NCBI GenBank assembly: GCA_947466075.1 | Contig: CANIBP010000003.1 | Coordinates: 124,001 to 188,000 of the forward strand | Length of the DNA stretch: 64,000 nt | Source: Verrucomicrobiaceae bacterium | GTDB taxonomy: Bacteria; Verrucomicrobiota; Verrucomicrobiia; Verrucomicrobiales; Verrucomicrobiaceae | Direction of reading: 5' to 3' | In this document: positions 1-64,000 of the stretch, piece by piece | Layout of the letters: the number at the start of each line of letters is the position of its first letter | How positions within the stretch are numbered: position 1 is the first letter of the stretch | The notes under the pieces: model-generated | Told to the model about the DNA's origin: nothing | The model's input: the letters and a program-made list of their open reading frames with translations, nothing else | Database searches by the model: none | Made by a program: the position numbers and the translations under genes

Positions 1-2
1 TC

Positions 3-608
3 ATGAACCGACTCATCACGCCCATCGCCCTCTTCAGCATCACATTCGCCACAGCAGTCCTCGCTCAGGCGGATAGACCACTGCTGAATGACAGCGCGCT
101 GCCCGTCATCGCCGCGCCGAGCTTTGCCGAGCCGTTGGTGGCACCGTTTGTGACGGCAAAAGGCCAATGGGTTCCTGCAGAAGGCGTTCTTAGCGTCGTG
201 GACATCCCAGCGGAGAAACACATCCCCGTGCTGCATCACAAAGTTGGCTTGGCCAGCGCGGTGATCGAATTGGAGTTCCGTTGGGATGGAGTTGGCTCGT
301 TCCTCGTGGGTTGTGATTCAGATAAGCATGTAGGCCGCGTGGTGATCAATGCCAAGGGACTAAGCATCGCGGAAGACTCGGTGAAACCTTCACACACCAT
401 CGCGCAACTCCCGCTCGCCGTGAAACAGGGCGAGTGGCACAAGCTCCGCGTCGAATGGAAAGGCGATCAAATGGCCGCACGTCTTGATGGCTCCGAACTC
501 CGCGCCCAACACGCCTACCTTGCCACAGCGAAGAGCCGCAGTTGGCTCGCAGCCTCACAGTCGGTGAAAGTCCGCAACCTCAAGATCAGCGGCGAGGCGA
601 AGCCTTGA
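3..608 (+). CDS. Secreted LamG/DUF1080-like protein
   Basis: 201 aa, complete: the ATG at position 3 is followed by a good signal peptide (about residues 1-21, ending VLAQ). The mature part is beta-rich, with the pattern GEWHKLRVEWKGDQMAARL near residues 145-165 that is common in concanavalin-like and DUF1080 (3-keto-disaccharide hydrolase) domains. I see no catalytic motif, so binding of a saccharide in the periplasm is only an inference. Its TGA shares one base with the ATG of the following glycosidase, which implies translational coupling and a joint role. The upstream gene context is outside the window. Confidence 0.6.
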   Translation: MNRLITPIALFSITFATAVLAQADRPLLNDSALPVIAAPSFAEPLVAPFVTAKGQWVPAEGVLSVVDIPAEKHIPVLHHKVGLASAVIELEFRWDGVGSFLVGCDSDKHVGRVVINAKGLSIAEDSVKPSHTIAQLPLAVKQGEWHKLRVEWKGDQMAARLDGSELRAQHAYLATAKSRSWLAASQSVKVRNLKISGEAKP

Positions 609-1885
609 TGAATCTTATTCTGACAACCCTCTTGGTTGCGATAGGCACAAGCGTTTTCGCACAAGCACCAGCGCGCCCGTTGTTTCGCGAATTCGTCGGT
701 CTCTGCGGGCATACCGTGCAGTTTAAGCCGGAGCTTTATCAACCAGTGTGCCGCGTGGTGCGCGACTACCATCCAGTGAAGTGGGATTTGGCCAAGGACA
801 CCTCCGTCATGCCAGAGTGGCCTTTTGCGAAGAACCGCGTGTCGTGGGAGAAGGTCTATCGCTCGTGGCATGACAAGGGTTTGAGCATCAGCGTGTGTCT
901 TCAGTTTGATGACATGAAAGCTGAGGACTGGAAGGACATCGAGCGCGATGCGCGTGCCTACGCCAAAGGCTTCGCTGAGAACTTTGGTCCCGGCGGCAAG
1001 TATCCTTTCGTGAACTGCGTGGAGATCGGCAACGAGTCCGGTCACATCGACGACGCAACTTACCTGCGCATCTTCAAAGCGATGGCTACTGGCATTCGTG
1101 AGGGCAATCCGAAGCTCAAGATCGCCACCTGCAACACTGAGGCTGGCGGCAGTGATCGCTATTGGAAAGGCGCCGACATCTTCACGCCGCACCTGCCCAT
1201 GATCGACGTGTTGCGCATCCATCGCTATGCGATCAAAGACGGCTGGCCCACGTGGAAGCGCAGCTACCCGGAGGACTCCACCGTTCCCTACCTCAGCAAG
1301 ATTCAAGAGATGATCGACTGGCGCGACAAGCATGCGAAGGGTCGCGAGATGTGGCTCAGTGAGTTCGGTTGGGATTGCAGCACGCAAAAACCCGATCCGA
1401 AAGGCGACATGGCAAAGTTTATCACCTGCACCGATGACGAACAGGCCATGTGGCTGGTGCGCAGCTACTTTCTCTTTGCCGAAATGGGCATCGACAAAGC
1501 CTTCGTCTATTTTTTCAACGATGCAGACAAACCAGCCTTCCATGCCTGCTCCGGCATCACTCGCAACTTCCAGCCCAAGCCCAGCTACCACGCTATTGCA
1601 TGGATGCTCAAACACCTCGCCGACTACCGCTTCAGCAAAGCCATTCTGAAGTCAGAAAAGGATGGCTATCTCTTTGAGTTCACACCGGAGAAAGCCGATG
1701 CACCCAAAATCCTCGCCGCATGGCATGCCACTCGCGAAAATGTCTCTCTCGATCTCCAAGGTGCCACCATCCTGCGCTCCGAAATCATGCCCCTAACCGC
1801 TGGCAACGCCGTCGAGCCTCAACTGAAAACAATCGACACCACCGTCATCGCAGGAACGCTTCCCATTCTGCTTTGGGTGAAGTAA
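608..1885 (+). CDS. Secreted clan GH-A glycoside hydrolase-like protein
   Basis: 425 aa with a signal peptide (MNLILTTLLVAIGTSVFAQ). The reading frame is open upstream to 542, but the ATG at 608 gives the signal peptide and overlaps the previous stop by one base. Two motifs fit a TIM-barrel retaining glycosidase of clan GH-A: EIGNESG with the candidate acid/base E143 after N142, and WLSEFGWD with the candidate nucleophile E252 on a late strand. HRY (205-207) and W-rich segments fit a sugar cleft. The C-terminal 60 residues look like a small beta-sandwich. The exact GH family and substrate cannot be assigned from sequence alone (GH39/GH5-like architecture). Likely periplasmic or secreted polysaccharide breakdown. 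Confidence 0.68.
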   Translation: MNLILTTLLVAIGTSVFAQAPARPLFREFVGLCGHTVQFKPELYQPVCRVVRDYHPVKWDLAKDTSVMPEWPFAKNRVSWEKVYRSWHDKGLSISVCLQFDDMKAEDWKDIERDARAYAKGFAENFGPGGKYPFVNCVEIGNESGHIDDATYLRIFKAMATGIREGNPKLKIATCNTEAGGSDRYWKGADIFTPHLPMIDVLRIHRYAIKDGWPTWKRSYPEDSTVPYLSKIQEMIDWRDKHAKGREMWLSEFGWDCSTQKPDPKGDMAKFITCTDDEQAMWLVRSYFLFAEMGIDKAFVYFFNDADKPAFHACSGITRNFQPKPSYHAIAWMLKHLADYRFSKAILKSEKDGYLFEFTPEKADAPKILAAWHATRENVSLDLQGATILRSEIMPLTAGNAVEPQLKTIDTTVIAGTLPILLWVK

Positions 1886-1898
1886 ATCACCTCAACAC

Positions 1899-2882
1899 AT
1901 GTCCACCACCGCTCACATCGCCATTATCGACTGGCGCACCGCTCCGCAAGGCGATGCGGAGTCTAGCATTGAAAAAAACATCATCGGCAATGCCGCGAAG
2001 GTCACACGACATCTCTGTGACACCGATGCCGATCTTACCGACGAAATCGCCAGCGCGAACGCTATCATCATCTGGCACAACATGCCGCTCACGGCCTCCG
2101 GCATCGACAAACTCAAGAACTGCCGCGCCATCATTCGCAACGGCGTCGGGTTCGACAGTGTGGACGTCGCTGCGGCTCGTGAGCGTGGCATCGCCGTGTG
2201 CAATGTGCCCGACTACGGCACCGAAGAAGTCGCCGATCACGCCATCGCACTCGCCATGGCTCTGTGTCGTCAAATTCTGCCACTCGATCAAGAAGCCAAA
2301 CAACTCGGCTGGAACATCAAAGTCGGCCCCAAGCTCCGCCGCCTTAGCACGCTCACCTTTGGCGTCGTCGGACTCGGCCGCATCGGCACCGCCACAGCCT
2401 TGCGAGCCAAAGCGCTCGGCTTCCGCGTTATCTTCCACGATCCCTACCTACCGAATGGTGCGGACAAAGCCGTGGGCATCACACGCGTGCGCACGCTTGA
2501 TGAGTTGCTCGCTCAAACCGATGTCTTGTCGCTGCATTGCCCCTTGAACGATGAAACGAAGCACCTCATCGCCGAGCGCGAGCTTTCACGGCTCAAGCCG
2601 GGCGCTTTCGTCGTCAACACCGCCCGTGGTGCCGTTATCAAGAAGACCGCAGTTCTCGCCGCCCTCCGCGAAGGAAGCCTCGCCGGTGCAGGTCTCGATG
2701 TCATCGAAGACGAGCCGCTGCGCACCGCAGAAGAAGCCGCCACGCCGAATCTCATCGCCACCTGCCATGCGGCGTTTTGCAGCGTGGAATCGAAAATCGA
2801 AATGCGCAGCACCTCCGCCCGCATCGCGCTGGCAGCTGTGACGGGTCAAGCATTGGAGAATGTCGTGAACGGCGTCGCTTAG
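1899..2882 (+). CDS. D-isomer specific 2-hydroxyacid dehydrogenase, NAD-binding
   Basis: 327 aa, cytoplasmic. The N-terminal substrate-binding part contains [10 protein letters not shown]. The Rossmann part has the dinucleotide loop [10 protein letters not shown]. The catalytic set of the family is present: Arg in NTARGAVI, Glu in DVIEDEPL, and His in ATCHAAFCS. The enzyme should reduce or oxidise a 2-keto/2-hydroxy acid with NAD(P); the closest types are C-terminal-binding-protein or phosphoglycerate-dehydrogenase-like enzymes, but it lacks the ACT domain of SerA. It starts 13 bp after the glycosidase, in the same run of + strand sugar genes, which suggests a sugar-acid substrate (inference). 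Confidence 0.88.
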
Positions 2883-3010
2883 GTCAGCCCGCTTGGATGC
2901 CGGTTCATGGCATCGAAGGGCGAAAAAGCAGATGCGCGGGAGGTAGAGACGCTCAACATTGCCAAACTCGGGCGAATGAGAACTGCATCTCGCTCCGATC
3001 TCTCCAACCC

Positions 3011-4354
3011 ATGAACACCCAACCCACGTCCCTCTCTCGCCGCCGCTTCGTCGGCGCTGCCGGCCTCGTCGCCGGAAGCATGATCACCCGTCCGCTGTTT
3101 GGCCAGAACGCCGCCAGCAACAAACTCAACGTCGCCCTCATCGGCGTGTGGGGCCGCGGTCTCGCTCACTATGAAGCCCTCTCTGAGGAAAATGTCGTCG
3201 CGCTATGCGATATCAACGAGGCGCACTTCCCGGATGCACTGAAGCGCTTTCCCGGTGCCACGACCTACATCGACTGGCGCAAATGCCTCGATCACAAGGG
3301 CCTTGATGCCGTCATGATCTGCACGCCGGACCACACGCATGCGTTCATTGCCAACTGGGCGCTGAAACGCAATCTGCACGTCTATTGCGAGAAGCCGCTC
3401 GCCATCACGGTCAATGAAGCACGCACGGTGCGCGCGACTTGGGAGAGCAAGAAAGGCAAACTCGCCACACAGGTCGGCATGCAGCGCCATGCGCAGCCGA
3501 ATTTTAATCGCGTGAAGGAACTCATCCGTGACGGTGCCATCGGTGAGCTGAAAGACGCCTACGCCTGGGGCAACCGCCAGATTCCGAAGCCCGGCTACTT
3601 CCCTGAAGAAGGCACACCACCTCCCGGCTTCCATTACGATCTCTGGCTTGGCCCTGCCCCGTTCCATCCGTACAATCCTGCCTACTTCTCTGGCAAAGCC
3701 GGGGCAAACTGCCTCTCCTGGAACATGTTCTGGGACTTCGGTGCCGGACAGATCGGCGACATGGGCAGCCACACGATGGATCTGCTCTGGAATGCCGTGG
3801 ATGGCAGCCTGCCCACCTCCGCCGAAGCTAAAGGCGAGGCCTACAACTCCGACGTGACGCCTGTGAACTGCGAGTCGCACTTCGAGTTGCCAGCCAATGA
3901 CTGGCGTGGACCAATCACCGTCAATTGGTATCAAGGTGGTGCCATGCCGCGTTCGCCGAAACCGTTCATTGATCTCACCAAGATCGGCCACGGTGCCATG
4001 TTCAAAGGCACCAAAGGCTTCCTCATTGCCGACTTCGACACGCGCATGATTATACCCTTCGGCGACGATGCAGACATGACTTACTACAAATCACGCAAGT
4101 CGGATGACCTGCTGCCACCCGTTGGCGTCTTCCAAAAGCAGTGGTTCGACGCTTGTCGCGATCCTAGCAAGCCCACCGCCTGCAACTTCGGTTACAGCGC
4201 TGACATGATCGAGATGATGCTCCTCGGCCTCGTCGCGTATCGCGTTGGCAAGAAGATCAAATACGACGGCAAGACCGGCACCAGTCCCGACACACCCGAA
4301 GCCAACGCCTTCATGAAGAAGGAATACCGCGACGGCTGGAACATCGACGGTTAA
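3011..4354 (+). CDS. Gfo/Idh/MocA family oxidoreductase, Tat-exported
   Basis: 447 aa. The frame is open from 2777, but the ATG at 3011 begins a twin-arginine signal ([13 protein letters not shown], then hydrophobic to LFGQ), so this start is preferred. The Rossmann part follows ([11 protein letters not shown]), then the family signature EKPLAIT in HVYCEKP and the DHTH/WD segments typical of the large Verrucomicrobia/Planctomycetes oxidoreductase group. It ends [12 protein letters not shown], a tail also seen in the homologue at 60.8-62.1 kb. Expected role: NAD(P)-dependent oxidation or reduction of a sugar or inositol-like substrate in the periplasm, perhaps with a bound cofactor. A hairpin terminator follows. 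Confidence 0.88.
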
Positions 4355-4381
4355 TCTAGCCTGCGCCCTAGCACTCATTCT

Positions 4382-4418
4382 CCCGTCGTCACAAAGTTGT
4401 GGCGACGGGATTTTATTT
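4382..4418 (+). terminator. Rho-independent terminator after the oxidoreductase gene
   Basis: CCCGTCGTCAC at 4382-4392 pairs with GTGGCGACGGG at 4399-4409 (one G-T pair, short loop), followed by ATTTTATTT. It lies 27 bp after the oxidoreductase stop and before the DUF1080 gene, so the first four genes form one transcription unit. Confidence 0.75.
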
Positions 4419-4461
4419 GCCCAGCTGAATACGTTATCTTGATACATCGCCTCACCCTTCC

Positions 4462-5241
4462 ATGAAACCACTGTTCGTTTTCCTTCTCGTCTGCACCTCT
4501 CTCGCCGCTGAAGACGGCTTCACGCCGCTCTTCAACGGCAAAGACCTCACCGGCTGGGATGGCGATCCGAAGCTTTGGAAGGTCGAGAACGGCATCGTCA
4601 TCGGCACCAATCCCGCGCCCGAGGCGATGGCGAACAACAGCTTCCTCATCTGGCGCGGCGGCATCGTAAAAGACTTCGAGCTGCACGCCACCGTGCGCGT
4701 CATCGGCGACAACAACAGCGGCATCCAATACCGCAGCCGCGAGCTGCCGGAGGTCGCCCTGTGGGTCATCACCGGCTACCAGTGCGACATCCATCCCGCC
4801 ATCGAGCACACCGGCATGACGTATGAGGAAAAAGGTCGCGGCATCTTCGGCCTCAACGGCAAAAACGTCATGCTCGACCCCGACGGCGCTCTCTGGCAGC
4901 TCAGCGAGCACGCGCCCGTGAAGGTCGATGTCAGCCAGTGGAACGAGTACGTCATCATCGCGAAAGGCAACCACCTCACCCATCAAATCAACGGCCAGCC
5001 CACCTCCGAACTCATCGACCACGACGAAAAGAAACGTGCGTTGGCAGGCCTCCTCGCCATCCAGCTCCATCGCGGCAACCCCAACCGTGTCGAAATCAAA
5101 GACCTGCGACTCAAAGTGCTGGCGCAAGCTGAGATCGTCGAGTTTGATGCGGCGAAGATGCCTGCGGGAGCCACGAAGATCGAGAAGCCGCGCACAGTTC
5201 ATCCGCAGGGGACGGGCGCTGTGGTGCCGGGGAAGAAGTAA
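4462..5241 (+). CDS. Secreted DUF1080 (3-keto-disaccharide hydrolase) protein
   Basis: 259 aa with a signal peptide (MKPLFVFLLVCTSLAAE). The start of the mature domain, GFTPLFNGKDLTGWDGD, is the diagnostic opening of DUF1080, and DNNSGIQYRSRE, the YQCDIHP segment and WNEYVIIAKGNHLTHQING follow in the usual order. The domain has a concanavalin-like fold; characterised members hydrolyse 3-keto-glycosides made by Gfo/Idh/MocA enzymes, which agrees with the oxidoreductase gene just upstream. It is separated from that gene by a terminator, so it probably has its own promoter. Confidence 0.87.
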   Translation: MKPLFVFLLVCTSLAAEDGFTPLFNGKDLTGWDGDPKLWKVENGIVIGTNPAPEAMANNSFLIWRGGIVKDFELHATVRVIGDNNSGIQYRSRELPEVALWVITGYQCDIHPAIEHTGMTYEEKGRGIFGLNGKNVMLDPDGALWQLSEHAPVKVDVSQWNEYVIIAKGNHLTHQINGQPTSELIDHDEKKRALAGLLAIQLHRGNPNRVEIKDLRLKVLAQAEIVEFDAAKMPAGATKIEKPRTVHPQGTGAVVPGKK

Positions 5242-5321
5242 CCGAGATTGATAATAGCACGAGCCGCACGTAAAAGTTTCCGGAGACGTCCTTTCCAACC
5301 AATCTGTTTCTCAAATAACTC

Positions 5322-6422
5322 ATGAACTACTGGCTCGATCTATTTACAGGCGTGAGCTGGGACGAATTTCGGAAGGCAGGCAGCAATGTCACAGGCTTTA
5401 GGGAATCTCGATGGAACACCCTTCAAAAGATCAAGAACGGCGACATTTTCCTTTGCTACCTGACAGGCGTATCGCGGTTCGTGGGTCTTCTCCAGGTCAC
5501 GGGCAAGCCGTTCAAAGACAACACCCCCATCTGGAAGGATCAAGTTTTCCCGTGCCGATTGCCAGTGAAGCCTTTGCTCGTGCTCGATCCCGAGTTTGGC
5601 ATTTCAGTCCACGACTTTCGGGATCGTCTCTCCTGCTTTATCAATGCAAGTTCTCAGCACGCATGGACGGGCGCGTTTCGTGGTTCTCCGTCGAAGTGGT
5701 CTGCCAGCGACGGCAAGGCGGTGACAGATGATCTTCGTGACGCACAACAGAATCCTCGAAAACTTCCGACCGATCCCCGAAAGCTAGCTCGAAAACCCAG
5801 AGCCTTTTTCGGCAAAGACAAAAAGGCAGTGACCATTCCGGATGATGACGAACTTCCGTTGCCTCAAAAGTCCGCAGTCACTACCTCGCCGACAGAACAC
5901 ACCGAGATACAGGCCCTTCTGCTCAGGCTTGGAGCGGATATGGGTTTCGATGTTTGGGTGGCCCGCAATGATCGCGGGAGAATATGCAACGGCACGACTT
6001 TGGGCGACATGCCGAAGATGAAGGAATCGCTTCCTCTTCAATTTGACGACGCCACGAATCGCACGATCGAGTTGATTGATGTTCTCTGGCTCAAGGGCAA
6101 CTCCATAGTAGCTGCTTTTGAAGTCGAGAGCACGACTTCGATCTATTCCGGCTTGCTTCGGATGTCCGACCTAACTGCGATGCAGCCCAACTTAAATATT
6201 CCGCTTTATCTCGTCGCACCAGATGACCGCAGGGACAAAGTCTTCAGTGAGATCAACAGGCCTACTTTCAGCCACTTGAACCCGCCGCTATCGGATTCCT
6301 GCCGATTCATCGCCTTCTCCGAACTCAAGCAGAAGATAAAGGACGTTGGCGCTTATCTTCGCTTTATGAAGCCTGAGTTCCTCGAAGAACTGTCCGAGGA
6401 ATGCACGCTGGATGATGACTGA
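5322..6422 (+). CDS. EVE-like domain fused to PD-(D/E)XK-type nuclease
   Basis: 366 aa, no signal peptide. Residues 1-105 (MNYWLDLFTG, NGDIFLCYLTG, SRFVGLLQVTG) resemble the EVE/PUA-like fold that binds modified bases. A charged linker follows (about 120-190). The C-terminal part has HTEIQALLLRLG (E195), then IDVLWLKGN with D253 and AAFEVEST with E267 and E269, which fits a PD-(D/E)XK core in which the usual Lys is Glu. The arrangement matches modification-dependent restriction enzymes, so phage or foreign-DNA defence is the likely role (inference). It sits alone inside a carbohydrate gene run. No methyltransferase is nearby, as expected for a type IV-like enzyme. Confidence 0.6.
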   Translation: MNYWLDLFTGVSWDEFRKAGSNVTGFRESRWNTLQKIKNGDIFLCYLTGVSRFVGLLQVTGKPFKDNTPIWKDQVFPCRLPVKPLLVLDPEFGISVHDFRDRLSCFINASSQHAWTGAFRGSPSKWSASDGKAVTDDLRDAQQNPRKLPTDPRKLARKPRAFFGKDKKAVTIPDDDELPLPQKSAVTTSPTEHTEIQALLLRLGADMGFDVWVARNDRGRICNGTTLGDMPKMKESLPLQFDDATNRTIELIDVLWLKGNSIVAAFEVESTTSIYSGLLRMSDLTAMQPNLNIPLYLVAPDDRRDKVFSEINRPTFSHLNPPLSDSCRFIAFSELKQKIKDVGAYLRFMKPEFLEELSEECTLDDD

Positions 6423-6478
6423 GGGAAGAATGGCGGAAGCGATTGCCAACTCGAATTAGAAAAGGGAAACACTCCACC

Positions 6479-6688
6479 ATGAGCGCCATCGCGGAACGCA
6501 TCGACCTTCGCCTTCGCCAACTGTCGCCGCGGCGGGCGGCGAAGCTGGAGCGAATCATCGCGAGCATTCTCGACATGGTTGAGCCCGAGGGTCCCGCGAA
6601 CAACATCACCGCCACCGACGCCGACAAACGCGCCGAGGCTCTGGCCGCGCTCAACCGCATCGCCAGTCGTGGTGGCCTTGCTGGGTGA
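6479..6688 (+). CDS. Small hypothetical protein
   Basis: 69 aa from the ATG at 6479 (an upstream in-frame start at 6443 lacks support). The sequence is a charged helix (MSAIAERIDLRLRQLSPRR, then AAKLERIIASILDMVE) followed by a second helical stretch. The leucine/arginine-rich helix preceding a short tail resembles small antitoxin-like or DNA-associated proteins, but I recognise no family and there is no toxin gene beside it. It starts 57 bp after the nuclease gene and could be its partner. Not recognised. Confidence 0.4.
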   Translation: MSAIAERIDLRLRQLSPRRAAKLERIIASILDMVEPEGPANNITATDADKRAEALAALNRIASRGGLAG

Positions 6689-6758
6689 GCTTTCCCTCCT
6701 TTTGCTTCCTCCGCATCTCAGCGGTGCAACATCAACGTGCGCTCCTCGTTCACTTACC

Positions 6759-7619
6759 ATGCGCCAAGCCACCACCATTCTTCTACTCGCTCTTTGCCCT
6801 CCGCTTTTCGCCCAGAAAGCCGGCAAAGCCACCACGCCACCGCCGACGAAGCCGCCCCTCGTGAGCGTGGATGTCACGAAGCTGCCGGAGGGCACGACGC
6901 AGCTCGATCTGTTCCTGCTCATGGGGCAGTCGAACATGAAAGGACGCGGCGTGATGCCGGAGGAGCCGAAGCGTGATCCGCGCATCGTCATGATGCACCT
7001 CAAGGACGACCAGTGGTATCTCGCACGGCATCCGCTGCACCTCACCGGCGAGGCGAAGACCTTCCAAGGCCACGACAACGCTGGTGTCGGCCCTGGACTG
7101 GTCTTTGCGGAGGTGATTGCCGCCGCGAATCCGAAGTCTGCCATCGGTCTGGTGCCCTGCGCGGTCGGTGGATCGTCGATCAAGCTGTGGCAGAAGGGCG
7201 CGAAGCTCTATGAGGAATCGCTTCGTCGGGCGAAGCTGGCCTTGCAGACGACAGCACCGTTGAAAGCTCGCATTCGTGGCGTGATCTGGCTGCAGGGTGA
7301 AGCGAATGCGAATCCCGAAGAACTGCCGCTGCATGCCGAGCGCCTCCGCGCGATGATTGAAGCCCTGCGTGCTGATCTCGTGTTGCCAGAGTTGCCCTTC
7401 ATCGCCTGCACCGTCGGCGAGTTGAAGCCTGGGCCGCTGCTGACGAACCTCAAAGCAATGAATGAGATCCAGCTCGCATTGCCGAAAAATGTGCCGCACA
7501 CCGCCTGCGTCGATGCACGCGATCTTAAGACGCACATCGGTGATGCCGTTCACTTTGACACCGCCGCGCAGAATGAGATCGGGAAGCGCTTTGCGGAGAA
7601 GTTCCTTCTAAACCCATAA
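6759..7619 (+). CDS. SASA-domain carbohydrate esterase (sialate O-acetylesterase-like)
   Basis: 286 aa with a signal peptide (MRQATTILLLALCPPLFAQ); the frame is open further upstream but only this ATG gives the export signal. The family's SGNH-type blocks are visible: LFLLMGQSNMKGRG with the candidate nucleophile Ser, CAVGGSSIKLW, GVIWLQGEAN, and DAVHFDTAAQ with the candidate catalytic Asp/His pair near the C-terminus. It should remove acetyl groups from sugars in the periplasm. It begins 70 bp after the preceding small ORF and is 4 bp from the next gene. Confidence 0.82.
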   Translation: MRQATTILLLALCPPLFAQKAGKATTPPPTKPPLVSVDVTKLPEGTTQLDLFLLMGQSNMKGRGVMPEEPKRDPRIVMMHLKDDQWYLARHPLHLTGEAKTFQGHDNAGVGPGLVFAEVIAAANPKSAIGLVPCAVGGSSIKLWQKGAKLYEESLRRAKLALQTTAPLKARIRGVIWLQGEANANPEELPLHAERLRAMIEALRADLVLPELPFIACTVGELKPGPLLTNLKAMNEIQLALPKNVPHTACVDARDLKTHIGDAVHFDTAAQNEIGKRFAEKFLLNP

Positions 7620-7623
7620 CGTC

Positions 7624-8199
7624 ATGCCAACCAGACTCTGCCTCTTCTTGCTGCTTCTCGTGAGCACCACTCTCGGCTATGCCAAGCAGTTCGTACTCTT
7701 CGATGTCACATTCACCTTCACCCAGGAGGACGCGCTTCAATCCAAGCCGAGCCAATCGCACTACTATGTCAAAAGCGATCGCTTGAACCCAGAACGGCCG
7801 AAAGACTGGACCACACCAGTCGATTACCGCAACGGCACGGTGCATGTGCGTCTGGAAGTCATCGGCAAACCCGAAGGTGGTCAGCCCACCACATGGAGCG
7901 TGTGCTACATCCCTTACAAAGGCCAGAACCATGGCTACGGCTGCATCGGCACTGGTGTTTACAAGGAGAAGGGCGTGATCGAGAAGGACATCGACATGAC
8001 GAGCTTCTGGCAGAACAACGACATCGTTTGGAGCGAAGGCGTCAAGGAGATGCATCTCGTCCTCAAGGACGATCACAATCTCCACGCGCACAAACGCCCT
8101 GATCCTGAGAAGTTCTTCCCCACCAAGGTGCGTATGAGGCTTATTCAGGTGTCCAAAGGTGGGAAGTATGATCCTAAGCTCGTGCCGGCGTTGCCTTGA
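7624..8199 (+). CDS. Secreted hypothetical protein
   Basis: 191 aa with a signal peptide (about residues 1-20, ending LGYA). The mature part is rich in beta-type segments (KQFVLFDVTFTFT, HVRLEVIGKPEGG, SVCYIPYKGQNHGYG). No catalytic motif or cofactor site is seen and I do not recognise the family. It follows the esterase gene by 4 bp, so it is probably co-transcribed and acts in the same compartment. Its stop codon abuts the stop of the convergent kinase gene. Confidence 0.62.
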   Translation: MPTRLCLFLLLLVSTTLGYAKQFVLFDVTFTFTQEDALQSKPSQSHYYVKSDRLNPERPKDWTTPVDYRNGTVHVRLEVIGKPEGGQPTTWSVCYIPYKGQNHGYGCIGTGVYKEKGVIEKDIDMTSFWQNNDIVWSEGVKEMHLVLKDDHNLHAHKRPDPEKFFPTKVRMRLIQVSKGGKYDPKLVPALP

Positions 8200-9057
8200 T
8201 CAAAACTTCTCTACCTGGAGCCATTCGATGCGCCGCTGGAGCTTGGCCTGACGTTCTGCGTTTGGGTTCGGGTAAAGAATGGGATACCATGCCGTCATCA
8301 CGGCAGCGCGGCCAATGAGGCTTTGCTGAAGCGCTTTTTCATCCACGGCGCCGTACGCAGCAAGGATGGTATTCACAGTGGACTGATCCTGATCAAGAAT
8401 TTGCGCATTCCAAATGATTGAGGCCACGTCCCACTCGACGGGACCGGCGAAGGTGTCCTCCCAATCTGTCCACAGCAGTCCGCGGGTGGTGTTCATGAGG
8501 TTGCCCATGTGCGCGTCGCCATGCAGAGCCTGATGAGGATAACGACTCAGCACTTCGATGGAGGTCGTTAGATGATCACGCAGCATCTGCTGTGTCGATT
8601 GGGCAAAAAGCTCGCGATCTTGAAGAATAGCGACGCTTTCGGTGAGGATCGCCAATTTCGGCAAGGGCTCCTGAAAACGGCGCATGATCTCATGACACAG
8701 ACGCAGTGTGCGACCGATCTCAGCGGGATCAGGTGCTGCCTCGGCTCGCGTCACAAACTCCCAGAAATTCAGCGGATATCCCAGATGTTCGTGTGGACCT
8801 GGCGGAAGATCGGGATGCAGCGGAATCGTTGGTGCTCCATGCTCTGTAAGATGCTGGGCGATGGCATTCTCTCGTGCAAACCATTCGGTGCCCTGCCGCG
8901 GCCCATCGCGATCTTGAACGACTCGTGCCACCAGTGTCTCCGTTAGCCGCAGAACGAGGGTGCTGCCGTTTTGCAGCACCTCACACCGATCCGGGGTGAT
9001 GCCGTGGGCTATCGCCGTTTCCGTAGCGGCGCGAATGGCTAAATTCGTGGAAGACAT
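8200..9057 (-). CDS. Aminoglycoside phosphotransferase (APH)-family kinase
   Basis: 285 aa, cytoplasmic. The family's catalytic loop is present as LHGDAHMGNLMN (Asp base and Asn for metal), followed by the metal site WTDWEDTFAGPVEWD. The N-terminal lobe contains GSTLVLRLTETLVARV in place of the nucleotide-binding strands. Members phosphorylate small molecules such as homoserine, choline, hydroxylated sugars or aminoglycosides; the substrate here is unknown, and antibiotic resistance should not be assumed. The stop codon touches that of the convergent gene at 8199. Confidence 0.78.
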   Translation of the reverse strand: MSSTNLAIRAATETAIAHGITPDRCEVLQNGSTLVLRLTETLVARVVQDRDGPRQGTEWFARENAIAQHLTEHGAPTIPLHPDLPPGPHEHLGYPLNFWEFVTRAEAAPDPAEIGRTLRLCHEIMRRFQEPLPKLAILTESVAILQDRELFAQSTQQMLRDHLTTSIEVLSRYPHQALHGDAHMGNLMNTTRGLLWTDWEDTFAGPVEWDVASIIWNAQILDQDQSTVNTILAAYGAVDEKALQQSLIGRAAVMTAWYPILYPNPNAERQAKLQRRIEWLQVEKF

Positions 9058-9082
9058 TGAAGAAAAACGCTGTGCTTCGCCT

Positions 9083-9757
9083 TCAGGCGTCCACTTCGCA
9101 ACTCTTCACATAAGCACCCTCTTCCTTCGCCACCCAGTTCACCCGCCAGCCTGCGATCTCCGTGGCATACTGGCGATCACTGTCCTCGTGATAGGCTGGC
9201 TGCGGTTGTTGGGCGAGCGATTGATTGATGATGATACGCACCTCGTCCGGCACGAGGCTTTCACAGTCCCAATGCACCGGCACAGGTGCAGGCGGAGTGT
9301 CGGCAAATCCGCTTCTTGCCTCGGGAATTGAGTCAGCAAAACGAATGTAAGGTTTGATGTCGAAAATCGGCGTGCCATCAACGAGATCGACACCGGAGAC
9401 GAACAGGCGAGGCGCTGCGGTTCCTTCGAGTTCCACCCGGTCCAACTTCACCACGCTGAGCGTGAGTCGGTTTGGGCGAAAGGGTGAGCGCGTAGCAAAG
9501 ACTCCACGTTTTTCGTTTCCACCGAGCCGCGGTGGGCGCACGCTGAGTGATTCGTTCTCTTGATTCACCAGATGAAACTGCGTGATGAGCCACAGGTGGC
9601 TAAATTCTTCGATGCCGCGCACGGCCTCCATGCGTCGATACTCTGGCTCAAACTCAATCACTCCCCAAGCGCTCGGCACCAGCCCTGATTGACGGGGGAC
9701 GCCGAACTTGTCGGTATAACAACTGCGCAGTGTGGCGATGACGTTCAGTGAAACCAT
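9083..9757 (-). CDS. trmO: tRNA (adenine(37)-N6)-methyltransferase TrmO-like
   Basis: 224 aa. The UPF0066/YaeB signature is clear: GIEEFSHLWLI near residue 50 and ATRSPFRPNRL near residue 90, with the SPFRPN block that binds S-adenosylmethionine. The family methylates N6 of threonylcarbamoyladenosine at position 37 of tRNA-Thr. The C-terminal domain ends after YATEIAGWRVNWV and is of usual length. It lies 25 bp upstream, on the same strand, of the APH-type gene. Confidence 0.85.
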   Translation of the reverse strand: MVSLNVIATLRSCYTDKFGVPRQSGLVPSAWGVIEFEPEYRRMEAVRGIEEFSHLWLITQFHLVNQENESLSVRPPRLGGNEKRGVFATRSPFRPNRLTLSVVKLDRVELEGTAAPRLFVSGVDLVDGTPIFDIKPYIRFADSIPEARSGFADTPPAPVPVHWDCESLVPDEVRIIINQSLAQQPQPAYHEDSDRQYATEIAGWRVNWVAKEEGAYVKSCEVDA

Positions 9758-9787
9758 TCAGCAAGGAGGACGAAGATCGGTGGCAAC

Positions 9788-11986
9788 TTACTTGAACCAC
9801 CGCAGCCGCAGGCTATTCAAAATAACGGACACGCTGCTGAGAGACATGGCCACGCTGGCGATCATGGGGTTGAGCAGCCAACCGGTGAAGGGATACAAGA
9901 TGCCAGCAGCGAGAGGAATGCCGAGGCCGTTGTACAAAAACGCGAACCACAGGTTCTGGCGGATGACCTTCATCGTGGCGCGACTGAGAGCGAAGGCTTG
10001 ATGCAAGGCGCGCAAATCGCCCTTCACCAGCGTCACAGCAGCGCTTTGGATCGCCACATCGGTGCCGGTGCCCATGGCGATACCAACATCCGCGGCGGCG
10101 AGAGCGGGCGCATCGTTGATACCGTCGCCAGCGAACGCCACACGGCGGCCACCTTCCTTCGTTTTATAGACATGCAGTAATTTTTCCTTCGGCGAGACCT
10201 CAGCGGCAACTTCATCGATGTCCAAATCTTTGGCGACACGCTGAGCGGTGGCCAGTGCGTCGCCAGTGATCATCTGCAGCTTTAAACCAAGCGCGTGCAT
10301 GGACTTGATCGCCGCTGGCGTGGTCACTTTCACTTTGTCCTTGATGGCGATGAGGCCGAGCGGTTTTTCATTGAGCACGACAATGACCACCGTGCATCCT
10401 TCCGCCTGAAATTGCGTGGAGCGTGCATTGCATTCGGCATCGAGAAAGACGCCGTTCTTTTTCAGAAATGAAGCCTGACCAACGAAGACTTCGCTCTCAC
10501 CGATGTTGCCTAGCACACCGCCGCCGGTGATGGATTGAAAATCGGTGACCGTGGCGAGTGGAATATTGCGCTCCTCAGCGGCTTTCACGATGGCGGTGGC
10601 AAGAGGATGCTCGCTAAGCGCTTCAACAGCGGCGGCGCACGCGAGCAGATCGCGTGCGGATAGGCCCGGTAGTGGGAAAATCTCGACTACCGATGGCTTG
10701 CCCTCAGTCAGCGTGCCAGTTTTGTCGAGCATCACAGTGTCAATCTCGCCAAGACGCTCCAACGTCTCGGCATTCTTGATGAGCACTCCGAGCTGCGCAC
10801 CGCGACCAAGGCCGACGGTAACGGCCATCGGTGTCGCAAGACCCAGCGCGCACGGACAAGCGATGATCAAAACGGCCACGGCATTCACCACGGCAAATGC
10901 GAATGAAGGCTGCGGGCCAAACTGCCACCACAGCAGGAAGGTCAGCGCTGCAATGAGCGCCACCGCCGGAACAAACCAGGCCGACACACGATCCGCGAGA
11001 CGCTGCACCGGCGCACGGCTAGCCTGCGCCTTGGCGGTCATGTCCACGATCTGGCTTAGCAACGTGTTCGCGCCCACACGTTCGGCACGCATGAGGAAGG
11101 TGCCGGTGCTGTTCACCGTGCCACCGGTCACAGCGGCGTTTGCCTCCTTCATCTGCGGCATGGATTCACCCGTGAGCATCGATTCATCCACCGCAGAGCT
11201 GCCCTCAGTGACGATGCCATCGACGGGAACGCGCGCGCCGGGCTTGATGCGCAGCACATCGCCTGATTGAATCGCCGTCACTGAGGTTTCTATTTCTTGG
11301 CCATCACGCACGAGCAGCGCTGTTTTCGGTGCGAGATTCATCAGCGCACGAATCGCGGAGCCGGTGGCCTTGCGGGCGCGGAGTTCCAGAAGCTGTCCGA
11401 GCAACACGAGCACGGTGATGACCGCTGCACTTTCAAAATACAGCGTCATGCCGCCATGTGTGGCCGCATGGGGCAGTGAGTTGGGTGCCACGAGTGCCAC
11501 CACGCTGTAGATCCATGCCGCCAGCACACCGAGGCCGATCAGCGTGAACATATTGAAGCGCAGATGCCGGAGTGAGTTCACAAACCGCACGAGCAGCGGC
11601 CAGCCGACCCAAAACACCACGGGGGTGGCCCAGACGAGCTGCATCCAACCGGAAGCGTCATGAGGAATGTCGCGAATGACCGGCAAGTCCACTCCCATCG
11701 AAAGCAGCACCACTGGTGCGGTCATGGCAGCGCTCCAGCGCACGCGCCACCATAGATCGCGCACTTCTTCTTCACCACCATCACCGCAGCATTCGGGCTC
11801 GTTGCGATGTGCGAGCGGATTTTTCTCCAAGACCATGCCGCATTGTGGACATGAACCGGGACCATCGGCACGCACGCCTTCGCACATTGGGCAGATGTAG
11901 GGAGCTGGCGGCAGAGGCAACGCCACCACTGGCTTCTCATCAGGCGAGGAGCAGTGCGGGCAGGATGTCGGCGCGTTAGGAAGCAT
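9788..11986 (-). CDS. copA: Copper-type P1B ATPase with N-terminal heavy-metal-binding domain
   Basis: 732 aa from the ATG at 11986 (a TTG eight codons upstream is less likely). The N-terminus lacks the usual HMA domains; instead it has a CPHC pair near residue 10 and a YICPMC...CPQCGMVLE block near 30-50, the YHS/heavy-metal-binding type. Membrane helices follow, with the transmembrane metal site ACPCALGLATP, the phosphorylation site DKTGTLTEG, and the hinge GDGINDAPALAAADVGIAMG. This set predicts export of copper or silver across the inner membrane. No copper regulator or chaperone gene is adjacent. Confidence 0.9.
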   Translation of the reverse strand: MLPNAPTSCPHCSSPDEKPVVALPLPPAPYICPMCEGVRADGPGSCPQCGMVLEKNPLAHRNEPECCGDGGEEEVRDLWWRVRWSAAMTAPVVLLSMGVDLPVIRDIPHDASGWMQLVWATPVVFWVGWPLLVRFVNSLRHLRFNMFTLIGLGVLAAWIYSVVALVAPNSLPHAATHGGMTLYFESAAVITVLVLLGQLLELRARKATGSAIRALMNLAPKTALLVRDGQEIETSVTAIQSGDVLRIKPGARVPVDGIVTEGSSAVDESMLTGESMPQMKEANAAVTGGTVNSTGTFLMRAERVGANTLLSQIVDMTAKAQASRAPVQRLADRVSAWFVPAVALIAALTFLLWWQFGPQPSFAFAVVNAVAVLIIACPCALGLATPMAVTVGLGRGAQLGVLIKNAETLERLGEIDTVMLDKTGTLTEGKPSVVEIFPLPGLSARDLLACAAAVEALSEHPLATAIVKAAEERNIPLATVTDFQSITGGGVLGNIGESEVFVGQASFLKKNGVFLDAECNARSTQFQAEGCTVVIVVLNEKPLGLIAIKDKVKVTTPAAIKSMHALGLKLQMITGDALATAQRVAKDLDIDEVAAEVSPKEKLLHVYKTKEGGRRVAFAGDGINDAPALAAADVGIAMGTGTDVAIQSAAVTLVKGDLRALHQAFALSRATMKVIRQNLWFAFLYNGLGIPLAAGILYPFTGWLLNPMIASVAMSLSSVSVILNSLRLRWFK

Positions 11987-12049
11987 GACGTTGGTAAAAT
12001 AGCCGCACAAACAACGCCATCACCAGTCTATTCTTGGCGAATGCAGGGT

Positions 12050-15000
12050 TCAGCCCTTCGTAATGCACTCGTCAAGATTGAGAATCGCACTCGCCACGGC
12101 ATACCAAGCGGCGAATTCGGCGGCGGGGAGATTTTTGGGGAGTTCGAACCCAGTGTTGAGTTCTTTGGTTGCCTTGGCGTCGAATTTCGCGGTCTCAAAC
12201 TGGGTGCTCCACAGGGATTTGAGCACGCTCAATTCCACAGGCTGCGGCGCACGCGCCAAAGCAATGCGAAAGGCGTGTTGCAGGCGTGCATCGAGATCCT
12301 GGCTCGGCGATTCGGTGATGATGCGTTTGGCAAAGGCCTTGGCGGCTTCGACATAGACGGGATCGTTGAGAAGCGTGAGTGCTTGCAGCGGCGTGTTGCT
12401 GCGCGAGCGGCGGACGACGCAGGCCATGCGGGCGCTGGCGTCGAAGTTCATGAAGCTGGGATAGGGCGAACCACGTTTGAGCACGACGTAGAGGCCACGA
12501 CGGTATTGTTCGGCACCGGGACTGACGACGTAGTTGTAGTCCAGCCCGCCGACTTTTTTCCACAAGCCGTCCGGCTGGGGTGGTCGTATGGGCACGCCGC
12601 CTTGCTTCAAATTGAGCAGTCCGGCGATGGCAAGAACGTTGTCGCGAATCATTTCGGCATCGAGGCGGAAACGTGGGCCGTGCCAGAGGAGATGATTTTC
12701 TGGATCGGTTTGTTGCGCAGCAGCGACGGCAGAATGTGAGCTTTGCCGATACGCGGCGCTCATCACGATTTTCTTGAGCACGTGTTTCATGTTCCAGCCG
12801 CTGTTGATGAACTCGACAGCGAGCCAGTCGAGCAGTTCGGGATGGCTTGGGGCTGCGCCTTTGATGCCGAAGTCTTCGAGCGTCGTGACGATGCCCTGGC
12901 CGAAGAGTTCGGCCCACCAGCGGTTCACCGTGACGCGGGCGACGAGTGGATTGTCGCGACTGGTGAGCCACTTCGCGAGCGTGATTCGATTCGAAGGGCC
13001 GACGGGCTTGGAATTGAAGATAGCGGGCACGGTGGGAGTGACCTTGTCGCCGGGATCGGTATAAACACCGCGTTTGAGGATGGCGGACATGCGCGGCTGC
13101 GGAAGTTCGCGCATGACTTCGGTGGTGGTGGGTTCGAGTGCGGTGATTTGCTTCTGCAGCGCGGCTTTTTGCTTTTCGAGCTTGGCGAGTTCGGGGTCTT
13201 GTGGCTTTGCTGCGGGTGCAGCTTTGCCTTTGCCGCGTTTTTTGGCGACGGGTTCAGAGTTTTCGACGGCGGGAAGACAGGCGGCGACATTCCCAGTGAT
13301 GCTGGAGATGCGCAGGCAGCCGATGACAAGCCCGGCCCCGAATTTCTGCTCCATGCGGATGCTGAGTTTGGTGCCAGCCGTGATCTGAACTGGTTTGGCG
13401 AGTTCAAACGCGGCCCAATGCGGTTCGTGAAAGCGTTGGCCGATGGCCCAGGCTTTTTTACCGCCATTGGTGATGAGATTGGCGACATCGTAGCCTTTTT
13501 GAGAGTAGTCGGCGTGTGCGGCGCTGAATTGGAGCGGCTGCGTTTTGCCATCGGGCGTGGTGAGGGTGCAGTCGAAGGTGTGGAGCACGAAGTTCGGACG
13601 ATTCGCACCGCCGCGGCCGGGCCCATCACCGGCGATGGAGCTGTGAGTGAGTGTTTCGAGCATCAGGCCGCTGAGTTCACTGGTGCTGAGTTCGGCTTCG
13701 AAGGTGTAGGTGTCTGTGTCTGGCGCGGGACCGATCAAAAGCACACTACCGTCGGGCTGAAGTTCGGATTCAGCATCGCTCTCCGTGATGAAGGCAGTGT
13801 GTTTGAGCACTTTCATCGGGCTAGCTGAATCGATTTGGCCAGAACGTGAAGCAGCTGGGTTTTGCCGTTGGCCGCTGGCGGCTGCGATCTGCTGCTGACG
13901 GGCGGTGAGCTGAGTGCTCAGCGTTTTCAATTGTGCCGCGAGCTGCTGGCGCTGCGCGTCGCGTTCGGGATCTCTGAGCTTGAGCGGAGCGCCGAGGAAG
14001 GCGATGGAGCCGGGGGTCTTGGGATCTTTGCGTTCGGCTTCTTTCTCGGTGTTGTTGTAGTAGGCGAGGAGCGAGTAGTAGTCGCGCTGGGTGATGGGGT
14101 CGTATTTGTGATTGTGGCACTGGGCGCATTCGAGTGTGGTGCCGAGCCAGACAGCGCCGGTGGTGTTGACGCGGTCGATGACTTGATTGATGCGGCTTTC
14201 TTCGGGTTCGGTGCCAGCTTCGACGTTGGTGGGCGTGCAGCGATGGAAGCCGGTGGCGATGATTTGATCGGGCGTGGCGTTGGGCAGCAGATCGCCGGCG
14301 ATTTGCTCAAGCGTGAACTGGTCGAAGGGCATGTTCGCGTTCAAGGCGTTCACGACCCAGTCGCGGTAGGCCCAAATTTCGCGCAGGTCGTCGCGCTGGA
14401 AGCCGTGGGAGTCGGCGTAGCGTGCGAGATCGAGCCAGGGACGTGCCCAGCGGACGCCGAACTGTTTGGAGGCGAGGAGGCGGTCGGCGAGTTGCTCGAT
14501 GCTTGATTCTGGCTGCTGGATGTAGGCTTTTGAGAACGCTTCGACCTCGGCGGGAGTAGGCGGCAGGCCGGTGAGATCAAGACTTAGGCGGCGGATGAGG
14601 GTTTCGGGAGTGGCTTCGGGAGATGGAGAAAGTTTTGCGGCTTCGAGTTGAGCGAGGATGAAGTGATCGAGTTCGTTCTTTGGCCACGCTTTGTTTTGAA
14701 TCGCGGGGAGCGCAGGGCGTGTCGGCGGGATGTAGGACCAGTGTTTGAGAGTTTCGAGTTTGTCGGGCCATTGGGCACCGGCGTTGATCCAATCGCGGAG
14801 GTGAGTGATTTCAACGGTCGTGAGGCGATCGCCGCGTCTGGGCATGGCCTCTTTGTCTTCCCTCGACAGTGCGACGCGACGGAGGAGATCGGAGCCGATC
14901 TTGACGTGCTTTGGTGAGGCGGTGTCGAAGCGGAGATCCCCTTTTTGTTTTTCGCTACCGTGGCACTCGAGGCAGGCACGCTGAAGGACGGGGAAGACGT

Positions 15001-15067
15001 CTCTGGCGAAGTCGGCGGCGTGAATAGCGCTAGCTGCGAGAAGCGTGATGAAGGCAGGACGGAACAT
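12050..15067 (-). CDS. PSD1 and planctomycete cytochrome C domain-containing protein
   Basis: 1005 aa. The ATG at 15067 gives a signal peptide (MFRPAFITLLAASAIHA); the frame is open upstream to 15157 without one. A CLECHG haem site (CxxCH) lies near residue 33, within the planctomycete cytochrome c domain. DUF1549 follows (WPKNELDHFILAQLEAA; LSLDLTGLPPTPAEVEAF), then a long insert with a KKRGKGKAAPAAK linker and a coiled segment, then DUF1553 (NPLVARVTVNRWWAELFGQG; NTPLQALTLLNDP). Such proteins are typical of Planctomycetes and Verrucomicrobia and are thought to be periplasmic, linked to polymer degradation, with unknown reaction. Confidence 0.88.
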   Translation of the reverse strand: MFRPAFITLLAASAIHAADFARDVFPVLQRACLECHGSEKQKGDLRFDTASPKHVKIGSDLLRRVALSREDKEAMPRRGDRLTTVEITHLRDWINAGAQWPDKLETLKHWSYIPPTRPALPAIQNKAWPKNELDHFILAQLEAAKLSPSPEATPETLIRRLSLDLTGLPPTPAEVEAFSKAYIQQPESSIEQLADRLLASKQFGVRWARPWLDLARYADSHGFQRDDLREIWAYRDWVVNALNANMPFDQFTLEQIAGDLLPNATPDQIIATGFHRCTPTNVEAGTEPEESRINQVIDRVNTTGAVWLGTTLECAQCHNHKYDPITQRDYYSLLAYYNNTEKEAERKDPKTPGSIAFLGAPLKLRDPERDAQRQQLAAQLKTLSTQLTARQQQIAAASGQRQNPAASRSGQIDSASPMKVLKHTAFITESDAESELQPDGSVLLIGPAPDTDTYTFEAELSTSELSGLMLETLTHSSIAGDGPGRGGANRPNFVLHTFDCTLTTPDGKTQPLQFSAAHADYSQKGYDVANLITNGGKKAWAIGQRFHEPHWAAFELAKPVQITAGTKLSIRMEQKFGAGLVIGCLRISSITGNVAACLPAVENSEPVAKKRGKGKAAPAAKPQDPELAKLEKQKAALQKQITALEPTTTEVMRELPQPRMSAILKRGVYTDPGDKVTPTVPAIFNSKPVGPSNRITLAKWLTSRDNPLVARVTVNRWWAELFGQGIVTTLEDFGIKGAAPSHPELLDWLAVEFINSGWNMKHVLKKIVMSAAYRQSSHSAVAAAQQTDPENHLLWHGPRFRLDAEMIRDNVLAIAGLLNLKQGGVPIRPPQPDGLWKKVGGLDYNYVVSPGAEQYRRGLYVVLKRGSPYPSFMNFDASARMACVVRRSRSNTPLQALTLLNDPVYVEAAKAFAKRIITESPSQDLDARLQHAFRIALARAPQPVELSVLKSLWSTQFETAKFDAKATKELNTGFELPKNLPAAEFAAWYAVASAILNLDECITKG

Positions 15068-15111
15068 GTTGCCAAGTGAACGAGGCGAGAACTGCAGACT
15101 TTCGTGATCCT

Positions 15112-15137
15112 GACGGGCTAAAGCCCGAACTACGAAC
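15112..15137. repeat. REP-like palindromic element (CGGGCT-AA-AGCCCG)
   Basis: A perfect 6-bp palindromic stem at 15114-15127 with a 2-base loop, followed by AACTACGAAC. The layout (GC-rich palindrome plus a conserved tail) is that of REP elements mobilised by REP-associated tyrosine transposases. No such transposase is in the window. It sits directly against the stop of the HNH-like gene. Confidence 0.5.
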
Positions 15138-15467
15138 TCAGAGCAGCCTGCGTGCATTGCGCAAGCCGTCGGCGGTTACGACGGCTTGATTGCGGGCGGC
15201 GACCATGAAGTCGAGGTGGTTTTGCCACTGCATGGGGCGCAATGAGGCGAGGCCGAGGTTGCGGCGGCTGTAGCCGTAGTCGGCGATCTCCCAGCCGTAG
15301 TCGGAGTGGCGGTTGCGGTAGTCGCCACGGTGAATCCAGGCACCGAATTCGTCTTTGCGCCAAACTTCGGGGTCGTTGCCGGGAATGGTCTGCGCGAGGC
15401 TCCAGACCCGGCGGACGACTTCGATGTCGTAGCCTTCGGCGGTGTGGCTGGAGAGGAGTTCGGACAT
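15138..15467 (-). CDS. Small HNH-like protein with altered core
   Basis: 109 aa. The pattern WRKDEFGAWIHRGDY, RNRHSDYGWEI, and LRPMQWQNHL near the end matches a widespread small family in which YGWEIDHI supplies the His of an HNH-like core and the segment ends LQPLQWxNN. Here the DHI is ADY, so the catalytic His seems lost. That would make it a DNA- or RNA-binding remnant or a non-catalytic member (inference). The gene lies between two unrelated REP-like hairpins (15112-15137 and 15493-15514) and between panC and the PSD1-type gene. Confidence 0.55.
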   Translation of the reverse strand: MSELLSSHTAEGYDIEVVRRVWSLAQTIPGNDPEVWRKDEFGAWIHRGDYRNRHSDYGWEIADYGYSRRNLGLASLRPMQWQNHLDFMVAARNQAVVTADGLRNARRLL

Positions 15468-15492
15468 GGTGGGCGTGGCGGCAGCATTCGAT

Positions 15493-15514
15493 CGACGGAC
15501 AGGAGTGTCCGTCG
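15493..15514. repeat. REP-like hairpin (CGACGGACA-ggag-TGTCCGTCG)
   Basis: A perfect 9-bp inverted repeat with a 4-base loop, lying 3 bp beyond the panC stop. It has no T-tract on either strand, so it is unlikely to be a simple terminator. Its sequence differs from the element at 15112. Confidence 0.5.
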
Positions 15515-15517
15515 CAC

Positions 15518-16366
15518 TTATTTCAGCTCAACGTTGTCGATGAGGCGGGTGGTGCCGAAGCAGACGGCGACGGCGATGACGACGAGTTCAGTGGTGGCGG
15601 AGACGGGCTGGAGGGTGGCGGCATCAACGGCGGAGACGTAGTCAATGCGGCCGAGCGGCGCGTGCTCCTGGATGTGTTTGGTGATGAGGGTTTGCAATGC
15701 TGCGGGAGTACGCTCGCCGTTTTTCCAGGCGGTGCGTGCGGCGACGAGTGCTGCGCGGAGGGCGGGGGCCTGAGCACGTTCATCGGGACTGAGGTAGCGA
15801 TTGCGGCTGCTCATGGCGAGGCCGTCCTCTTCACGCATGGTGTCGATGGCGTGGAGGACGACGTTGAAGTCGAGATCGCGCACGAGGCGGCGGATGATGG
15901 CGAGCTGCTGGTAATCTTTTTTGCCGAACACGACGTCATCGGGCTGAATGAGGTTGAACAGCTTCGCGACGACGGTGCAGACGCCGTCGAAGTGGCCGGG
16001 GCGGCTGGCACCACAGAGGAGGTGCGAAAGACTGGTTTCGTGAAGCACGATGCTGCGGTCGGGCGGATAGATTTCGTCGGCCTTCGGAGCGAAGATCATG
16101 TCAGCACCGTTGTCGCGGCAGATGCCGAGGTCTTCGATGAGTGTGCGCGGGTATTTTTCAAAGTCTTCACCGGGGCCGAACTGCAAGGGATTGACGAAGA
16201 TGCTGACGGCGACGTTGCCGTTCTGGCCGGCGATCTCGCGGGCGGCACGGATGAGCGCGGCGTGGCCTTCGTGCATGGCACCCATGGTGGGGACGAAGAT
16301 GCAGCGGGTGCCTTTGTTGATGGTGCCCCAGGAGCGGAGCTGACGGATGTTGTTGATGACGTTCAT
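15518..16366 (-). CDS. panC: Pantothenate synthetase
   Basis: 282 aa, usual length. The ATP-binding motif PTMGAMHEGHAAL lies near residue 27, followed by SIFVNPLQFGPGEDF, the pantoate-binding segment, GKKDYQQLAIIRRL and MSSRNRYLS. It joins pantoate and beta-alanine with ATP to give pantothenate in the coenzyme A pathway. Its ATG overlaps the TGA of the upstream ABC permease (ATGA), so it is the third gene of an ABC ATPase-permease-panC operon, an unusual companion with no evident pathway link. panB and panD are not in the window. Confidence 0.95.
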   Translation of the reverse strand: MNVINNIRQLRSWGTINKGTRCIFVPTMGAMHEGHAALIRAAREIAGQNGNVAVSIFVNPLQFGPGEDFEKYPRTLIEDLGICRDNGADMIFAPKADEIYPPDRSIVLHETSLSHLLCGASRPGHFDGVCTVVAKLFNLIQPDDVVFGKKDYQQLAIIRRLVRDLDFNVVLHAIDTMREEDGLAMSSRNRYLSPDERAQAPALRAALVAARTAWKNGERTPAALQTLITKHIQEHAPLGRIDYVSAVDAATLQPVSATTELVVIAVAVCFGTTRLIDNVELK

Positions 16367-17208
16367 GATTTTAAGTCTCTGGATTCAAACACGGCATAAC
16401 CCAAGGTAAAAAGTGTGAGATTGACAGCAAACACAACGGCGTAGCCGCGCCAGATGAGCGGCCAGTCGATGGTTTCGGCGAGGATACGGCCCCAGTTCGC
16501 CATGTATTTGGTGACGAGAAGGTGCTGATAGTTGTCCATGAAGCCGCTGGTGCGCATGATGAAGTCCACCAGGATATACGTGAGTGCGCCGATGGTGGCG
16601 GCAGCAGGTTTGATGCGGAAGCAGGAGAGAAAAAAGGCGATGCTGCTGATCGTGGTCATGCTAAGGCCGAGATAGAGCGAACTCAGCGCGTAACGCTGCA
16701 ATCCCGGCCCCCAGTCATAAAACGCGATGACGGAAACCTCCGGCACGATGGCAAAATAACCGCCGCCCCAGCCGCGCAGCACGAGGCCGAGCAGAAACGA
16801 GGTCCAGGCGAGGAACTGGATCAAGAAGAACGCATAGCCGGTGCAGGTGAGGTATTTGAGCAGCAGCAGCCGAAAACGGCTGACCGGGCGTGCGAGCAGC
16901 AGACGCATGTGGCCGTCTTCACCTTCTTTGGCGACGATGTCGCCGGCCACGAGGCTGAGGAACAAGGCACCGAGCAGGAACACGGAGAAACCCATGACGG
17001 TGCTGGCCACGGTGATGGCGGAGAAGTAATACTCGAAGCTCTGGCCGGAACCCACGACGGCCTTTTGAATCGGCCCCATTCCGTATTTTTTGATGAGTAG
17101 AAGCAGGAGCACTTCGAGCGCCACGAACGCGCCGAAGCCGATGTAGGTGCGGCGGCGGGCAAAGAGCTTCAATAGCTCGCCATACCATTGCTGGAAGAAC
17201 AGGATCAT
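16363..17208 (-). CDS. ABC-2 type transporter permease
   Basis: 281 aa with about six hydrophobic segments (for example AFVALEVLLLLLIKKYG, VFLLGALFLSLVAGDIV, FLIQFLAWTSFLLGLVL, and a final one at 260-275). The AGDIVAKEGEDGHMRLLLARPVSR block after the second segment is typical of ABC-2 permeases. It partners the ATPase whose TGA overlaps its own ATG. Substrate unknown; export is expected for this class. Confidence 0.85.
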   Translation of the reverse strand: MILFFQQWYGELLKLFARRRTYIGFGAFVALEVLLLLLIKKYGMGPIQKAVVGSGQSFEYYFSAITVASTVMGFSVFLLGALFLSLVAGDIVAKEGEDGHMRLLLARPVSRFRLLLLKYLTCTGYAFFLIQFLAWTSFLLGLVLRGWGGGYFAIVPEVSVIAFYDWGPGLQRYALSSLYLGLSMTTISSIAFFLSCFRIKPAAATIGALTYILVDFIMRTSGFMDNYQHLLVTKYMANWGRILAETIDWPLIWRGYAVVFAVNLTLFTLGYAVFESRDLKS

Positions 17209-18098
17209 GATTTCGAGGACAGGCCCATGTAAAGTTCCTCCAACGTGCGGTGATGCGGCTGCCAGGCATTAACTTGGACCTTACCGTTCACCAGTGCGGC
17301 GACGAGTTCGTGCGGCTCCATGCTCTGTGGCACTTCGACAATGCCGTGTTTATCCATCGTGGCACCGGAACGGTCGAGCACTTCGCGGGCGAGTCCGATG
17401 TCGGTGGTTTCGAGCAAGTATAGGCGCTTGCTCTTTTCCTGCGAGGGCACGGGGCCTTCGTACACTTTTTTGCCGTCCTTCAAGATGACACAGCGGTCGC
17501 ACATCTGCTCGATTTCGCCGAGTAGGTGCGAATTGAGCATGATGGTCAGGCCGTGTTGCTTGCGCAGGTGCAGGATGAGTTCACGAAACTCGCGGATGCC
17601 TTCGGGATCGAGGCCGTCGGTGGGTTCGTCGAGGAGCAGAATCTTCGGCTGAGGCAGCAGGGCCTGCGCCAGAGCGAGGCGCTGGCGCATGCCGTGGCTG
17701 TAGGTGGCGGCTTTCTGCTGAATCGCTCGCGTGAGGTTGACCATCTGCACCACGCGTTTCACTTCCGCCTCATCCCACCAGCCGGAGAGCGAGCAGAGCA
17801 CGCGCAAATTCTGCCAGCCGCTGAGGTACTCATAAAAAACGGCGGCTTCATAAATCGCGCCGATCTGTTGGAGCGACCTGCCACGTGTCTGCTGCACACT
17901 GTGGCCGCCGATGCGCACTTCCCCGAGATCCGGCCGCACCATGCCGAGCGTGATGCCCATGATGGTGCTCTTGCCCGCGCCGTTATGGCCGAGCAGACCG
18001 AGAATTTCCCCCTCTTTCACCTGAAAGCTGACATCATCGAGAGCCAACCGCCCGGTGGGCCAGCGCTTGGTGAGATGTCGAACTTCGAGGAGGGCCAT
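17205..18098 (-). CDS. ABC transporter ATP-binding protein
   Basis: 297 aa. Walker A GHNGAGKST near residue 38, Q-loop at QQIGAIYEAA, signature YSHGMRQRLALAQA, Walker B ILLLDEPTDGLDPEG and switch His in LNSHLL are all present. A C-terminal 80-residue extension after the ATPase core is common in DrrA/NatA-like exporters. First gene of the operon with the permease and panC (ATGA overlaps at both junctions). The divergent histidine kinase gene starts 130 bp away. Confidence 0.92.
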   Translation of the reverse strand: MALLEVRHLTKRWPTGRLALDDVSFQVKEGEILGLLGHNGAGKSTIMGITLGMVRPDLGEVRIGGHSVQQTRGRSLQQIGAIYEAAVFYEYLSGWQNLRVLCSLSGWWDEAEVKRVVQMVNLTRAIQQKAATYSHGMRQRLALAQALLPQPKILLLDEPTDGLDPEGIREFRELILHLRKQHGLTIMLNSHLLGEIEQMCDRCVILKDGKKVYEGPVPSQEKSKRLYLLETTDIGLAREVLDRSGATMDKHGIVEVPQSMEPHELVAALVNGKVQVNAWQPHHRTLEELYMGLSSKS

Positions 18099-18228
18099 AA
18101 ACGGCGGATTGTGGCAGGTGCGGATGGTGTTGCCAGTTTTTAGTCACGCTGTGTCAAACAAGTCGGCAAATTCGTGTTTGCCACCTCCGCCGCCCGACTG
18201 CATTACTGCGCCTCCACGATTTCACGCC

Positions 18229-18951
18229 ATGCAGTTTTATTTTCCCACCACCCTGAATCTCGGCCAAGAACACAGCGAAGGCTTCCACCAGGAACTGCTG
18301 CGCGGGCTAACTCACAAGCTGAACAATTTGCTGGCGGTGATCCAGGGCTTTAGCAGTCTCATTTTGATGCAGGAGGATCTCGATCCGGGCGTAAGCGAGA
18401 ACATGCAGCACATCCGCGAAGCTTCCGTGGGCGTGACGAATCTCAGCGAGCGCATCCGTTCCGCCGGTGGTTGTGCCAAGATCAGTCTGCAGTCTTTGGG
18501 CCTGAATGAATACCTGCCCGTGATCGAAGGCGCGGTGATGGAGCCCTTTCAAAAGGAAAATGTGCAGCTTGAGGCTGACGTGCAGGCGGGCCTACCGCCG
18601 GTGCTTGTCGATCCGACGAAGTTCAAAGACATCCTCACGGAGTTGCTACGCAATGCAGCTGAAGCGGCATCCAAGGGCGGTGGTCGTTGTGCACTGAAAA
18701 TTTGTGGCCCGGGAGCGATCACCCCCGCAGAACAACGCCGCGTGGACATCCTGGTGAGCAACACCGGGTCGCAGATCCCGGCAGAGAAGATGCAGGAAAT
18801 TTTCCGTCCGTTCCATGGCTCGAAGAACAGCAATCACCTCGGCCTCGGGCTGACGATTGCGGCGATGCTGAGCCATCAAATAAACATCCAGCTCGGTGTG
18901 GCCTCAGAGAACAACACGACGACGTTCTGGTTGAGCTGTCCGATGGCCTGA
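18229..18951 (+). CDS. Small soluble histidine kinase
   Basis: 240 aa, no transmembrane or sensor domain. The dimerisation and phosphoacceptor helix carries H29 in RGLTHKLNNLLAVIQGF. The ATPase domain has the N-box TELLRNAAEAA near 140, a G1-like segment DILVSNTGSQIPAEKMQEIF with FRPFHGSK, and the G2 box GLGLTIAAML. It should phosphorylate a separate response regulator; none is adjacent, and the nearest receiver protein is at 45.2 kb. Start chosen at 18229 because the frame upstream is unsupported. Confidence 0.8.
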   Translation: MQFYFPTTLNLGQEHSEGFHQELLRGLTHKLNNLLAVIQGFSSLILMQEDLDPGVSENMQHIREASVGVTNLSERIRSAGGCAKISLQSLGLNEYLPVIEGAVMEPFQKENVQLEADVQAGLPPVLVDPTKFKDILTELLRNAAEAASKGGGRCALKICGPGAITPAEQRRVDILVSNTGSQIPAEKMQEIFRPFHGSKNSNHLGLGLTIAAMLSHQINIQLGVASENNTTTFWLSCPMA

Positions 18952-19058
18952 GGCCGGGCCGTTGGGTGATTTTTTGAGTTTTGTGTCAATTTCTAGGCAA
19001 CGGCAGCGTCTCATACATTGTCACAAAGCGCATCACCCCATCCCAACGGAGGTTTCTC

Positions 19059-19826
19059 ATGCAACGATCTGTCCTGTTCTTCTTTCTGCTCCTGGCAGTA
19101 ATGCACGCCATTGCGGCCCCTAAAAACTACGGCACGATCACCACCCGCAATGGGAAGTCGTTTTACGACTGCAAGATCATGCGTGTGCAACCTGATGGCG
19201 TTTCGTTCACGCATCGTGATGGTGCGGCGAAAATTGCCTTCAAAGATCTGCCTGCGGACATGCGGCAGGAGTTTCGGTATGATCCGCAGCAGGAAGCAGC
19301 GTATCAGCGCGAGCAGGCCGCTGCACGCAAAGCGGAGTTGAAGCGGCAGCAACAGCAGGAAATCGTGATGCAGGAGAGGCTCATGGAAGCAAAGATGGCC
19401 GAGGCCAGCTATCTGGCTGCTGCGCAAACAGTCTACCATGCGCCGAGCACACCTGCGATGTCACTGGCACTACCGGGAGAATCGTTGCCGAAGGTGGGAT
19501 ATCAGACGCCCTCTTGGGTGGGAACGCCGATAACAGGGCCGGCGATTGGTGGCAGCAGCTATCGCAGTGGCAATTTCTCACGCTGGGGTTACCCGGCGGC
19601 CTATGGCCGTGGCTCATTTCCAGTCAGCGGGTATTACTCTGGATACAACTATGGCTATCCATATGGCGGCTATTCCTACGGGGGTTACCCTTATAGCGGA
19701 TACTCTGGAGGAGGCTATGCGCCAAGCTATGGCACCACTGTTTACGGGAATTGGAATGTGGGGCACGGCATCAACCTTGGCGTCGGTATTGGATCGTTTG
19801 GCACTATGCTGGGCATCTGCCGCTGA
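19059..19826 (+). CDS. Secreted Gly/Tyr-rich protein, paralogue 1
   Basis: 255 aa with a signal peptide (MQRSVLFFFLLLAVMHAIAA) and a good ribosome site, GGAGG, at 19048-19052, which decides the start. Residues 22-75 form a small beta domain (YGTITTRNGKSFYDCKIMRV, then FTHRDGAAKIAFKDLP) shared with the next gene and common in Verrucomicrobia. A charged coiled-coil (about 80-115, QREQAAARKAELKRQQQQ) follows, then a low-complexity tail rich in YGYPYGG/YSGG. Probably a surface or periplasmic structural protein; function unknown. Confidence 0.7.
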   Translation: MQRSVLFFFLLLAVMHAIAAPKNYGTITTRNGKSFYDCKIMRVQPDGVSFTHRDGAAKIAFKDLPADMRQEFRYDPQQEAAYQREQAAARKAELKRQQQQEIVMQERLMEAKMAEASYLAAAQTVYHAPSTPAMSLALPGESLPKVGYQTPSWVGTPITGPAIGGSSYRSGNFSRWGYPAAYGRGSFPVSGYYSGYNYGYPYGGYSYGGYPYSGYSGGGYAPSYGTTVYGNWNVGHGINLGVGIGSFGTMLGICR

Positions 19827-19843
19827 AGCATTGCTTCAGTTTT
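19823..19843 (+). terminator. Hairpin with T-tract after paralogue 1
   Basis: CTGAAGC (19823-19829) pairs with GCTTCAG (19833-19839), followed by TTTT. It includes the stop codon of the gene. Short but perfect stem. Confidence 0.55.
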
Positions 19844-19900
19844 ACGAAGAATAAAAAACTCGCGTCTTGGCCGATTACGCGGTCAAATCAAGCTAGCACG

Positions 19901-20632
19901 ATGAAAACGATCCTACTCTCCGTCATCACGCTACAGCTTGCCCTCACGGCAGCCGTGCGCGCACTTGAAGCAACCACCATCGAGACTGCTCAAGGCAAGG
20001 CTTACCAGCAATGCAGGGTCATGAAGCGTGAGCCTGACGGTATCTACTTCACGCATAGCAAAGGAGCCGCGAAAGTCCTGTTCGCCGACTTATCCGAGCC
20101 GATGCGCAATGCACTGGGCTATGACGCGAAGAAGGCAGAAGCCTATGAAAAAGAGCGCGCAGACGCACGCAAAGAAGCGGAACAGGCCCGCCGGGCGCGT
20201 GAAACGAAGCTGGCCGAGGCCATGATTGCTGCGCAGGCCCGCTATGCCGCGCAACAGCCATTGATCCTGATGCAGCAACCCTATGGCGGCGGCTACATGA
20301 CGGGGCTGCCTCCCATAGTGGGTGTGAGTGGCCTCAGTTACACTTCCCCCTATTACGGTGCCGGGTTTCACCCACCTAGTTTCCAGCAATCACGCGGTTG
20401 GACCAACACGGGCATCGCTTCTATCGGCGCCGGCACTGGCGGCATTTATGTCCCGCAAAGCGGCGGGTTGGTCTTCACCGGCTTTCCCGGCGTGCAGTAC
20501 AGCCCAACTTTGGGCTACACGAATTCCAATATCAACAACCCAGTCGCCTCACCTTTCTTCGGGACGCAGCATTCGGGTGTTGTCCCCGGCGTGTCGATAC
20601 CGGGCAGCTCGTCAGGCCCAGTGCATCATTGA
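19901..20632 (+). CDS. Secreted Gly-rich protein, paralogue 2
   Basis: 243 aa with a signal peptide (MKTILLSVITLQLALTAAVRA). It repeats the plan of the gene before it: the small domain TIETAQGKAYQQCRVMKREP then YFTHSKGAAKVLFADLSEP, a charged helix (KKAEAYEKERADARKEAEQA), and a glycine-rich, disordered tail. The tail is less tyrosine-rich than that of paralogue 1. A tandem duplication followed by divergence of the tails is likely. Function unknown. Confidence 0.68.
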   Translation: MKTILLSVITLQLALTAAVRALEATTIETAQGKAYQQCRVMKREPDGIYFTHSKGAAKVLFADLSEPMRNALGYDAKKAEAYEKERADARKEAEQARRARETKLAEAMIAAQARYAAQQPLILMQQPYGGGYMTGLPPIVGVSGLSYTSPYYGAGFHPPSFQQSRGWTNTGIASIGAGTGGIYVPQSGGLVFTGFPGVQYSPTLGYTNSNINNPVASPFFGTQHSGVVPGVSIPGSSSGPVHH

Positions 20633-20634
20633 GA

Positions 20635-20667
20635 CAAAAAACAGGCGGACCTGTTGCCAAGTCCGCC
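20635..20667 (-). terminator. Rho-independent terminator of rpmB
   Basis: Read on the minus strand, GGCGGAC (20667-20661) pairs with GTCCGCC (20650-20644) and is followed by TGTTTTTTG. It lies 26 bp beyond the rpmB stop and between convergent genes. Confidence 0.75.
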
Positions 20668-20692
20668 CGTGATAAAGAATTTGAGGCTTTGA

Positions 20693-20956
20693 TTAGATCA
20701 GGCCAGCCTTTTTGAGCGTGGCGTAGGCGCCGTTTTTGTCGAGCGTCTTGAGTGCGCGTGCGGTGAGCTTCACATCGACGAACTTGTTCAGTTCCGGGAT
20801 GAAAATGCGCTTCTTGCGGAGGTTCGGCAGGATGACGCGCTTCACACGCTTCGTGATGTGACGACCGATACCGCCTTCTTTTTTGGCTTTACCGCTGCGG
20901 TGGATGTGGTGGCCGCGGGTAACGCCGACGCCGGTGATTTCACAGATTTTTGCCAT
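20693..20956 (-). CDS. rpmB: 50S ribosomal protein L28
   Basis: 87 aa. The N-terminus AKICEITGVGVTRGHHI and the basic centre RVKRVILPNLRKKRIFIPE are typical of L28, and the ending TLDKNGAYATLKKAGL is the usual helix. There is no CxxC zinc site. It is a structural protein of the large subunit. It stands alone here, without rpmG. Confidence 0.96.
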   Translation of the reverse strand: MAKICEITGVGVTRGHHIHRSGKAKKEGGIGRHITKRVKRVILPNLRKKRIFIPELNKFVDVKLTARALKTLDKNGAYATLKKAGLI

Positions 20957-21033
20957 ATAGATTTTGGGGGAAAGAGGGCCACGATACTAGCCGAGGACTT
21001 TGGGGCGTCAACCGAAAGTCCGGCTTTCCGTCA

Positions 21034-22305
21034 TCAACGCCTTGGCCGACCCACCATCAGGCAGGTCGTCTGCGGGTTCATGAGGTAGCCAATGCCGAAA
21101 TTGAGTGGCTTCACCGGGTAGCGCCCGGAGGAGTAAGCAGCCGTCAAATCTGGCTGCTGGCAGCCTGAAAAGATGTCCAGCGTGCCGCGATGGTTGCCGT
21201 AGAGCCACAAATCCCAGCCAGAACGGACGAAATCGCCGTATGGCACACCCGAGGGGTCCTGGACAATGGCGCTGCTGTGCCGCAACAGGTAATCGCGGAT
21301 ATTGGAGAAGCCGCCATCATGCATTAGATAGGAAGCACTTTTGAGGAAGGCTGGAACGCGTCCCAAGCGCGAAACAAAGGTCAGGAATGGCCCACCGGCG
21401 CTCACACCACCGTTGGACAGGTCTTGGCGGAAATAAAACACCCGCTTCACGCTGCCGAAACCATTGCGGCAGCGGATCATGAGACCAGTGTTCCCAGAAG
21501 AGCCGGACAGTGTGATATTACCCGTGCCATCAAGCCGCACCGTATCGACGGATTCGACGGTATAGCCGGTGCGGGCCATGAAAGCCAACATGAGCGGCAG
21601 CACCCCTCGAAAACGCGTGGCTTGCAGTGTGCTGCGCATCTCCGTCGTGATGAAGTAGCCGCTCTGCATGATGGTGGAAACGGCGTTGTGCAAGCCGGCG
21701 AGGCCGCGCTCGACCTCCGACTGGGACAGCCCGCTCATCCGCGGCAGCGGTTCCGCCGGTTCCAGACCGCACATCACATACGTTTCCGCCGAGGGGAACA
21801 AAGCGCTCGCAAAGAGAAAGTCCGGCCCGCTGAAAGGGTAGAACATGGCGTTCGCATTCTTGATGTCGCTAATTTCAGCGCTTGCCCAATTCTGCAACGG
21901 CGCACGGTGAACGGACTGGTGCGTGGCCCACAGGTGATCCATGCGCAGCTTATGAGCAGCCCAGGCGGAAGAATTGCGCACGTTGCCAGTCGAGCCGCCC
22001 CCAAACGTCGAGTCCATGCCGGCAAACAAGCGTGCGATGTCGTTGATCGACTCCGATTGCGTGGGCACGTTCATCGAAGCCGCACCGTTATAGAGCGGAC
22101 GGTTATCCGTGCTCTGCGCCCGCCGCACATTGCCGCCGCCGAGTGCATCCAGCACGCTGGTCCACTGATTGATCCGGTTTGCCGCCGCCGTGTAGTTTTG
22201 GAACGCCGCGTCTGGTAATGCGCAGGCCGCTAGGAGCACCATAAGGAGCGATCCACCGAGCATTCGGCGAAAAATGGAGAGAGCACGATCTGATAGAGCC
22301 GTCAT
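21034..22305 (-). CDS. Putative lipoprotein of unknown function
   Basis: 423 aa. The N-terminus has a hydrophobic stretch ending in a lipobox, LLMVLLAAC, with the Cys near residue 28, so it is likely lipid-anchored. The mature part is W/Y/F-rich and mixed alpha/beta, with no recognised motif. Two related-looking segments mention an exposed hairpin (GLMIRCRNGFGSVKRVFYFRQDL). Upstream is a 149-bp intergenic stretch that may hold its promoter. Not recognised. Confidence 0.6.
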   Translation of the reverse strand: MTALSDRALSIFRRMLGGSLLMVLLAACALPDAAFQNYTAAANRINQWTSVLDALGGGNVRRAQSTDNRPLYNGAASMNVPTQSESINDIARLFAGMDSTFGGGSTGNVRNSSAWAAHKLRMDHLWATHQSVHRAPLQNWASAEISDIKNANAMFYPFSGPDFLFASALFPSAETYVMCGLEPAEPLPRMSGLSQSEVERGLAGLHNAVSTIMQSGYFITTEMRSTLQATRFRGVLPLMLAFMARTGYTVESVDTVRLDGTGNITLSGSSGNTGLMIRCRNGFGSVKRVFYFRQDLSNGGVSAGGPFLTFVSRLGRVPAFLKSASYLMHDGGFSNIRDYLLRHSSAIVQDPSGVPYGDFVRSGWDLWLYGNHRGTLDIFSGCQQPDLTAAYSSGRYPVKPLNFGIGYLMNPQTTCLMVGRPRR

Positions 22306-22454
22306 AACGGAGCGATAATATCAGACACAAACCATGCGCCAAGTAAGTCTTTATAGACTCTGGCAGTTTTATTTCCGTCTCGATTTAGTCGTTATTGAAA
22401 TTCAGAGCCACTTTTACGGGCCCCTGAATAGTCAATCGCTCTAGCATCCCAGAC

Positions 22455-23507
22455 TCACTTCGGCTGATGCATTCCGATGCAGTGGAAGGCTCCGCCTTCG
22501 GTCACGAGATCCTTCGCCATCATGGAGATGACTTCGCGACCAGGGAAGCATTCGGAAATCTTGTCCTCAGCCATGGCGTCCTTCTTCTTGTGTCCGAAGA
22601 GTGGGAGCAGCACGGCGTTGTTCATGATCAGGAAGTTGGCGTAGCTGGCAGGCAGGCGGCTGAGACGCCAGTCCTTCATTTCGATGGCCTGCGGCATTTC
22701 GATCTCGATGATTTCGAGCTTGCCGCCGTCAGGAGCTTTCACGTCATCGAGGCGCTCGCGGATGTCTTTGAGAACCTTGTGATTGGGGTCGTTCTCGCGC
22801 GGCTCTACCATGCAGATGACGGCGTCATCACGGATGAAACGCACCACGTCGTCGATGTGGCCGTCGGTATCGTCACCTTCGATGCCTTTTTTGAACCAGA
22901 CGATGTCTTTCACGCCGAGCATGGCCTTCAATTCCTTTTCGACCTCGGCTTTATTGCCCGGCTTGCCGCCGTGGCGGTTCGGATTGAGCAAAACAGCCTC
23001 GGTTGTCAGCAACGTGCCTTTGCCATTCGTTTCGATCGCTCCGCCTTCGAGAATCATCTTCGATTTAAAGCGCTCCATTTTCAAAGCCGCAGCCGCCTTT
23101 TCAGGAATGGCGTTGTCCAAATCCCATGGCGGGAACTTGCCTCCCCAAGCATTGAATTCCCAGTCGGTGATCGCCACCTTACCAGTCTCGTTGTGCTTGA
23201 TGAAGATCGGCCCGTGGTCACGGCACCAGACATCGTTGGTGTTGTTCTCGTAGATGTCCACCTGACTGAGATCGCCTTCGTTGTCGGCGATGCTGAGACG
23301 GATGTTCATGTGGCTGAGCATCGGCGCATTGATGCGCACACGTTCGTAGCGGGAGATGACGCTGGCGATCTCGCCAAACTTGTCTTGCAGCTTGTGGTAA
23401 GTCTTCGGGCAGCTTTCCTTGTTGGAAGGCCAAGAAAGCCAGATCGCCTCTTGCGGTTCGAATTCGGCAGGCAGGCGGTAGTTTTGGGGATAGGCGGCTT
23501 TACTCAT
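22455..23507 (-). CDS. aguA: Agmatine deiminase
   Basis: 350 aa from the ATG at 23507; an in-frame TTG at 23510 is less likely. Guanidino-modifying-enzyme motifs are present: NDVWCRDHGPIF, LEGGAIETNGKGT, GDDTDGHIDDVVRF and the catalytic Cys in GGAFHCIGMHQP at the C-terminus. It converts agmatine to N-carbamoylputrescine and ammonia. The start lies inside the end of aguB (8-nt overlap), so the two enzymes of this putrescine route form an operon, with aguB first. Confidence 0.95.
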   Translation of the reverse strand: MSKAAYPQNYRLPAEFEPQEAIWLSWPSNKESCPKTYHKLQDKFGEIASVISRYERVRINAPMLSHMNIRLSIADNEGDLSQVDIYENNTNDVWCRDHGPIFIKHNETGKVAITDWEFNAWGGKFPPWDLDNAIPEKAAAALKMERFKSKMILEGGAIETNGKGTLLTTEAVLLNPNRHGGKPGNKAEVEKELKAMLGVKDIVWFKKGIEGDDTDGHIDDVVRFIRDDAVICMVEPRENDPNHKVLKDIRERLDDVKAPDGGKLEIIEIEMPQAIEMKDWRLSRLPASYANFLIMNNAVLLPLFGHKKKDAMAEDKISECFPGREVISMMAKDLVTEGGAFHCIGMHQPK

Positions 23508-24366
23508 CAAGGTAGCGTTTGGTCAGGGGAGCGTAGGTGTCAATGCGGCGATCACGGAAAAACGGCCAGATACGGCGAAAATCCTCCACCGCTGAAAGAT
23601 CACACGGCACGATCAAAATCTCTTCAGCGCTCACGGCGGCCTTTGCAACGACTTCTCCATAAGGATTTGCCACAAAGGACTGCCCCCAGAACTCGCTCTG
23701 CTGCTCGGTGCCCACACGATTGACCGCCGCCACGAAGCAGCCGTTCGCCACCGCATGCCCACGTTGAACGGTCTCCCAGGCGCAGTGCTGGGCGGCTCCA
23801 AGTTCGGCTTTTTCACTCGGCAACCAGCCAATGGCCGTGGGATAGAACAAAATTTCCGCGCCAGCCAGTGCCGTGAGTCGCGCGGCCTCCGGATACCACT
23901 GGTCCCAGCAAATCAGCACACCAATGCGTCCAAACTTCGTGTCCCACACGCGATAGCCGAGGTCTCCTGGCGTGAAATAAAACTTCTCCTCGAAGCCCGG
24001 GTCCTGCGGGATGTGCATCTTGCGGTACTTGCCCAGCACCGTGCCGTCCGCGTCGATGATGGCAGCGGTGTTGTGATAAAGGCCCGGGCCGCGCTTCTCA
24101 AACAGCGGCACGATGATCACCACTCCAAGTTCCTTCGCCAGCGGAGCCAGTCGAGCCGTCGTGGGCCCCGGAACTTCCTCTGCAAGGTCAAACAACGTCG
24201 GATCCTGTGTGATGCAAAAGTAGGGCGTGTTAAACAGCTCCTGCAGACACACAATCTGTGCGCCACGGGCCGCCGCGTCACGGATGAGCCGCTCATGCTG
24301 CCGCACGCTTTCCTCCTTGCTTGAAAATGCCCGGCTCTGCACCAGGCCGAGTGTTACCTTCGCCAT
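23500..24366 (-). CDS. aguB: N-carbamoylputrescine amidohydrolase
   Basis: 288 aa of the nitrilase superfamily. The catalytic Glu-Lys-Cys triad is visible as CLQELFNTPYF, KYRKMHIPQDPGF and GVLICWDQWYPEAARL. ATG at 24366 gives the usual N-terminus AKVTLGLVQSRAF; the frame upstream is open but has no family similarity. It hydrolyses N-carbamoylputrescine to putrescine, ammonia and CO2, the step after aguA, whose start it overlaps. Products feed polyamine synthesis. Confidence 0.94.
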   Translation of the reverse strand: MAKVTLGLVQSRAFSSKEESVRQHERLIRDAAARGAQIVCLQELFNTPYFCITQDPTLFDLAEEVPGPTTARLAPLAKELGVVIIVPLFEKRGPGLYHNTAAIIDADGTVLGKYRKMHIPQDPGFEEKFYFTPGDLGYRVWDTKFGRIGVLICWDQWYPEAARLTALAGAEILFYPTAIGWLPSEKAELGAAQHCAWETVQRGHAVANGCFVAAVNRVGTEQQSEFWGQSFVANPYGEVVAKAAVSAEEILIVPCDLSAVEDFRRIWPFFRDRRIDTYAPLTKRYLDE

Positions 24367-24461
24367 AAGACGCGGATGTTTGACCGCATGCTGGCGAATG
24401 CAAGAAAAGAAGGCCCGGCAGCGCTGCTTGCGTGCATGCCGACTGCTGCTACTCTCTTTGC

Positions 24462-24674
24462 ATGAGTACCGCCGTCGAAGCGATCTATCAAAAGGGGCTG
24501 TTACAACTCCTGACTCCGCTGCCATTGCCGGAACACAGTCGTGTGCGTGTTGCTGTAGAACTCATCACTGACGACACGGAACGTTCCGAGTGGCTCTCGC
24601 ATTCACAACAGCAGCTCGAAACGATTTGGGATAACGCTGCCGACGACGTTTTCAATGAATTGCTCGCGTCATGA
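24462..24674 (+). CDS. DUF104-type antitoxin
   Basis: 70 aa. The opening AVEAIYQKGLLQLLTPLPLP followed by EHSRVRVAVELI is the DUF104/AF2212-like signature, a small beta domain used as the antitoxin of PIN or MazF-type toxins. The C-terminal half is acidic and helical, suited to binding the toxin. Its last 20 nucleotides overlap the toxin gene, a typical translational coupling. Confidence 0.78.
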   Translation: MSTAVEAIYQKGLLQLLTPLPLPEHSRVRVAVELITDDTERSEWLSHSQQQLETIWDNAADDVFNELLAS

Positions 24675-24972
24675 TGTCGTCCTGCTGCCGATTCCGTTCA
24701 CGGATTTGAGCAGTCAAAAAGTCCGCCCCGCAGTGGTCGTCGGCCACGGATCATTCCCCGGCGACATCTTTGTTGTTCCGATCACTTCACAGCTCGCGAA
24801 CACGGATTTCCCACTGAACGCATGGCAGGCCGCCAGATTGAATGTGCCCTGCGGGATCAAATCGCAGATCTGCACCATCGAAGACCGGCTTGTGCGCAAA
24901 GTCGTTGGGCGATTGCACCCGACCGATGTGGCAACGTTTCAAACACACTTGCGCAACTGGCTGGGTCTTTGA
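24655..24972 (+). CDS. MazF/PemK-family mRNA interferase toxin
   Basis: 105 aa. RHDVVLLPIPFTDLSSQKVRPAVVV is the classical PemK/MazF N-terminus, IFVVPITSQ is the second strand, and IKSQICTIEDRLVRKVVGRL the third block with the Ser/Thr positions. It should cleave RNA at short sites, restrained by the DUF104 protein encoded just upstream (20-nt overlap). Pairing of DUF104 with MazF rather than PIN is less common. It is followed by a strong two-way terminator. Confidence 0.85.
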   Translation: MNCSRHDVVLLPIPFTDLSSQKVRPAVVVGHGSFPGDIFVVPITSQLANTDFPLNAWQAARLNVPCGIKSQICTIEDRLVRKVVGRLHPTDVATFQTHLRNWLGL

Positions 24973-24991
24973 AAGCCCACACATCGCAAAA

Positions 24992-25021
24992 AAAGCCCGG
25001 TAGCTCTCGCCACCGGGCTTT
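24992..25021. terminator. Bidirectional Rho-independent terminator
   Basis: AAAGCCCGGT (24992-25001) pairs perfectly with ACCGGGCTTT (25012-25021) around a 10-base loop. It separates the toxin gene (+) from the convergent DoxX gene (-), and the A and T ends serve both strands. Confidence 0.85.
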
Positions 25022-25038
25022 GGTGATTCAAAAGCGAC

Positions 25039-25446
25039 TTATTCGCGATCCACCGAGATCTTGCCTGCGCCGGTGAATAGCAGCGTCACATAGGCGATGA
25101 GGTACACCATCGCCAGCTCGCCGGAACTCGCGCCGACCAGCGCTGACTTGTGGACGAAGAAAAAGGCAGTTCCCATGGTGATCGCCAGCATCAGGGCGGC
25201 GAATCGGGTGAACAGCCCAGCGATCAGCAGCGCGGAGCAGACGACCTCCGCGAATACCGCGAGACCCGCGTTCACGTTTCCAGGCAGGCCGAGCAGGCCG
25301 TTCATCTTTTCGGCCGTGGCAGCAAAGCCGAGCATTTTGCCGCGGCCGTGCAGCAGCAGCATGGAGAAGCCGAGGGCAACGCGCAGAATGAGCAGACCGT
25401 AGTCGAGGGACTTCGGCAGGAACCATAGTTTCAAGATTTTGAGCAT
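25039..25446 (-). CDS. DoxX family membrane protein
   Basis: 135 aa with four hydrophobic segments. The first block, LLILRVALGFSMLLLHGRGKM, and the third, AGLFTRFAALMLAITMGTAFF, match the DoxX domain. Members are subunits of terminal quinol oxidase-like or redox complexes of mostly unknown function. It lies 92 bp from the valS stop on the same strand. No redox partner is adjacent. Confidence 0.82.
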   Translation of the reverse strand: MLKILKLWFLPKSLDYGLLILRVALGFSMLLLHGRGKMLGFAATAEKMNGLLGLPGNVNAGLAVFAEVVCSALLIAGLFTRFAALMLAITMGTAFFFVHKSALVGASSGELAMVYLIAYVTLLFTGAGKISVDRE

Positions 25447-25538
25447 GAGTGTGTTGGGTGCGGGTTAAGCGGGGATTTCCCAGAGCATGGTCATGCCCCG
25501 GCCCGGCCGACAAGCTTAAATTTTGGCCCAGCTCCTTG

Positions 25539-28388
25539 TTAAGTTAGCGCTTCCAGCATCGTTTTCAGCTTCGCGAGCTGCGCAGACCAGTCGGCCTCAC
25601 GCTGCGTGTGATCGTCCAGAACCTTCTGCGGCACTTTGGCGGTGAAATTCGTATCTGCGAGCTTTGCACGGACCTTTTCCAGCTCTGACTCGACTTTGGC
25701 GATCTCTTTGCCCACGCGGGCTGTTTCGGCTTCCACGTCGATGAGACCATCGAGCGGCAGGAAAAGCTCGCCAAGAGGAGTCAGGGCCGCGGGAGTGCCT
25801 TTTTTCGGCTGGTAAGCGATATCAACATCAAGCGGCTCCGCATTGAGCAAGATACGTAGCACCTCGATCTCATGCTCAGGCAGCTCTGTGGTCGGCTTCA
25901 GCACGAAACGTACACGCTTGTTGATATTGAAGGTGCTCTTGAGGCCACGGCCCAGATTGACGGCTTCATACTTGTCATTCGCGGTCTTTTCGTCCTCCGG
26001 CAAGATGCCGAAGTAAGCGAGTTCGTCCGCATCCAGCGGCTTCGGCCAGACGGCAAACATGATGCTCTGGCCGCCTTGGTTTTCGGGAAGGTCGGTGTTG
26101 AAGCCCATGCCGTGCCACAGCTCTTCGGTGATGAAGGGCATGAAGGGATGGAAAAGGCGCAGCGTGTGGCCGAGCACGAAGTCGATGACGGCGAGGGTGT
26201 TCGCCTTGCGTTTGTCGTCGCTGCCTTGAAGCACGGCTTTGCTGGCCTCGATGTACCAGTCGCAGTACTCGCTCCAGAAGAAGCGGTAGAGCGTGGCGGT
26301 GGCGTCGCTGAAGCGATATTCCTCCAAAGCGGTGCTGACCTCGGCGATGGCGGTGTTGAGGCGCAGGAGTATCCATTTGTCGTCGCTGCTGAGCAGGGCG
26401 GCGCTGATCTCGGTCTCGACCTCGCCGCCTTGCATCTGGCGGAAGCGTGCGGCGTTCCAGAGCTTGGTGCAGAAGTTGCGACCGAGTTCGACGTTCTTGT
26501 CGTCAAAGCAAATGTCCTGGCCCAACGGCGCACTGCGCATGATGCCGAAGCGCAGGGCGTCCGCGCTGTAGCTGGCGATGAGCTCCAGCGGATCGGGCGA
26601 ATTGCCGAGCGATTTGGACATTTTGCGGCCCTGCTTGTCGCGGATGATGCCGGTGAAATAGACGTTCTTGAACGGTAGCTCGCCCATCCACTCGAAGCCC
26701 GCCATGATCATGCGCGCGACCCAGAAGAAGATGATGTCCGGCCCCGTGACGAGATCGGTCGTGGGGTAGAAGGCCTTCAACGTGGAGGTCTTCTCCGGCC
26801 ACCCCATCGTCGCAAAGGGCCACAGCCAGGAGCTGAACCAGGTATCGAGAACATCGGGGTCTTGGATAAAACCATGTTCTTCAAGAATTCGGATCGTATC
26901 GGTATCCGTCGTCGCAACAAACACCTCGTAGCTTTCGCCAAGTGAAGGAACTGCTTTCGTGAGATCATCGAAAACTTCGCCTGATTGTGCATTCAAGCAT
27001 CGAGCGATGAGGCCATCCGGCAGCTTGCTCAAGAACTCACCTTCCCAACCCAGCCAGCCAGCATAGTCCAGCCCCTTGTCCCAATTGGTTGAGGTGAAAG
27101 TCACTAATTTTCTCCACATCGGAATCCGATGCCCCCACCAGACCTGGCGGCTGATGCACCAGTCTTGGAGGCCGGTCATCCAGTGGTCATAGACCTTCGC
27201 CCAGCGGTCGGGGTGGAATTTCATCTCGCCACTGGCCACGACGGCCTGGCTTTCCTTCACGCTTGGGTATTTGAGGAACCACTGCTCGCTCAAGCGGCTC
27301 TCGATCGGCACGTCGGCACGCTCGGAGTAACCGAGGTTGTTCTGATAGGGCTCCTCTTTGACGAGGCTCCCAATCTCCGCGAGCAGCTCTGCGGCGCGTT
27401 TGCGGGCGGCGAAGCGCTCCATGCCGGCGAGGTCTTTGCCAGCGAGTTCGTTGAGCACGCCGTTCGGATGCATGACATCGACGGCGGTCAGATTGTGACG
27501 CTGCGCGATCTCAAAGTCGGCCTTGTCATGCGCGGGCGTGACTTTCAGCACGCCGGTGCCGAAGGTGAAATCGACATGCTCATCCGCGATGATCGGGAGC
27601 AGCGCCTGGTCTTCGACCGGCAGTGGACGGCGAACGTGTTTGCCGATGAGATGCGCATAGCGCTCGTCCTTCGGATTCACGGCAATGGCCTGATCGCCTG
27701 GGATGACTTCAGGCCGCGTGGTGGCGATGGTGAGCCAGGTGCCGGGTTCCTCGACGACCTCGACTTTGAAGTGATACATGATGGCGTTTTGCGCCTTCAT
27801 GACGACCTCCTCATCGCTGAGCGCGGTGAGGGAGGACGGGCACCAGTTCACCATGCGCTTGCCACGATAGATGAGCCCCTTTTTGTAGAGATCGACGAAC
27901 ACGCGCATGACGCAGGCGTTGTAGTCGTCGTCAAAGGTGAAGCGCTCGCGGCTCCAGTCGCAGGAGGCGCCGAGTTTCTTGAGCTGCTCGATGATGATGC
28001 CGCCGTGCTTCTCTTTCCACTCCCAGATCTTCGCCACGAGGCCCTCGCGGCCCAGATCGTCGCGATGCTTGATGACGCCCTGCTTTTTCAGCGTCTTCTC
28101 CACGACGTTTTGCGTGGCGATGCCAGCGTGGTCGGTGCCGGGCAGCCAGAGCACCTCTTTCCCCAACATGCGGGCGCGGCGGGCGAGGATGTCCTGGATG
28201 GTGTTGTTCAACACATGGCCGAGCGTAAGGATGCCCGTGACGTTCGGCGGCGGGATGACGATGGAGTAAGCCGGGCGCGTCTCGCTCACACGAGCGGGAT
28301 CGGCTTCAAAGCATTTGTCATCCAGCCAGCGCTGATACCAGCGTGATTCCACGTCGGCTGGGGTGTAGGTCTTGTCGAGTTCGGGCAT
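25539..28388 (-). CDS. valS: Valine-tRNA ligase
   Basis: 949 aa, usual length, from the ATG at 28388 (a TTG 13 codons upstream is not needed). The class I catalytic region reads IPPPNVTGILTLGH and the second signature is KMSKSLGN. The editing domain contains TWLTIATTRPEVIPGD, then anticodon-binding and a C-terminal coiled coil (ARVGKEIAKVESELEKV) follow. It charges tRNA-Val. Odd: the first His of the HIGH motif is Thr (TLGH). Confidence 0.96.
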   Translation of the reverse strand: MPELDKTYTPADVESRWYQRWLDDKCFEADPARVSETRPAYSIVIPPPNVTGILTLGHVLNNTIQDILARRARMLGKEVLWLPGTDHAGIATQNVVEKTLKKQGVIKHRDDLGREGLVAKIWEWKEKHGGIIIEQLKKLGASCDWSRERFTFDDDYNACVMRVFVDLYKKGLIYRGKRMVNWCPSSLTALSDEEVVMKAQNAIMYHFKVEVVEEPGTWLTIATTRPEVIPGDQAIAVNPKDERYAHLIGKHVRRPLPVEDQALLPIIADEHVDFTFGTGVLKVTPAHDKADFEIAQRHNLTAVDVMHPNGVLNELAGKDLAGMERFAARKRAAELLAEIGSLVKEEPYQNNLGYSERADVPIESRLSEQWFLKYPSVKESQAVVASGEMKFHPDRWAKVYDHWMTGLQDWCISRQVWWGHRIPMWRKLVTFTSTNWDKGLDYAGWLGWEGEFLSKLPDGLIARCLNAQSGEVFDDLTKAVPSLGESYEVFVATTDTDTIRILEEHGFIQDPDVLDTWFSSWLWPFATMGWPEKTSTLKAFYPTTDLVTGPDIIFFWVARMIMAGFEWMGELPFKNVYFTGIIRDKQGRKMSKSLGNSPDPLELIASYSADALRFGIMRSAPLGQDICFDDKNVELGRNFCTKLWNAARFRQMQGGEVETEISAALLSSDDKWILLRLNTAIAEVSTALEEYRFSDATATLYRFFWSEYCDWYIEASKAVLQGSDDKRKANTLAVIDFVLGHTLRLFHPFMPFITEELWHGMGFNTDLPENQGGQSIMFAVWPKPLDADELAYFGILPEDEKTANDKYEAVNLGRGLKSTFNINKRVRFVLKPTTELPEHEIEVLRILLNAEPLDVDIAYQPKKGTPAALTPLGELFLPLDGLIDVEAETARVGKEIAKVESELEKVRAKLADTNFTAKVPQKVLDDHTQREADWSAQLAKLKTMLEALT

Positions 28389-28463
28389 AAAGGGCTGCCA
28401 AGATGGGGGAGTTTGCCTATTTTGCAAACCTCGCCTCGACCACCGCGAAATCAGCTTTTGAAC

Positions 28464-29903
28464 TCAGGGAACAAACTGCGCCCGCAAGAGCTTTTCGGCC
28501 TCCACCTGCTGCACTTTCAAGGCGGGATCATCCACGCGGTTTTTTGACTCTGCCGGATCCTCTTCTGTGGCATAAAGTTCGCGGGCGATGACACTCTTCG
28601 TCTTCCAGTCACGCCATTCGGTGTAGCGCACGGAGGCCGTGCGCACGCTGTAACCCATGGCCTTCGGCTGTTTGTCAGGTTCACGGTCATAGTAGGCGGG
28701 GCGCGGGTGCTGGGTGAAGGCCGCCGCTTTGACGCACTGCGACGAATCAGCAAGAATCGGAGCGAGACTCTTGCCGTCCAGAGCCTTCGGTTGCGGAAGA
28801 CCGCACAGGTCCACGAGCGTGGGGAAAACATCGACCAACTCGGCAAGCGCAGCGGTTTTCTTGCCATGTTGGCTCGCGCCAGGAGCGCTGATCATCAGCG
28901 GCACGTGCGCGTCGAATTCGAAATCGGACGTTTTGCCCCAAAGGCTATGCTCACCGATGTGATAACCGTGATCCGCCACGAAAAGGATGATCGTATTGCT
29001 CGCCGCAGGGCTTTTTTCCAGAGCCTCAAGCACCTTGCCGATCTGAGCATCCATATAGCTGATGTTGGCAAAGTATCCGTGCCTCATCTCCGCCGCCTGT
29101 TCGGGTGTCACCGGGGTCTGCTTAGCCACTGGACCGAGGATCTCCGTGCTTTGATGAAAAGCAATCTCCGGTGCACCTTCAGGCCGTGCACCCTTCAGCG
29201 GCGGCAACTTGGAACGATCATACATGTCCCAGTACTTTTTAGGAGCATTGAAAGGCGCATGAGGCTTCCAAAAACCGACGGCGAGAAAGAATGGACTCTC
29301 TTTTGACTCCCGCATCACGCGTTGGGCTTCAGCGACGACACGACCGTCATAATAGGCCCCGTCCGGCACATCACGGCACTCGCAGATGGTTGTGGCTCCA
29401 TAAACACGACTGCTCAAGGTCGTCAGGTTGGGCGGCATTTCGCCAGTGATGAGCGGTTTATCATCGCCATGATTCGCATAGTGCAGAAACTCGTCCGCGC
29501 TCCATGAGCGGCGGTCACCTTTCTCCACCGTGTGCCAGTTGTGGAAGATTTTTCCCACGCAGCGTGTGGTGTAGCCATGCTCTTTGAACCAAAGCGGCAG
29601 CGTCGTCACCTCGGGATTCAGTTCGCGAAAATGCGTGCCGTTGTTCCAGAGCTTCAAAGTGTCAGGTCGGAGTCCCGTGAGCATGGAAGAACGCGATGGA
29701 TTGCAAACCGCCTGCTGACAGTAAGCCCGCTCAAACTGCACGCTCCGCGCTGCCAGCTTGTCGAGATTCGGCGTCAATGCCGTCGAGCCATAGGAGCCGA
29801 TCTCAGGTCGGAAATCATCCGCCATGATCAAAAGCACATTGGGCGGCGCGGCATCGAGAGAACCGCCCAAGCAAACCAGGAGAAGCAGAATGGAAAAACG
29901 CAT
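28464..29903 (-). CDS. Sulfatase, iduronate-2-sulfatase-like
   Basis: 479 aa with a signal peptide (MRFSILLLLVCLGGSLDA). The metal and catalytic region ADDFRPEIG is followed by the formylglycine motif CNPSRSSMLTG with the Cys to be matured, then GKIFHN and a KPHAPFNAPKKYWDMY block typical of iduronate-2-sulfatase-type enzymes, then DHGYHIGEHSLWGK. Hydrolysis of sulfate esters on polysaccharides in the periplasm is expected. A formylglycine-generating enzyme is needed but not in the window. Confidence 0.92.
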   Translation of the reverse strand: MRFSILLLLVCLGGSLDAAPPNVLLIMADDFRPEIGSYGSTALTPNLDKLAARSVQFERAYCQQAVCNPSRSSMLTGLRPDTLKLWNNGTHFRELNPEVTTLPLWFKEHGYTTRCVGKIFHNWHTVEKGDRRSWSADEFLHYANHGDDKPLITGEMPPNLTTLSSRVYGATTICECRDVPDGAYYDGRVVAEAQRVMRESKESPFFLAVGFWKPHAPFNAPKKYWDMYDRSKLPPLKGARPEGAPEIAFHQSTEILGPVAKQTPVTPEQAAEMRHGYFANISYMDAQIGKVLEALEKSPAASNTIILFVADHGYHIGEHSLWGKTSDFEFDAHVPLMISAPGASQHGKKTAALAELVDVFPTLVDLCGLPQPKALDGKSLAPILADSSQCVKAAAFTQHPRPAYYDREPDKQPKAMGYSVRTASVRYTEWRDWKTKSVIARELYATEEDPAESKNRVDDPALKVQQVEAEKLLRAQFVP

Positions 29904-29956
29904 GGCCCATGGAACGCCACCAAGAGACGCAGCTTACAAGGCACCTTATCTTCAAC

Positions 29957-30673
29957 TCACTGCCCCAGGCTCAAATACTCACGCACCGTGTGATTCATCG
30001 CACGTCTCGCCGGTGGGAAACACTCCGCTACTTTCTCAAACGTCTCCACCAGCGCAAATTCCTCTGCCAGCACATGCTTGCGTGCCGAATCAAGGTGGCT
30101 GACGACCACCTGCTCGTAGTAATCCACATCGGGCGCACCCCGACGCTCCGCTCGACGATGCAGGAAGTCAGGATAGAGACAAGTCAGCACGAGAAACTGG
30201 TTCGCGCACTGCACATGCAGGAAGAATTTCTGATGCCTGCTCGCGCTCTCGATCGCCTCTAAATAATCGACACTGTACATGCTATCCACACTGTGATTGA
30301 TGTCCTGTGGGCCTTTCGTCGGTGTGCAGCCAAAGTCCGCGCACACCACCGCCATGTAATCCGCCACCGCAATCTCCTTGATTCCGAACTCCTTCAGTGA
30401 ATGCCGCACCACAATGAAGAAGAACAGCTCCGGCGAAAGTATCGCTGCCTTCCTTGAGACGATGGCGGCATCGAAGAGCTTGTCGTTGTCCAAAATGATC
30501 GGCACCGCGTCCGGGTCATCCATCATCGCCTTAAAGCCCTCCTTGCCGCGCTCAGTCAGCGCCAGAGTGTCTTGAATGAATTTCCAATCCGTTGGGGTAA
30601 AACGGAACCAGCAGCCAGGGCGAGGGAAGCGCGTCATGGAGATTAAGTGTGAACTGTCATCTACCTTTAGCAT
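29957..30673 (-). CDS. Conserved hypothetical protein
   Basis: 238 aa from the ATG at 30673; ATG at 30637 (MTRFPRPGCWFRFTPTD) is an equal alternative, and neither has a clear ribosome site. Largely helical, no signal peptide or membrane segment. Notable blocks: SRKAAILSPELFFFIVVRH, VADYMAVVCADFG, and YYEQVVVSHLDSAR. I do not recognise the family; the mix of conserved His, Asp and Tyr might suggest a helical metal or nucleotide protein, but this is a guess. Divergent from rph. Confidence 0.55.
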   Translation of the reverse strand: MLKVDDSSHLISMTRFPRPGCWFRFTPTDWKFIQDTLALTERGKEGFKAMMDDPDAVPIILDNDKLFDAAIVSRKAAILSPELFFFIVVRHSLKEFGIKEIAVADYMAVVCADFGCTPTKGPQDINHSVDSMYSVDYLEAIESASRHQKFFLHVQCANQFLVLTCLYPDFLHRRAERRGAPDVDYYEQVVVSHLDSARKHVLAEEFALVETFEKVAECFPPARRAMNHTVREYLSLGQ

Positions 30674-30790
30674 AAGGGGTGCCACTTGAGTTAATCGTTT
30701 GGAAAGGGTCTGCCGCGAGAATGTTCAAAGACGTTTTGCACCAACTGATAAATCCCTTTGGCGCACCCGCGCTTCGTGCTAAGCAGCGCC

Positions 30791-31576
30791 ATGCCCAGAA
30801 CCGACGGACGCGCCCCAGACCAGCTTCGCAAAATTGAATACGTCCTCGACGTCGCCCCGCACGCCGCAGGCTCCGTGCTCATTGCCTTTGGCAACACCCG
30901 CGTCATCTGCACCGCCTGCATCAATGAGGAAGTGCCGCGCTGGATGAAGGTGCAGAACGTCAAAGGCGGCTGGCTCACCGCCGAGTACTCGATGCTGCCG
31001 TATTCCACCCTGGAGCGCAAAGACCGCGAAAGCTCCCGTGGCAAACCGGATGGCCGCAGCACTGAAATCCAGCGCCTCATCGGCCGCAGCCTCCGCGCCG
31101 TCGTCGATCTCGAAAAACTCGGTGCCCGCACCCTTTATGTCGATTGCGATGTGCTCCAGGCCGATGGCGGCACTCGCACCGCCGCCATCACCGGTGCCTG
31201 CATTGCCGTCTCCATCGCCTTCAACCGCCTGCTCGAAAAGGGCAAGATCACCCGTCAGCCGCTCAAGAAAAAAATCGCCGCTGTCAGCGTCGGCATCCTC
31301 AAAGGCGAAACGCTCCTCGACCTCTGCTACACCGAAGACGCAGCAGCTGATGTCGATAGCAACATCGTCCTCACCGAAGACGGCGAATTCGTCGAAATCC
31401 AAGGCAGCGGCGAAGAAGCCACTTTCACCGAAGCCCAGCTTCACTCCATGCTCGAATACGGCCGCAAGGGCATCAAAGAACTCGTCGCCATCCAAGACGA
31501 AGCCATCAACAGCGCCATGAAGCCCGCCGAAGGCAAGGATCTGCAAAAGTTGGCTGAGTTATTTGGCAAACGCTGA
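30791..31576 (+). CDS. rph: Ribonuclease PH
   Basis: 261 aa from the ATG at 30791; earlier in-frame starts lack family similarity. Family blocks: PRTDGRAPDQLRKIEY, SVLIAFGNTRVICTA, the phosphate-binding GKPDGRSTEIQRLIGRSLRA and DCDVLQADGGTRTAAITG. It trims the 3' end of tRNA precursors with phosphate. Just after its stop lies the decamer repeat element described separately. Usual family length is about 240-260 aa. Confidence 0.96.
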   Translation: MPRTDGRAPDQLRKIEYVLDVAPHAAGSVLIAFGNTRVICTACINEEVPRWMKVQNVKGGWLTAEYSMLPYSTLERKDRESSRGKPDGRSTEIQRLIGRSLRAVVDLEKLGARTLYVDCDVLQADGGTRTAAITGACIAVSIAFNRLLEKGKITRQPLKKKIAAVSVGILKGETLLDLCYTEDAAADVDSNIVLTEDGEFVEIQGSGEEATFTEAQLHSMLEYGRKGIKELVAIQDEAINSAMKPAEGKDLQKLAELFGKR

Positions 31577-31584
31577 GCGCAAGA

Positions 31585-31676
31585 GTTTGCGATGGTTTGC
31601 AGTCGTTGGCCGTAGTTTGCAATGGTTTGGTAAACTACTGCAAACAACCGTAAACAACAGCCAACCACCGCAAACC
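31585..31676. repeat. 10-bp-periodic GTTTGC array with internal inversion
   Basis: GTTTGC-type units start at 31585, 31595, 31605, 31615 and 31625, exactly 10 bp apart (GTTTGCGATG, GTTTGCAGTC, GTTGGCCGTA, GTTTGCAATG, GTTTGG). From 31638 the same unit continues in reverse-complement form, ending at 31645, 31655, 31665 and 31675 (GCAAAC, GTAAAC, GCCAAC, GCAAAC), again every 10 bp. The whole can fold as an imperfect hairpin and ends 1 base before the ATG of the next gene. It carries no gene. Confidence 0.75.
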
Positions 31677-31677
31677 T

Positions 31678-32613
31678 ATGACAGCTCTGCTTCTCGATCC
31701 TATCTACCAGCAGCATGACCCCGGTCCGGGTCATCCCGAGAGCATTCAGCGCCATGTCGCCATCACGAAAGCGCTCACGGATTCGGGTCTCGTCGCCCAA
31801 ACGCAGGCGATTCAGCCGCGCGTCGCCACGCTCGATGAAATCGCCCTCTGCCATGATCGTGGTTACATCGGCATCGCCAAAGCCGATGTCGAATCCGGCC
31901 GCGACGACCTCAGCACCGGCGACACGCAGATCTGCCCGCGCTCCTACGACGTCGCCACGCAAGCCGTCGGTGGTGTTCTGAACGCCGTTGATGCCGTCTT
32001 CACCGGCAAAGCCAAGAACGCCTTCTGCGCCGTGCGTCCACCCGGCCATCACGCACGTCCGGCTCAAGGCATGGGCTTCTGCCTGTTCAACAACATCGCC
32101 ATCGCCGCACGTCATGCAGAGAAGCAGCACGGCGCGCAGAAGATCGCCATCGTCGATTGGGACGTGCATCACGGCAACGGCACGCAGGACATCTTCTATG
32201 AAGACGGCAGCGTGCTCTTTTGCAGCACGCACCAAAGCCCGCTTTATCCCTTCACCGGCCACGCCGATGAAACCGGCAGCGGAAAAGGCAAAGGCAGCAC
32301 GCTCAACTGTCCCTTTCCAGCTCGCACTGGCATGTCAGACATCGGTGCCGCCTTCACCGACCGCCTCTTGCCTGCTATCGACAAGTTCAAGCCTGACTTG
32401 ATCCTCATCTCCGCCGGATTCGACTCCCGCATCGACGATCCTCTCGGCCAGTTCCGTCTCACAGATGACGATTTCGTCGCTTTAACCAAACTCCTGCTCG
32501 AATCCGCCGCCACGCATTGCCAAAACCGGCTCATCTCTATTCTCGAAGGCGGCTACAACATTCAGGGTCTTGCCAGCGCCGTGAAAAGCCACGTTCAGAC
32601 GCTCGTCGGATAA
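31678..32613 (+). CDS. Histone deacetylase/acetoin-utilisation family protein
   Basis: 311 aa. The class II HDAC-like core is complete: RPPGHHARPAQGMGFCLFNN, VDWDVHHGNGTQDIFY, LISAGFDSRIDDPLGQF and EGGYNI. These supply the Zn ligands (Asp, His, Asp) and the catalytic His pair. Substrates in bacteria include acetylpolyamines and acetyl-lysine; which applies here is unknown, though a putrescine pathway is encoded 7 kb away. Its ATG is preceded immediately by the decamer repeat, leaving no room for a ribosome site. Confidence 0.9.
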   Translation: MTALLLDPIYQQHDPGPGHPESIQRHVAITKALTDSGLVAQTQAIQPRVATLDEIALCHDRGYIGIAKADVESGRDDLSTGDTQICPRSYDVATQAVGGVLNAVDAVFTGKAKNAFCAVRPPGHHARPAQGMGFCLFNNIAIAARHAEKQHGAQKIAIVDWDVHHGNGTQDIFYEDGSVLFCSTHQSPLYPFTGHADETGSGKGKGSTLNCPFPARTGMSDIGAAFTDRLLPAIDKFKPDLILISAGFDSRIDDPLGQFRLTDDDFVALTKLLLESAATHCQNRLISILEGGYNIQGLASAVKSHVQTLVG

Positions 32614-32699
32614 GCAATCTGAACTTTCAGTGTCTTTCACACACAATTTACACAGCTCGCCCTTGTCAGAGCACCGGTTTTCTGATGGCATGTGTGTGC

Positions 32700-33704
32700 A
32701 TGTCAAATTCCTCACTCCCCCAAGACGACGTCGCCGCCATTGATGAACTGCGCCAGGTCTATGGCCGACTCAGCGCCGAGCTAAAAAAAATCATCGTCGG
32801 CCAGGACAAAGTCGTCGAGCAACTCGCCATCTGCCTCTTCGCTCGAGGTCACGCCTTGCTCATGGGCGTCCCCGGCCTTGCCAAAACTTTGCTCATCTCA
32901 CGCCTCGCCGAAACGATGTCGCTCAGCTTCAGCCGCATCCAGTTCACGCCCGACTTGATGCCCATGGACATCACCGGCACCGATATTCTTCAAGAACTGC
33001 CCGGCGGCAAACGCGCCTTCGAATTCGCCAAAGGCCCTGTGTTTGCGAATATCGTCCTCGCCGACGAAATCAACCGCGCTCCCGCCAAAACACAGGCTGC
33101 GATGCTCGAGGCCATGCAGGAGCACAAAGTCACCGTCGCTGGTCGCACCTACACCTTGGACTCACCCTTCTTCGTTCTCGCCACGCAGAACCCCATCGAG
33201 CAAGAAGGCACCTACCCGCTGCCAGAGGCCCAGCTCGACCGCTTCATGTTCATGATCGGTGTCGATTACCCGAGCCGTGACGAAGAAATCGCCATCGCGA
33301 GAAGCACCACGGGTCTGAGTTTGCCAAAACTCGAGCACATCATGGATGGAGCCAAAGTTTTGGCGTTTCAGGATTTGGTGCGCCGCGTTCCCGTGCCCGA
33401 TCATATCTACGAATTCGCCGTCGATCTCGCCCGCAAGACACGTCCCGCTAGCTCAGAAGCTCCCGCATGGCTGAAGCCGCTTGTGAGCTGGGGTGCAGGC
33501 CCTCGTGCGGTGCAGTATTTGATTCTCGGTGCCAAAGCCCGCGCTGCACTCAATGGCAGTTACATGGTGAGGCTTGAGGATGTGATGGAAGTCGCTGAGC
33601 CTGTGCTGCGTCATCGCGTGATGACGACCTTCACGGCTGAGAGCGATGGTGTGACGAGTCGTGATGTGGCGAAACGTTTGGTCGAAGAACTCGCGAAGGC
33701 CTAA
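32700..33704 (+). CDS. MoxR-family AAA+ ATPase
   Basis: 334 aa from the ATG at 32700 (longer in-frame extensions upstream overlap the previous gene and are not supported). Walker A GVPGLAKTLL, Walker B IVLADEINRAPAKTQAAML, sensor FVLATQNPIEQEGTYPLPEAQLDRF and the MoxR lid are present. MoxR ATPases act with VWA-domain proteins as chaperone or metal-insertion systems. It opens a cluster with DUF58, two more VWA membrane proteins and a TPR protein on the same strand. Between it and DUF58 lies an inserted cassette. Confidence 0.93.
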   Translation: MSNSSLPQDDVAAIDELRQVYGRLSAELKKIIVGQDKVVEQLAICLFARGHALLMGVPGLAKTLLISRLAETMSLSFSRIQFTPDLMPMDITGTDILQELPGGKRAFEFAKGPVFANIVLADEINRAPAKTQAAMLEAMQEHKVTVAGRTYTLDSPFFVLATQNPIEQEGTYPLPEAQLDRFMFMIGVDYPSRDEEIAIARSTTGLSLPKLEHIMDGAKVLAFQDLVRRVPVPDHIYEFAVDLARKTRPASSEAPAWLKPLVSWGAGPRAVQYLILGAKARAALNGSYMVRLEDVMEVAEPVLRHRVMTTFTAESDGVTSRDVAKRLVEELAKA

Positions 33705-33720
33705 ACGCGCTCATCACAAA

Positions 33721-33755
33721 TCGTCCTCGTGCTCGTTCTCCTACTCGTCCTCGAT
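33721..33755 (+). repeat. Left inverted repeat of the four-helix-bundle cassette
   Basis: 35 bp made of TCGTC/CTCGT/ACTCG-type words; begins TCGTCCTCGTGCTCG and ends CGTCCTCGAT. Complement of 34171-34205 with a single mismatch (33740). Confidence 0.85.
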
Positions 33756-33769
33756 CAAATCGCTCCGCC

Positions 33770-34231
33770 ATGCCCAACATCGTTCAATTCGACCATGAGA
33801 AACTCGAGGTCTATCAACTTGAGCTCGCCTTTCTCACCTGGGTTACTGACTTGATGATCGAAATCCGCGCCACACAGCATCCTCACCTTCGCGAAACCTT
33901 CGACCAACTCGACCGGGCGAGCCTGTCCGCCCTGCTCAACACCGCCGAGGGCAACGGCAAGCGTGCCACGCAGCAGCGAGCACGCTACTTCGACGATGCG
34001 CGTGGCTCTGCGATGGAGTGTGCGGCATGTCTGGATGCCTTGGTTGCTAAGCGAGCAACGACACAGCAACGAATCGCCGAGGGTAAGGCGTTGCTGATAC
34101 GAGTGGTGTCCATCTTATGTAAGCTCGTGGAGAGATTCGATGTAGGCGCTGCCAATTCGTTGCCGCTAGAATCGAGGACGAGTAGCAGAACGAGCACGAG
34201 GACGAAACTTGGAGGCTACGATCATGGCTGA
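33770..34231 (+). CDS. Four-helix-bundle (23S rRNA intervening-sequence type) protein
   Basis: 153 aa. The family core is visible: FDHEKLEVYQLELAFLTWV in helix 1, LDRASLSALLNTAEGNGKR with the conserved N/AEG turn, YFDDARGSAMECAACLDAL in helix 3 and a last helix to about 135. The bacterial family (TIGR02436-like; related to the Avd helper of diversity-generating retroelements) is of unknown biochemical function. The last 15 or so residues (ESRTSSRTSTRTK and beyond) are encoded by the right inverted repeat and overrun into the DUF58 start, so the tail is probably not functional. Confidence 0.82.
   Translation: MPNIVQFDHEKLEVYQLELAFLTWVTDLMIEIRATQHPHLRETFDQLDRASLSALLNTAEGNGKRATQQRARYFDDARGSAMECAACLDALVAKRATTQQRIAEGKALLIRVVSILCKLVERFDVGAANSLPLESRTSSRTSTRTKLGGYDHG
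34171..34205 (+). repeat. Right inverted repeat of the four-helix-bundle cassette
   Basis: 35 bp beginning ATCGAGGACGAGTAG and ending CGAGCACGAGGACGA; see the left repeat at 33721-33755. Confidence 0.85.
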
Positions 34232-35126
34232 CTCTGCTCGATCCTTTCTAGACCCCGCCGTTCTCAGCCGCCTCATGGCGCTGCCGCTGAACGCGCGCCA
34301 AGCCATGCTCGGCAACGTCTCCGGTCATCACCGAAGTCCCGTGCGCGGTTCCTCGCTCGAGTTCGCTCAATACCGCAAATACGTACCTGGCGACGACACA
34401 CGCCGCCTCGACTGGCGCACCTGGGGCCGCAGTGACCGCTTTTACATCAAGGAGTTCGAAGCCGACACCAACCTGCGCCTCTGCCTGCTCATCGACACCA
34501 GCGGCAGCATGAACTTCGGTCCCGCTGGAGCCACACGCTTCGACTACGCGCGCAAACTCGCCGGCACGCTCGCCTACATTGCCGCGCAGCAGGGCGATGC
34601 CGTCGGCCTGCACTCGCTCGCCGAAAAATCCGTCGAGATACCCGCCAAACGCGGCGCGAGCCACCTCGGCCTCGTGCTCGATCAAATGGCCGCCATCCAG
34701 CCCGTCGGCGATACCACACTGCTCACCGCGCTGCACGATGCCGCCGAAAAAATCCGCCAGCGCGCCCTCGTCGTCATCTTCAGCGACCTTTTCGTCGAGC
34801 CTGCCGAACTGAAGTCCGCCATCCAGCACCTGCGCTTCCGCAAGCACGACGTCGCCATCTTCCACCTGCTCGATCAGAAGGAACTCGACTTCGATTTCGA
34901 CCGACCCGCCCGTTTCATCGACATGGAAGGCGGCGAAGCCGTCCTCGCCGACCCCAGCCTCATCGCCCGCAACTACCGCGAGGCCGTGAAGCAATACATG
35001 ACCGAAATCGACGACCTCATCCGCACCACCGCCATCGACTACCACCGCGTGAAGTTGCACGAGAAGTACGACGACGTGCTTGTGAAGTTCCTGCTTGCGC
35101 GCATTCAGAAGAAAGGAGGCCGGTGA
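34224..35126 (+). CDS. DUF58 domain protein with VWA fold
   Basis: 300 aa from the ATG at 34224, 8 bp after a GGAGG ribosome site; the TTG at 34209 is not used. The DUF58 core reads YRKYVPGDDTRRLDWRTWGR then FYIKEFEADTN, followed by a MIDAS metal site LLIDTSGSMNFG. It partners MoxR ATPases in many bacteria. The stop shares one base with the next ATG. Cytoplasmic or membrane-associated. Confidence 0.9.
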   Translation: MADSARSFLDPAVLSRLMALPLNARQAMLGNVSGHHRSPVRGSSLEFAQYRKYVPGDDTRRLDWRTWGRSDRFYIKEFEADTNLRLCLLIDTSGSMNFGPAGATRFDYARKLAGTLAYIAAQQGDAVGLHSLAEKSVEIPAKRGASHLGLVLDQMAAIQPVGDTTLLTALHDAAEKIRQRALVVIFSDLFVEPAELKSAIQHLRFRKHDVAIFHLLDQKELDFDFDRPARFIDMEGGEAVLADPSLIARNYREAVKQYMTEIDDLIRTTAIDYHRVKLHEKYDDVLVKFLLARIQKKGGR

Positions 35127-35413
35127 TGTGTGATCGACCTCATGGCTACAAGCTGCCTGTTTGGCATCGTCGAGATCGTGGGCTCTTTTTGGTGAGCACA
35201 ATATTCCTTGGCAGCGCCTTGATTCTTCGAAAAACGCTTAGCGCTACAGAGGTTGAAAATTCGTGGATGTATTGGCTGCAGCCGTCTGGTACAATCCTGA
35301 TGATCATAGCCGGATTCACTGTGCTGTTTGCATCAGAGAAACCTTTTTCAGAGTCGAAAGGTCTGTCTGACACTGGTTCGCCATCGGAGGAGCGAAAAGA
35401 CTCTGAGCCATGA
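35126..35413 (+). CDS. Small membrane protein in the MoxR/VWA cluster
   Basis: 95 aa from the ATG at 35126 (TGATG overlap with the DUF58 stop). Two hydrophobic segments, LFLVSTIFLGSALIL (about 20-36) and SGTILMIIAGFTVLFA (about 54-70), with an acidic tail. No recognised family. Its TGA overlaps the ATG of the truncated batA copy at 35410, showing that originally it ran straight into the batA-like gene. Confidence 0.6.
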   Translation: MCDRPHGYKLPVWHRRDRGLFLVSTIFLGSALILRKTLSATEVENSWMYWLQPSGTILMIIAGFTVLFASEKPFSESKGLSDTGSPSEERKDSEP

Positions 35414-35437
35414 CCTTCCTCGTCCCAGCGCTGCTCC
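35408..35437 (+). repeat. 30-bp direct repeat, upstream copy
   Basis: Perfect copy of 36085-36114 (starts CCATGACCTTCCTC, ends GCGCTGCTCC). It contains the first nine codons of the batA-like gene. Bases on both sides differ, so the repeat is exactly 30 bp. Confidence 0.95.
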
Positions 35438-35478
35438 CCGACATTTTACCAACTGACAAAGTTCACCCCGCCAGCTAA
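35410..35478 (+). pseudogene. Dead duplicate start of the batA-like gene; now a 22-codon leader ORF
   Basis: The ATG at 35410 with nine batA codons runs into cassette sequence and stops at 35476-35478. It gives a short peptide, MTFLVPALL followed by PDILPTDKVHPAS, ending 9 bp before the antitoxin ATG. Ribosomes finishing the upstream gene could reinitiate here and then at the antitoxin, coupling the cassette to operon translation (inference). Confidence 0.6.
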
Positions 35479-35487
35479 ACTTTCACC

Positions 35488-35781
35488 ATGACTCAAGTCG
35501 CTATTCAACTTCCAGATGATCTCGGCCAGTTCCTACAGAGAGCCGTCCACTCAGGTGGATTTCACGATTCAAATGAGTTCTTCATCAGCATTGTTGCCAA
35601 TCTGAAGGAGCAGACAGAATCGCCTCTCACGAGCGAGGAAGAACTCAAGCTAGCATCCCTGCGCGTGGATATTCAGCACGCTGTCGATCAAGCGGAGCGT
35701 GGTGAGGTCATCCGCGACTTCAAAATGGATGCATTTCTCGAAGAACGTCACCGCGAGCACTCCGCTGCTGACGCAGCCTGA
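35488..35781 (+). CDS. ParD-like antitoxin
   Basis: 97 aa. The N-terminus TQVAIQLPDDLGQFLQRAV then GGFHDSNEFFISIVANL fits a ribbon-helix-helix DNA-binding domain of the ParD/CopG type, and the acidic helical remainder (EEELKLASLRVDIQHAVDQAERGE) would cover the toxin. It is 6 bp from the toxin gene. It should repress its own transcription. Confidence 0.78.
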   Translation: MTQVAIQLPDDLGQFLQRAVHSGGFHDSNEFFISIVANLKEQTESPLTSEEELKLASLRVDIQHAVDQAERGEVIRDFKMDAFLEERHREHSAADAA

Positions 35782-35787
35782 TCCTGC

Positions 35788-36090
35788 ATGCCGCTAGTTG
35801 ACGTCACACTCGATGCACAGGCCGATCTCAAGGAGATATGGGCCTTTGTAGCCCGTAATAGCGTGATGCAAGCGGACCGGTTGCTGAATCGCTTTCAGGA
35901 AACGTTTCAATATCTTGCCAGCCATCAGGGATATGGTCGTCCTCGTTCGGAACTGTCGCCTGGTTGCCGCAGCCATCCTTTCGGGAAATACTGCTTCTAT
36001 TTCCGCACGACGAATGATGGCATTCTACTCCTGCGTGTGCTGCACTCCGCTCGCGACATCCGCCAGATCGAGTTCCCGAAGAACCCATGA
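35788..36090 (+). CDS. RelE/ParE-family toxin
   Basis: 100 aa. The fold blocks are DVTLDAQADLKEIWAFVARN, then RLLNRFQETFQYLASHQGYGRPR, and the last strand segment ILLLRVLHSARDIRQIEF, with the R/S-rich end typical of RelE/ParE. The stop (36088-36090) lies inside the 30-bp repeat and overlaps the ATG of the batA-like gene, mimicking the original junction. Confidence 0.85.
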   Translation: MPLVDVTLDAQADLKEIWAFVARNSVMQADRLLNRFQETFQYLASHQGYGRPRSELSPGCRSHPFGKYCFYFRTTNDGILLLRVLHSARDIRQIEFPKNP

Positions 36091-36114
36091 CCTTCCTCGT
36101 CCCAGCGCTGCTCC
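36085..36114 (+). repeat. 30-bp direct repeat, downstream copy
   Basis: Identical to 35408-35437. This is the original sequence, as it continues in frame into the batA-like gene (LLLALPLAALPV). Confidence 0.95.
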
Positions 36115-38066
36115 TTGCCCTGCCGCTTGCGGCGCTGCCGGTGATCATTCATTTGATCCACCTGTATCGGCGGCGACAGGTGAAGTGGGCAGCGATGATG
36201 TTTCTGCGCATGGCGCAGCGCATGAACAAGGGCCTATCGCGGTTGCGGCAGATTTTGATTCTGGCGTTTCGCGTGCTGGCGGTGGCGGCGATCCTGTTTG
36301 TCATCACGCGCCCGATGGCGGGTGGTTTGCTCGGGATCACGGGCGGCGTGCCGGACACGGTGATCGTGCTGCTCGACCGTTCGGCGAGCATGGAGCAGCA
36401 AAACCTCGCTACTGGCACCAGCAAGCGCGCCGCAGGCATCGCGAAGCTGTCGCAGGCCTTGCGCGATACCGTGGGCACGCGCTCGAAGCTCGTACTCATC
36501 GAAAATGCGCATTTGCAGCCACAGTTGCTCGAAAAACCTGAGTCGCTCGTCGATCTGCCGCTCACCGGCCCCACGGACACCACAGCGGACGTTCCAGCGC
36601 TGCTGCAAGGCGCGCTCGATTACATCACCACAAATCAAACCGGCCGCACCGACGTGTGGGTGCTTAGCGATCTGCGTCAAAGCGACTGGGATGCTGCCAG
36701 CGGCCGCTGGCAGGCCCTGCGCGGTGCTTTCACCAGTCTCAAAGGCCTGCGTTTTCATTTACTGACCTATGCGCAGCCTGTGTCACAAAATATCGCGGTC
36801 TCCGTCGAGCGCACCGTGCGCCGCGAAACGGCTGACAAGGCCGAACTGCTGCTCGATCTCCGCATCACACGCGATGCAGCCACTGCCACGCCCACCGAGT
36901 TGCCGCTGCGATTTGTCATCAATGACGTGAGCACCACGATGAGGGTCGAAATGAAGGACTCGCAACTCGTGCTGCAAGGTCATGCCATTCCCATCGATAA
37001 AACGACAAAGCGCGGCTCAGGCCGTGTCGAACTGCCCGCTGATGCCTCGCCCACCGACAACGTCTTCCACTTCGTCTTCGATGAACCCGCCGTCTTGCGC
37101 TCCGTGATCCTCACGGACGACGAAACCGAAGCTGGGCCACTTCAAGCCGCGCTCGAAGCCGCCGCCGATCCCACGCGCAAATATGCCGCCACCATCCTGC
37201 CCGTCTCCCGCGCCGCCGAAATCGCGTGGGATGACACCGCGCTCATCATTTGGCACGCCGCTTTGCCCAAGGTGGATGATTTAATCACGCAACAACTCAC
37301 GAATCATCTCAAAACCGGCCGCAGCATCCTCTTCCTGCCCACCGAAACACCGAACACCGAATCCTTCGGCGGTTTGCACTGGGGTGCCTGGAGCGGTGAT
37401 AGCAAACCCGTCACCGTCGAGTGGTGGCGCAACGACACCGGCCTTCTGGCCAACACTCGCAGCGGCACCTCGCTCCCCGTCGGCGAACTCGAAGTCACCC
37501 GCCGCTGCGACATCCTCGGCGAAGGCACACCGCTGGCCCGACTCGCCGAAAACAAGCCGCTGCTCATGCGCGCTGACATTCCTGGCGATGGCAATGCCTG
37601 GTTCCTCGGCACACTGACGGGTTCCGGCAGTTCCAGCCTCGCGCGTGATGGCGTCGTGATGTTCGCCATGCTACATCGTGCCTTAAATGAAGGTGCCAGC
37701 ACCCTCGGCAAAGCCCAGCAACGTGAAGCCGCCGCCGCCGACACACTGATCGACTGGAAGCGATCTGGCGATGCCATGCTCAGCTCCGAACAATCATCGC
37801 GCGCCGGCATCCTGACCAAAGACGACAAACTCATCGCCCTGAATCGCCCGCTGCGCGAAGACCGACCCGAAACACTCGGCAAGACCGCTCTCGAAGAACT
37901 CTTTGCCGGACTCGATCATCACATCATCGAAGATCAGGTCGAAAACGAAACCAGCCTCGCCAGCGAAATCTGGCGCACGTTCCTATTCCTGATGGCGCTC
38001 GCTCTTCTCGGTGAGGCATTGCTGTGCATGCCTTCACGCAGGGAGACTGTCCAAACCACTGCTTAG
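36087..38066 (+). CDS. BatA-like VWA membrane protein
   Basis: 659 aa. The BatA N-terminal membrane segment (FLVPALLLALPLAALPVIIH) is followed by LIHLYRRRQVKWAAMMFLR, the family's signature, then a second membrane segment near 58-78 and a VWA metal site VLLDRSASMEQQ. The large periplasmic part looks like stacked beta domains with a glutamine-amidotransferase-like module, and there is a last membrane helix near 635-655. Works with MoxR and DUF58 (BatA/Aerotolerance-type complexes in other bacteria). The first nine codons are duplicated upstream at 35410. Confidence 0.85.
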   Translation: MTFLVPALLLALPLAALPVIIHLIHLYRRRQVKWAAMMFLRMAQRMNKGLSRLRQILILAFRVLAVAAILFVITRPMAGGLLGITGGVPDTVIVLLDRSASMEQQNLATGTSKRAAGIAKLSQALRDTVGTRSKLVLIENAHLQPQLLEKPESLVDLPLTGPTDTTADVPALLQGALDYITTNQTGRTDVWVLSDLRQSDWDAASGRWQALRGAFTSLKGLRFHLLTYAQPVSQNIAVSVERTVRRETADKAELLLDLRITRDAATATPTELPLRFVINDVSTTMRVEMKDSQLVLQGHAIPIDKTTKRGSGRVELPADASPTDNVFHFVFDEPAVLRSVILTDDETEAGPLQAALEAAADPTRKYAATILPVSRAAEIAWDDTALIIWHAALPKVDDLITQQLTNHLKTGRSILFLPTETPNTESFGGLHWGAWSGDSKPVTVEWWRNDTGLLANTRSGTSLPVGELEVTRRCDILGEGTPLARLAENKPLLMRADIPGDGNAWFLGTLTGSGSSSLARDGVVMFAMLHRALNEGASTLGKAQQREAAAADTLIDWKRSGDAMLSSEQSSRAGILTKDDKLIALNRPLREDRPETLGKTALEELFAGLDHHIIEDQVENETSLASEIWRTFLFLMALALLGEALLCMPSRRETVQTTA

Positions 38067-38110
38067 CCGAAAAAGAGAAAAGAAGGTAAAAAGCTCCAAT
38101 CCAATAAACC
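38062..38110 (+). repeat. 49-bp imperfect direct repeat, left copy
   Basis: CTTAGCCGAAAAAGAG and following; 38 of 49 bases match 38560-38608. It overlaps the end of the batA-like gene and precedes the GxxExxY ATG by 7 bp. Confidence 0.75.
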
Positions 38111-38117
38111 AGATTCC

Positions 38118-38549
38118 ATGAAAGACCGAGCTTTTGAACTGACTGACACTGTGCGGGAAACAGCGTTTCAGGTGCGACGCTATTTTGGGACGGGGCACTT
38201 GGAAAAGGTCTATGAGAATTCACTGGCGCATCGTCTGCGAAAACTTGGGCTCAAAGTGGAGCAGCAGAAGCAGCTCGTTGTGCGCGACGAGGATGGCTTT
38301 GTGGTGGGTGAATACTATGCAGACATCGTGATCGAGGATCTGCTGATTCTGGAACTGAAGGCCGTCAAGACGCTGGCAAACGAGCATTTGGCACAGATCC
38401 TGGGTTATCTCCGCGCAACTGGTATGGAACACGGTGTGCTCATCAATTTTGGTGCTCCCAAGTTCCAAATTCGCAAACTCAGCAAACAAGACCTCGCACC
38501 TGCCTCTGGCCTTCGCAGCTTCGCTCAAGCGATCTGCGCCCTTTTCTGA
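38118..38549 (+). CDS. GxxExxY protein
   Basis: 143 aa. The name motif appears as GTGHLEKVYENSLAHRL near residue 24-40, followed by VEQQKQLVVRDEDGFVVG and YYADIVIEDLLILELKAVK, in which Asp and the ELK pair fit a PD-(D/E)XK-type core (D..ELK). Members occur in many copies in Planctomycetes, Verrucomicrobia and other genomes; the reaction is unknown. It is flanked by repeats and has clearly been inserted within the operon. Confidence 0.88.
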   Translation: MKDRAFELTDTVRETAFQVRRYFGTGHLEKVYENSLAHRLRKLGLKVEQQKQLVVRDEDGFVVGEYYADIVIEDLLILELKAVKTLANEHLAQILGYLRATGMEHGVLINFGAPKFQIRKLSKQDLAPASGLRSFAQAICALF

Positions 38550-38559
38550 CTCAACCCTT

Positions 38560-38635
38560 TTTAGTCGAAAGAGAGACAAGAAAGAAAAGAGTTCCAAACC
38601 GACAAACCTTTTTTCTCCTCTTTCCTCTTTTTCGG
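38560..38635 (+). repeat. Right end of the GxxExxY cassette: direct plus inverted copy
   Basis: Bases 38560-38608 repeat 38062-38110 in direct orientation, and 38608-38635 repeat its purine-rich part in inverted orientation. The two can pair with each other (purine arm against pyrimidine arm) around the GTTCCAAACCGACAAACC region. Confidence 0.7.
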
Positions 38636-38648
38636 CCAGCTCAACCTC

Positions 38649-40841
38649 ATGCAACCCACTTCATCACAACTCGTCTTCAATCCCACGCCCATTGCGTTCG
38701 GCGTCGGGGTGGCGTTTGTCGTGGCGATTGCGGGTCTCGCGTTCATGGCGTGGCGGCGGAGTGGCTATCGCAAGCTCATGGGATGGTTGGAGTTGCTACG
38801 CGTGATCATCGCCATCGGCATCGCGCTCACGTTGTTGCAGCCGGAGTGGTTGGAGACGTTCAAACCGGATACGAAGCCGGTTTTGGCGGTGCTTCATGAT
38901 GTTTCGGGCAGCATGAGCACAAAAGACGTCACACGCGGCACGACTGTGATCTCGCGTGAAGATGCCGCGAAGCCGTTGATCAAGCCCAAACTCTGGGAGC
39001 CGCTCAAACAACGCATGGATGTCGTCATCGAGCCGTTTTCGTCTGCGCAAACGCCAGCGACGGAAGGCACGGACATTCATGCGGCACTCGCCAGCGTGCT
39101 GGAGCAGCAGCCAAACCTCAAAGCAGTCGTCTTGATCAGCGATGGCGACTGGAACACTGGCGTAGCACCTGCACAGGCCGCCACACGCTTGCGCATGCGT
39201 GAGGTGCCGGTTTTTGCCGTACCGACAGGTGCCGAGACGCGTCTGCCAGATGTCGAACTGAGCAGCTTTGACGTGCCGACCTTCGCTGTGGCAGGAAAAC
39301 CGCTGCGCATTCCATTCACCATTGATAGCTCGTTGCCGCGTGATGAAGTCGTGATGCTGGAAATGAAGGCATCCAGTAGCGAGATCATCACCAAAGAGGT
39401 CACGCTGCCTGCCATGGGTCGTTTGCAGGACGCCATCGCGTGGAAACCGGACAAACCGGGCGAGGTGAAACTCACACTGACCATTCCGAAGACGCCAAAC
39501 GAGCGCTATCCCGAAAACAACACGCAGGAAGCGCCGCTCTCGATCCGCAAAGAACAGCTCAAGGTGCTGGTGATCGAAACCTTCCCGCGTTGGGAGTATC
39601 GCTACTTGCGCAATGCCTTGGAGCGTGATCCCGGCGTCGAGGTGAACTGCCTGCTGCTCCATCCTGGACTCGGCAAAGCCGGTGCAGGCCGTGGTTATTT
39701 GAAAGCATTTCCAAAGGACGAGGAACTGACAAAATTCGATGTCGTCTTCCTCGGCGATGTCGGTTTGGAAAAAAGCCAGCTCACCTCCGAACATTGCGCC
39801 GCGCTGCAAAAGCTCGTGCGCGATCAAGCAGGCGGTCTCGTCTTCATGCCGGGCTTCCATGGTTATCAATCCACGCTGCAAGACACTCCACTCGCCGATC
39901 TGCTGCCTGTCGTGTGGGACGCCGCACAACCACGCGGCTGGGGATCATCGTCTCCGGGCAAATTTGCACTCACCGAGGCTGGAACGCGCAGTCTTTTGAC
40001 CAAACTCGAAGACAGCGACGAAGCCAGTGCGCGCGTGTGGAGCACGCTGCCCGGCTTCCAATGGTATGCACCTGCCTTGCGTGCCAAAGCGGGCACGGAA
40101 GTGCTCGCCACACACGGCACGGAGTCGAATCAATATGGCCGCGTGCCCTTGATCGTGACCAAGACTTACGGTGCCGGCAAAATTCTCTTCATGGGCACCG
40201 ACGGCGCGTGGCGCTGGCGCAAAGGCGTGGAAGACAAATACCACTACCGCTTCTGGGGCCAGGTAGTGCGCTGGATGGCCTACCAGCGCAACATGAGCAC
40301 CGGCAACAGCATGCGTCTCTTTTACTCGCCAGATCGCCCGCGCACTGGTGATGTACTCACGCTCAACGCCAACGTCATGAGCCTCACCGGTGAGCCTTTG
40401 CGTGATGGAGCCGTCATCGCCCAAATCGCTGCGCCAAGCGGCAAAGTATCAAGCGTGCGCCTCATTCCCGCTGGCGAAGAAGCCTGGGGCCTCTTCAACG
40501 GCAACTTCACTCCCATCGAACCCGGTGAGCATCGCGTCATGCTCACCTGCGCGGAGGCAGGCTCCAGTTTAGAAACGAAAATCTCCATTCAAGGCGTCAG
40601 TCGCGAGAAACGTGGCCAACCCGCTCGGCTCGATGTGTTGCGTGAGATCGCCCAATTCACCAAAGGCAAGCTGCTGGACGCCAATGATCCCGCCGCACTC
40701 GTCGCCGCCATCGCCGCCATGCCCGAGCCCGCCATCCAAGAACGCCGCCTGCCTCTTTGGTCACATCCGGCGTGGGCGGGGCTGATGATTTTCCTCATGG
40801 GCCTCTTCTGGGTGGGAAGAAAAGCCGCTGGGGCGTTTTAA
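38649..40841 (+). CDS. VWA-domain membrane protein with amidotransferase-like module
   Basis: 730 aa. Two N-terminal membrane segments (FGVGVAFVVAIAGLAFMAW and LLRVIIAIGIALTLLQP), then a VWA metal site AVLHDVSGSMSTKD, a beta-rich region to about 300, a segment with KVLVIETFPRWEYRYLRNAL typical of the glutamine-amidotransferase-like domain of this group, then more beta domains and a final membrane helix (AGLMIFLMGLFWVG). The third VWA protein of the cluster. Probably forms a membrane complex with the BatA-like protein. Confidence 0.8.
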   Translation: MQPTSSQLVFNPTPIAFGVGVAFVVAIAGLAFMAWRRSGYRKLMGWLELLRVIIAIGIALTLLQPEWLETFKPDTKPVLAVLHDVSGSMSTKDVTRGTTVISREDAAKPLIKPKLWEPLKQRMDVVIEPFSSAQTPATEGTDIHAALASVLEQQPNLKAVVLISDGDWNTGVAPAQAATRLRMREVPVFAVPTGAETRLPDVELSSFDVPTFAVAGKPLRIPFTIDSSLPRDEVVMLEMKASSSEIITKEVTLPAMGRLQDAIAWKPDKPGEVKLTLTIPKTPNERYPENNTQEAPLSIRKEQLKVLVIETFPRWEYRYLRNALERDPGVEVNCLLLHPGLGKAGAGRGYLKAFPKDEELTKFDVVFLGDVGLEKSQLTSEHCAALQKLVRDQAGGLVFMPGFHGYQSTLQDTPLADLLPVVWDAAQPRGWGSSSPGKFALTEAGTRSLLTKLEDSDEASARVWSTLPGFQWYAPALRAKAGTEVLATHGTESNQYGRVPLIVTKTYGAGKILFMGTDGAWRWRKGVEDKYHYRFWGQVVRWMAYQRNMSTGNSMRLFYSPDRPRTGDVLTLNANVMSLTGEPLRDGAVIAQIAAPSGKVSSVRLIPAGEEAWGLFNGNFTPIEPGEHRVMLTCAEAGSSLETKISIQGVSREKRGQPARLDVLREIAQFTKGKLLDANDPAALVAAIAAMPEPAIQERRLPLWSHPAWAGLMIFLMGLFWVGRKAAGAF

Positions 40842-40917
40842 CTCGGATTGGCGACAGCTAGAACTTCGCACTTGGCGAAACGAGGGCGGTTTGATAGCCT
40901 CATGAAACTTTTCAAAA

Positions 40918-41568
40918 ATGAACCGCCAACTTATCATCCGCATCTGCCTCATCCTACTGGCCGTCCTGCTCATCTTTTTGCTGTGGGAGAGCGTTAAGGA
41001 CGGCAGTGACGGAGTGAAACTGGTGTTTGTCATTTTGATGGGCGGCTTGGGCGGCATCCTCATGGTGAAGTTTTTTATCCCATGGTTGGGTGACCTGATG
41101 GGTGAGGCCGTGTTTTCCTCCGGTGAAGAGGTGGAACAGGATTCCATGACCAAGGCGGCAGCCTGCATTGCACAAGGTGACTATAAAGGCGCGATCGAGC
41201 ATTATGAGAAGATGTTGGAGGACAAACCTGACGATCCCTTTCCCGTGGCGGAAATCGCCAAGGTGAATGCCGAGCGTCTGCACGACCCGCAGGCGGCGCT
41301 ACAGGCACTGGAAGAATACCTACAGAGCAAGGACTGGCCGGTGGATGATGCGGCGTTCATCATGTTCCGCATCGCTGATGTGCATCTAACGCACCGGCAT
41401 GATTTTGAAGCCGCCCGCGATATGCTGGAACAGGTGATCGGCAACTTCCCGAACACACGTCACAGCGCGAATGCGCACCACAAGATGAGCGAAATCGAAC
41501 AAATGCAGTACAAGCTGCTGATGGACCAGCGCACGAAAGCGGGATCCTCTGGGACTGCGACGGCATGA
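40918..41568 (+). CDS. Membrane-anchored TPR protein
   Basis: 216 aa. Two N-terminal membrane segments (LIIRICLILLAVLLIFLLWE and VKLVFVILMGGLGGILMVKFF), then helical repeats: AACIAQGDYKGAIEHYEKML, QAALQALEEYLQSK and FEAARDMLEQVIGNFP have the TPR pattern. It lies 76 bp after the VWA gene and 21 bp before comEC, and is likely a scaffold for the cluster. Confidence 0.78.
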   Translation: MNRQLIIRICLILLAVLLIFLLWESVKDGSDGVKLVFVILMGGLGGILMVKFFIPWLGDLMGEAVFSSGEEVEQDSMTKAAACIAQGDYKGAIEHYEKMLEDKPDDPFPVAEIAKVNAERLHDPQAALQALEEYLQSKDWPVDDAAFIMFRIADVHLTHRHDFEAARDMLEQVIGNFPNTRHSANAHHKMSEIEQMQYKLLMDQRTKAGSSGTATA

Positions 41569-41589
41569 TCATTTCAATCTCAGCGGCAG

Positions 41590-43938
41590 ATGCTCGCAAA
41601 GCTCCATTCTTGGACCCGGGCGAATCCGCTGATGACACTGGCCTTGGCGGCAGTGTGCGGCATTCTCGCGGCTGAGTTTGGCTGGCTGAGCGGTGGTGGG
41701 CCATGGCTCATTGGTTTCGCCTCGGTGCTGCTGGGTGCAGCCTTGCTTTGTGGCCGTTCATGGCTGCTGATGCCAGGCGCAGCTTTGGTCTTTGCCTTCA
41801 TCCACGAGACACGCACGGATGAAACCTTCCGCCATCCGCTACGACTTGCGTTGCAGCAGATGGACAAACCGGTGCAGGCCACAATCCACGGTAGTTTGTT
41901 GCCGGATTTCGACACCACTGCAGATGGCCGCGCTCATGCGCTCTGTACCACGCAGCAGATCGACATTCCTGCGGCGGGAGTAGCAATCACGCAAAACGCC
42001 GTGCTGCTGGTGCGCCTACCCAAAGGTATGCACTTTCCAGGTGCAGGAGTCTTTGAACTGCACGGGAGCATCTATCTGCCGCGCACGGCGTCGAATCCGG
42101 GCACGTTTGATGCGCAGGAGTATGCGCTGCGGAATGGACGCGTGGCGCGCTTTGAGGCCGACCGCATGCAACGCATCGGCGCTAGCGGCGAGGCGCTGTG
42201 GTGCTCATTTTTGGAGGCAGCGGAACTTTGCAGGCAGTGGATTGGCACAAAGCTCACGCACGATCTGGAGGATGACCCTCAAACAGCCGCTGTGATCCGC
42301 GCGATGGCGCTGGGTGTTTCCGCCGAAGCAGATGATGAAATCGAAGATGCGTTTCGTAACAGCGGCACGCTGCATGTCTTTGCAGTCAGCGGACTGCATG
42401 TCGCTTTGCTGGGAGTGATTGCACTCGCGTTGCTGCGTCAGCTTGGCCTACGGCGTGGCATCTCACTATGGGTGATGATTGTGATCGTGTTTGCGTATGC
42501 ATTCATCACTGGCTGGCGACCTTCCGCTGCGCGTGCGGCGTTCATGGTGGCGATTTTCATGGGTGCGCCACTGGTGGACCGTGAGTCCGCGCTGCAAAAC
42601 AGTCTGGGTGCCGCGATGTTGTTACTGCTGGCAACCGACACACACCAGGTTTTCATGCCGGGCTTTCAACTCTCGTTCGTCGTGTTGTGGCTCAGTGTCA
42701 TCGGTTCTGTGCCGCTGCTGCAATACTTGATGCCTTACACGCGGCTTGATCCGTTCTTGCCACCTCAACTCGCGAACTGGCGGCAGCGTGGATCGAGCCA
42801 GTTCCGGCTCTGGCTGGCGGCCAACTTGAGCGTATCCTTCGCCGCATGGATCGGCAGCTTGCCGTTCATCCTCGGCCATTTTCAATCGGTGACACCCGTT
42901 GCGGTGGTCGCGAACTGCGTGCTCGTACCGCTATCGTTTTTATGCCTGGGTGCGACGTGTCTGAGCCTGTGTGCAGCAGCTTTGCATCTCACCGGCGTGC
43001 AGATCGTCTTCAACAATCTAAACTGGGCAATGGCGAAGGCGATGATCGCGAGCGCAGCTTGGTTTGCGGCACTACCGGGAGCGAGCTTCCATTTTCAACC
43101 AAATGCACCACGCACGAATGCTCCAGCCGTGTGGCGCATGCTAGAACTGCCACATGGCGGTGCCGCGAATCATCTGCGCCTCGGCAAGTCCCACTGGCTG
43201 TTCGATACTGGCGATGAAACCAGCTTCCGCCGTGTGCTACGGCCTTACTTATTTTCCAGCGGTGTGAATTCTATCGCTGGCGTATTTTTAAGTCATAATG
43301 ATGCCGATCACATCGGTGCCATCGAGCAAGTCATTGAGACGTTTGACGCGCCACTGCTGTTTTGCAGCACCCAGGAGCCCGGGAGGCAGGATTCCTCGCT
43401 CACCACCTTGCGCCGGCTGGAAGCAGCAGTTCGGCCCACGCTGCGCAAATTGCGTGTCGATGAGCATATAAGGCTATCAGAAGAAAAGAGCTTCAAGGTC
43501 GAGGCACAGGTACTTTATCCCTCGATGCAGGTTGAAAACGGCCGCGGTGATGATCGTGCGATGGTTCTGCTGCTGCACATCGGCCCATGGCGCGTGCTGT
43601 GGATGAGTGATGCGGGCTGGAACACTGAGAAGAATCTCACTTCGAGCGCCGCCGACTTACGCTGCGATGTACTCATCCGCAGCCAGCATGAACTCGACCA
43701 GACCATGACCGGCGAGTTTCTGCTAAAGACCAGTCCGCGTGCGATTCTCTGTGGCAGCGATGCACGTGAGGCGGAAGTCATGCTGCCGGAATCACTTTCC
43801 CAGCACGCCAAACAAAAGGACATCCCGCTGCTCGATACTTGGAGCGATGGCAGTATCGAACTTCAGTTTAACCCATATGAACTGCACATTCTCGCGTCCA
43901 GAAACGCCAAGCACATCGTTTTAAAAGCACGCGAATGA
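41590..43938 (+). CDS. comEC: ComEC/Rec2-family DNA internalisation protein
   Basis: 782 aa. The competence domain shows FRNSGTLHVFAVSGLHVALLG then many membrane segments; the C-terminal beta-lactamase-like domain has GVFLSHNDADHIGAIEQV and LIRSQHELDQTMTGEF. It forms the inner-membrane channel for single-stranded DNA uptake in transformation. Length and order are usual. Starts 21 bp after the TPR gene; no other competence gene is in the window. Confidence 0.9.
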   Translation: MLAKLHSWTRANPLMTLALAAVCGILAAEFGWLSGGGPWLIGFASVLLGAALLCGRSWLLMPGAALVFAFIHETRTDETFRHPLRLALQQMDKPVQATIHGSLLPDFDTTADGRAHALCTTQQIDIPAAGVAITQNAVLLVRLPKGMHFPGAGVFELHGSIYLPRTASNPGTFDAQEYALRNGRVARFEADRMQRIGASGEALWCSFLEAAELCRQWIGTKLTHDLEDDPQTAAVIRAMALGVSAEADDEIEDAFRNSGTLHVFAVSGLHVALLGVIALALLRQLGLRRGISLWVMIVIVFAYAFITGWRPSAARAAFMVAIFMGAPLVDRESALQNSLGAAMLLLLATDTHQVFMPGFQLSFVVLWLSVIGSVPLLQYLMPYTRLDPFLPPQLANWRQRGSSQFRLWLAANLSVSFAAWIGSLPFILGHFQSVTPVAVVANCVLVPLSFLCLGATCLSLCAAALHLTGVQIVFNNLNWAMAKAMIASAAWFAALPGASFHFQPNAPRTNAPAVWRMLELPHGGAANHLRLGKSHWLFDTGDETSFRRVLRPYLFSSGVNSIAGVFLSHNDADHIGAIEQVIETFDAPLLFCSTQEPGRQDSSLTTLRRLEAAVRPTLRKLRVDEHIRLSEEKSFKVEAQVLYPSMQVENGRGDDRAMVLLLHIGPWRVLWMSDAGWNTEKNLTSSAADLRCDVLIRSQHELDQTMTGEFLLKTSPRAILCGSDAREAEVMLPESLSQHAKQKDIPLLDTWSDGSIELQFNPYELHILASRNAKHIVLKARE

Positions 43939-43952
43939 CGTGATCCAACCCT

Positions 43953-45152
43953 TCACTTGGCTACATCCGGGCGAGTGCCGAGCTTAGCGATGATGTCACC
44001 CATCTTGTTGTTGCGTATCACTTCGAGTTTCACCTCACTGCCGGGCGGTTGAGTGCGGATGATGTGGAGCAAGTCTCCGGGGGATCGAAAGGCCATGCCT
44101 TGAAATTTGGTAACCACATCGCCTGCTTTGAGCCCAGACTCTGCGGCTGGCGAACTAGGATTGATGTTCGTCACCAGCGCACCACGACGTGCGGTGCCCC
44201 ACACTGGGTCGATCTCCACCGGTTCTGTGCTCACTTCGAGTCCTAGGTAGCCTTTGCCAGTGTTGCCTGAGACTTCCGCCGCGTTTTTCTCACCGTCTTT
44301 GATTTTCGCCAGAATACTGCCCACGACCATCTTCGCGTCATTGGCCGGCACGGCGAGTCCCACGCCTTGCCAAGCGCGCACGTTTTCATCACCGCGATAA
44401 ATGGCGACGTTGATGCCGAGAATTTCGCCACGGATGTTCACCAGCGGACCGCCGGAGTTGCCAGGATTGATGACCGTATCGGTTTGCAGGAAATCCATCT
44501 GGCTGTCGCTGAGATGGCGGTCACGTGCGCTGATGATGCCCTGCGTCACCGTGCCACTAAGGCCAAAGGGGTTACCCACTGCGAACACGAGCTGGCCTAC
44601 CCGTGCTTCATCGGAGTTCCCAAAGCTCAACGCGGAAAAATCCGTGCGGTTGCTCTCGATCTTGAGCAATGCGATGTCGCGCTCACGGTTGGCACCAAGA
44701 ATGATTACGGGATACTTCTTGTTGTCGTTGGTGGTGACCATGATCTCCGTGCTATTTTCGAGCACATGGTAGTTCGTGATGACGTGGCCCTCTTTGCTGA
44801 TGATCACACCGGATCCCAAGCCGGGAATGATCTGCGCCTGCTGATTGACGAGACCAAAGAGGGGATGCCAGCTCATCTGTCCTGGTTTCACGGTCTTGGT
44901 TGTCACACTGACCACCGAGGGCAGCACCGCGGCGGAGAGCCGGGCAAACTCATCATTCATGCGGCTCATCACCGACATATCGCCAAGATCGAGTTTCGAC
45001 TTCGGCGGAGTCAGTGAAGTCTGAGTGGGTTTCTCACCCCGCAGCAGGTTCAGCAAGCCATAGTCTTCACGACCCTGGCGCATCCATGCAAACAGTAGTG
45101 CGGCCAGCACAAACACCATGGCGGCAAACAACAATCGGCGAAGATTTTCCAT
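43953..45152 (-). CDS. DegP/HtrA-type serine protease with PDZ domain
   Basis: 399 aa from the ATG at 45152, which gives an N-terminal membrane anchor (LLFAAMVFVLAALLFAWM). The trypsin-like triad is complete: HVITNYHVLENS (His), RERDIALLKIES (Asp) and PGNSGGPLVN (Ser). One PDZ domain follows (GYLGLEVS, LVTNINPSSPAAESGLKAGDVV). One PDZ rather than the two of DegP resembles DegS. It should degrade misfolded or signalling proteins in the periplasm. Confidence 0.92.
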   Translation of the reverse strand: MENLRRLLFAAMVFVLAALLFAWMRQGREDYGLLNLLRGEKPTQTSLTPPKSKLDLGDMSVMSRMNDEFARLSAAVLPSVVSVTTKTVKPGQMSWHPLFGLVNQQAQIIPGLGSGVIISKEGHVITNYHVLENSTEIMVTTNDNKKYPVIILGANRERDIALLKIESNRTDFSALSFGNSDEARVGQLVFAVGNPFGLSGTVTQGIISARDRHLSDSQMDFLQTDTVINPGNSGGPLVNIRGEILGINVAIYRGDENVRAWQGVGLAVPANDAKMVVGSILAKIKDGEKNAAEVSGNTGKGYLGLEVSTEPVEIDPVWGTARRGALVTNINPSSPAAESGLKAGDVVTKFQGMAFRSPGDLLHIIRTQPPGSEVKLEVIRNNKMGDIIAKLGTRPDVAK

Positions 45153-45238
45153 GTGTATCAATGCTTCAGCGGTGGCAAACTTCAAAGGTCAATGTTCCGC
45201 CGCATGAGAACAAGAGAGCGAAACGCTTGGCGCATCAT

Positions 45239-45661
45239 TCAAGCCGCTTGCTTCGGGCAGAGAATGATCAGCTTCTGCCGCGTCGGTGCCACTGGAGTCT
45301 CGGGCTCCAGCAAGGCACGGTTCACTGCGGTGTGGATTTCCTCAGGCTCGAACGGCTTGGTCACATAATCACAGGCTCCGCGGCGTATGGCAGTCACGAT
45401 GTCACGCGTCTCTGAGCAGGCTGAAACCATGACAAAGCGAGTTGTGGGTGAAGCATCGCGCGCTTCACGCACGACATCGAGGCCGTCCATCTCGCCAAGA
45501 CGTCGATCGACAAGTGCGACATCGGGATTCATTTCACGGATGGCATTGATTCCAGCTCGGCCATTGTCGAAAGACATGACCTCATGCCCCTGCGAACGAC
45601 AAAGCGCTGATATCAATTTGAGGACAGGTGGGTGATCTTCGATAACAACAATATTTGCCAT
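45239..45661 (-). CDS. Single-domain response regulator
   Basis: 140 aa from the ATG at 45661. The receiver fold is standard: NIVVIEDHPPVLKL with the acidic pair, DVALVDRRLGEMDGLDVV with the phosphoacceptor Asp, VSACSET with the switch Ser, and DYVTKPFEPEEI with the Lys. Only a short tail follows (PETPVAPTRQ), so there is no DNA-binding output; it works through protein contacts. The regulator of the soluble kinase at 18 kb could be of this type, but nothing ties them. Confidence 0.88.
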   Translation of the reverse strand: MANIVVIEDHPPVLKLISALCRSQGHEVMSFDNGRAGINAIREMNPDVALVDRRLGEMDGLDVVREARDASPTTRFVMVSACSETRDIVTAIRRGACDYVTKPFEPEEIHTAVNRALLEPETPVAPTRQKLIILCPKQAA

Positions 45662-45786
45662 ATTGAGTCTATTTTTAGCATATCCTCTCTCCTTGAGCAA
45701 GGCGGATGTAAGAAACTTGTAATCCCCCACTTGGCATTGCGGCTTCCCGTTTGCGCCGCGCCTGCAATCCGGCATTCTTGCCCGCC

Positions 45787-47565
45787 ATGTCTTTCCCCCT
45801 GCTCCGCTATTGCCCCGACCTCTACAACTACCAGCGCCGTGAAACGCGGCCGGTTCAGGTCGGCCATGTCACCATCGGCGGCGGAGCGCCTATCGTGGTG
45901 CAGAGCATGCTCACCAGCGACACACGGGATGCAGAGGCTTGTGTGAAGGAAGCGCTTGGTCTCGCCGAAGCGGGCTGCCAGATCGTTCGCGTCACGGCGC
46001 AGACGCGTGTCATTGCCGAAAACCTCCAGCACATCCGCGATGGCCTGCGCAAAGCTGGCTGTGATGTACCACTCGTGGCCGACATCCATTTCAAACCCGA
46101 TGCGGCGATGGAAGCCGTAAAGTGGGTGGAAAAAGTCCGTGTGAATCCCGGCAACTACGCCGACAAAAAGAAGTTCGCCGTCAAAGAATACACCGACGAG
46201 GAATACGCCGCTGAAGTGGCCTACATGGAGGAACAGTTCGTGCCGCTAGTGAAGGAATGCGTCCGCCTGAATCGAGCCATGCGCATCGGCACGAATCATG
46301 GCAGTCTCAGCGACCGCATCATGAACCGTCACGGCGATTCACCACACGGCATGGTTGAGAGCGCCCTCGAATTCGCCCGCATCTCGCGTGCGCATGGCTT
46401 TCACAACTTCCTCTTCTCGATGAAGGCCAGCAATCCGAAGGTCATGATCGAAGCCTACCGCCTGCTCGTCGCGCATCTCAATCAACTCGGCTCCGACTGG
46501 AATTATCCCATCCACCTCGGCGTCACGGAAGCAGGTGATGGCGAAGACGGTCGCATCAAGAGCGCCATCGGCATCGGTTCGCTGCTGGCGGACGGCATCG
46601 GCGACACCGTGCGTGTTTCATTGACCGAAGACGCCATCTTCGAAATCCCCGTGGCTCAGCAGCTCGTGAAGCCGTACAACGAAGGCCTGCCAGCACACTT
46701 TGAGCGCATCGAAAACGCACCGCCAGTCAACTACGATCCCTTCGATTACGTGCGCCGCGAATCGCAGGTGCTCACGATCAATGGCATCAAAGCTGGCGGC
46801 CATGAAACCGTCCCCGTCTTCACCACACGCATAAAATGGGACGCCGTCGCTCACAAGATCGACAAGCTCGGCGACTACAAACCCGAGATCGTCATCGAAG
46901 ACAGCGGCGTCATCGAAATCGACCCACGCGACGATGCTGCCATCGCCAGTCTCAATGCATCTGCCGAAGCGAAGCTTATTTCGATCAAGGACGGCCTCAA
47001 GCTGCCCGTCATCGCAGCGTATCGTCTCCTCGCAGCCAAGATCGACAAGAAGCATCCGATTCTCCTCAAGGACACGCTGCAATCAACAGGCAGTGATGAC
47101 TTCACCGAGAATCTCCTCGTCGCCGCAACCAACATCGGCTCGCTGCTGTGCGATGGCATCGGCGACGCCGTCATCGTGAACGGCGAAGATGCTCCCGGCC
47201 AGGCGCTGCGCATCAGCTACAACATCCTGCAAGCCGCCGGCGTGCGCATCTTCAAGACCGACTACGTCGCCTGCCCGAGCTGCGGCCGCACGCTCTTCAA
47301 TCTGCAAACGACCACGCAGAAGATCCGCGCCGCCACCGGCCATCTTAAAGGCGTTCGCATCGCCGTCATGGGCTGCATCGTCAACGGACCCGGCGAAATG
47401 GCCGACGCCGACTTCGGCTACGTCGGCGGAGCACCCGACAAGATCAATCTCTACGTCGGCAAGACCGCCGTGAAGTTCAACATCCCCGAAGGCGAAGCCG
47501 TCGAGCGCCTGATCGACCTCATCAAAGAACACGACCGCTGGTTTGATGCGCCCGCAGCCGTCTGA
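45787..47565 (+). CDS. ispG: 4-hydroxy-3-methylbut-2-en-1-yl diphosphate synthase
   Basis: 592 aa from the ATG at 45787. N-terminal TIM barrel starts GGGAPIVVQSML and includes VADIHFKPDAAM and RIGTNHGSLSDRIM. A long insertion (about 270-470) precedes the Fe4S4 domain YVACPSCGRTLFNL with GCIVNGPGEMADAD. This long form with the extra A* domain is known from Chlamydiae, Bacteroidetes and plants. It makes HMBPP in the non-mevalonate isoprenoid route. Its 3' end overlaps the convergent Nudix gene by 44 bp. Confidence 0.95.
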   Translation: MSFPLLRYCPDLYNYQRRETRPVQVGHVTIGGGAPIVVQSMLTSDTRDAEACVKEALGLAEAGCQIVRVTAQTRVIAENLQHIRDGLRKAGCDVPLVADIHFKPDAAMEAVKWVEKVRVNPGNYADKKKFAVKEYTDEEYAAEVAYMEEQFVPLVKECVRLNRAMRIGTNHGSLSDRIMNRHGDSPHGMVESALEFARISRAHGFHNFLFSMKASNPKVMIEAYRLLVAHLNQLGSDWNYPIHLGVTEAGDGEDGRIKSAIGIGSLLADGIGDTVRVSLTEDAIFEIPVAQQLVKPYNEGLPAHFERIENAPPVNYDPFDYVRRESQVLTINGIKAGGHETVPVFTTRIKWDAVAHKIDKLGDYKPEIVIEDSGVIEIDPRDDAAIASLNASAEAKLISIKDGLKLPVIAAYRLLAAKIDKKHPILLKDTLQSTGSDDFTENLLVAATNIGSLLCDGIGDAVIVNGEDAPGQALRISYNILQAAGVRIFKTDYVACPSCGRTLFNLQTTTQKIRAATGHLKGVRIAVMGCIVNGPGEMADADFGYVGGAPDKINLYVGKTAVKFNIPEGEAVERLIDLIKEHDRWFDAPAAV

Positions 47566-48064
47566 CCGCCTCGGCGTTTGATTCAAACGCGAAGTCAGTA
47601 AGTGGCACGTCATCCAGTGGGCAGATCATGAACTCCATGACCTCGGAGGGCTGGATCACCACATGGGTAAAATCCTGCACGCGGGCGACGAAACACAGAT
47701 CAAGCGTGGGCCACTCGTAGCCTTGAAACAGGTAGCGGTTGTTCAGTGAGCATAAGTAGGTGTAAGCAGTTGCAGGCAGATCGAGGCCGACTTCTTCGTG
47801 CGTTTCGCGGGCAGCGGCCATCTCGCCGGTTTCTTCAGGTTCAATGACGCCGCCGGGCAGGCCGAGTTTTCCCAGGCCGGGTTCATGAGCACGGCGGATG
47901 ATGAGAATGCGATCCTGCGCATCGAGGATCAGCGCCACAGCGGCAGGAATGGGCGTGATAAAATGCCGGTGTCCACACGCGGTACAGACGAACTCGCGAT
48001 CACCTTTGATGATCCAAGTGTTGCTGCCGCAGTTGCTGCAAAATTTGAAGGGAGAGTCAGGCAT
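47522..48064 (-). CDS. Nudix hydrolase with N-terminal zinc ribbon
   Basis: 180 aa from the ATG at 48064. A zinc ribbon comes first (FCSNCGSN then FVCTACGHRH), then the Nudix box: GGVIEPEETGEMAAARE with THEEVGL. Such two-domain proteins are often NADH pyrophosphatase-like or ADP-ribose hydrolases, hydrolysing nucleoside diphosphate linked substrates. Its end overlaps ispG by 44 bp on the other strand; its start overlaps the next membrane gene. Confidence 0.85.
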   Translation of the reverse strand: MPDSPFKFCSNCGSNTWIIKGDREFVCTACGHRHFITPIPAAVALILDAQDRILIIRRAHEPGLGKLGLPGGVIEPEETGEMAAARETHEEVGLDLPATAYTYLCSLNNRYLFQGYEWPTLDLCFVARVQDFTHVVIQPSEVMEFMICPLDDVPLTDFAFESNAEAVRRLRAHQTSGRVL

Positions 48065-48341
48065 GTGGCTTTCCCTGCCGCCGATGCGCACGCCATGCCA
48101 GCAGAAAGACCAGCACGCAGGCTGCTTTCATGACAAACAGCCACCACGGCTCCCACCACGCTCCGGTTTTTGCCTCGATGAGATCCGAAACACCGAACAA
48201 CGCAAAGGCCAGCGGCAGCAGCCAACGCCAGTGCATTTTCATGCGGCTCCGAACAATGAGAACGAGCGCGATAACGAACCACAGCACGGCCTCGGCTTGA
48301 TTAAAAACCACATGAAAGGCGGAGGTTGAGTCCATGGGCAT
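48057..48341 (-). CDS. Small membrane protein
   Basis: 94 aa with three hydrophobic segments (AVLWFVIALVLIV, WLLPLAFALFGVSDLI, WLFVMKAACVLVFLLAW). The family is not recognised. The stop lies just beyond the Nudix start (8-bp overlap), so the two are co-transcribed. Start alternatives exist at 48341 and 48335. Confidence 0.6.
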   Translation of the reverse strand: MPMDSTSAFHVVFNQAEAVLWFVIALVLIVRSRMKMHWRWLLPLAFALFGVSDLIEAKTGAWWEPWWLFVMKAACVLVFLLAWRAHRRQGKPHA

Positions 48342-48455
48342 GCTAGGATGGTCTCAGATTGATACAGCGAAGGCAAGACATGACCGGCGTGATTTCTTCA
48401 CAACGTCTCTTGGCTTGGACGCCATCCTTTGCCACAATACGAATTAATCCAACCC

Positions 48456-49337
48456 ATGAGCAACAACCTTCTCCAGTCCTGGCTGCGACTGCCCGACGGG
48501 GAACGCCATGATCTGACCGGAACGACCAGCATTGGCCGTGCGCCGGATAACTCCCTGCCGATTGCGGACCACGAGGTGTCACGCCGGCACGCCATCATTC
48601 AGGCGCAGGGCGAACGTGAATTCTGGCTGGTGGACCTCGGCAGCGCGAACGGCACTTACGTCAATGGCCGCCGTATTTCGCAGTCGGTGCGCATGCACAA
48701 TGGCGACATCATCCGCATCGCCAGCAGCGAACTGGAATTCTGCACGGAAATTCTCAGCGCCATGCATCCCGCCGGGCAGCAAGTCATGGCCTCGACCATG
48801 ATCCACATCCGTCAAGCGCAGTGCTGGCTGATGGTGGCAGACATCATTGGCTCCACCCAGATGGCCCAAACACTTCCAGGCGCACAGTATCCGCGCATGA
48901 CCGGCACTTGGTTCAAGAACTGCCGTCAGATCATCGACGAATGCGGTGGTCACATGTCGAAGTACCTCGGCGACGGCTTCTTCTGCTACTGGGATGACAC
49001 CGAAGACGGTTCGATCCAAGTGCGCCAAGCGGTAGCTAAGCTCTATGAAGCTCAACTAAAGGCCAATCCGCCGTTCCGTCTCGTGCTCCACTTCGGCGGT
49101 GCCGCGCTCGGCACCGTGCCGACGATGAACGAGCTCAATCTTCATGGCCCAGAGGTGAACTTCGTCTTCCGCATCGAAAAAGTGGCTGCTGGCTTGAAGC
49201 AAAACGTCATCTTCAGCGAAGCCGCGATGAAAAAAATGAAGGCGGAACGTGAGGTCCATCTCGCCGGTGAATGCGAGGTGGAAGGCTTCTCGGCGCGGCA
49301 CAAGTTCTATGCGCCGGGCGCGGCCAAGGCTGGCTGA
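48456..49337 (+). CDS. FHA domain fused to class III nucleotide cyclase
   Basis: 293 aa from the ATG at 48456. The FHA domain (about 5-100) shows SIGRAPDNSLPIADHEVSRRH and DLGSANGTYVNG, which bind phosphothreonine. The C-terminal part resembles class III adenylate cyclase: LMVADIIGSTQMA (first metal Asp) and KYLGDGFFCYWDD (second). Product, cAMP or cGMP, cannot be decided. A phospho-peptide-gated cyclase is implied, but the substrate-selective residues are not clear and some catalytic positions may be lost. The protein-kinase fragment at 63.6 kb is the only kinase in the window. Confidence 0.82.
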   Translation: MSNNLLQSWLRLPDGERHDLTGTTSIGRAPDNSLPIADHEVSRRHAIIQAQGEREFWLVDLGSANGTYVNGRRISQSVRMHNGDIIRIASSELEFCTEILSAMHPAGQQVMASTMIHIRQAQCWLMVADIIGSTQMAQTLPGAQYPRMTGTWFKNCRQIIDECGGHMSKYLGDGFFCYWDDTEDGSIQVRQAVAKLYEAQLKANPPFRLVLHFGGAALGTVPTMNELNLHGPEVNFVFRIEKVAAGLKQNVIFSEAAMKKMKAEREVHLAGECEVEGFSARHKFYAPGAAKAG

Positions 49338-49365
49338 AGCAGTTGCGGCACTGCCACTGCGCATG

Positions 49366-49397
49366 CAAAAAAGAAGGCGGCATCGTGAGATGCCGCC
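49366..49397 (-). terminator. Rho-independent terminator of the autotransporter gene
   Basis: On the minus strand GGCGGCATC (49397-49389) pairs with GATGCCGCC (49384-49376), followed by TTCTTTTTT. It lies about 40 bp beyond the autotransporter stop. Confidence 0.8.
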
Positions 49398-49435
49398 TCC
49401 GTTGATAAACTCAACCGACCTGACCAAATTTGAGA

Positions 49436-51808
49436 TCAGAATTTGTAGGTGAAGCGCACAGTGCCGTAGTGCGCCTGCATGTCCTGACGGAAGAACTGGC
49501 CCTGGTAGGTCCACAGCATGCTGAAGTCCGGGCTGAACTCGAAGTTCACACCGGCACCCGCCACCAGGTAATCCTGGCCTGGAGCCTGGCTATTGGTGGT
49601 GGCGCTGAAGGGCTGGTTGATGAGGTTCACGCTGGTACCGTTGTTGCGGTCGATGTTCTGGCGTTCGTAGGTGAGGCGGAGTTGCGGGGCGATCTTGGCG
49701 AAGCTGGTGTCGAACTCCCGAGTCACGCTCCAGCCAACACGGGTGATGAGCGAATCGACACTGCGGCTCGCGTAGTTGAGAGCACCGAGACCACCGCCGG
49801 TTTCGCTGTAGCTGCCCACATTGACATGGAGCCAGTCCACGCCGGCAATCGGGCCGTGGACGAGTTTCCAGGCAGGAACACGGAAACTCCAGCCGCCATT
49901 GAGTTGGACGGCATTGGTCGAGGCATGAGTTTCGCCATTGGCGACGGGGAAACCGGTGGCGTTGCGGTCTGTGTCGAGGTCAAAGGCACCCCAGCTATAC
50001 AGCAGGTCCACCCAGAAGGAGCGGCGGACATAGGAGGCGTAGGCAGAGAGCGCGATGCCCTGCATGTCCATGCTGCCGAGGCCATTGGCGTAGCTCTGAT
50101 GGGTTTCCAGCAGATTGGCGGCAAAACCGAGGGTGAGGTGGCGGGTGAAGTGACGCTCGATGCCCATGCCGGGCGCCCAAGTTTGAGAATTCACGCCGGC
50201 TTGGGTGCCGATGCTGCTGAGGCTGATATTGGCGTAGTTGACGGTGGCAAAGACTTCCCACTGGCGGCTGCGGGGGATTTTTTTGGCGATGGGCTGCTCC
50301 GGGCCGTCGCCCTGGCCGTTTTCGTCGATGACGCCGTCATCAATGCCGCCGTTGAGGGAGTTGGAGATGCTGTCCTGGGGTTCTTCGCCCCAGCCGGCGC
50401 GGAGGTTGAAGAGACGGCCGTTGATGTCGCCGAGGATGCCCTGGATACCGGACATGACGCTCTGGTCTTGAGCGTTGGCCATGTCCAAGCCTCCTTTGGT
50501 GTCGATGATTTTATAGATGCCAGTGGTCTGATTGAAATTGCCCACCTGAGTGGGGCTAAGACCCAGTGCAAGGTCATTCACACCGTAAGCGCCACCGGCG
50601 ATAGTTCCTGTGCCTGTGAACAGCAACCACTGGTCACCGCCGGCAAAGCCGGTCATGGCAGCAGGATTACCAATCGCGAGGGTGGTACCAGCAGGGGCGT
50701 TCAGTGTGGTGGACCCGACCAGACCCACACGGTCCGAGGAGGTGGCGATGCCCGTGTTGTCGCCAGCGCCAGCGCCGGTCCAAAGATCCACGAGGATGGT
50801 ACTGGCCGCGCCCATGACAACCGAACCCGTGCCGGAAGTCGTGAGGGAAAGCACAGCGGCACCGGGGGCAGCGGTCGCATCGCCCACGCTGAGAGCGCCG
50901 TTGATGAAGATGGATTTGTTAACCGCCGCAGTGACAGAGCCAGCTCCTGCCAGGGTGCCAGTGCTGCTCACCGTCAGGCTATCATTGCTCTGTAGAGTGA
51001 CGTTGCTGTTGATGGAGAGCAGCGAATTCACACTGGTGGTCTGGTTGACCGTCAGTGTTCGCGCTGCTGCGCTGGAGATGCCAGTGTTGCTGTTGACCGT
51101 AAGGCTCTTGATGGTGAAGGCCGCGTCGAGGTTGGTGTTGACTTGGTTGGCCGCTCCCGTGGCGGAGAAGGTGATGTCATCCGTGGCGGTTGGCGTCGCC
51201 GTGGTGGCGGTGCCGCCTGCATCACTGGCCCAGTTCGTGGCATTCCAATTGGAGTTCGTCTGGCCCAGCCAGTGGGTGGCGGGCAAAACGCCTCCAGTGA
51301 TGACCAGCCCGGGCGGCAGTGCCCCAAAATACGCGAAGGTCTGCACGCTACTGGAGTTGAACGCAGGATCGGAGTTCAGATAAAAACTGATGGTGTAGGT
51401 GGAACCGATGCTCGTAGTAAGACTTTGCGCGATGCCATCAAACCCTCCTACCGCTCCGTCATACCAATGACCGGCTCCAGCTTGATTCCCCGAAGTAGAA
51501 AACACACCTGCAGCACTTAATCCAGGCGTTCCGATCGAAACCCAGTTCGTGGGAATGCCACTCACGGCCGTGTCTAGGCCGCCGTTTTGCAGCAGATTGG
51601 GGCCGCCTGAGAGCGAGACGGATATCGTATCCAGGTTGGTGTAGCTAGGATCGTTGCGAAACGTGAAGCTCAGGTAGGAATTGGCCTGAGTGGCGGCAAC
51701 ATTGTAGGTGTAGAACTGATACGATCCCACCGTTTGCGACGCCACTCCACCCGTGGGGTAGGTGCCATTGAAACTGGCGAACTGAGCCTGTGCGGGCACT
51801 GCCAGCAA
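49436..51808 (-). CDS. Autotransporter outer-membrane protein, 5' end disrupted by a homopolymer
   Basis: At least 790 aa. The passenger has a repeat-poor, glycine/serine/threonine-rich beta-helix-like part, then a beta-barrel-like C-terminal domain of about 300 aa (from ANVNYANISLSSIGTQAGV-type strands to YGTVRFTYKF, a final aromatic strand typical of barrels). As assembled, translation would begin at the TTG of 51808 in the middle of a signal peptide. Upstream, in the same frame, VLKLLAVLGFTFGLLLAVPAQA is a perfect signal peptide, with no start codon in frame. The ATG at 51903 reaches it only if the poly-C tract has 10 or 13 bases. See the separate tract entry. Confidence 0.82.
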   Translation of the reverse strand: MLAVPAQAQFASFNGTYPTGGVASQTVGSYQFYTYNVAATQANSYLSFTFRNDPSYTNLDTISVSLSGGPNLLQNGGLDTAVSGIPTNWVSIGTPGLSAAGVFSTSGNQAGAGHWYDGAVGGFDGIAQSLTTSIGSTYTISFYLNSDPAFNSSSVQTFAYFGALPPGLVITGGVLPATHWLGQTNSNWNATNWASDAGGTATTATPTATDDITFSATGAANQVNTNLDAAFTIKSLTVNSNTGISSAAARTLTVNQTTSVNSLLSINSNVTLQSNDSLTVSSTGTLAGAGSVTAAVNKSIFINGALSVGDATAAPGAAVLSLTTSGTGSVVMGAASTILVDLWTGAGAGDNTGIATSSDRVGLVGSTTLNAPAGTTLAIGNPAAMTGFAGGDQWLLFTGTGTIAGGAYGVNDLALGLSPTQVGNFNQTTGIYKIIDTKGGLDMANAQDQSVMSGIQGILGDINGRLFNLRAGWGEEPQDSISNSLNGGIDDGVIDENGQGDGPEQPIAKKIPRSRQWEVFATVNYANISLSSIGTQAGVNSQTWAPGMGIERHFTRHLTLGFAANLLETHQSYANGLGSMDMQGIALSAYASYVRRSFWVDLLYSWGAFDLDTDRNATGFPVANGETHASTNAVQLNGGWSFRVPAWKLVHGPIAGVDWLHVNVGSYSETGGGLGALNYASRSVDSLITRVGWSVTREFDTSFAKIAPQLRLTYERQNIDRNNGTSVNLINQPFSATTNSQAPGQDYLVAGAGVNFEFSPDFSMLWTYQGQFFRQDMQAHYGTVRFTYKF

Positions 51809-51857
51809 CAGGCCGAATGTGAATCCAAGAACCGCGAGCAGCTTCAGAACCGGTGAC

Positions 51858-51869
51858 GGGGGGGGGGGG
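51858..51869. repeat. Poly-G/poly-C homopolymer (12 bp) inside the autotransporter leader
   Basis: Twelve G on the + strand (C on the coding strand) lie between ATG 51903 and the signal peptide. The ATG at 51903 is out of frame by one or two bases with 12, but in frame with 10 or 13. In that case the N-terminus is MQTTQSLISLSSPPPPSPV then the signal peptide. This is the layout of a phase-variable contingency tract. Confidence 0.8.
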
Positions 51870-51986
51870 ACGACAGGGAGATGAGTGATTGTGTTGTTTG
51901 CATGAGATGCGTGATATTAACTTGATGCTTTGACAGCTGTGCGACGTGGGGAGAACCGCCCAGCTTTTGCAAATTGCGGGCGCATC

Positions 51987-52016
51987 GTTATAAGCAATTT
52001 CCAAGCCGTCTAGCAA
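51987..52016 (-). promoter_or_regulatory. Possible sigma70-type promoter of the autotransporter gene
   Basis: On the minus strand TTGCTA (52016-52011) and TATAAC (51992-51987) are spaced by 18 bp, about 85 bp upstream of the ATG at 51903. Based on consensus match only. Confidence 0.35.
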
Positions 52017-52166
52017 GAAATTCTCTCAACTTTGACAGAATGGCATGCAGCCGCATGTCCGTGCCTTTACAACTCATGCCGTCTGAAAAGACCTGATGGC
52101 CGGAGGAACCTGCACAGCAAGCCCTTTGATCCTGCGGCGGAGATACCGAATGATAGTTGTGAGCAA

Positions 52167-53447
52167 TCAATCCACCGCACTCGCCATGCCATCTGATTCT
52201 TTTGGCTCGGAGGGCAGCATGATCGCCACAGCAGCGGAGGGAATGAAGAGGAAGCCGGCGTAGAGCAACGCAGTGCGGAAATCGCCGACCTTCACAAAGA
52301 TGCCAAAGAACACGGTGCCTCCAGCGGCAACGATGCGGCCGATGTTGTAGCAGAAACCGGAGCCCGTAGTGCGCAGCAGCACGGGGAAGAGCGGCGGCAG
52401 ACACATGGTGAAGAGTCCAAACACACCCTGGCATGCGCCGATGGCGGCAAACTGCCACTTCGTGGCCTCCCAACTCCACACCTGCGAGAATGAGAGATAC
52501 ATGAAAGCGAAATAGGCGAGCATCATGCCGACAATGGTGTTGCGGTAGCCAAAGAGTTTCGCGAGACCACCGGCGATGTAGTTGCCAACGAGCGAGCCGA
52601 ACATGATCCACATCAAGCCGGTGACGACGGCGGAGTCCTTGCCTGCTTTGTCGAGCGAGGCGATTTCCACCAAGCTGAGCACGTGCTTCTGCTGCCAGAA
52701 CAGGAAGGTCCAGTGCGCCGTCAATGACACCGCGCAGATGAGCATCACACGCCAAGTTACACCACGCACCGCGGGACTGAACAAGGCGCTGATCTTTGGC
52801 ACCTCCTGGCCTTCGCGTGCCGCCGTCCATTCCTCGGTTTCGGGCACGGCTTTGCGAATCCACAGCGTGATCAACGCAGGCAGAATGCCGATGAGGAAGA
52901 TGTAACGCGGCTCCTGACCGGCGAGCAACCAACCCGCGAAACAAGCAAGCAGCACGCCGCAGTTCACTGCGCTTTGCAGTGTGGCCGCAATCCAAGGCCG
53001 CCATTTTTTCGGCCACGTTTCAGAGAGCAGCGATGCGCCCACGGCCCACTCGCCACCGATGCCGAGCGCGGCCAGGAAACGGAAGATCATGAGATGCCAC
53101 CACGTCTGCGCAAAGAACGAGAGGCCAGTGAAGCAGGCGTAGGTCAGAATCGTTAGCGTGAGCGCCCGACTGCGGCCCAGCACATCGCCAATGCGCCCAA
53201 AGAAGGCGCCACCCACAGCCCAGCCGACAAGGAAGGCCGCCTGAATGATCGAACCATGCATGCCCACCGTCGGATCGCTCTCCGGCACCAGCATGAGCTG
53301 TGCCACGAACGCCGTGGCTACCAGCGTGTAGAGATGCATGTCGAGGCCGTCAAACATCCAGCCCAGCCATGCGGCGAGTCCGGAACGGCGTTGCTGCGGC
53401 GAGAGATCGCGAAGACGAGTGATTTCAGGAGTGGCTGGTTGGCTCAT
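52167..53447 (-). CDS. MFS transporter
   Basis: 426 aa from the ATG at 53447. Twelve hydrophobic segments are expected. The MFS signature is AFFGRIGDVLGRSRA between the second and third helix, and LGIGGEWAVGASLLSETWP follows. GMFDGLDMH-type N-terminus and the motif at 60-110 fit the sugar/carboxylate porter group (for example sialic acid or aromatic acid transporters); the substrate is not clear. Last gene of the tonB-exbB-exbD group, 53 bp after the coiled-coil gene. Confidence 0.85.
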   Translation of the reverse strand: MSQPATPEITRLRDLSPQQRRSGLAAWLGWMFDGLDMHLYTLVATAFVAQLMLVPESDPTVGMHGSIIQAAFLVGWAVGGAFFGRIGDVLGRSRALTLTILTYACFTGLSFFAQTWWHLMIFRFLAALGIGGEWAVGASLLSETWPKKWRPWIAATLQSAVNCGVLLACFAGWLLAGQEPRYIFLIGILPALITLWIRKAVPETEEWTAAREGQEVPKISALFSPAVRGVTWRVMLICAVSLTAHWTFLFWQQKHVLSLVEIASLDKAGKDSAVVTGLMWIMFGSLVGNYIAGGLAKLFGYRNTIVGMMLAYFAFMYLSFSQVWSWEATKWQFAAIGACQGVFGLFTMCLPPLFPVLLRTTGSGFCYNIGRIVAAGGTVFFGIFVKVGDFRTALLYAGFLFIPSAAVAIMLPSEPKESDGMASAVD

Positions 53448-53499
53448 GCGAGCGCGAGTCTTTCGCAGGCAGCCATGAATGGCAAGCACAGTTCGCAGC

Positions 53500-54045
53500 C
53501 TACCGCTGCTTCGACAGCTTGTTGTACTTCTCCACCAACTCGTTGAACTCAATAGTGCGGGCGTTGAGCTTCTCGATGGCGGCATCGCGTTCCTTGGCGA
53601 GCTGCTTGAGCATCTCGTTCTGTTTTTCGATGGCGCTGTTCTGCGCGGTGACGGCGGCGTTGTGTTCCTTCATCACGCTGCTGCCCTGGCCGAGGGCGGA
53701 CTGGGCGGCGGCGAAACGGGCCTGCGTCTGCATGAGTTCGCGCATGTAAACGGCGATGGTGATGCCGCGTGAGACGGAATCGGCGGAGAGGTCGTTGTAC
53801 TCGCGGGTGACTTCGACGAGCTTGGCCTCGACTTCGGCGCGCAGTTCGGTGAGGCGGGCGATTTCCTTCTCATACTCGCGCACTTTGCGCTCAGCCTCGA
53901 TGCGCAGGGCGTTTTCGGCCTCCAGACGTTTCACCAAATCGATGATGTGGCCGCGCAGGCGGGCCTCGCGCTGCCACTGCACGACGCAGACGGCGCAGAG
54001 GCCGAGGGAGATCAAAATGAGCAGCGTGTTGAGCAGGCGCTTCAT
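53500..54045 (-). CDS. Membrane-anchored coiled-coil protein
   Basis: 181 aa with one N-terminal membrane segment (LLILISLGLCAVCVV, 8-22). Most of the rest is long coiled coil (VREYEKEIARLTELRAEVEAKLVEV and AIEKQNEMLKQLAKERDAAIEK). The start overlaps exbD by 4 bp, so it probably belongs to the TonB-type energy complex, perhaps as periplasmic spacer. Family not recognised. Confidence 0.7.
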   Translation of the reverse strand: MKRLLNTLLILISLGLCAVCVVQWQREARLRGHIIDLVKRLEAENALRIEAERKVREYEKEIARLTELRAEVEAKLVEVTREYNDLSADSVSRGITIAVYMRELMQTQARFAAAQSALGQGSSVMKEHNAAVTAQNSAIEKQNEMLKQLAKERDAAIEKLNARTIEFNELVEKYNKLSKQR

Positions 54046-54470
54046 TTCGGCGGTGCGGCGGCGTTGGCCGGTTTGACGTTGAAGGCAACCTTGGTGAAGC
54101 CAACGCGCTTGGCCGCATCGAGTACTTTCACGAGGTCAGCGTAGCGCGTGTTGACGTCGGCGCTGATGTAAACGGGCGTGGCGGGATCTTTGCCGAAGCG
54201 TTCGGCGAGTTTGCGGTCGAGTTCGGGCAGCGTGGTGGACGCTTTGTCGAAGAAGACGTCGCCGGTGGCGTTCACGGCCAGATTGATCATGTCGGGCTTG
54301 AAGTCGGACTGCGCGGAGGAGGCAACGGGCAGGTTGACCTTGATGGTCTGCTGCTTCGACATGGTGAGGCTGACCATCATGAAGGAGGCCAGCAGGAAGA
54401 ACATCACGTCAATGAGCGGGATGATTTCCAGCCGCGTTTTGCGCTCGGGCAATGGAGAGTGCAGTTTCAC
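54042..54470 (-). CDS. exbD: Biopolymer transport protein ExbD/TolR
   Basis: 142 aa. The single membrane segment with its functional Asp is LIDVMFFLLASFMMVSL. The periplasmic domain, with ELDRKLAERFGKDPATPVYIS and ADLVKVLDAAKRVGF, is usual. With ExbB it harvests proton-motive force for TonB. It follows exbB by 7 bp. Confidence 0.92.
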   Translation of the reverse strand: MKLHSPLPERKTRLEIIPLIDVMFFLLASFMMVSLTMSKQQTIKVNLPVASSAQSDFKPDMINLAVNATGDVFFDKASTTLPELDRKLAERFGKDPATPVYISADVNTRYADLVKVLDAAKRVGFTKVAFNVKPANAAAPPK

Positions 54471-54477
54471 GTCGTGA

Positions 54478-55119
54478 TCAGGCCTTGGGAGTGACTTTGT
54501 CGAAACCGTGCTGAGCCGCGAGGATGAGCACGTTGTTCGCGGCGGCTTCGAGATCGAACTTCAACGCGGCGAGACGCGAGTGGAAGTAGTTCATGGGCAC
54601 CAGCGTGCCGATGGCGATGCCGAGACCGGCGGCGGTGGCGATGAGGGCCTCGCCGATGCCGCCGGTGACTTTTTCGACCGCGAGTTCGCTGCTGCCGATA
54701 CTGGTGAAACTGCCCATGATACCGGTGACGGTGCCGAGTAGGCCGAGCAGTGGCGCTAGAGTGACGATGGTGTCCATCGCACTCAAAAAGCGGCCAGCAT
54801 CACGCAGTTCCTGACCTGCGGCAACTTCGAGAGCGCCCTGCATGCTGCTGTGACGATGTTGCAGACCGTGATGAATCATGCGCACGACCGGATCGCTCGA
54901 TTTAGCGGATTGAGCGATGGCTTTGGCTAAGTCACCTGCCTCGAGTTTTTCGTAAACCTCGTCTAATTGCTTCACGGAACGCTTGGTGGCGAAGCGCAAC
55001 CACCAGAATAAACGCTCAACGAAGATGCAAACGGCCACCAGTGTGACCACTGCGATGGGATACATGATGGGACCACCTTTGTGAAAGAGATCGACGGCGG
55101 CATTGGCTAGGAGTGGCAT
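54478..55119 (-). CDS. exbB: Biopolymer transport protein ExbB/TolQ (MotA/TolQ/ExbB)
   Basis: 213 aa. Three membrane segments: YPIAVVTLVAVCIFVERL, TIVTLAPLLGLLGTVTGIM and EALIATAAGLGIAIGTLVPMN, with the family's GLLGTVTGIMGSF proton-channel block. It forms the stator with ExbD and powers TonB. Second gene of the tonB operon, 15 bp after tonB. Confidence 0.92.
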   Translation of the reverse strand: MPLLANAAVDLFHKGGPIMYPIAVVTLVAVCIFVERLFWWLRFATKRSVKQLDEVYEKLEAGDLAKAIAQSAKSSDPVVRMIHHGLQHRHSSMQGALEVAAGQELRDAGRFLSAMDTIVTLAPLLGLLGTVTGIMGSFTSIGSSELAVEKVTGGIGEALIATAAGLGIAIGTLVPMNYFHSRLAALKFDLEAAANNVLILAAQHGFDKVTPKA

Positions 55120-55134
55120 GATATAACAAGATGG

Positions 55135-55974
55135 TTAGCGCAGACGGAACGTGAGCGGCAGTGTGTAGCGATTGGAGGTTCCGCCGGGCCAGCGCCAGTT
55201 CCGGCGCACCCAAGAAGCGGCGTATTCATCTAAGGCACTGAATCCGGTGCTGCCGATGACTGAAACACCTTCCACTGCACCGGAGGGGCCGACGCTGATG
55301 CTCAAGCGCACGGTGCCCTGCATGCCAGCACCACGCGCGAAGGTTGGATAAGGGGGCGCAGGAAATTTTCCTTTGCCGCCGCTGCCAGAGGCACCGATTC
55401 CACCAGCGCTGCCAGCTTGAGGTGTGGTGGAGCGCGTGCTGCTACTGGCCACTGGCGTTCGTGGACGTGGTGGTGCTGGTGCAGGCTTTGGTTTGACCAC
55501 AGGATCGATGGGGCGCAGAGCGTCTTCGATTTTCGGTGCTGTGGGAATGGCAAAGATGTCTTCCTGCGTCATTGCTTCGGCGATCTCAGGCAGGTCGAGT
55601 TGCTCCGGTGGCGTTTCGACGGCTTCTGGAAGCTCGAAGGGCAGCACGGTTTCAACCTCGGCCACGGGTGTTTCACTGGCTTCGAGCGTTTGCAGCTCCG
55701 CCATCGAGGTCTCGATCATGGGTAGTTCGACTGCGTTATCGAGATCGGCGAGAGACTTGAGATGAATGGGAGGCAAGTCGGCAGCGAACATGCCGATGAT
55801 GCCAATGGCCAAAAAGCTCGCGCTGATGCCCACGATCCAAGAGAGCGTGATGAGCGCCTGAACCATGCCCTCGCGACGCCATAACCGCACGATGCTGGTG
55901 GAACCAGGCATGGCGGGAGTTTGGGAAAGGTCGAAGCCCATGGCGGGCAGCGTGTTTATCATGGAGGAGGTCAT
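55135..55974 (-). CDS. tonB: TonB energy-transducer protein
   Basis: 279 aa from the ATG at 55974; a TTG at 56034 and an ATG at 55962 are alternatives. One membrane segment (ALITLSWIVGISASFLAIGIIGMF) is followed by a proline-rich linker with PVVKPKPAPAPPRPRTPV and a C-terminal domain with GMQGTVRLSISVGPSGAVEGV. The order N-helix, Pro-rich, C-domain is the TonB plan. It is first of the operon and divergent from the receptor gene, with a palindrome between. Confidence 0.86.
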   Translation of the reverse strand: MTSSMINTLPAMGFDLSQTPAMPGSTSIVRLWRREGMVQALITLSWIVGISASFLAIGIIGMFAADLPPIHLKSLADLDNAVELPMIETSMAELQTLEASETPVAEVETVLPFELPEAVETPPEQLDLPEIAEAMTQEDIFAIPTAPKIEDALRPIDPVVKPKPAPAPPRPRTPVASSSTRSTTPQAGSAGGIGASGSGGKGKFPAPPYPTFARGAGMQGTVRLSISVGPSGAVEGVSVIGSTGFSALDEYAASWVRRNWRWPGGTSNRYTLPLTFRLR

Positions 55975-56035
55975 GTCACAAGACAGCGGCGGGGAGTGGA
56001 GGATGAAACGCCAGAAATGGCTGTCAATTTGCAAT

Positions 56036-56050
56036 TGCGACTCAGTCGCA
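56036..56050. promoter_or_regulatory. 7-1-7 palindrome between tonB and its receptor (Fur-type operator candidate)
   Basis: TGCGACT (56036-56042), C, AGTCGCA (56044-56050) form a perfect 15-bp palindrome in the 149-bp gap between the divergent tonB and receptor genes. The 7-1-7 geometry is that of Fur-family boxes, though the bases differ from the E. coli consensus. A common control of both genes by a metal regulator is likely (inference). Confidence 0.5.
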
Positions 56051-56123
56051 TAAAATACTTGTTTATTGGTTCTTCCGGTTCAGTGTCCGCGCCGTTGCGA
56101 ACGAATCTCAATATCAACCTCCC

Positions 56124-58268
56124 ATGAAGTCCTTCTCTCCTTCCAATCTCCCCCGCAGCGCCGGCCCTGCGCTGGCTACTGCTGCACTCCTATTTCTTGC
56201 CATAGCTTCGCATGCTCGATCCCAAAGCCCGGTCAATCCAGTTAGCAAACCGAAGCCGGGCACCGTCAAAGAACTGCCAAACATCGTCATCACCGCAGAC
56301 GCACCAGAAGAGCCGCAGGTGAAAATCCCCTATCTGCCACCGGTCGAAGGCACCAAAATTTATGCAGGCAAGAAGGCGACCTCGCTGAACCTCCAAGCGC
56401 TGCCAGAAGTGCAGGCCAACAACTACAGCCAGGCCTTTGCGATGACGCCAGGCCTGCTGACCACCGAAGAAAGCACGCCGCTGGTAAGCTACGGCTACCG
56501 CGGCATCGGCTCCCCCGACCGTGCGCAGTTTATGATGGTGCTGCAGGACGGCATTCCCATCGCTGCCGATCCACAGGGCTATCCCGAAGCTTATTGGATG
56601 CCGCCGCTGGAGTCCACACAACGCATCGACTTCGTTCGCGGTGGTGCTTCGCTGCTGTACGGGCCGCAGCCTGCTGGTGCCATCAATTACGTCTCGCGCA
56701 TGCCGCGTACCGATCGGCTCTTTGGCATGCAGTCCAAGCACATCTTTGGTAGCAACAATTTATACTCTACCTTCAACTCCATCGAAGGAGCGGCTGGAAA
56801 ATGGAGTTGGCTCGGCTGGTTCAATTATCGCTCTGGTGATGGCTTCCGCAGCGCGAACAACGATTTCGAGGTCATCGCCGGCCGATTAAAGCTCATCTAC
56901 CAGCAGGCCACCGACACACGCTGGATCTTTTCCCTCGATGCTGGCTCGGATCGTCATGGCGAGCCCGGCGGACTGACGGCTGCCGCCTACAACGCTGATC
57001 GCAATCAAGCCATCCGCCTCAATGACCGCTTCAATCAGACCCGTGTCGTCGCCAGCACCGAGTTGCAGCATAAATTTTCCAGCCAGACTGAACTCAGTGT
57101 GAAAGTCTGGGCGGGGGCTTATGATCGCTGGAGTCGCAGGCAAACCGGCGGGTTCGGCACCGTCACAGCGCTGACCAATGCCATCCAGCATCAGCAATTT
57201 TATAACTGGGGTATCGAGCCACGCATCCGCCACGACTACGAGTTGTGGGGAGGCAATCACTCGCTCGCCGCTGGCATGCAGTTCTACATGTGTCACTCTC
57301 CGCGCAAAGACGCTGCTGGCACCTCTCCCACGGACGACATCGGCACTGTCACCACCGATGCACAGCGCGATGTCATCTACGGGTCCTTCTTCTTGGAAAA
57401 CAAATTCACCTTCGGTCGCCTCACTATCACGCCCGGCTTCCGCATGGAACTGATCAATCAGGATATCACCGTCAGAAACGTCGCCATCGCCAGCCAACGC
57501 AACAACAGCAAGTTCGACAAACAGCCGCTCTTTGGCCTCGGCCTGTCCTATGACCTCGGCAATGAGACTGCCGTCTATGCCAACGTCTCGCAAAGCTATC
57601 GTGCCACCACCTTTGGTCAGTCGCTCATTCCAGCCGTAGGCGGCACCGCCAGCGATGTCGCACCTTCGCAGGGCTGGAGTTATGAAGTCGGCATCCGCGG
57701 CAATCCACGGCCTTGGTTCACCTATGACACCTCCTTCTTCCTTATCGATCTCGATGACAAGCTAGGCACCGCTGGCGTGAACATCCAGAGCGTTGGTCGC
57801 AGCATCAACTACGGCTGGGACGGTGCTGTGCAGTTTGATGTCATCGGCGGCCTCGACGCACTGAATGGCACGCACCGTGGTGAGCGTCTCGGTGCCCTTA
57901 ATCTCTATGGCAACATCTCGCTCCTTGAGGCCCGCTTGTCTGGCGGTGTTAATGACGGCGGCACGCCCCAGTATGCGCCCCCATACATGCTCCGCACAGG
58001 AGCCATCTACAAACGCAAGAGCGGCCTGAAGATCGCCTTTCTCGGCACCTTGATGGCCCGGCACTACGGAAATGATACCTCCGGTTTCGATATCCCCGCC
58101 TACACCACTTGGGATCTCACCGGCGAAATCCCGATTACCAAGAACTTCTCGGTTCTTGGCGGCTTGAACAATGTCTTCGACAAGCGCTACTACTCGCTCG
58201 TCACCTCCAGCGGCATCATCCCCGCCATTGGCCGGAACTTCTACGTCGGCGGCAGTTTGAAATTCTAA
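56124..58268 (+). CDS. TonB-dependent receptor, FecA-like
   Basis: 714 aa with a signal peptide (about 1-33). A plug domain near 60-190 carries NIVITADAPEE (TonB box region) then FAMTPGLLTTEES and QDGIPIAADPQGYPEAYWMPP, similar to FecA. The beta-barrel follows, ending YVGGSLKF with the C-terminal aromatic residue required for assembly. Import of ferric siderophore or citrate is the likely role. Divergent from tonB, with the palindrome at 56036-56050 in between. No FecI/FecR regulators are next to it. Confidence 0.92.
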   Translation: MKSFSPSNLPRSAGPALATAALLFLAIASHARSQSPVNPVSKPKPGTVKELPNIVITADAPEEPQVKIPYLPPVEGTKIYAGKKATSLNLQALPEVQANNYSQAFAMTPGLLTTEESTPLVSYGYRGIGSPDRAQFMMVLQDGIPIAADPQGYPEAYWMPPLESTQRIDFVRGGASLLYGPQPAGAINYVSRMPRTDRLFGMQSKHIFGSNNLYSTFNSIEGAAGKWSWLGWFNYRSGDGFRSANNDFEVIAGRLKLIYQQATDTRWIFSLDAGSDRHGEPGGLTAAAYNADRNQAIRLNDRFNQTRVVASTELQHKFSSQTELSVKVWAGAYDRWSRRQTGGFGTVTALTNAIQHQQFYNWGIEPRIRHDYELWGGNHSLAAGMQFYMCHSPRKDAAGTSPTDDIGTVTTDAQRDVIYGSFFLENKFTFGRLTITPGFRMELINQDITVRNVAIASQRNNSKFDKQPLFGLGLSYDLGNETAVYANVSQSYRATTFGQSLIPAVGGTASDVAPSQGWSYEVGIRGNPRPWFTYDTSFFLIDLDDKLGTAGVNIQSVGRSINYGWDGAVQFDVIGGLDALNGTHRGERLGALNLYGNISLLEARLSGGVNDGGTPQYAPPYMLRTGAIYKRKSGLKIAFLGTLMARHYGNDTSGFDIPAYTTWDLTGEIPITKNFSVLGGLNNVFDKRYYSLVTSSGIIPAIGRNFYVGGSLKF

Positions 58269-58283
58269 TTTAGGTTGGTCCTG

Positions 58284-58329
58284 TCTCTGTGGGAGCGGAA
58301 GTGGTGTTTCGCTCTCACAGAGATTTTCT
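58284..58329 (+). terminator. Rho-independent terminator of the receptor gene
   Basis: TCTCTGTGGGAGCG (58284-58297) pairs with CGCTCTCACAGAGA (58310-58323) with few mismatches, followed by TTTTCTT. It separates the receptor gene from the convergent WD-repeat gene. Confidence 0.85.
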
Positions 58330-58358
58330 TGATTCGTGCTGTTCTCTTTTCACAAACC

Positions 58359-60685
58359 TTACGGCAGCCGCCAGCACTCGACACGGCTCAGGTCCGCATT
58401 TCCTCCCATCATGGGCCGAGCTGTGTGCTGAATCATGAGGTAAAGAAAACGTCCATCACGGGACGGCACGACCCGCTCAACCCGATGGCCTTCAAATTGG
58501 ATGCCATAACGGGGCGCTCCATCCATGGAGTAAATGGTGAGGCTGTCATTTCCCGTGCCGGCGAAGAACGATTGGGAATCTGCTGTAAATCCGATCGGGC
58601 CGAATTGCAGCCTGCTCCCGCGAAACATGGACAGCATGCGCCGCCCGACCACATCCCACACGATCACCCGGTCATCCCCTGCCACCGAAATGAGCTTGGT
58701 GGAGTCAGGTGAAAAGACAAACTCGCCCGGGGACGCGGCGTGACCGGAAAACTCCACGACAAGCTCAGCCTGGGTGGCTTCAAGCAACTGGATGTTTTTG
58801 ATTCCCCTGTCTCCCATGGCAATCCATTTCGCATCCGGCGAGAGGCCATGACGTAGTTACGATTTGACGGATGATCTCGTGACCACAATGTCTTCAGCGT
58901 GGACATGTCCACCCATGTAAATCGTTCTCGAACAGTTCCGTGATCAAAAATGCCAAAGGGCTCGTCAGCAGCGATCCGGAAACTGGAGTAACGGTCAACG
59001 TCATGCCAGCGGTCCTCGCCTGTCGCCAGATTCCAGGTGCGGACTCCTTCGGAATCACCATGGCGATCAAACAACAGGTGGGTTCCGTCATGAGTGAAAA
59101 ATACTTCCAAGGGTCCATCAGATTTTGTAATCCGGGTTTTCTCCTTTCCATTCGTGGCATCCAGCACGCGTGCGCCGCCATTCCTGTCTTTCATTCCCAC
59201 TGCCAGCAGCGTGCCGCCGGGATTGATGACCAGGCTGTGTCCGAGACCACCAAGCTCAACGGACCATTCAGGCTTTTCGAGATGCTTCTCAGGCAGCTTC
59301 AGCTCCTTGTGTGTGACGATCACGAGTCCGAAGTGCGCTCTCAGCAGATTGCGAAAATCATCCGCCTTGTCGTCACGCCAGGTGTGATCGAAGGAAAAAT
59401 CTCCCGCAAATTTTTCCAGCAGGTAGGCAGTGCCGAGCACGTCATAGGGGTTCAGCCGGTCGAATGCTGGCTCGCTGACCAGACGCTTGATGACATCCTT
59501 TCCCTCGCGTGGCAGGCGTTGTTCAAGGCCATGCAGGAACACTGACTGCGCCGTCGACCCACGATCAGCATCGTTAACTTGGGAGTAAAACCATTGCACG
59601 GCGGTGGCACGGTCTGTTTCATCACCGTGTTCCACGAGAGCCGCCATCACCTTCCCGCCTTCCCACCCATCATCAAATGGGCCACGAAAATAATTCATGG
59701 CCTCGTCCTTGACCTGTCGGGCGTGAAGTGGGTCGGCATCCATCGCCGCCGTGTATTGCTTCAAAGCAAGAAGATCATGGGCACTGGCGGCGGTGAAAAA
59801 ATGTTTCGCGTAGGTGATGATGAAACGTGTTCCTTTCTTGGGATCATCAATAGCGGGGTTCTGCAGCCCCGGTCTGCGGCCCGTTTGGAGAAACTCGATC
59901 AAGGCTGCGGCCCCCAGCTCGCGAATGGCACTGATCATTTCCTGCTCCGTTGCAAACCAGTCCTGCCACCTGCCTGTCATGAACACATCATCTGAGAGAT
60001 AGAGCAGCAGCCAAGCTCTTGTCTTTGGCGGCAAACGATCCACCCTGCGCCTGAACTCTTTGACGGCGGGCTTGGCTTCCTCCTGCGGAGGCAACTTGCC
60101 ATGACAAGCACGAGCATATAGAAATCGATACCAGCCGAGCCAGTCCGTGTTTGACTGCCGCAGTTTCCACCAAGCTTCCGCCTCAGGCTGGAGCGCCTTG
60201 TTGGGATAGAGAAACTCACATTCTACCATGCCCAGGCAACGCCGTGCCACATCTGCCACGGTCTGCGGGCGAGTTTGCATTTCTTTGTCAAAAAAATCAC
60301 CGGAAAAATCTTCAGCGGGGATGGTGGGGGAATGGTCATCGACGAGCCTGATGCAAGCAGGCACGAAGTCAGGTGTCTCCTTTGCCACCAAAGCCAGGAG
60401 CGCAAGAATCCGAATGCCAGCGTCCGCATGTTCGCTGAGCTTAACCAGATCTGCGGTCTGCAGCTCGGGTGATCGCAGGCCGGAAAGAGTTTGCCAGGCA
60501 TCAATGATGGCTTTGCGTTCATATTCCCGTGGCTGGCCGTTAGGAAGAAAGCTGCCCAACGTTAGAAATGGGAGGCGCTTCTTGATGTCCATCAGTCTGT
60601 CTTCTGTCTCAGAGGCCGTAGCAGGCCTTGAGCAAAGGGCAGCGAACAAGAGTAGTTTCACCAAATGGCAGGAGAAGATGCGCAT
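58359..60685 (-). pseudogene. HEAT/WD-repeat-type protein, frameshifted near 58850
   Basis: The first part (60685 to about 58850) has a signal peptide (MRIFSCHLVKLLLFAALCSRPATA), a helical region to about residue 420, then WD-like segments (VINPGGTLLAVGMKDRNG; VFFTHDGTHLLFD). It then runs into nonsense (ASRRMRNGLPWETG). The continuation lies in another frame: GLSPDAKWIAMGDRGIKNI and FVFSPDSTKLISVAGDDRVIVWDVV, ending VECWRLP at 58359. One missing base near 58849-58851 explains it. Joined length about 775 aa. It may be a real pseudogene or a sequencing error. Function unknown. Confidence 0.75.
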
Positions 60686-60762
60686 GTCGGACTAGAGTAT
60701 CCATTCCAGGATAAGGTCGTGTCAATCTCTTGCATCGGACCTGAAGCCGCTGTTGGGAAGAC

Positions 60763-62088
60763 TTATCCCAGCCCCTCAATCTTCCAGCCGTCGCGATACT
60801 CGCGTTTCACCAGCGCGTTGGCGGCTTCGAGGTTGGTGAATTTCAAACCAGCGCGATCCCATTCAAGCCACTGGTTGGGGAAGCGATCGGCGATGGTGCC
60901 GACGAGGACGGTTTCGGTCAGCGGGCCGCCGTGGCTGAAGTCCCCGCAGCTTTTGGTGCCAGCGAGGATCGCATCGACCCAGTCGAAGTAATGATCCTGC
61001 GGCTTGATGTCGTGCGGATATTTTTCCGCCGGGAAATCGGCCTCAGGCAGCACGAAGGGACGCACGCCGTAAGGTTTGAAGATCGCACCATGCTCACCGA
61101 TCCAGTAGCCGCCACTGGCGGGGAAATTGGTGAGCGATGACGGCATCTTCACCACATTCCTGTCAGGTTCGATGCCGCCATCGAGCCAGGTGAGTTTCAG
61201 CGTGTCACCAGCGATGAGTTCATTGCCCGCGAACTCGAATTCAACGCGGCGTTTGTCGGCCCACAGTGCGCCGCTGCTGCCTTCCGTGAGCTGGCGCACG
61301 CGTTTCGGCGCACCGAGCTTCAAGCCATCGAACGTGGCATCGAAATGATGGCAGCCCATGTCACCAAGTTCACCGCAGCCGAAGTCAAACCACGCGCGCC
61401 ACGTCTGCGGATGATAGGTGTCGTTGAGATACGGACGTGGCATGCGCACACCGAGCCAATGGTCCCAATCGAGACCTTCGGGAATCGCATCACCCTGCGG
61501 CCGCAGTTCAGTGTTCTTCGGCCACCAGTTGAGCTTTTTGTTCTCCCACATGATGACCTCTTTGATTTTGCCGATGGCCTTTGTGCGCAGCAGTTCCACC
61601 ATCATGCGGCTCTCGATGCTGGAGCGTCCTTGATTGCCAAGCTGCGTCACGACACCGGCTTTGAGGGCCTCTTGCGCGAGAACGCGGCACTCATAAGGCG
61701 TGGGAGCCATCGGCTTCTGCAAATAGACATGCTTCTTGCCGCGCAACGCCGTCGTGGCGATGGACGCATGCATGTGATCCGGCGTTCCCACTGTCACCGC
61801 ATCAAACTTGTCCGCATGCTTCGACAACAGCTCGCGCCAATCCTTATGCTGCGAGGCTTCGGGAAAATCTTTGGCCGCCTGCGCGATGTGGCGCGCATCC
61901 ACATCACACAAAGCGACGATCTTCACCTTCGCGTGCGAGGCCACACTGCGCATCGTGTTCCCACCCATACGGGCGACCCCGATGCTGGCGACCTGCAGCA
62001 TCGAGTTCGGAGATGCAGAACGAAGAATGGCGGGAAATCCCAGTGCTGAAGCAGCGCTGGCTTGCTGGATGAATTGGCGGCGGTTCAT
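60763..62088 (-). CDS. Gfo/Idh/MocA family oxidoreductase, Tat-exported, second copy
   Basis: 441 aa from the ATG at 62088 (MNRRQFIQQASAASALGF), a twin-arginine-type signal. The frame is open upstream at a TTG (62100). Rossmann part QVASIGVARMGGN, family signature LQKPMAPT in HVYLQKPMAP (Gln in place of the usual Glu of EKP), and FDFGCGELGDMGCHHFDATFDG are present. C-terminus VKREYRDGWKIEGLG matches the tail of the copy at 3 kb. Acts on a carbohydrate in the periplasm. Its stop lies 77 bp from the start of the WD gene. Confidence 0.88.
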   Translation of the reverse strand: MNRRQFIQQASAASALGFPAILRSASPNSMLQVASIGVARMGGNTMRSVASHAKVKIVALCDVDARHIAQAAKDFPEASQHKDWRELLSKHADKFDAVTVGTPDHMHASIATTALRGKKHVYLQKPMAPTPYECRVLAQEALKAGVVTQLGNQGRSSIESRMMVELLRTKAIGKIKEVIMWENKKLNWWPKNTELRPQGDAIPEGLDWDHWLGVRMPRPYLNDTYHPQTWRAWFDFGCGELGDMGCHHFDATFDGLKLGAPKRVRQLTEGSSGALWADKRRVEFEFAGNELIAGDTLKLTWLDGGIEPDRNVVKMPSSLTNFPASGGYWIGEHGAIFKPYGVRPFVLPEADFPAEKYPHDIKPQDHYFDWVDAILAGTKSCGDFSHGGPLTETVLVGTIADRFPNQWLEWDRAGLKFTNLEAANALVKREYRDGWKIEGLG

Positions 62089-62126
62089 GAGGCCATGCAA
62101 ACGACTTCATGCCACGCAATCCTTCA

Positions 62127-63632
62127 TCACTTCCGAAACGGTGACGCAGGAATACCTGCACCATTGAAGAGTGACGCGGTGGGATTGTCTTTCCACGCAT
62201 AACGAACCTGTTTCGGCTCCGCAACGGCCTTGGCAGAGACGATCACGGTTTCGCCTACGATCTTCGCCTCTGCAGGCTGCCACTGTCCATCAGCACCAGC
62301 GAGTTCGAAGCCGGTGAGATCACCTTTCGCGGTCAAACCCTTCGCATGCTTGAAGGTGAGCGCCATTTCACCGCCTTTCGCGGTCGCGGTTTCGATCAAC
62401 GGGCCGCAGATGGCAGGAACGTCCTTCTGATAAACGCTTCCCAATGCCCACTGTGCGAGACGAAAGCCCACGTCCTGCTTATTCGTCGGGTGAATGTTCT
62501 TGGGATCACCGATGTCGAGCGTGATGGCCATACCACTGTTTGGAATGGTGCTCAGTGCGTTCATCATCTGCTCGCGCACGATCATCCAGCCTTCACCGGC
62601 ACGAGTAAAATTCGGCAACTGCACCCAGGCGAAGGAAAACTCATCGTTCCAGCGCTTGCGCCAGTCTTTGGCGAGCAGGGTGAGTTGATGCTGATAGAAC
62701 GGCGCCTTCACGTCCGCGCTGTTCGCCTCGCCTTGATACCAGATGGCACCGCGCATCGCATAGGGGATCAGCGGCGCGATCTTGCCGTTGAACAAACCTC
62801 CCACATTGCCTTTGCGTTTACGTGTTTCCAATGGATCACGCGGCTTGCGTGGCAGCGGCTTGCGTGGCAGCGGCTTGCCTTCAGCCTTGGCTTTCTTCAC
62901 TGTATCAGTCCATTGTAAAACCTGACGATCATATGCGGACTTCGTTTTCTCTTCATCAAACTGAGCATCGGCCTGCTTGGTGGCTGCAAAGAATGGTTTG
63001 AGTTCTTCGCTCGCCTGTTGCGCCTCAGGACTGATCCAGGACTCGATGGGAGTGCCACCAACGGAGGAATTGATGAGTCCAACGGGTATTCTGAGTGCCG
63101 CATGCAGCGTGCGGCCAAAGAAAAACGCGGTGGCAGAAAAACGGCCCACAGTTTCGGACGTGCAGACCACCCAGGTGCCTTTGCCTAATGTTTGCGCAGA
63201 TGGAGATGCGGCACTGGCTTCGGTAAACATACGAATCTGCGGCAGAGTCGCAGCAGCCTTGGTACCTTCGAAGTCTTTGGCGCTCTGCACGGCCATCGCC
63301 ATGTTCGACTGGCCGGAACCAAGCCATACTTCGCCAATGAGCACGTCTTTGATCGTTTTGTCACCAACCGTGAGTGTCAGCGGTTCGGCAGATGCAGTAA
63401 GCGCATCAAGTTTGAGCAACCATTGTCCTTCGGCGTCGGCTTTGGTGGTCTTTCTCTGACCGGCGATGGCCACGGTGACTTCCGTGTTCGCATCAGCCGT
63501 GCCCCAAACGGGAACAGGCTTGCCACTTTGCAGGACCATGTGGTCGGAAAAGGTAGCGGGCAGCGTGACGGCGGCTTGCGCCGAGAGAGTGAGAAGCGGC
63601 TTGTGAACGCTGCGTCTAAAGCGTTCCTTCAC
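62127..63632 (-). CDS. Sialate O-acetylesterase (SASA domain)
   Basis: About 501 aa. The start is uncertain: GTG 63632 (with a GGAG upstream) or TTG 63650; no ATG precedes the conserved part. The N-terminus KERFRRSVHKPLLTLSAQAA would be a short signal peptide. Family blocks: LGSGQSNMAMAVQ (Ser), NSSVGGTPIESW, RGAIWYQGEAN and a DIGDPKNIHPTNKQDVG segment with the Asp/His pair. An insert near 265 has the repeated words PLPRK PLPRK P from a 15-bp tandem repeat. It deacetylates sialic acids or similar sugars. It begins just after a kinase fragment. Confidence 0.8.
   Translation of the reverse strand: MKERFRRSVHKPLLTLSAQAAVTLPATFSDHMVLQSGKPVPVWGTADANTEVTVAIAGQRKTTKADAEGQWLLKLDALTASAEPLTLTVGDKTIKDVLIGEVWLGSGQSNMAMAVQSAKDFEGTKAAATLPQIRMFTEASAASPSAQTLGKGTWVVCTSETVGRFSATAFFFGRTLHAALRIPVGLINSSVGGTPIESWISPEAQQASEELKPFFAATKQADAQFDEEKTKSAYDRQVLQWTDTVKKAKAEGKPLPRKPLPRKPRDPLETRKRKGNVGGLFNGKIAPLIPYAMRGAIWYQGEANSADVKAPFYQHQLTLLAKDWRKRWNDEFSFAWVQLPNFTRAGEGWMIVREQMMNALSTIPNSGMAITLDIGDPKNIHPTNKQDVGFRLAQWALGSVYQKDVPAICGPLIETATAKGGEMALTFKHAKGLTAKGDLTGFELAGADGQWQPAEAKIVGETVIVSAKAVAEPKQVRYAWKDNPTASLFNGAGIPASPFRK
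62841..62879. repeat. 15-bp tandem repeat (2.6 copies) in the esterase gene
   Basis: CGGCTTGCGTGGCAG is repeated at 62841, 62856 and partly 62871. In the coding frame it gives PLPRK twice. Copy-number change would alter the protein by five residues without frameshift. Confidence 0.8.
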
Positions 63633-63942
63633 TATAAAAGGACGCTCCAATTAAAGAGGACCAAGAACTTTCACCACTTGCATGAGTCCGTTTAATTCGG
63701 TGGCGGCATGCTTGGCAAGACACTCGAGTGGCCTTGTGGCGGTGCACTTGCGGCAGCAGCTTGATCACCACCGTGCGATTGAGGCTTTTCTGCACCGCTT
63801 TGTACACCGCGCCCATGCCGCCACAGTCAATGAAATCGAGGAACTTGTAGTTAGGAATCAGCTCATCCAGCTCCGCCGTCGAAGGCGGAATGAAAGGATC
63901 GAACTTGATGGCGTCGCCACTTTTTTCTCTCTCCGGCTGCAT
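63616..63942 (-). pseudogene. Serine/threonine protein kinase fragment
   Basis: 108 aa. After a linker, NYKFLDFIDCGGMGAVYKAV and LNRTVVIKLLP are the glycine-rich loop and the ATP-binding Lys of a Pkn2-type kinase. The rest of the kinase is missing: after IKLLPQVHRH the sequence turns into unrelated residues to the stop at 63616. The ATG is at 63942. It is a truncated remnant overlapping the start of the esterase gene. Kinase genes of this type are common in the phylum. Confidence 0.75.
63679..63728 (-). repeat. Downstream copy of the kinase 5' leader (direct repeat)
   Basis: On the minus strand, from CTCGAGTGTCTTGCCAAG through TTAAAC and ACTCATGCA, resembles 63938-63988 (from CTCGGATGTCTTGCCAAG to ACTCATGCA). 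The two flank the kinase fragment. Roughly three quarters identical with one or two gaps. Confidence 0.6.
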
Positions 63943-63988
63943 GAGTGCGATTTAAGTCGTCGGCATCAACCTTGGCAAGACATCCGAG
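63938..63988 (-). repeat. Upstream copy of the kinase leader (direct repeat)
   Basis: Contains the ATG of the kinase fragment (63942-63940) and about 45 bp before it. See 63679-63728. Confidence 0.6.
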
Positions 63989-64000
63989 CGATTCGCCGCA

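Follow-up and report, generated by a model that had tools for sequence, protein, structure and literature searches.

Intervening sequences (IVS) that lack an open reading frame are also found in the rRNA of Salmonella. The S23/IVP proteins are widespread, and we know of no function established for them. The ERIC/IRU elements of enterobacteria are imperfect palindromes of about 100 bp that lie in transcribed intergenic regions and are present or absent at the same junction, and they are not known to have periodic units or a linked S23 gene. In the TRAP ring, a fixed number of boxes matches the ring subunits. An IVS carrying an S23 ORF within the 23S rRNA, as in Coxiella burnetii, is described in a part of PMC4990558, where the S23p of Xanthomonas is also reported to be a homopentamer; in a part of PMC3733652, the REPs are characterized as single hairpins of 20-40 bp with a GTAG or CGTC tag.

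The array considered here lies in a 64,000-nucleotide stretch from the genome of a Prosthecobacter-like bacterium of the Verrucomicrobiaceae, this whole stretch being called the window below. Its family resembles the 23S rRNA IVS in the inverted terminal sequences that surround an S23 gene inside a transcribed region, in the sporadic presence and in the occurrence of ORF-less versions; however, the array is situated between protein-coding genes (rph and deacetylase) and not in the rRNA, each arm is a row of some five boxes whose letters are conserved and whose pairing shows no covariation, and many ORF-less copies exist per genome. With the ERIC/IRU it shares the form of an imperfect palindrome of about 100 bp, the transcribed intergenic site and the presence or absence at each junction, but differs by the periodic units and the linked S23 gene. 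The REP/BIME repeats with RAYT are likewise dispersed palindromic repeats outside genes, whereas here 91-bp arrays of 10-bp units are found. The TRAP ring serves as a model only, with no homology claimed, and the binding of S23 to the boxes is hypothetical. Among the open-access papers covered, none on such arrays in Prosthecobacter or Verrucomicrobia was found, the nearest being PMC4990558. The reading preferred here, with a probability of roughly 60%, is that the array is an ORF-less element of the S23/IVP type (IVS-like), situated at an operon junction and maintained as a series of recognition boxes, perhaps for S23.

Structure of the array in the rph-deacetylase gap

The gap between the rph-like gene (RNase PH domains, Pfam PF01138 and PF03725; 30758..31576, + strand, with the stop codon ending at 31576) and the downstream histone-deacetylase-like gene (31678..32613, + strand; PF00850, E 5e-97), whose start codon adjoins the array, is filled by 91 bp of repeats at 31585-31675. 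The leading arm (31585..31630, + strand) is of the G-type (GTTKGC) and comprises four units of the consensus GTTKRCNRTN and a fifth box, GTTTGG, the forward GTT boxes starting at 31585, 31595, 31605, 31615 and 31625. The trailing arm (31630..31675, - strand) repeats the motif five times on the opposite strand, with the reverse AAC boxes ending at 31635, 31645, 31655, 31665 and 31675, and the base 31630 is the centre common to both arms. The arms of 44 nt are 77% complementary, and TRF assigned the period of 10 to each. Thus, the 10-bp spacing with inversion proposed in the initial annotation was borne out by the letters and by TRF, and so were its five forward boxes, while the reverse boxes number five instead of four; the array had been given there as 92 bp reaching 31676, one base before the ATG, and in fact ends at 31675, two bases short of the ATG at 31678.

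Neither a sigma-70-like promoter nor a terminator was found within the array, and both readings were rejected. The same holds for a CRISPR array, as the 10-bp units are without spacers and the Rfam match to CRISPR-DR61 is below the cut-off; all other Rfam matches to the array also remained under their gathering scores (the best, MIR950, with 31.6 against 95 bits). The statement of the initial annotation that the array is neither a terminator nor a CRISPR repeat therefore stands. The two-unit pattern (up to 2 mismatches) had 14 matches in the window, eight of them within the array, for 8.95 expected, and the degenerate three-unit pattern, run over the own genome, had 48+48 matches (96) where its reversed control had 2+2 (4), so that the genome-wide search suggested at the outset found the array recurring. 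The array is real and not a product of chance, and a decayed tract, a terminator, a CRISPR, a REP or a MITE fit it poorly. With its inverted pair of arms, each of some five GTTKRCNRTN boxes, placed in a gap of an operon, the array agrees with the S23/IVP cassette family with GTTKRC arms as defined here; no gene, and so no S23 (PF05635), lies between the arms of the window copy, which is therefore filed as an ORF-less relative and not as a full cassette. In 17 relatives the gene is found at a different locus.

S23 cassettes and their arms across the genus

Genes of PF05635 (S23/23S-rRNA-IVP) were found in 38 of the 39 genus genomes, and the mere presence of S23 was thus rejected as a marker, only the clade being informative. 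In the sample of 85 genes (84 and that of the window) from 164 matches summed, the flanking genes were mutually co-directional in 79 of the 81 cases with both called, and 71 of 85 genes had a flanking inverted repeat with a score beyond the 95% level obtained from mispaired flanks. The arm motif varies between the S23 clades, and so does the period, with a median unit count of 4.43 for 7 bp (71 arms), 4.62 for 8 bp (17 arms), 4.30 for 10 bp (34 arms) and 3.8 for 11 bp (4 arms), apart from outliers of up to 17.8 units and few calls of 6, 9 and 12 bp; four complete units followed by the beginning of another amount to five boxes per arm. The feature common to the S23 arms looks like the number of units (about 4.4 per arm) and not the helical phase, on which the initial annotation had laid the emphasis.

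The loaded S23 cassette of the window (33721..34205, + strand) lies in a gap between two same-strand genes and has TCGTCC-type arms of 6-bp units at 33721-33755 and 34171-34205, forming an inverted repeat of 35 nt with 97% identity around the S23 gene at 33770-34231 (+ strand; PF05635, E 9e-13). Two further observations were made downstream of it, namely a ParD/ParE-like toxin-antitoxin pair at 35488-36090 and, at 38066-38636, a cassette-like gap between two same-strand genes, where a 27-nt A-rich inverted repeat surrounds a 143-aa gene, which we take to encode a GxxExxY protein.

The 17 S23 genes with GTTKRC arms belong to one clade of 19 (support 97/91), whose two remaining members, in genomes G018 and G033, have an 11-bp arm variant. 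Six genes with A-type arms form one subclade (87/95), for which a single change is sufficient, with 0 of 500 shuffles as low. A single locus, with an isomerase-like gene on one side and a GlgE-like or MFS-like one on the other (names by reading), houses all 19 genes, so that the arm type may in part follow the protein clade by linkage. In the 19 cassettes inspected, the stop codon of S23 is where the second arm begins. The proteins of the clade are near neutral or acidic (pI mostly 5.6-6.9) and not basic. Among solved chains, 2gsc (five chains, E 3.5e-20) is the closest.

At the prfB junction, an S23 cassette with CTGGATTC-type arms is present in L392, L394, L396, L397 and L409, and a gene-less GTTKRC array in L037, L112, L120 and L205. 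An S23 clade without inverted arms was observed between gyrB- and gyrA-looking genes at ten loci (L390, L391, L393, L398, L415 and L418-L422) and is perhaps a domesticated S23.

Gene-less arrays and their relation to S23

The query with the isomerase gene of the S23 locus matched in 19 of 20 genomes. The S23 gene is absent with both arms kept in six genomes (G021, G012, G028, G031, G002 and G030), one arm is left in G017 and G004, and a short gap without arms is found in G008, G007 and G020. Letters resembling the 3' end of S23 precede the second arm in the six genomes that keep both arms, which points to deletion of the gene. The S23-less arms are more decayed, with a median of 57 of 64 against 63 where S23 is intact (six genomes that possibly share one event), and the rph arms are not worse in the S23-less genomes, both comparisons leaving aside the two variant and two one-armed genomes.

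The 11-bp pattern is restricted to two of the 39 genomes, the same G018 and G033 that have the 11-bp S23 arms, and in each of them it occurs at three places away from S23. One of these places, C22 of G018 (L456), is a TatD-like junction, which in L183, L214 and L249 is occupied by 10-bp arrays. Such an unlinked match would be explained if arrays and S23 arms descend from a common ancestor, or by recognition in trans, and would not be explained by chance. The S23 of the GTTKRC clade was found in 0 of 7 array-free genomes, as checked at the S23 locus or among the 14 fetched of their 26 matches, and as an intact gene in 15 of 28 genomes with arrays (Fisher 0.012, or 0.005 with the two variant genomes included), 13 of the 28 being without it in the sample examined. 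The A-type share of the arrays agrees weakly with the S23 type (P 0.02), with the exceptions of G001, G005, G006 and G015.

On these comparisons of sequence, the existence of the family, its placement in operon gaps, the arm architecture identical to that of the S23 cassettes and the S23-less arms at the S23 locus are established, as is the agreement in a rare arm variant that unlinked arrays show with S23 cassettes. Strong backing for the early suggestion of an empty cassette end-pair comes from the same arms enclosing S23 in relatives and remaining where the gene is gone, except that the array is not an empty pair of the S23 cassette downstream in the window, which has arms of another type.

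An array for an unrelated DNA-binding protein, response-regulator-like (such as one of the OmpR/PhoB type) or nucleoid-associated, which would line up on one face of the DNA while the S23 genes merely fell between its sites, is unlikely, though in keeping with the 10-bp spacing, the sequence-specific constraint without pairing described below, and the intact arrays that persist in genomes without a GTTKRC-clade S23. The direct repeats bound by PhoP of M. tuberculosis, as given in a part of PMC4832192, offer a precedent. However, such a protein does not predict that the other S23 clades also sit between inverted arrays of their own motif, nor that the 11-bp variant tracks S23.

Dispersed copies and their genomic positions

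The array family occupies about 25 places in the own genome, and the pattern with up to 1 mismatch was present in 28 of 56 genomes, that is, in 28 of the 35 of the same genus and in 0 of the 21 of other genera. In a scan of one genome per species across 84,980 species, at least 115 stretches matched; among the 80 matches listed with titles, nine were titled outside Verrucomicrobia and two more as Akkermansia, and the paired element was found in none of those nine. The contigs of other species with matches were labelled Verrucomicrobiaceae, Verrucomicrobia, Prosthecobacter and Brevifollis. In viral contigs, 33 stretches matched in one direction, and none of them had the paired element.

With the neighbouring genes at array and S23 loci called by a simple purpose-made codon-usage caller, 44 of the 49 distinct paired elements had both neighbours called (three lay at contig ends and two inside a called gene), 39 of the 44 having co-directional genes on their two sides and 37 coming within 25 bp of each neighbour. 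Compared with the window, where 43 of 56 gene pairs are co-directional, the excess of orientation has P 0.04, or P 4e-4 when set against intergenic length; as orthologous loci are repeated in several of the counts, the P values there are guides only. The orientation alone is a modest excess, and the striking part is the tight fit between the genes. The junctions recurring across several species include rph, prfB, pgk-tpiA, dapB-folK and others (names read from the proteins). In 1.85 Mb of loci, mostly chosen for the GTTKRC motif, the scan for ORF-less arrays gave 34 of the GTTKRC family and 79 others, of which 76 were runs of N in L359 and three were real.

Several peculiar loci were also noted. 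Long perfect tandem GTTGGCGGTG runs, unlike the usual five boxes, occur in one genome (G019, C5, C16 and C20). GC-rich REP-like hairpins of about 19-20 bp replace the units inside the array, near the 10-bp register, in L079, L080, L081, L085, L097 and L101, loci between paralogous collagen-like gene pairs. By eye, two arms of the same orientation enclose a nucleotidyltransferase-HEPN-like gene pair in L091 (2996-3835), and in L086 the arm at 11462 precedes a PIN-like gene. Also in L086, at 5774-11085, large ORFs of HNH type and two ORFs after them, of 299 and 117 aa, look like Cas9, Cas1 and Cas2.

A selfish palindromic repeat (REP-, ERIC- or MITE-like), tolerated in operon gaps without a host function, is improbable. 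The copy number, ranging from 0 to about 200 matches between species, would suit it, as would the co-directional gaps and the presence or absence at dapB-folK, where the array occurs in some species and only 4-12 nt separate stop from start in G017, G008, G004, G027 and G011. However, no near-identical copies were found at unlike junctions among the 49 elements, with a top identity of about 0.83, hence no sign of recent movement, and recent transposition was rejected; with no target-site duplication seen by eye between filled and empty dapB-folK gaps, the array does not have the features of a MITE either. The Y1/RAYT transposase does not track the arrays and was rejected as their partner in a test at the family level only, Y1_Tnp being in all 39 genomes, including array-free ones; together with the 91-bp length, this also sets the array apart from the REP/BIME. 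The selfish repeat is weakened already by the constraint on the letters at orthologous places, as follows.

Constraint on the box letters and on pairing

The deacetylase locus was found in 28 genomes and is adjacent to rph in 16, of which 15 have the array (decayed in G004) and G011 has none; the alignment of the orthologous gaps covers 14 of the 16, leaving out G011 and G015 (N in the array). In the leading arm of these 14 relatives, 4-8% of comparisons show a difference at G1, T2, T3, C6 and T9, against 40-52% at the remaining unit positions, while the trailing arm is noisier and less conserved (T2 16%, T3 27%, K4 18%, N10 22%). The elements at other junctions show the same constraint, although they were found by the motif, with the ascertainment this brings. 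Purifying selection to keep the box letters is demonstrated at the level of these alignments. The initial annotation had proposed comparing the rph-deacetylase gap in relatives and named confinement to one place with free variation among close strains as the mark of a decayed tract; neither was found, the array recurring and its motif letters being constrained.

The pairing of the arms behaves otherwise. Among 40 of the 49 elements, with 4+4 units each, pairs of facing units did not agree better than pairs that do not face each other at any of the variable positions, and among 33 of the 49 no preference for wobble was seen, G.U pairs and A.C mismatches numbering 11 and 12 at R5, and 36 and 29 at R8. 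Units within one element agree on A or G at R5 in 82% of cases, against 51% between elements, whether facing or not, and the A/G type can differ between species at orthologous junctions. Selection for a hairpin, which the initial annotation had noted as a fold open to the inverted array, was therefore rejected by the absent arm-to-arm covariation and G.U/A.C asymmetry, in spite of the strong predicted fold.

That the element acts as RNA, its long transcript hairpin being processed by RNase III between cistrons as in the rRNA intervening sequences, is accordingly very improbable. This would be in keeping with the position inside operons, with the predicted fold, which has -39.6 kcal/mol and a z of -4.7 (between -3.6 and -5.9 across six elements), and with the IVS precedent, where a part of PMC4990558 gives the S23 ORF with RNase III excision, but compensatory change between the arms is absent at every variable position, G.U is not preferred to A.C, and it is the letters that are invariant rather than the pairing. 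A decayed low-complexity tract without function retains a negligible probability, since slippage makes tandem repeats and some copies are expanded or decayed, but the inversion, the constant number of about 4.4 units per arm and the letters constrained at orthologous places contradict it.

Proposed mechanism and implications

In the preferred reading, that of an ORF-less S23/IVP-type element, two inverted arms of five sequence-specific boxes are set in the gap between two co-directional genes; in the loaded form, the middle of the palindrome is taken up by the S23 gene (four-helix bundle, PF05635), from whose stop codon the second arm runs. The boxes would be read by a putative protein, perhaps S23, and the dispersed copies may have arisen from S23-type cassettes; the candidate roles of such binding are mobility, insulation of the operon genes, or RNA processing as in the rRNA intervening sequences. 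Weighed against this reading are the 19 S23 genes at a single locus, the arrays without S23, the weak agreement of the A-type, the non-basic pI and the lack of near-identical copies.

A more specific and rather doubtful version, put forward tentatively by analogy with TRAP, is that S23 forms rings of five subunits and that every lineage reads an array of five boxes peculiar to it, with one box per subunit, so that the arrays, loaded or empty, would be targets at operon junctions. The letters and the period would then co-evolve with the protein, the A or G type with the S23 subclade and the passage from 10 to 11 bp with the G018/G033 lineage. The near-neutral or acidic character of S23 counts against one box per subunit.

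If the pentameric-ring version is true, a protein family that has had no known function would gain a role in recognition. The array may show what the S23 protein recognises, and with a readable motif, clade-specific letters and period and a near-constant number of units, the question of the S23 target becomes a simple binding test. The findings suggest that the IVS-like elements, known from rRNA, may have relatives in protein-coding operons, in the form of palindromic arrays at the same junctions across species.

What the first reader, a model, noticed from the sequence alone, without database searches (positions are those of the whole stretch)
33721..34205. Intervening-sequence-like element inside an mRNA operon (four-helix-bundle gene between 35-bp inverted repeats)
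The two ends match at 34 of 35 positions as inverted repeats, 415 nt apart, around a single gene of the family known from 23S rRNA intervening sequences. In rRNA these elements fold as long stems and are cut out by RNase III. Here the same architecture lies between moxR and DUF58. In the operon transcript the ends would form a 35-bp double-stranded stem, a good RNase III substrate, which could excise the insert or split the moxR and DUF58 messages. The repeats also encode the tail of the predicted protein. No recombinase is present, so how it moves is unknown.
Basis: partly seen in the sequence, partly recalled or inferred. Interest (0 to 1): 0.85.

Follow-up and report, generated by a model that had tools for sequence, protein, structure and literature searches.

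The report
Mobile IVS-like cassette in a protein operon
A small gene of the kind known from insertions in ribosomal RNA sits between two matching inverted repeats inside an ordinary protein operon; comparison of about 170 related loci shows that this gene-plus-repeats unit is a widespread, movable cassette found in many bacterial phyla, often wedged into conserved operons such as carA-carB and hisA-hisF.

Summary
In detail: 35-nt arms (34/35 complementary, 415 nt apart) flank an intact PF05635/TIGR02436 gene between moxR and DUF58. It is not a curiosity of this locus. About 75% of 98 non-redundant genes of this family in the genus, and about 71% of 77 from many phyla, lie between inverted arrays of short (mostly 7-nt) degenerate tandem repeats, against 0.5-1.5% of control positions. 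Gene plus arms behave as one unit. Near-identical copies sit at unrelated sites with homology ending in the arms. At the moxR-DUF58 junction three divergent lineages of the element, each with its own arm type, alternate with empty sites, while moxR and DUF58 do not share that divergence. The arms are also dispersed through the genomes as gene-less hairpins, as in REPIN/RAYT systems, but the Y1 transposases here carry other repeats. The protein is under purifying selection. I read it as an IVS-like mobile cassette of protein operons whose ends are inverted tandem-repeat arms. The mobilising enzyme is unknown.

The parts
33721..33755 (+). left arm, hexamer array TCGTCC-TCGTGC-TCGTTC-TCCTAC-TCGTCC-TCGAT
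   Evidence: dispersed copies
34171..34205 (-). right arm, reverse complement of the left arm (34/35); also encodes the tail of the IVP protein
33770..34231 (+). 23S_rRNA_IVP / four-helix-bundle gene (153 aa), under purifying selection; last ~24 residues largely arm-encoded and predicted disordered
   Evidence: PF05635 E 9e-13, TIGR02436, dN/dS 0.03-0.25 in the 15 closest orthologue pairs, AlphaFold2 model pLDDT 82, Foldseek 2gsc/2rld/Avd
34224..34231 (+). overlap of the DUF58 start codon with the IVP stop codon (ATGGCTGA)
   Evidence: an overlap is conserved in the eight type-A orthologues
32700..33704 (+). moxR, upstream host gene
   Evidence: C-terminal pS against relatives
34224..35126 (+). 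DUF58 gene, downstream host gene
31585..31675 (.). gene-less inverted array of 10-nt repeats in a gene gap upstream of moxR; same repeat family as the arms of the IVP gene on contig C35 of this genome

Best explanation
It is a small mobile cassette: one gene of the 23S-IVP (S23p/Avd-like) family plus two inverted arrays of short tandem repeats that form its ends. Shown: gene and arms travel together, they turn over at the moxR-DUF58 junction, the arms match within each element, and the same arm sequences are scattered as gene-less hairpins. Inferred: the arms are the recognised ends; the IVP protein, a four-helix bundle whose solved relatives form pentameric rings, binds its own repeat (in DNA or in the transcript) and lets a host enzyme copy or insert the unit; and the gene-less hairpins are non-autonomous derivatives, as REPINs are to RAYTs. 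In the host operon the unit probably survives because it is co-directional, sits between stop and start codons, and in this lineage keeps translation coupled by reading through the arm into the DUF58 start. Cutting of the long stem by RNase III is a possible extra step, as in rRNA.
For: General anatomy: 74.5% of 98 genus loci and 71.4% of 77 multi-phylum loci have matching inverted arms, vs 0.55% and 1.5% of control positions and 5-10% of swapped arms. Arms are in-register inverted copies: 0.91 identity vs 0.72 one period off, period mostly 7. Movement: proteins about 90% identical at unrelated sites, with homology running about 40 nt before to 9-23 nt after the gene and then stopping. Site turnover: IVP pS 0.64-0.88 between clades, while DUF58 pS is mostly 0.18-0.49 and moxR pS 0.33-0.58 for the same genomes; rates about equal within clades; arm type follows IVP clade; five empty sites. 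Dispersed gene-less copies; type-A repeat counts median 20.5 with the gene vs 0.5 without (p 7e-6). Arm similarity tracks protein similarity at different sites. Purifying selection. Fold like S23p and DGR Avd. Elements interrupt hisA-hisF, carA-carB and a leuA-like-leuB pair.
Against: No clean empty site with a target-site duplication was found for a dispersed copy: the compared sites hold shortened or different repeats. Site turnover could also come from short homologous-recombination tracts carrying old alleles. Some genomes have many type-A repeats without the gene (G021 33, G052 19, G042 14), though the assemblies are incomplete. The repeat-count association is not corrected for phylogeny. 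Nothing shows that the protein binds the arms or takes part in movement. In some close orthologues (L010/L063) the arms drift without compensation.
Confidence: 0.55

Rival explanations
1. An IVS proper in mRNA: the arms are kept because the 35-bp stem in the operon transcript is cut by RNase III, excising the insert or separating the messages. Mobility is secondary.
For: Same anatomy as rRNA IVSs (Coxiella: 428 nt, 28-bp stem, S23p ORF, heptamer repeats; PMC4990558). RNase III present. Strong predicted stem. Arms stay matched at 33-36 positions although synonymous sites in the gene differ by 0.4-0.6.
Against: Mismatches in the arms are G.U no more often than A.C in the sense RNA (82 vs 91), whereas selection on RNA pairing should favour G.U. 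The co-directional orientation is the same as for ordinary genes in these loci. The conserved stop/start overlap suggests that the message is meant to stay joined.
Confidence: 0.25
2. An ordinary operon gene with a regulatory stem: the IVP gene is a resident operon member and the inverted arms control its own or DUF58 translation.
For: Purifying selection on the protein. Co-directional with neighbours like ordinary genes. Stop/start overlap with DUF58. In the wide set the 5' arm is purine-rich and could act as a ribosome-binding region.
Against: Empty sites in relatives, lineage turnover at the site, the same unit at unrelated sites, and dispersed gene-less copies of the arms.
Confidence: 0.12
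3. The arms are REP sequences spread by a Y1 (RAYT-type) transposase acting in trans, and the IVP gene merely happens to lie between two of them.
For: Dispersed single and inverted-pair repeats look like REPs/REPINs; three Y1_Tnp genes in this genome.
Against: The Y1_Tnp genes are flanked by unrelated repeats or none, not by type-A or 10-nt repeats. The association of IVP genes with such arms holds across phyla and for dozens of unrelated arm sequences.
Confidence: 0.06

Closest known systems
23S rRNA intervening sequences (IVS) of Coxiella, Leptospira, Salmonella and others
   Same: Size (485 nt here vs 428 nt in Coxiella), long terminal stem, single IVP/S23p ORF in sense orientation, and in Coxiella heptameric tandem repeats before the ORF (PMC4990558).
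   Different: Lies in a protein operon, not in 23S rRNA; ORF intact and under purifying selection whereas the Coxiella ORF is decaying; arms also dispersed as gene-less hairpins; RNase III cutting not shown.
REPIN/RAYT systems
   Same: A gene bordered by repeats that are scattered as inverted pairs without the gene; repeats rare or absent in many relatives that lack the gene.
   Different: The gene encodes a four-helix bundle, not an HUH/Y1 transposase; arms are arrays of 6-10-nt units rather than short palindromes; the unit moves with the gene inside.
Avd accessory protein of diversity-generating retroelements
   Same: Same four-helix-bundle fold (Foldseek hits 8ub7 and 4dwl).
   Different: No reverse transcriptase or template/variable repeats were identified with the element (not searched genome-wide).
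Short tandem heptanucleotide repeats of cyanobacteria (STRR, from memory) and Beggiatoaceae (TAACTGA)
   Same: Short (7-nt) units repeated in gene gaps.
   Different: Here arranged as inverted arms around an IVP gene; no such gene is mentioned in the Beggiatoaceae paper (PMC4679880).

Membership tests
23S_rRNA_IVP / four helix bundle protein (PF05635, TIGR02436) | profile match above the curated cut-off | tested here: met
   PF05635 48.8 bits vs 33.8; TIGR02436 45.6 vs 24
23S_rRNA_IVP / four helix bundle protein (PF05635, TIGR02436) | four-helix-bundle fold like solved S23p | tested here: met
   four helices, mean pLDDT 82; best Foldseek hits 2gsc and 2rld
23S_rRNA_IVP / four helix bundle protein (PF05635, TIGR02436) | ring-shaped pentamer | not testable with these tools
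   reported for X. campestris S23p (PMC4990558, citing Lin 2006); oligomer not modelled
rRNA intervening sequence (IVS) | located inside a 23S rRNA gene | tested here: not met
   between moxR and DUF58; no Rfam family, rRNA included, in the window; no rRNA in the 16 wide loci scanned with Rfam and no locus with more than one 23S probe match
rRNA intervening sequence (IVS) | complementary ends forming a long stem around one IVP ORF | tested here: met
rRNA intervening sequence (IVS) | excision from the transcript by RNase III | not testable with these tools
   RNase III gene present; no RNA data
rRNA intervening sequence (IVS) | stem under selection as RNA (wobble excess); not a formal defining feature | tested here: not met
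   G.U 82 vs A.C 91 over 125 element loci
REPIN/RAYT | associated gene is a Y1 (HUH) transposase | tested here: not met
   gene is PF05635; Y1_Tnp genes of this genome carry other or no repeats
REPIN/RAYT | many dispersed inverted pairs of the repeat that flanks the gene | tested here: met
MITE / insertion sequence | target-site duplication at insertion | tested here: inconclusive
   compared sites hold altered or different repeats; no clean empty/filled pair for a dispersed copy; the moxR-DUF58 empty site has diverged
Diversity-generating retroelement | reverse transcriptase plus template/variable repeats nearby | not tested
   no dedicated search was made

The most novel reading that the evidence does not exclude
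IVP-family proteins are the sequence-specific partners of inverted heptamer-type repeat arrays, and together form a widespread, undescribed class of mobile element in which a non-enzymatic ring protein plus a host enzyme spreads gene-bearing cassettes and gene-less hairpins through operons. The rRNA IVSs would be the special case that landed in 23S rRNA.
Probability: 0.35. Interest if true: 0.92.

Novelty: new variant of a known kind. Interest (0 to 1): 0.78.

Why it matters
The function and origin of rRNA intervening sequences and their S23p proteins are described as unclear (PMC4990558, which dates the first report to 1990). The data here suggest that the family's usual home is not rRNA but the gaps between operon genes, that its arms follow one simple rule (inverted arrays of 6-10-nt units, differing between lineages), and that the unit moves. 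This gives a concrete object to test: does the ring protein bind its own repeat? It may also explain many of the short tandem and hairpin repeats scattered through Verrucomicrobiota and other genomes, and it shows how a selfish unit can be tolerated inside essential operons such as carA-carB.

Tried and rejected
Rfam scan of the window: no family. Y1/RAYT transposase as source of the repeats: their flanks carry other repeats or none. Sense-orientation bias as proof of an RNA mechanism: dropped because ordinary genes in the same loci show the same bias. Concerted evolution of the two arms at one site: at moxR-DUF58 it is better explained by replacement of the whole unit, since arm type follows IVP clade. 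Clean empty sites for dispersed copies: not found. Host-gene tree for counting gains and losses: mostly unresolved with one gene. Literature: no paper found in the held library describes IVP genes with inverted tandem-repeat arms outside rRNA; most subscription journals and all bioRxiv preprints are missing from it.

Full report
OBSERVATION. The arms at 33721-33755 and 34171-34205 match at 34 of 35 positions in reverse complement, 415 nt apart. They are the strongest inverted repeat of the window at that range, and the transcript folds far better than shuffles (z -5.3). The gene between them (33770-34231) is PF05635/TIGR02436. Its AlphaFold2 model is a four-helix bundle (pLDDT 82, tail 130-153 disordered) closest to solved S23p proteins 2gsc and 2rld and to DGR Avd. 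The flanks are moxR and DUF58.

IT IS A CLASS, NOT A CURIOSITY. 47 of 48 same-genus genomes have genes of this family, up to 11 each. For 98 non-redundant loci I scored the best inverted match between the 300 nt before and after the family domain. 74.5% reach 13 or more, against 0.55% of 908 other positions in the same loci and 5.3% of swapped arms. A scan of GTDB species genomes gave 80 loci from Bacteroidota, Planctomycetota, Nitrospirota, Desulfobacterota, Acidobacteriota, Campylobacterota, Patescibacteria and others, named by their record titles. 71.4% of 77 pass, against 1.5% of 1639 control positions and 10% of swapped arms. The arms are arrays of degenerate units, mostly 7 nt, also 8 and 10, differing between lineages. 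The two arms of one locus agree in register (0.91 identity; 0.72 when slid one unit). So they are inverted copies, not just two arrays of one motif. Several loci interrupt conserved operons: hisA-hisF (L184), carA-carB (L232, where the left arm codes for the end of CarA) and a citramalate/isopropylmalate synthase-leuB pair (L211). No rRNA was found in the loci that were checked.

GENE PLUS ARMS IS A UNIT THAT MOVES. IVP proteins 88-92% identical occur at different host sites (L103/L116 versus L117/L129). There the homology covers the gene, about 40 nt before it and 9-23 nt after it, and then stops. At the moxR-DUF58 junction, 23 genomes have the downstream gene. In the readable ones, eleven are filled, G012 keeps only a left arm and a gene remnant, five (G059, G017, G016, G041, G057) have a 14-nt empty junction, and G052 and G042 have an unrelated spacer; G049 also carries the unit. 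The IVP genes there form three well supported clades. Between clades synonymous divergence is 0.64-0.88, although for the same genome pairs DUF58 differs mostly by 0.18-0.49 and moxR by 0.33-0.58 where compared. Within clades IVP and DUF58 diverge about equally (0.38 vs 0.36; 0.40 vs 0.41). Arm type follows the IVP clade, apart from an added type-A copy on the left in G001 and G015. So the whole unit, not the flanking genes, has been replaced or re-inserted at one junction. Exchange of old alleles by short recombination tracts is not excluded.

DISPERSED GENE-LESS COPIES. The type-A arm occurs at several other places in this genome, singly or as inverted pairs. The 10-nt repeat family of another IVP gene (contig C35) has 52 pattern hits against 1 for the reversed pattern, many as short inverted pairs. 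One such hairpin lies in this window at 31585-31675. Over 48 genomes, type-A counts have median 20.5 in the 12 with the window-type IVP gene and 0.5 in the other 36 (p 7e-6, not corrected for phylogeny). Some genomes have repeats and no gene. At different host sites, arm similarity rises with protein similarity (0.63 above 70% identity, 0.16 below 35%). This is the arrangement of REPINs and RAYTs, but the Y1 transposases of this genome carry other repeats or none.

RNA OR DNA? If pairing in the transcript were selected, arm mismatches should be G.U more often than A.C. They are not: 82 versus 91 over 125 loci. The co-directional orientation (42 of 56 host contexts, 2 antisense) equals that of ordinary genes in the same loci. 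On the other hand, in the clade-3 elements that could be compared the arms stay nearly or fully identical to each other while synonymous sites in the gene differ by about 0.4-0.6 between species. Something maintains them: selection on ends recognised in DNA or RNA, or homogenisation with dispersed copies. RNase III is encoded.

THE PROTEIN AND THE OPERON. dN/dS in the 15 closest orthologue pairs is 0.03-0.25, so the protein has a selected function. In the eight type-A orthologues the reading frame runs through the right arm and stops just after the DUF58 ATG. In type-B orthologues it stops inside the right arm. I read the first case as repair of the translational coupling that the empty site has, where only 14 nt (stop codon included) separate moxR from the DUF58 start region. 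This is an inference.

WHAT IS SHOWN AND WHAT IS INFERRED. Shown by sequence: anatomy, generality, unit behaviour, turnover at the site, dispersed copies of the arms, purifying selection, predicted fold. Inferred: the IVP protein recognises its arms; a host enzyme moves the unit; hairpins are non-autonomous derivatives. Not tested: RNA cutting, DNA/RNA binding, pentamer formation.

COMPARISON. rRNA IVSs share the stem, the ORF and, in Coxiella, heptamer repeats before the ORF (PMC4990558). Location in 23S rRNA is not met here, so this is not filed as an rRNA IVS but as the same kind of element in another setting. No description of this anatomy was found in the held literature, with the limit that many journals and all bioRxiv preprints are missing.

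CAVEATS. Many genomes are incomplete MAGs. Open reading frames and neighbours were called by a simple longest-ORF script, and four genus loci with uncertain strand were left out of strand-dependent tests. Same-site pairs are not independent. The GTDB scan started from one subfamily and keeps the best 80 hits. Host-gene names in L175, L236 and L041 were read by eye; those in L184, L232 and L211, and TilS in L175, rest on NCBIfam matches.

Noticed in passing
window 31585-31675: Gene-less inverted array of 10-nt repeats (GTTTGCGATG type) filling a gene gap upstream of moxR; same family as the arms of the IVP gene on contig C35.
   Followed up: partly
window 35488-36090: Two small adjacent ORFs (97 and 100 aa) that read like a ParD/ParE-type antitoxin-toxin pair, in the same operon region between the DUF58 gene and the following large gene. 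Judged by eye only.
   Followed up: no
window 62840-62878: Perfect 15-nt tandem repeat (GCGGCTTGCGTGGCA, 2.6 copies).
   Followed up: no
L308 (G000:C16:68064-68408): Y1 transposase gene bordered by a ~60-nt inverted repeat with its own palindrome (CCGTGGGTGCCAACCCACGG), apparently a normal RAYT/REP system separate from the IVP repeats.
   Followed up: partly
L284, L285, L286: Relatives of the window protein (about 50% identical) at other sites in G057, G006 and G059, flanked on each side by what looks like a complete hairpin rather than a single arm.
   Followed up: partly
L232 2940-2998: In carA-carB the left arm of the IVP element codes for the C-terminal residues of CarA, so the insertion altered the end of an enzyme subunit.
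   Followed up: no
L253 versus L290, L294, L292, L298: The intergenic spot that holds a type-A hairpin in this genome holds a different heptamer-like array (GTTCGC/GTTCTC) in relatives, suggesting that some gaps are repeated targets for different repeat families.
   Followed up: partly
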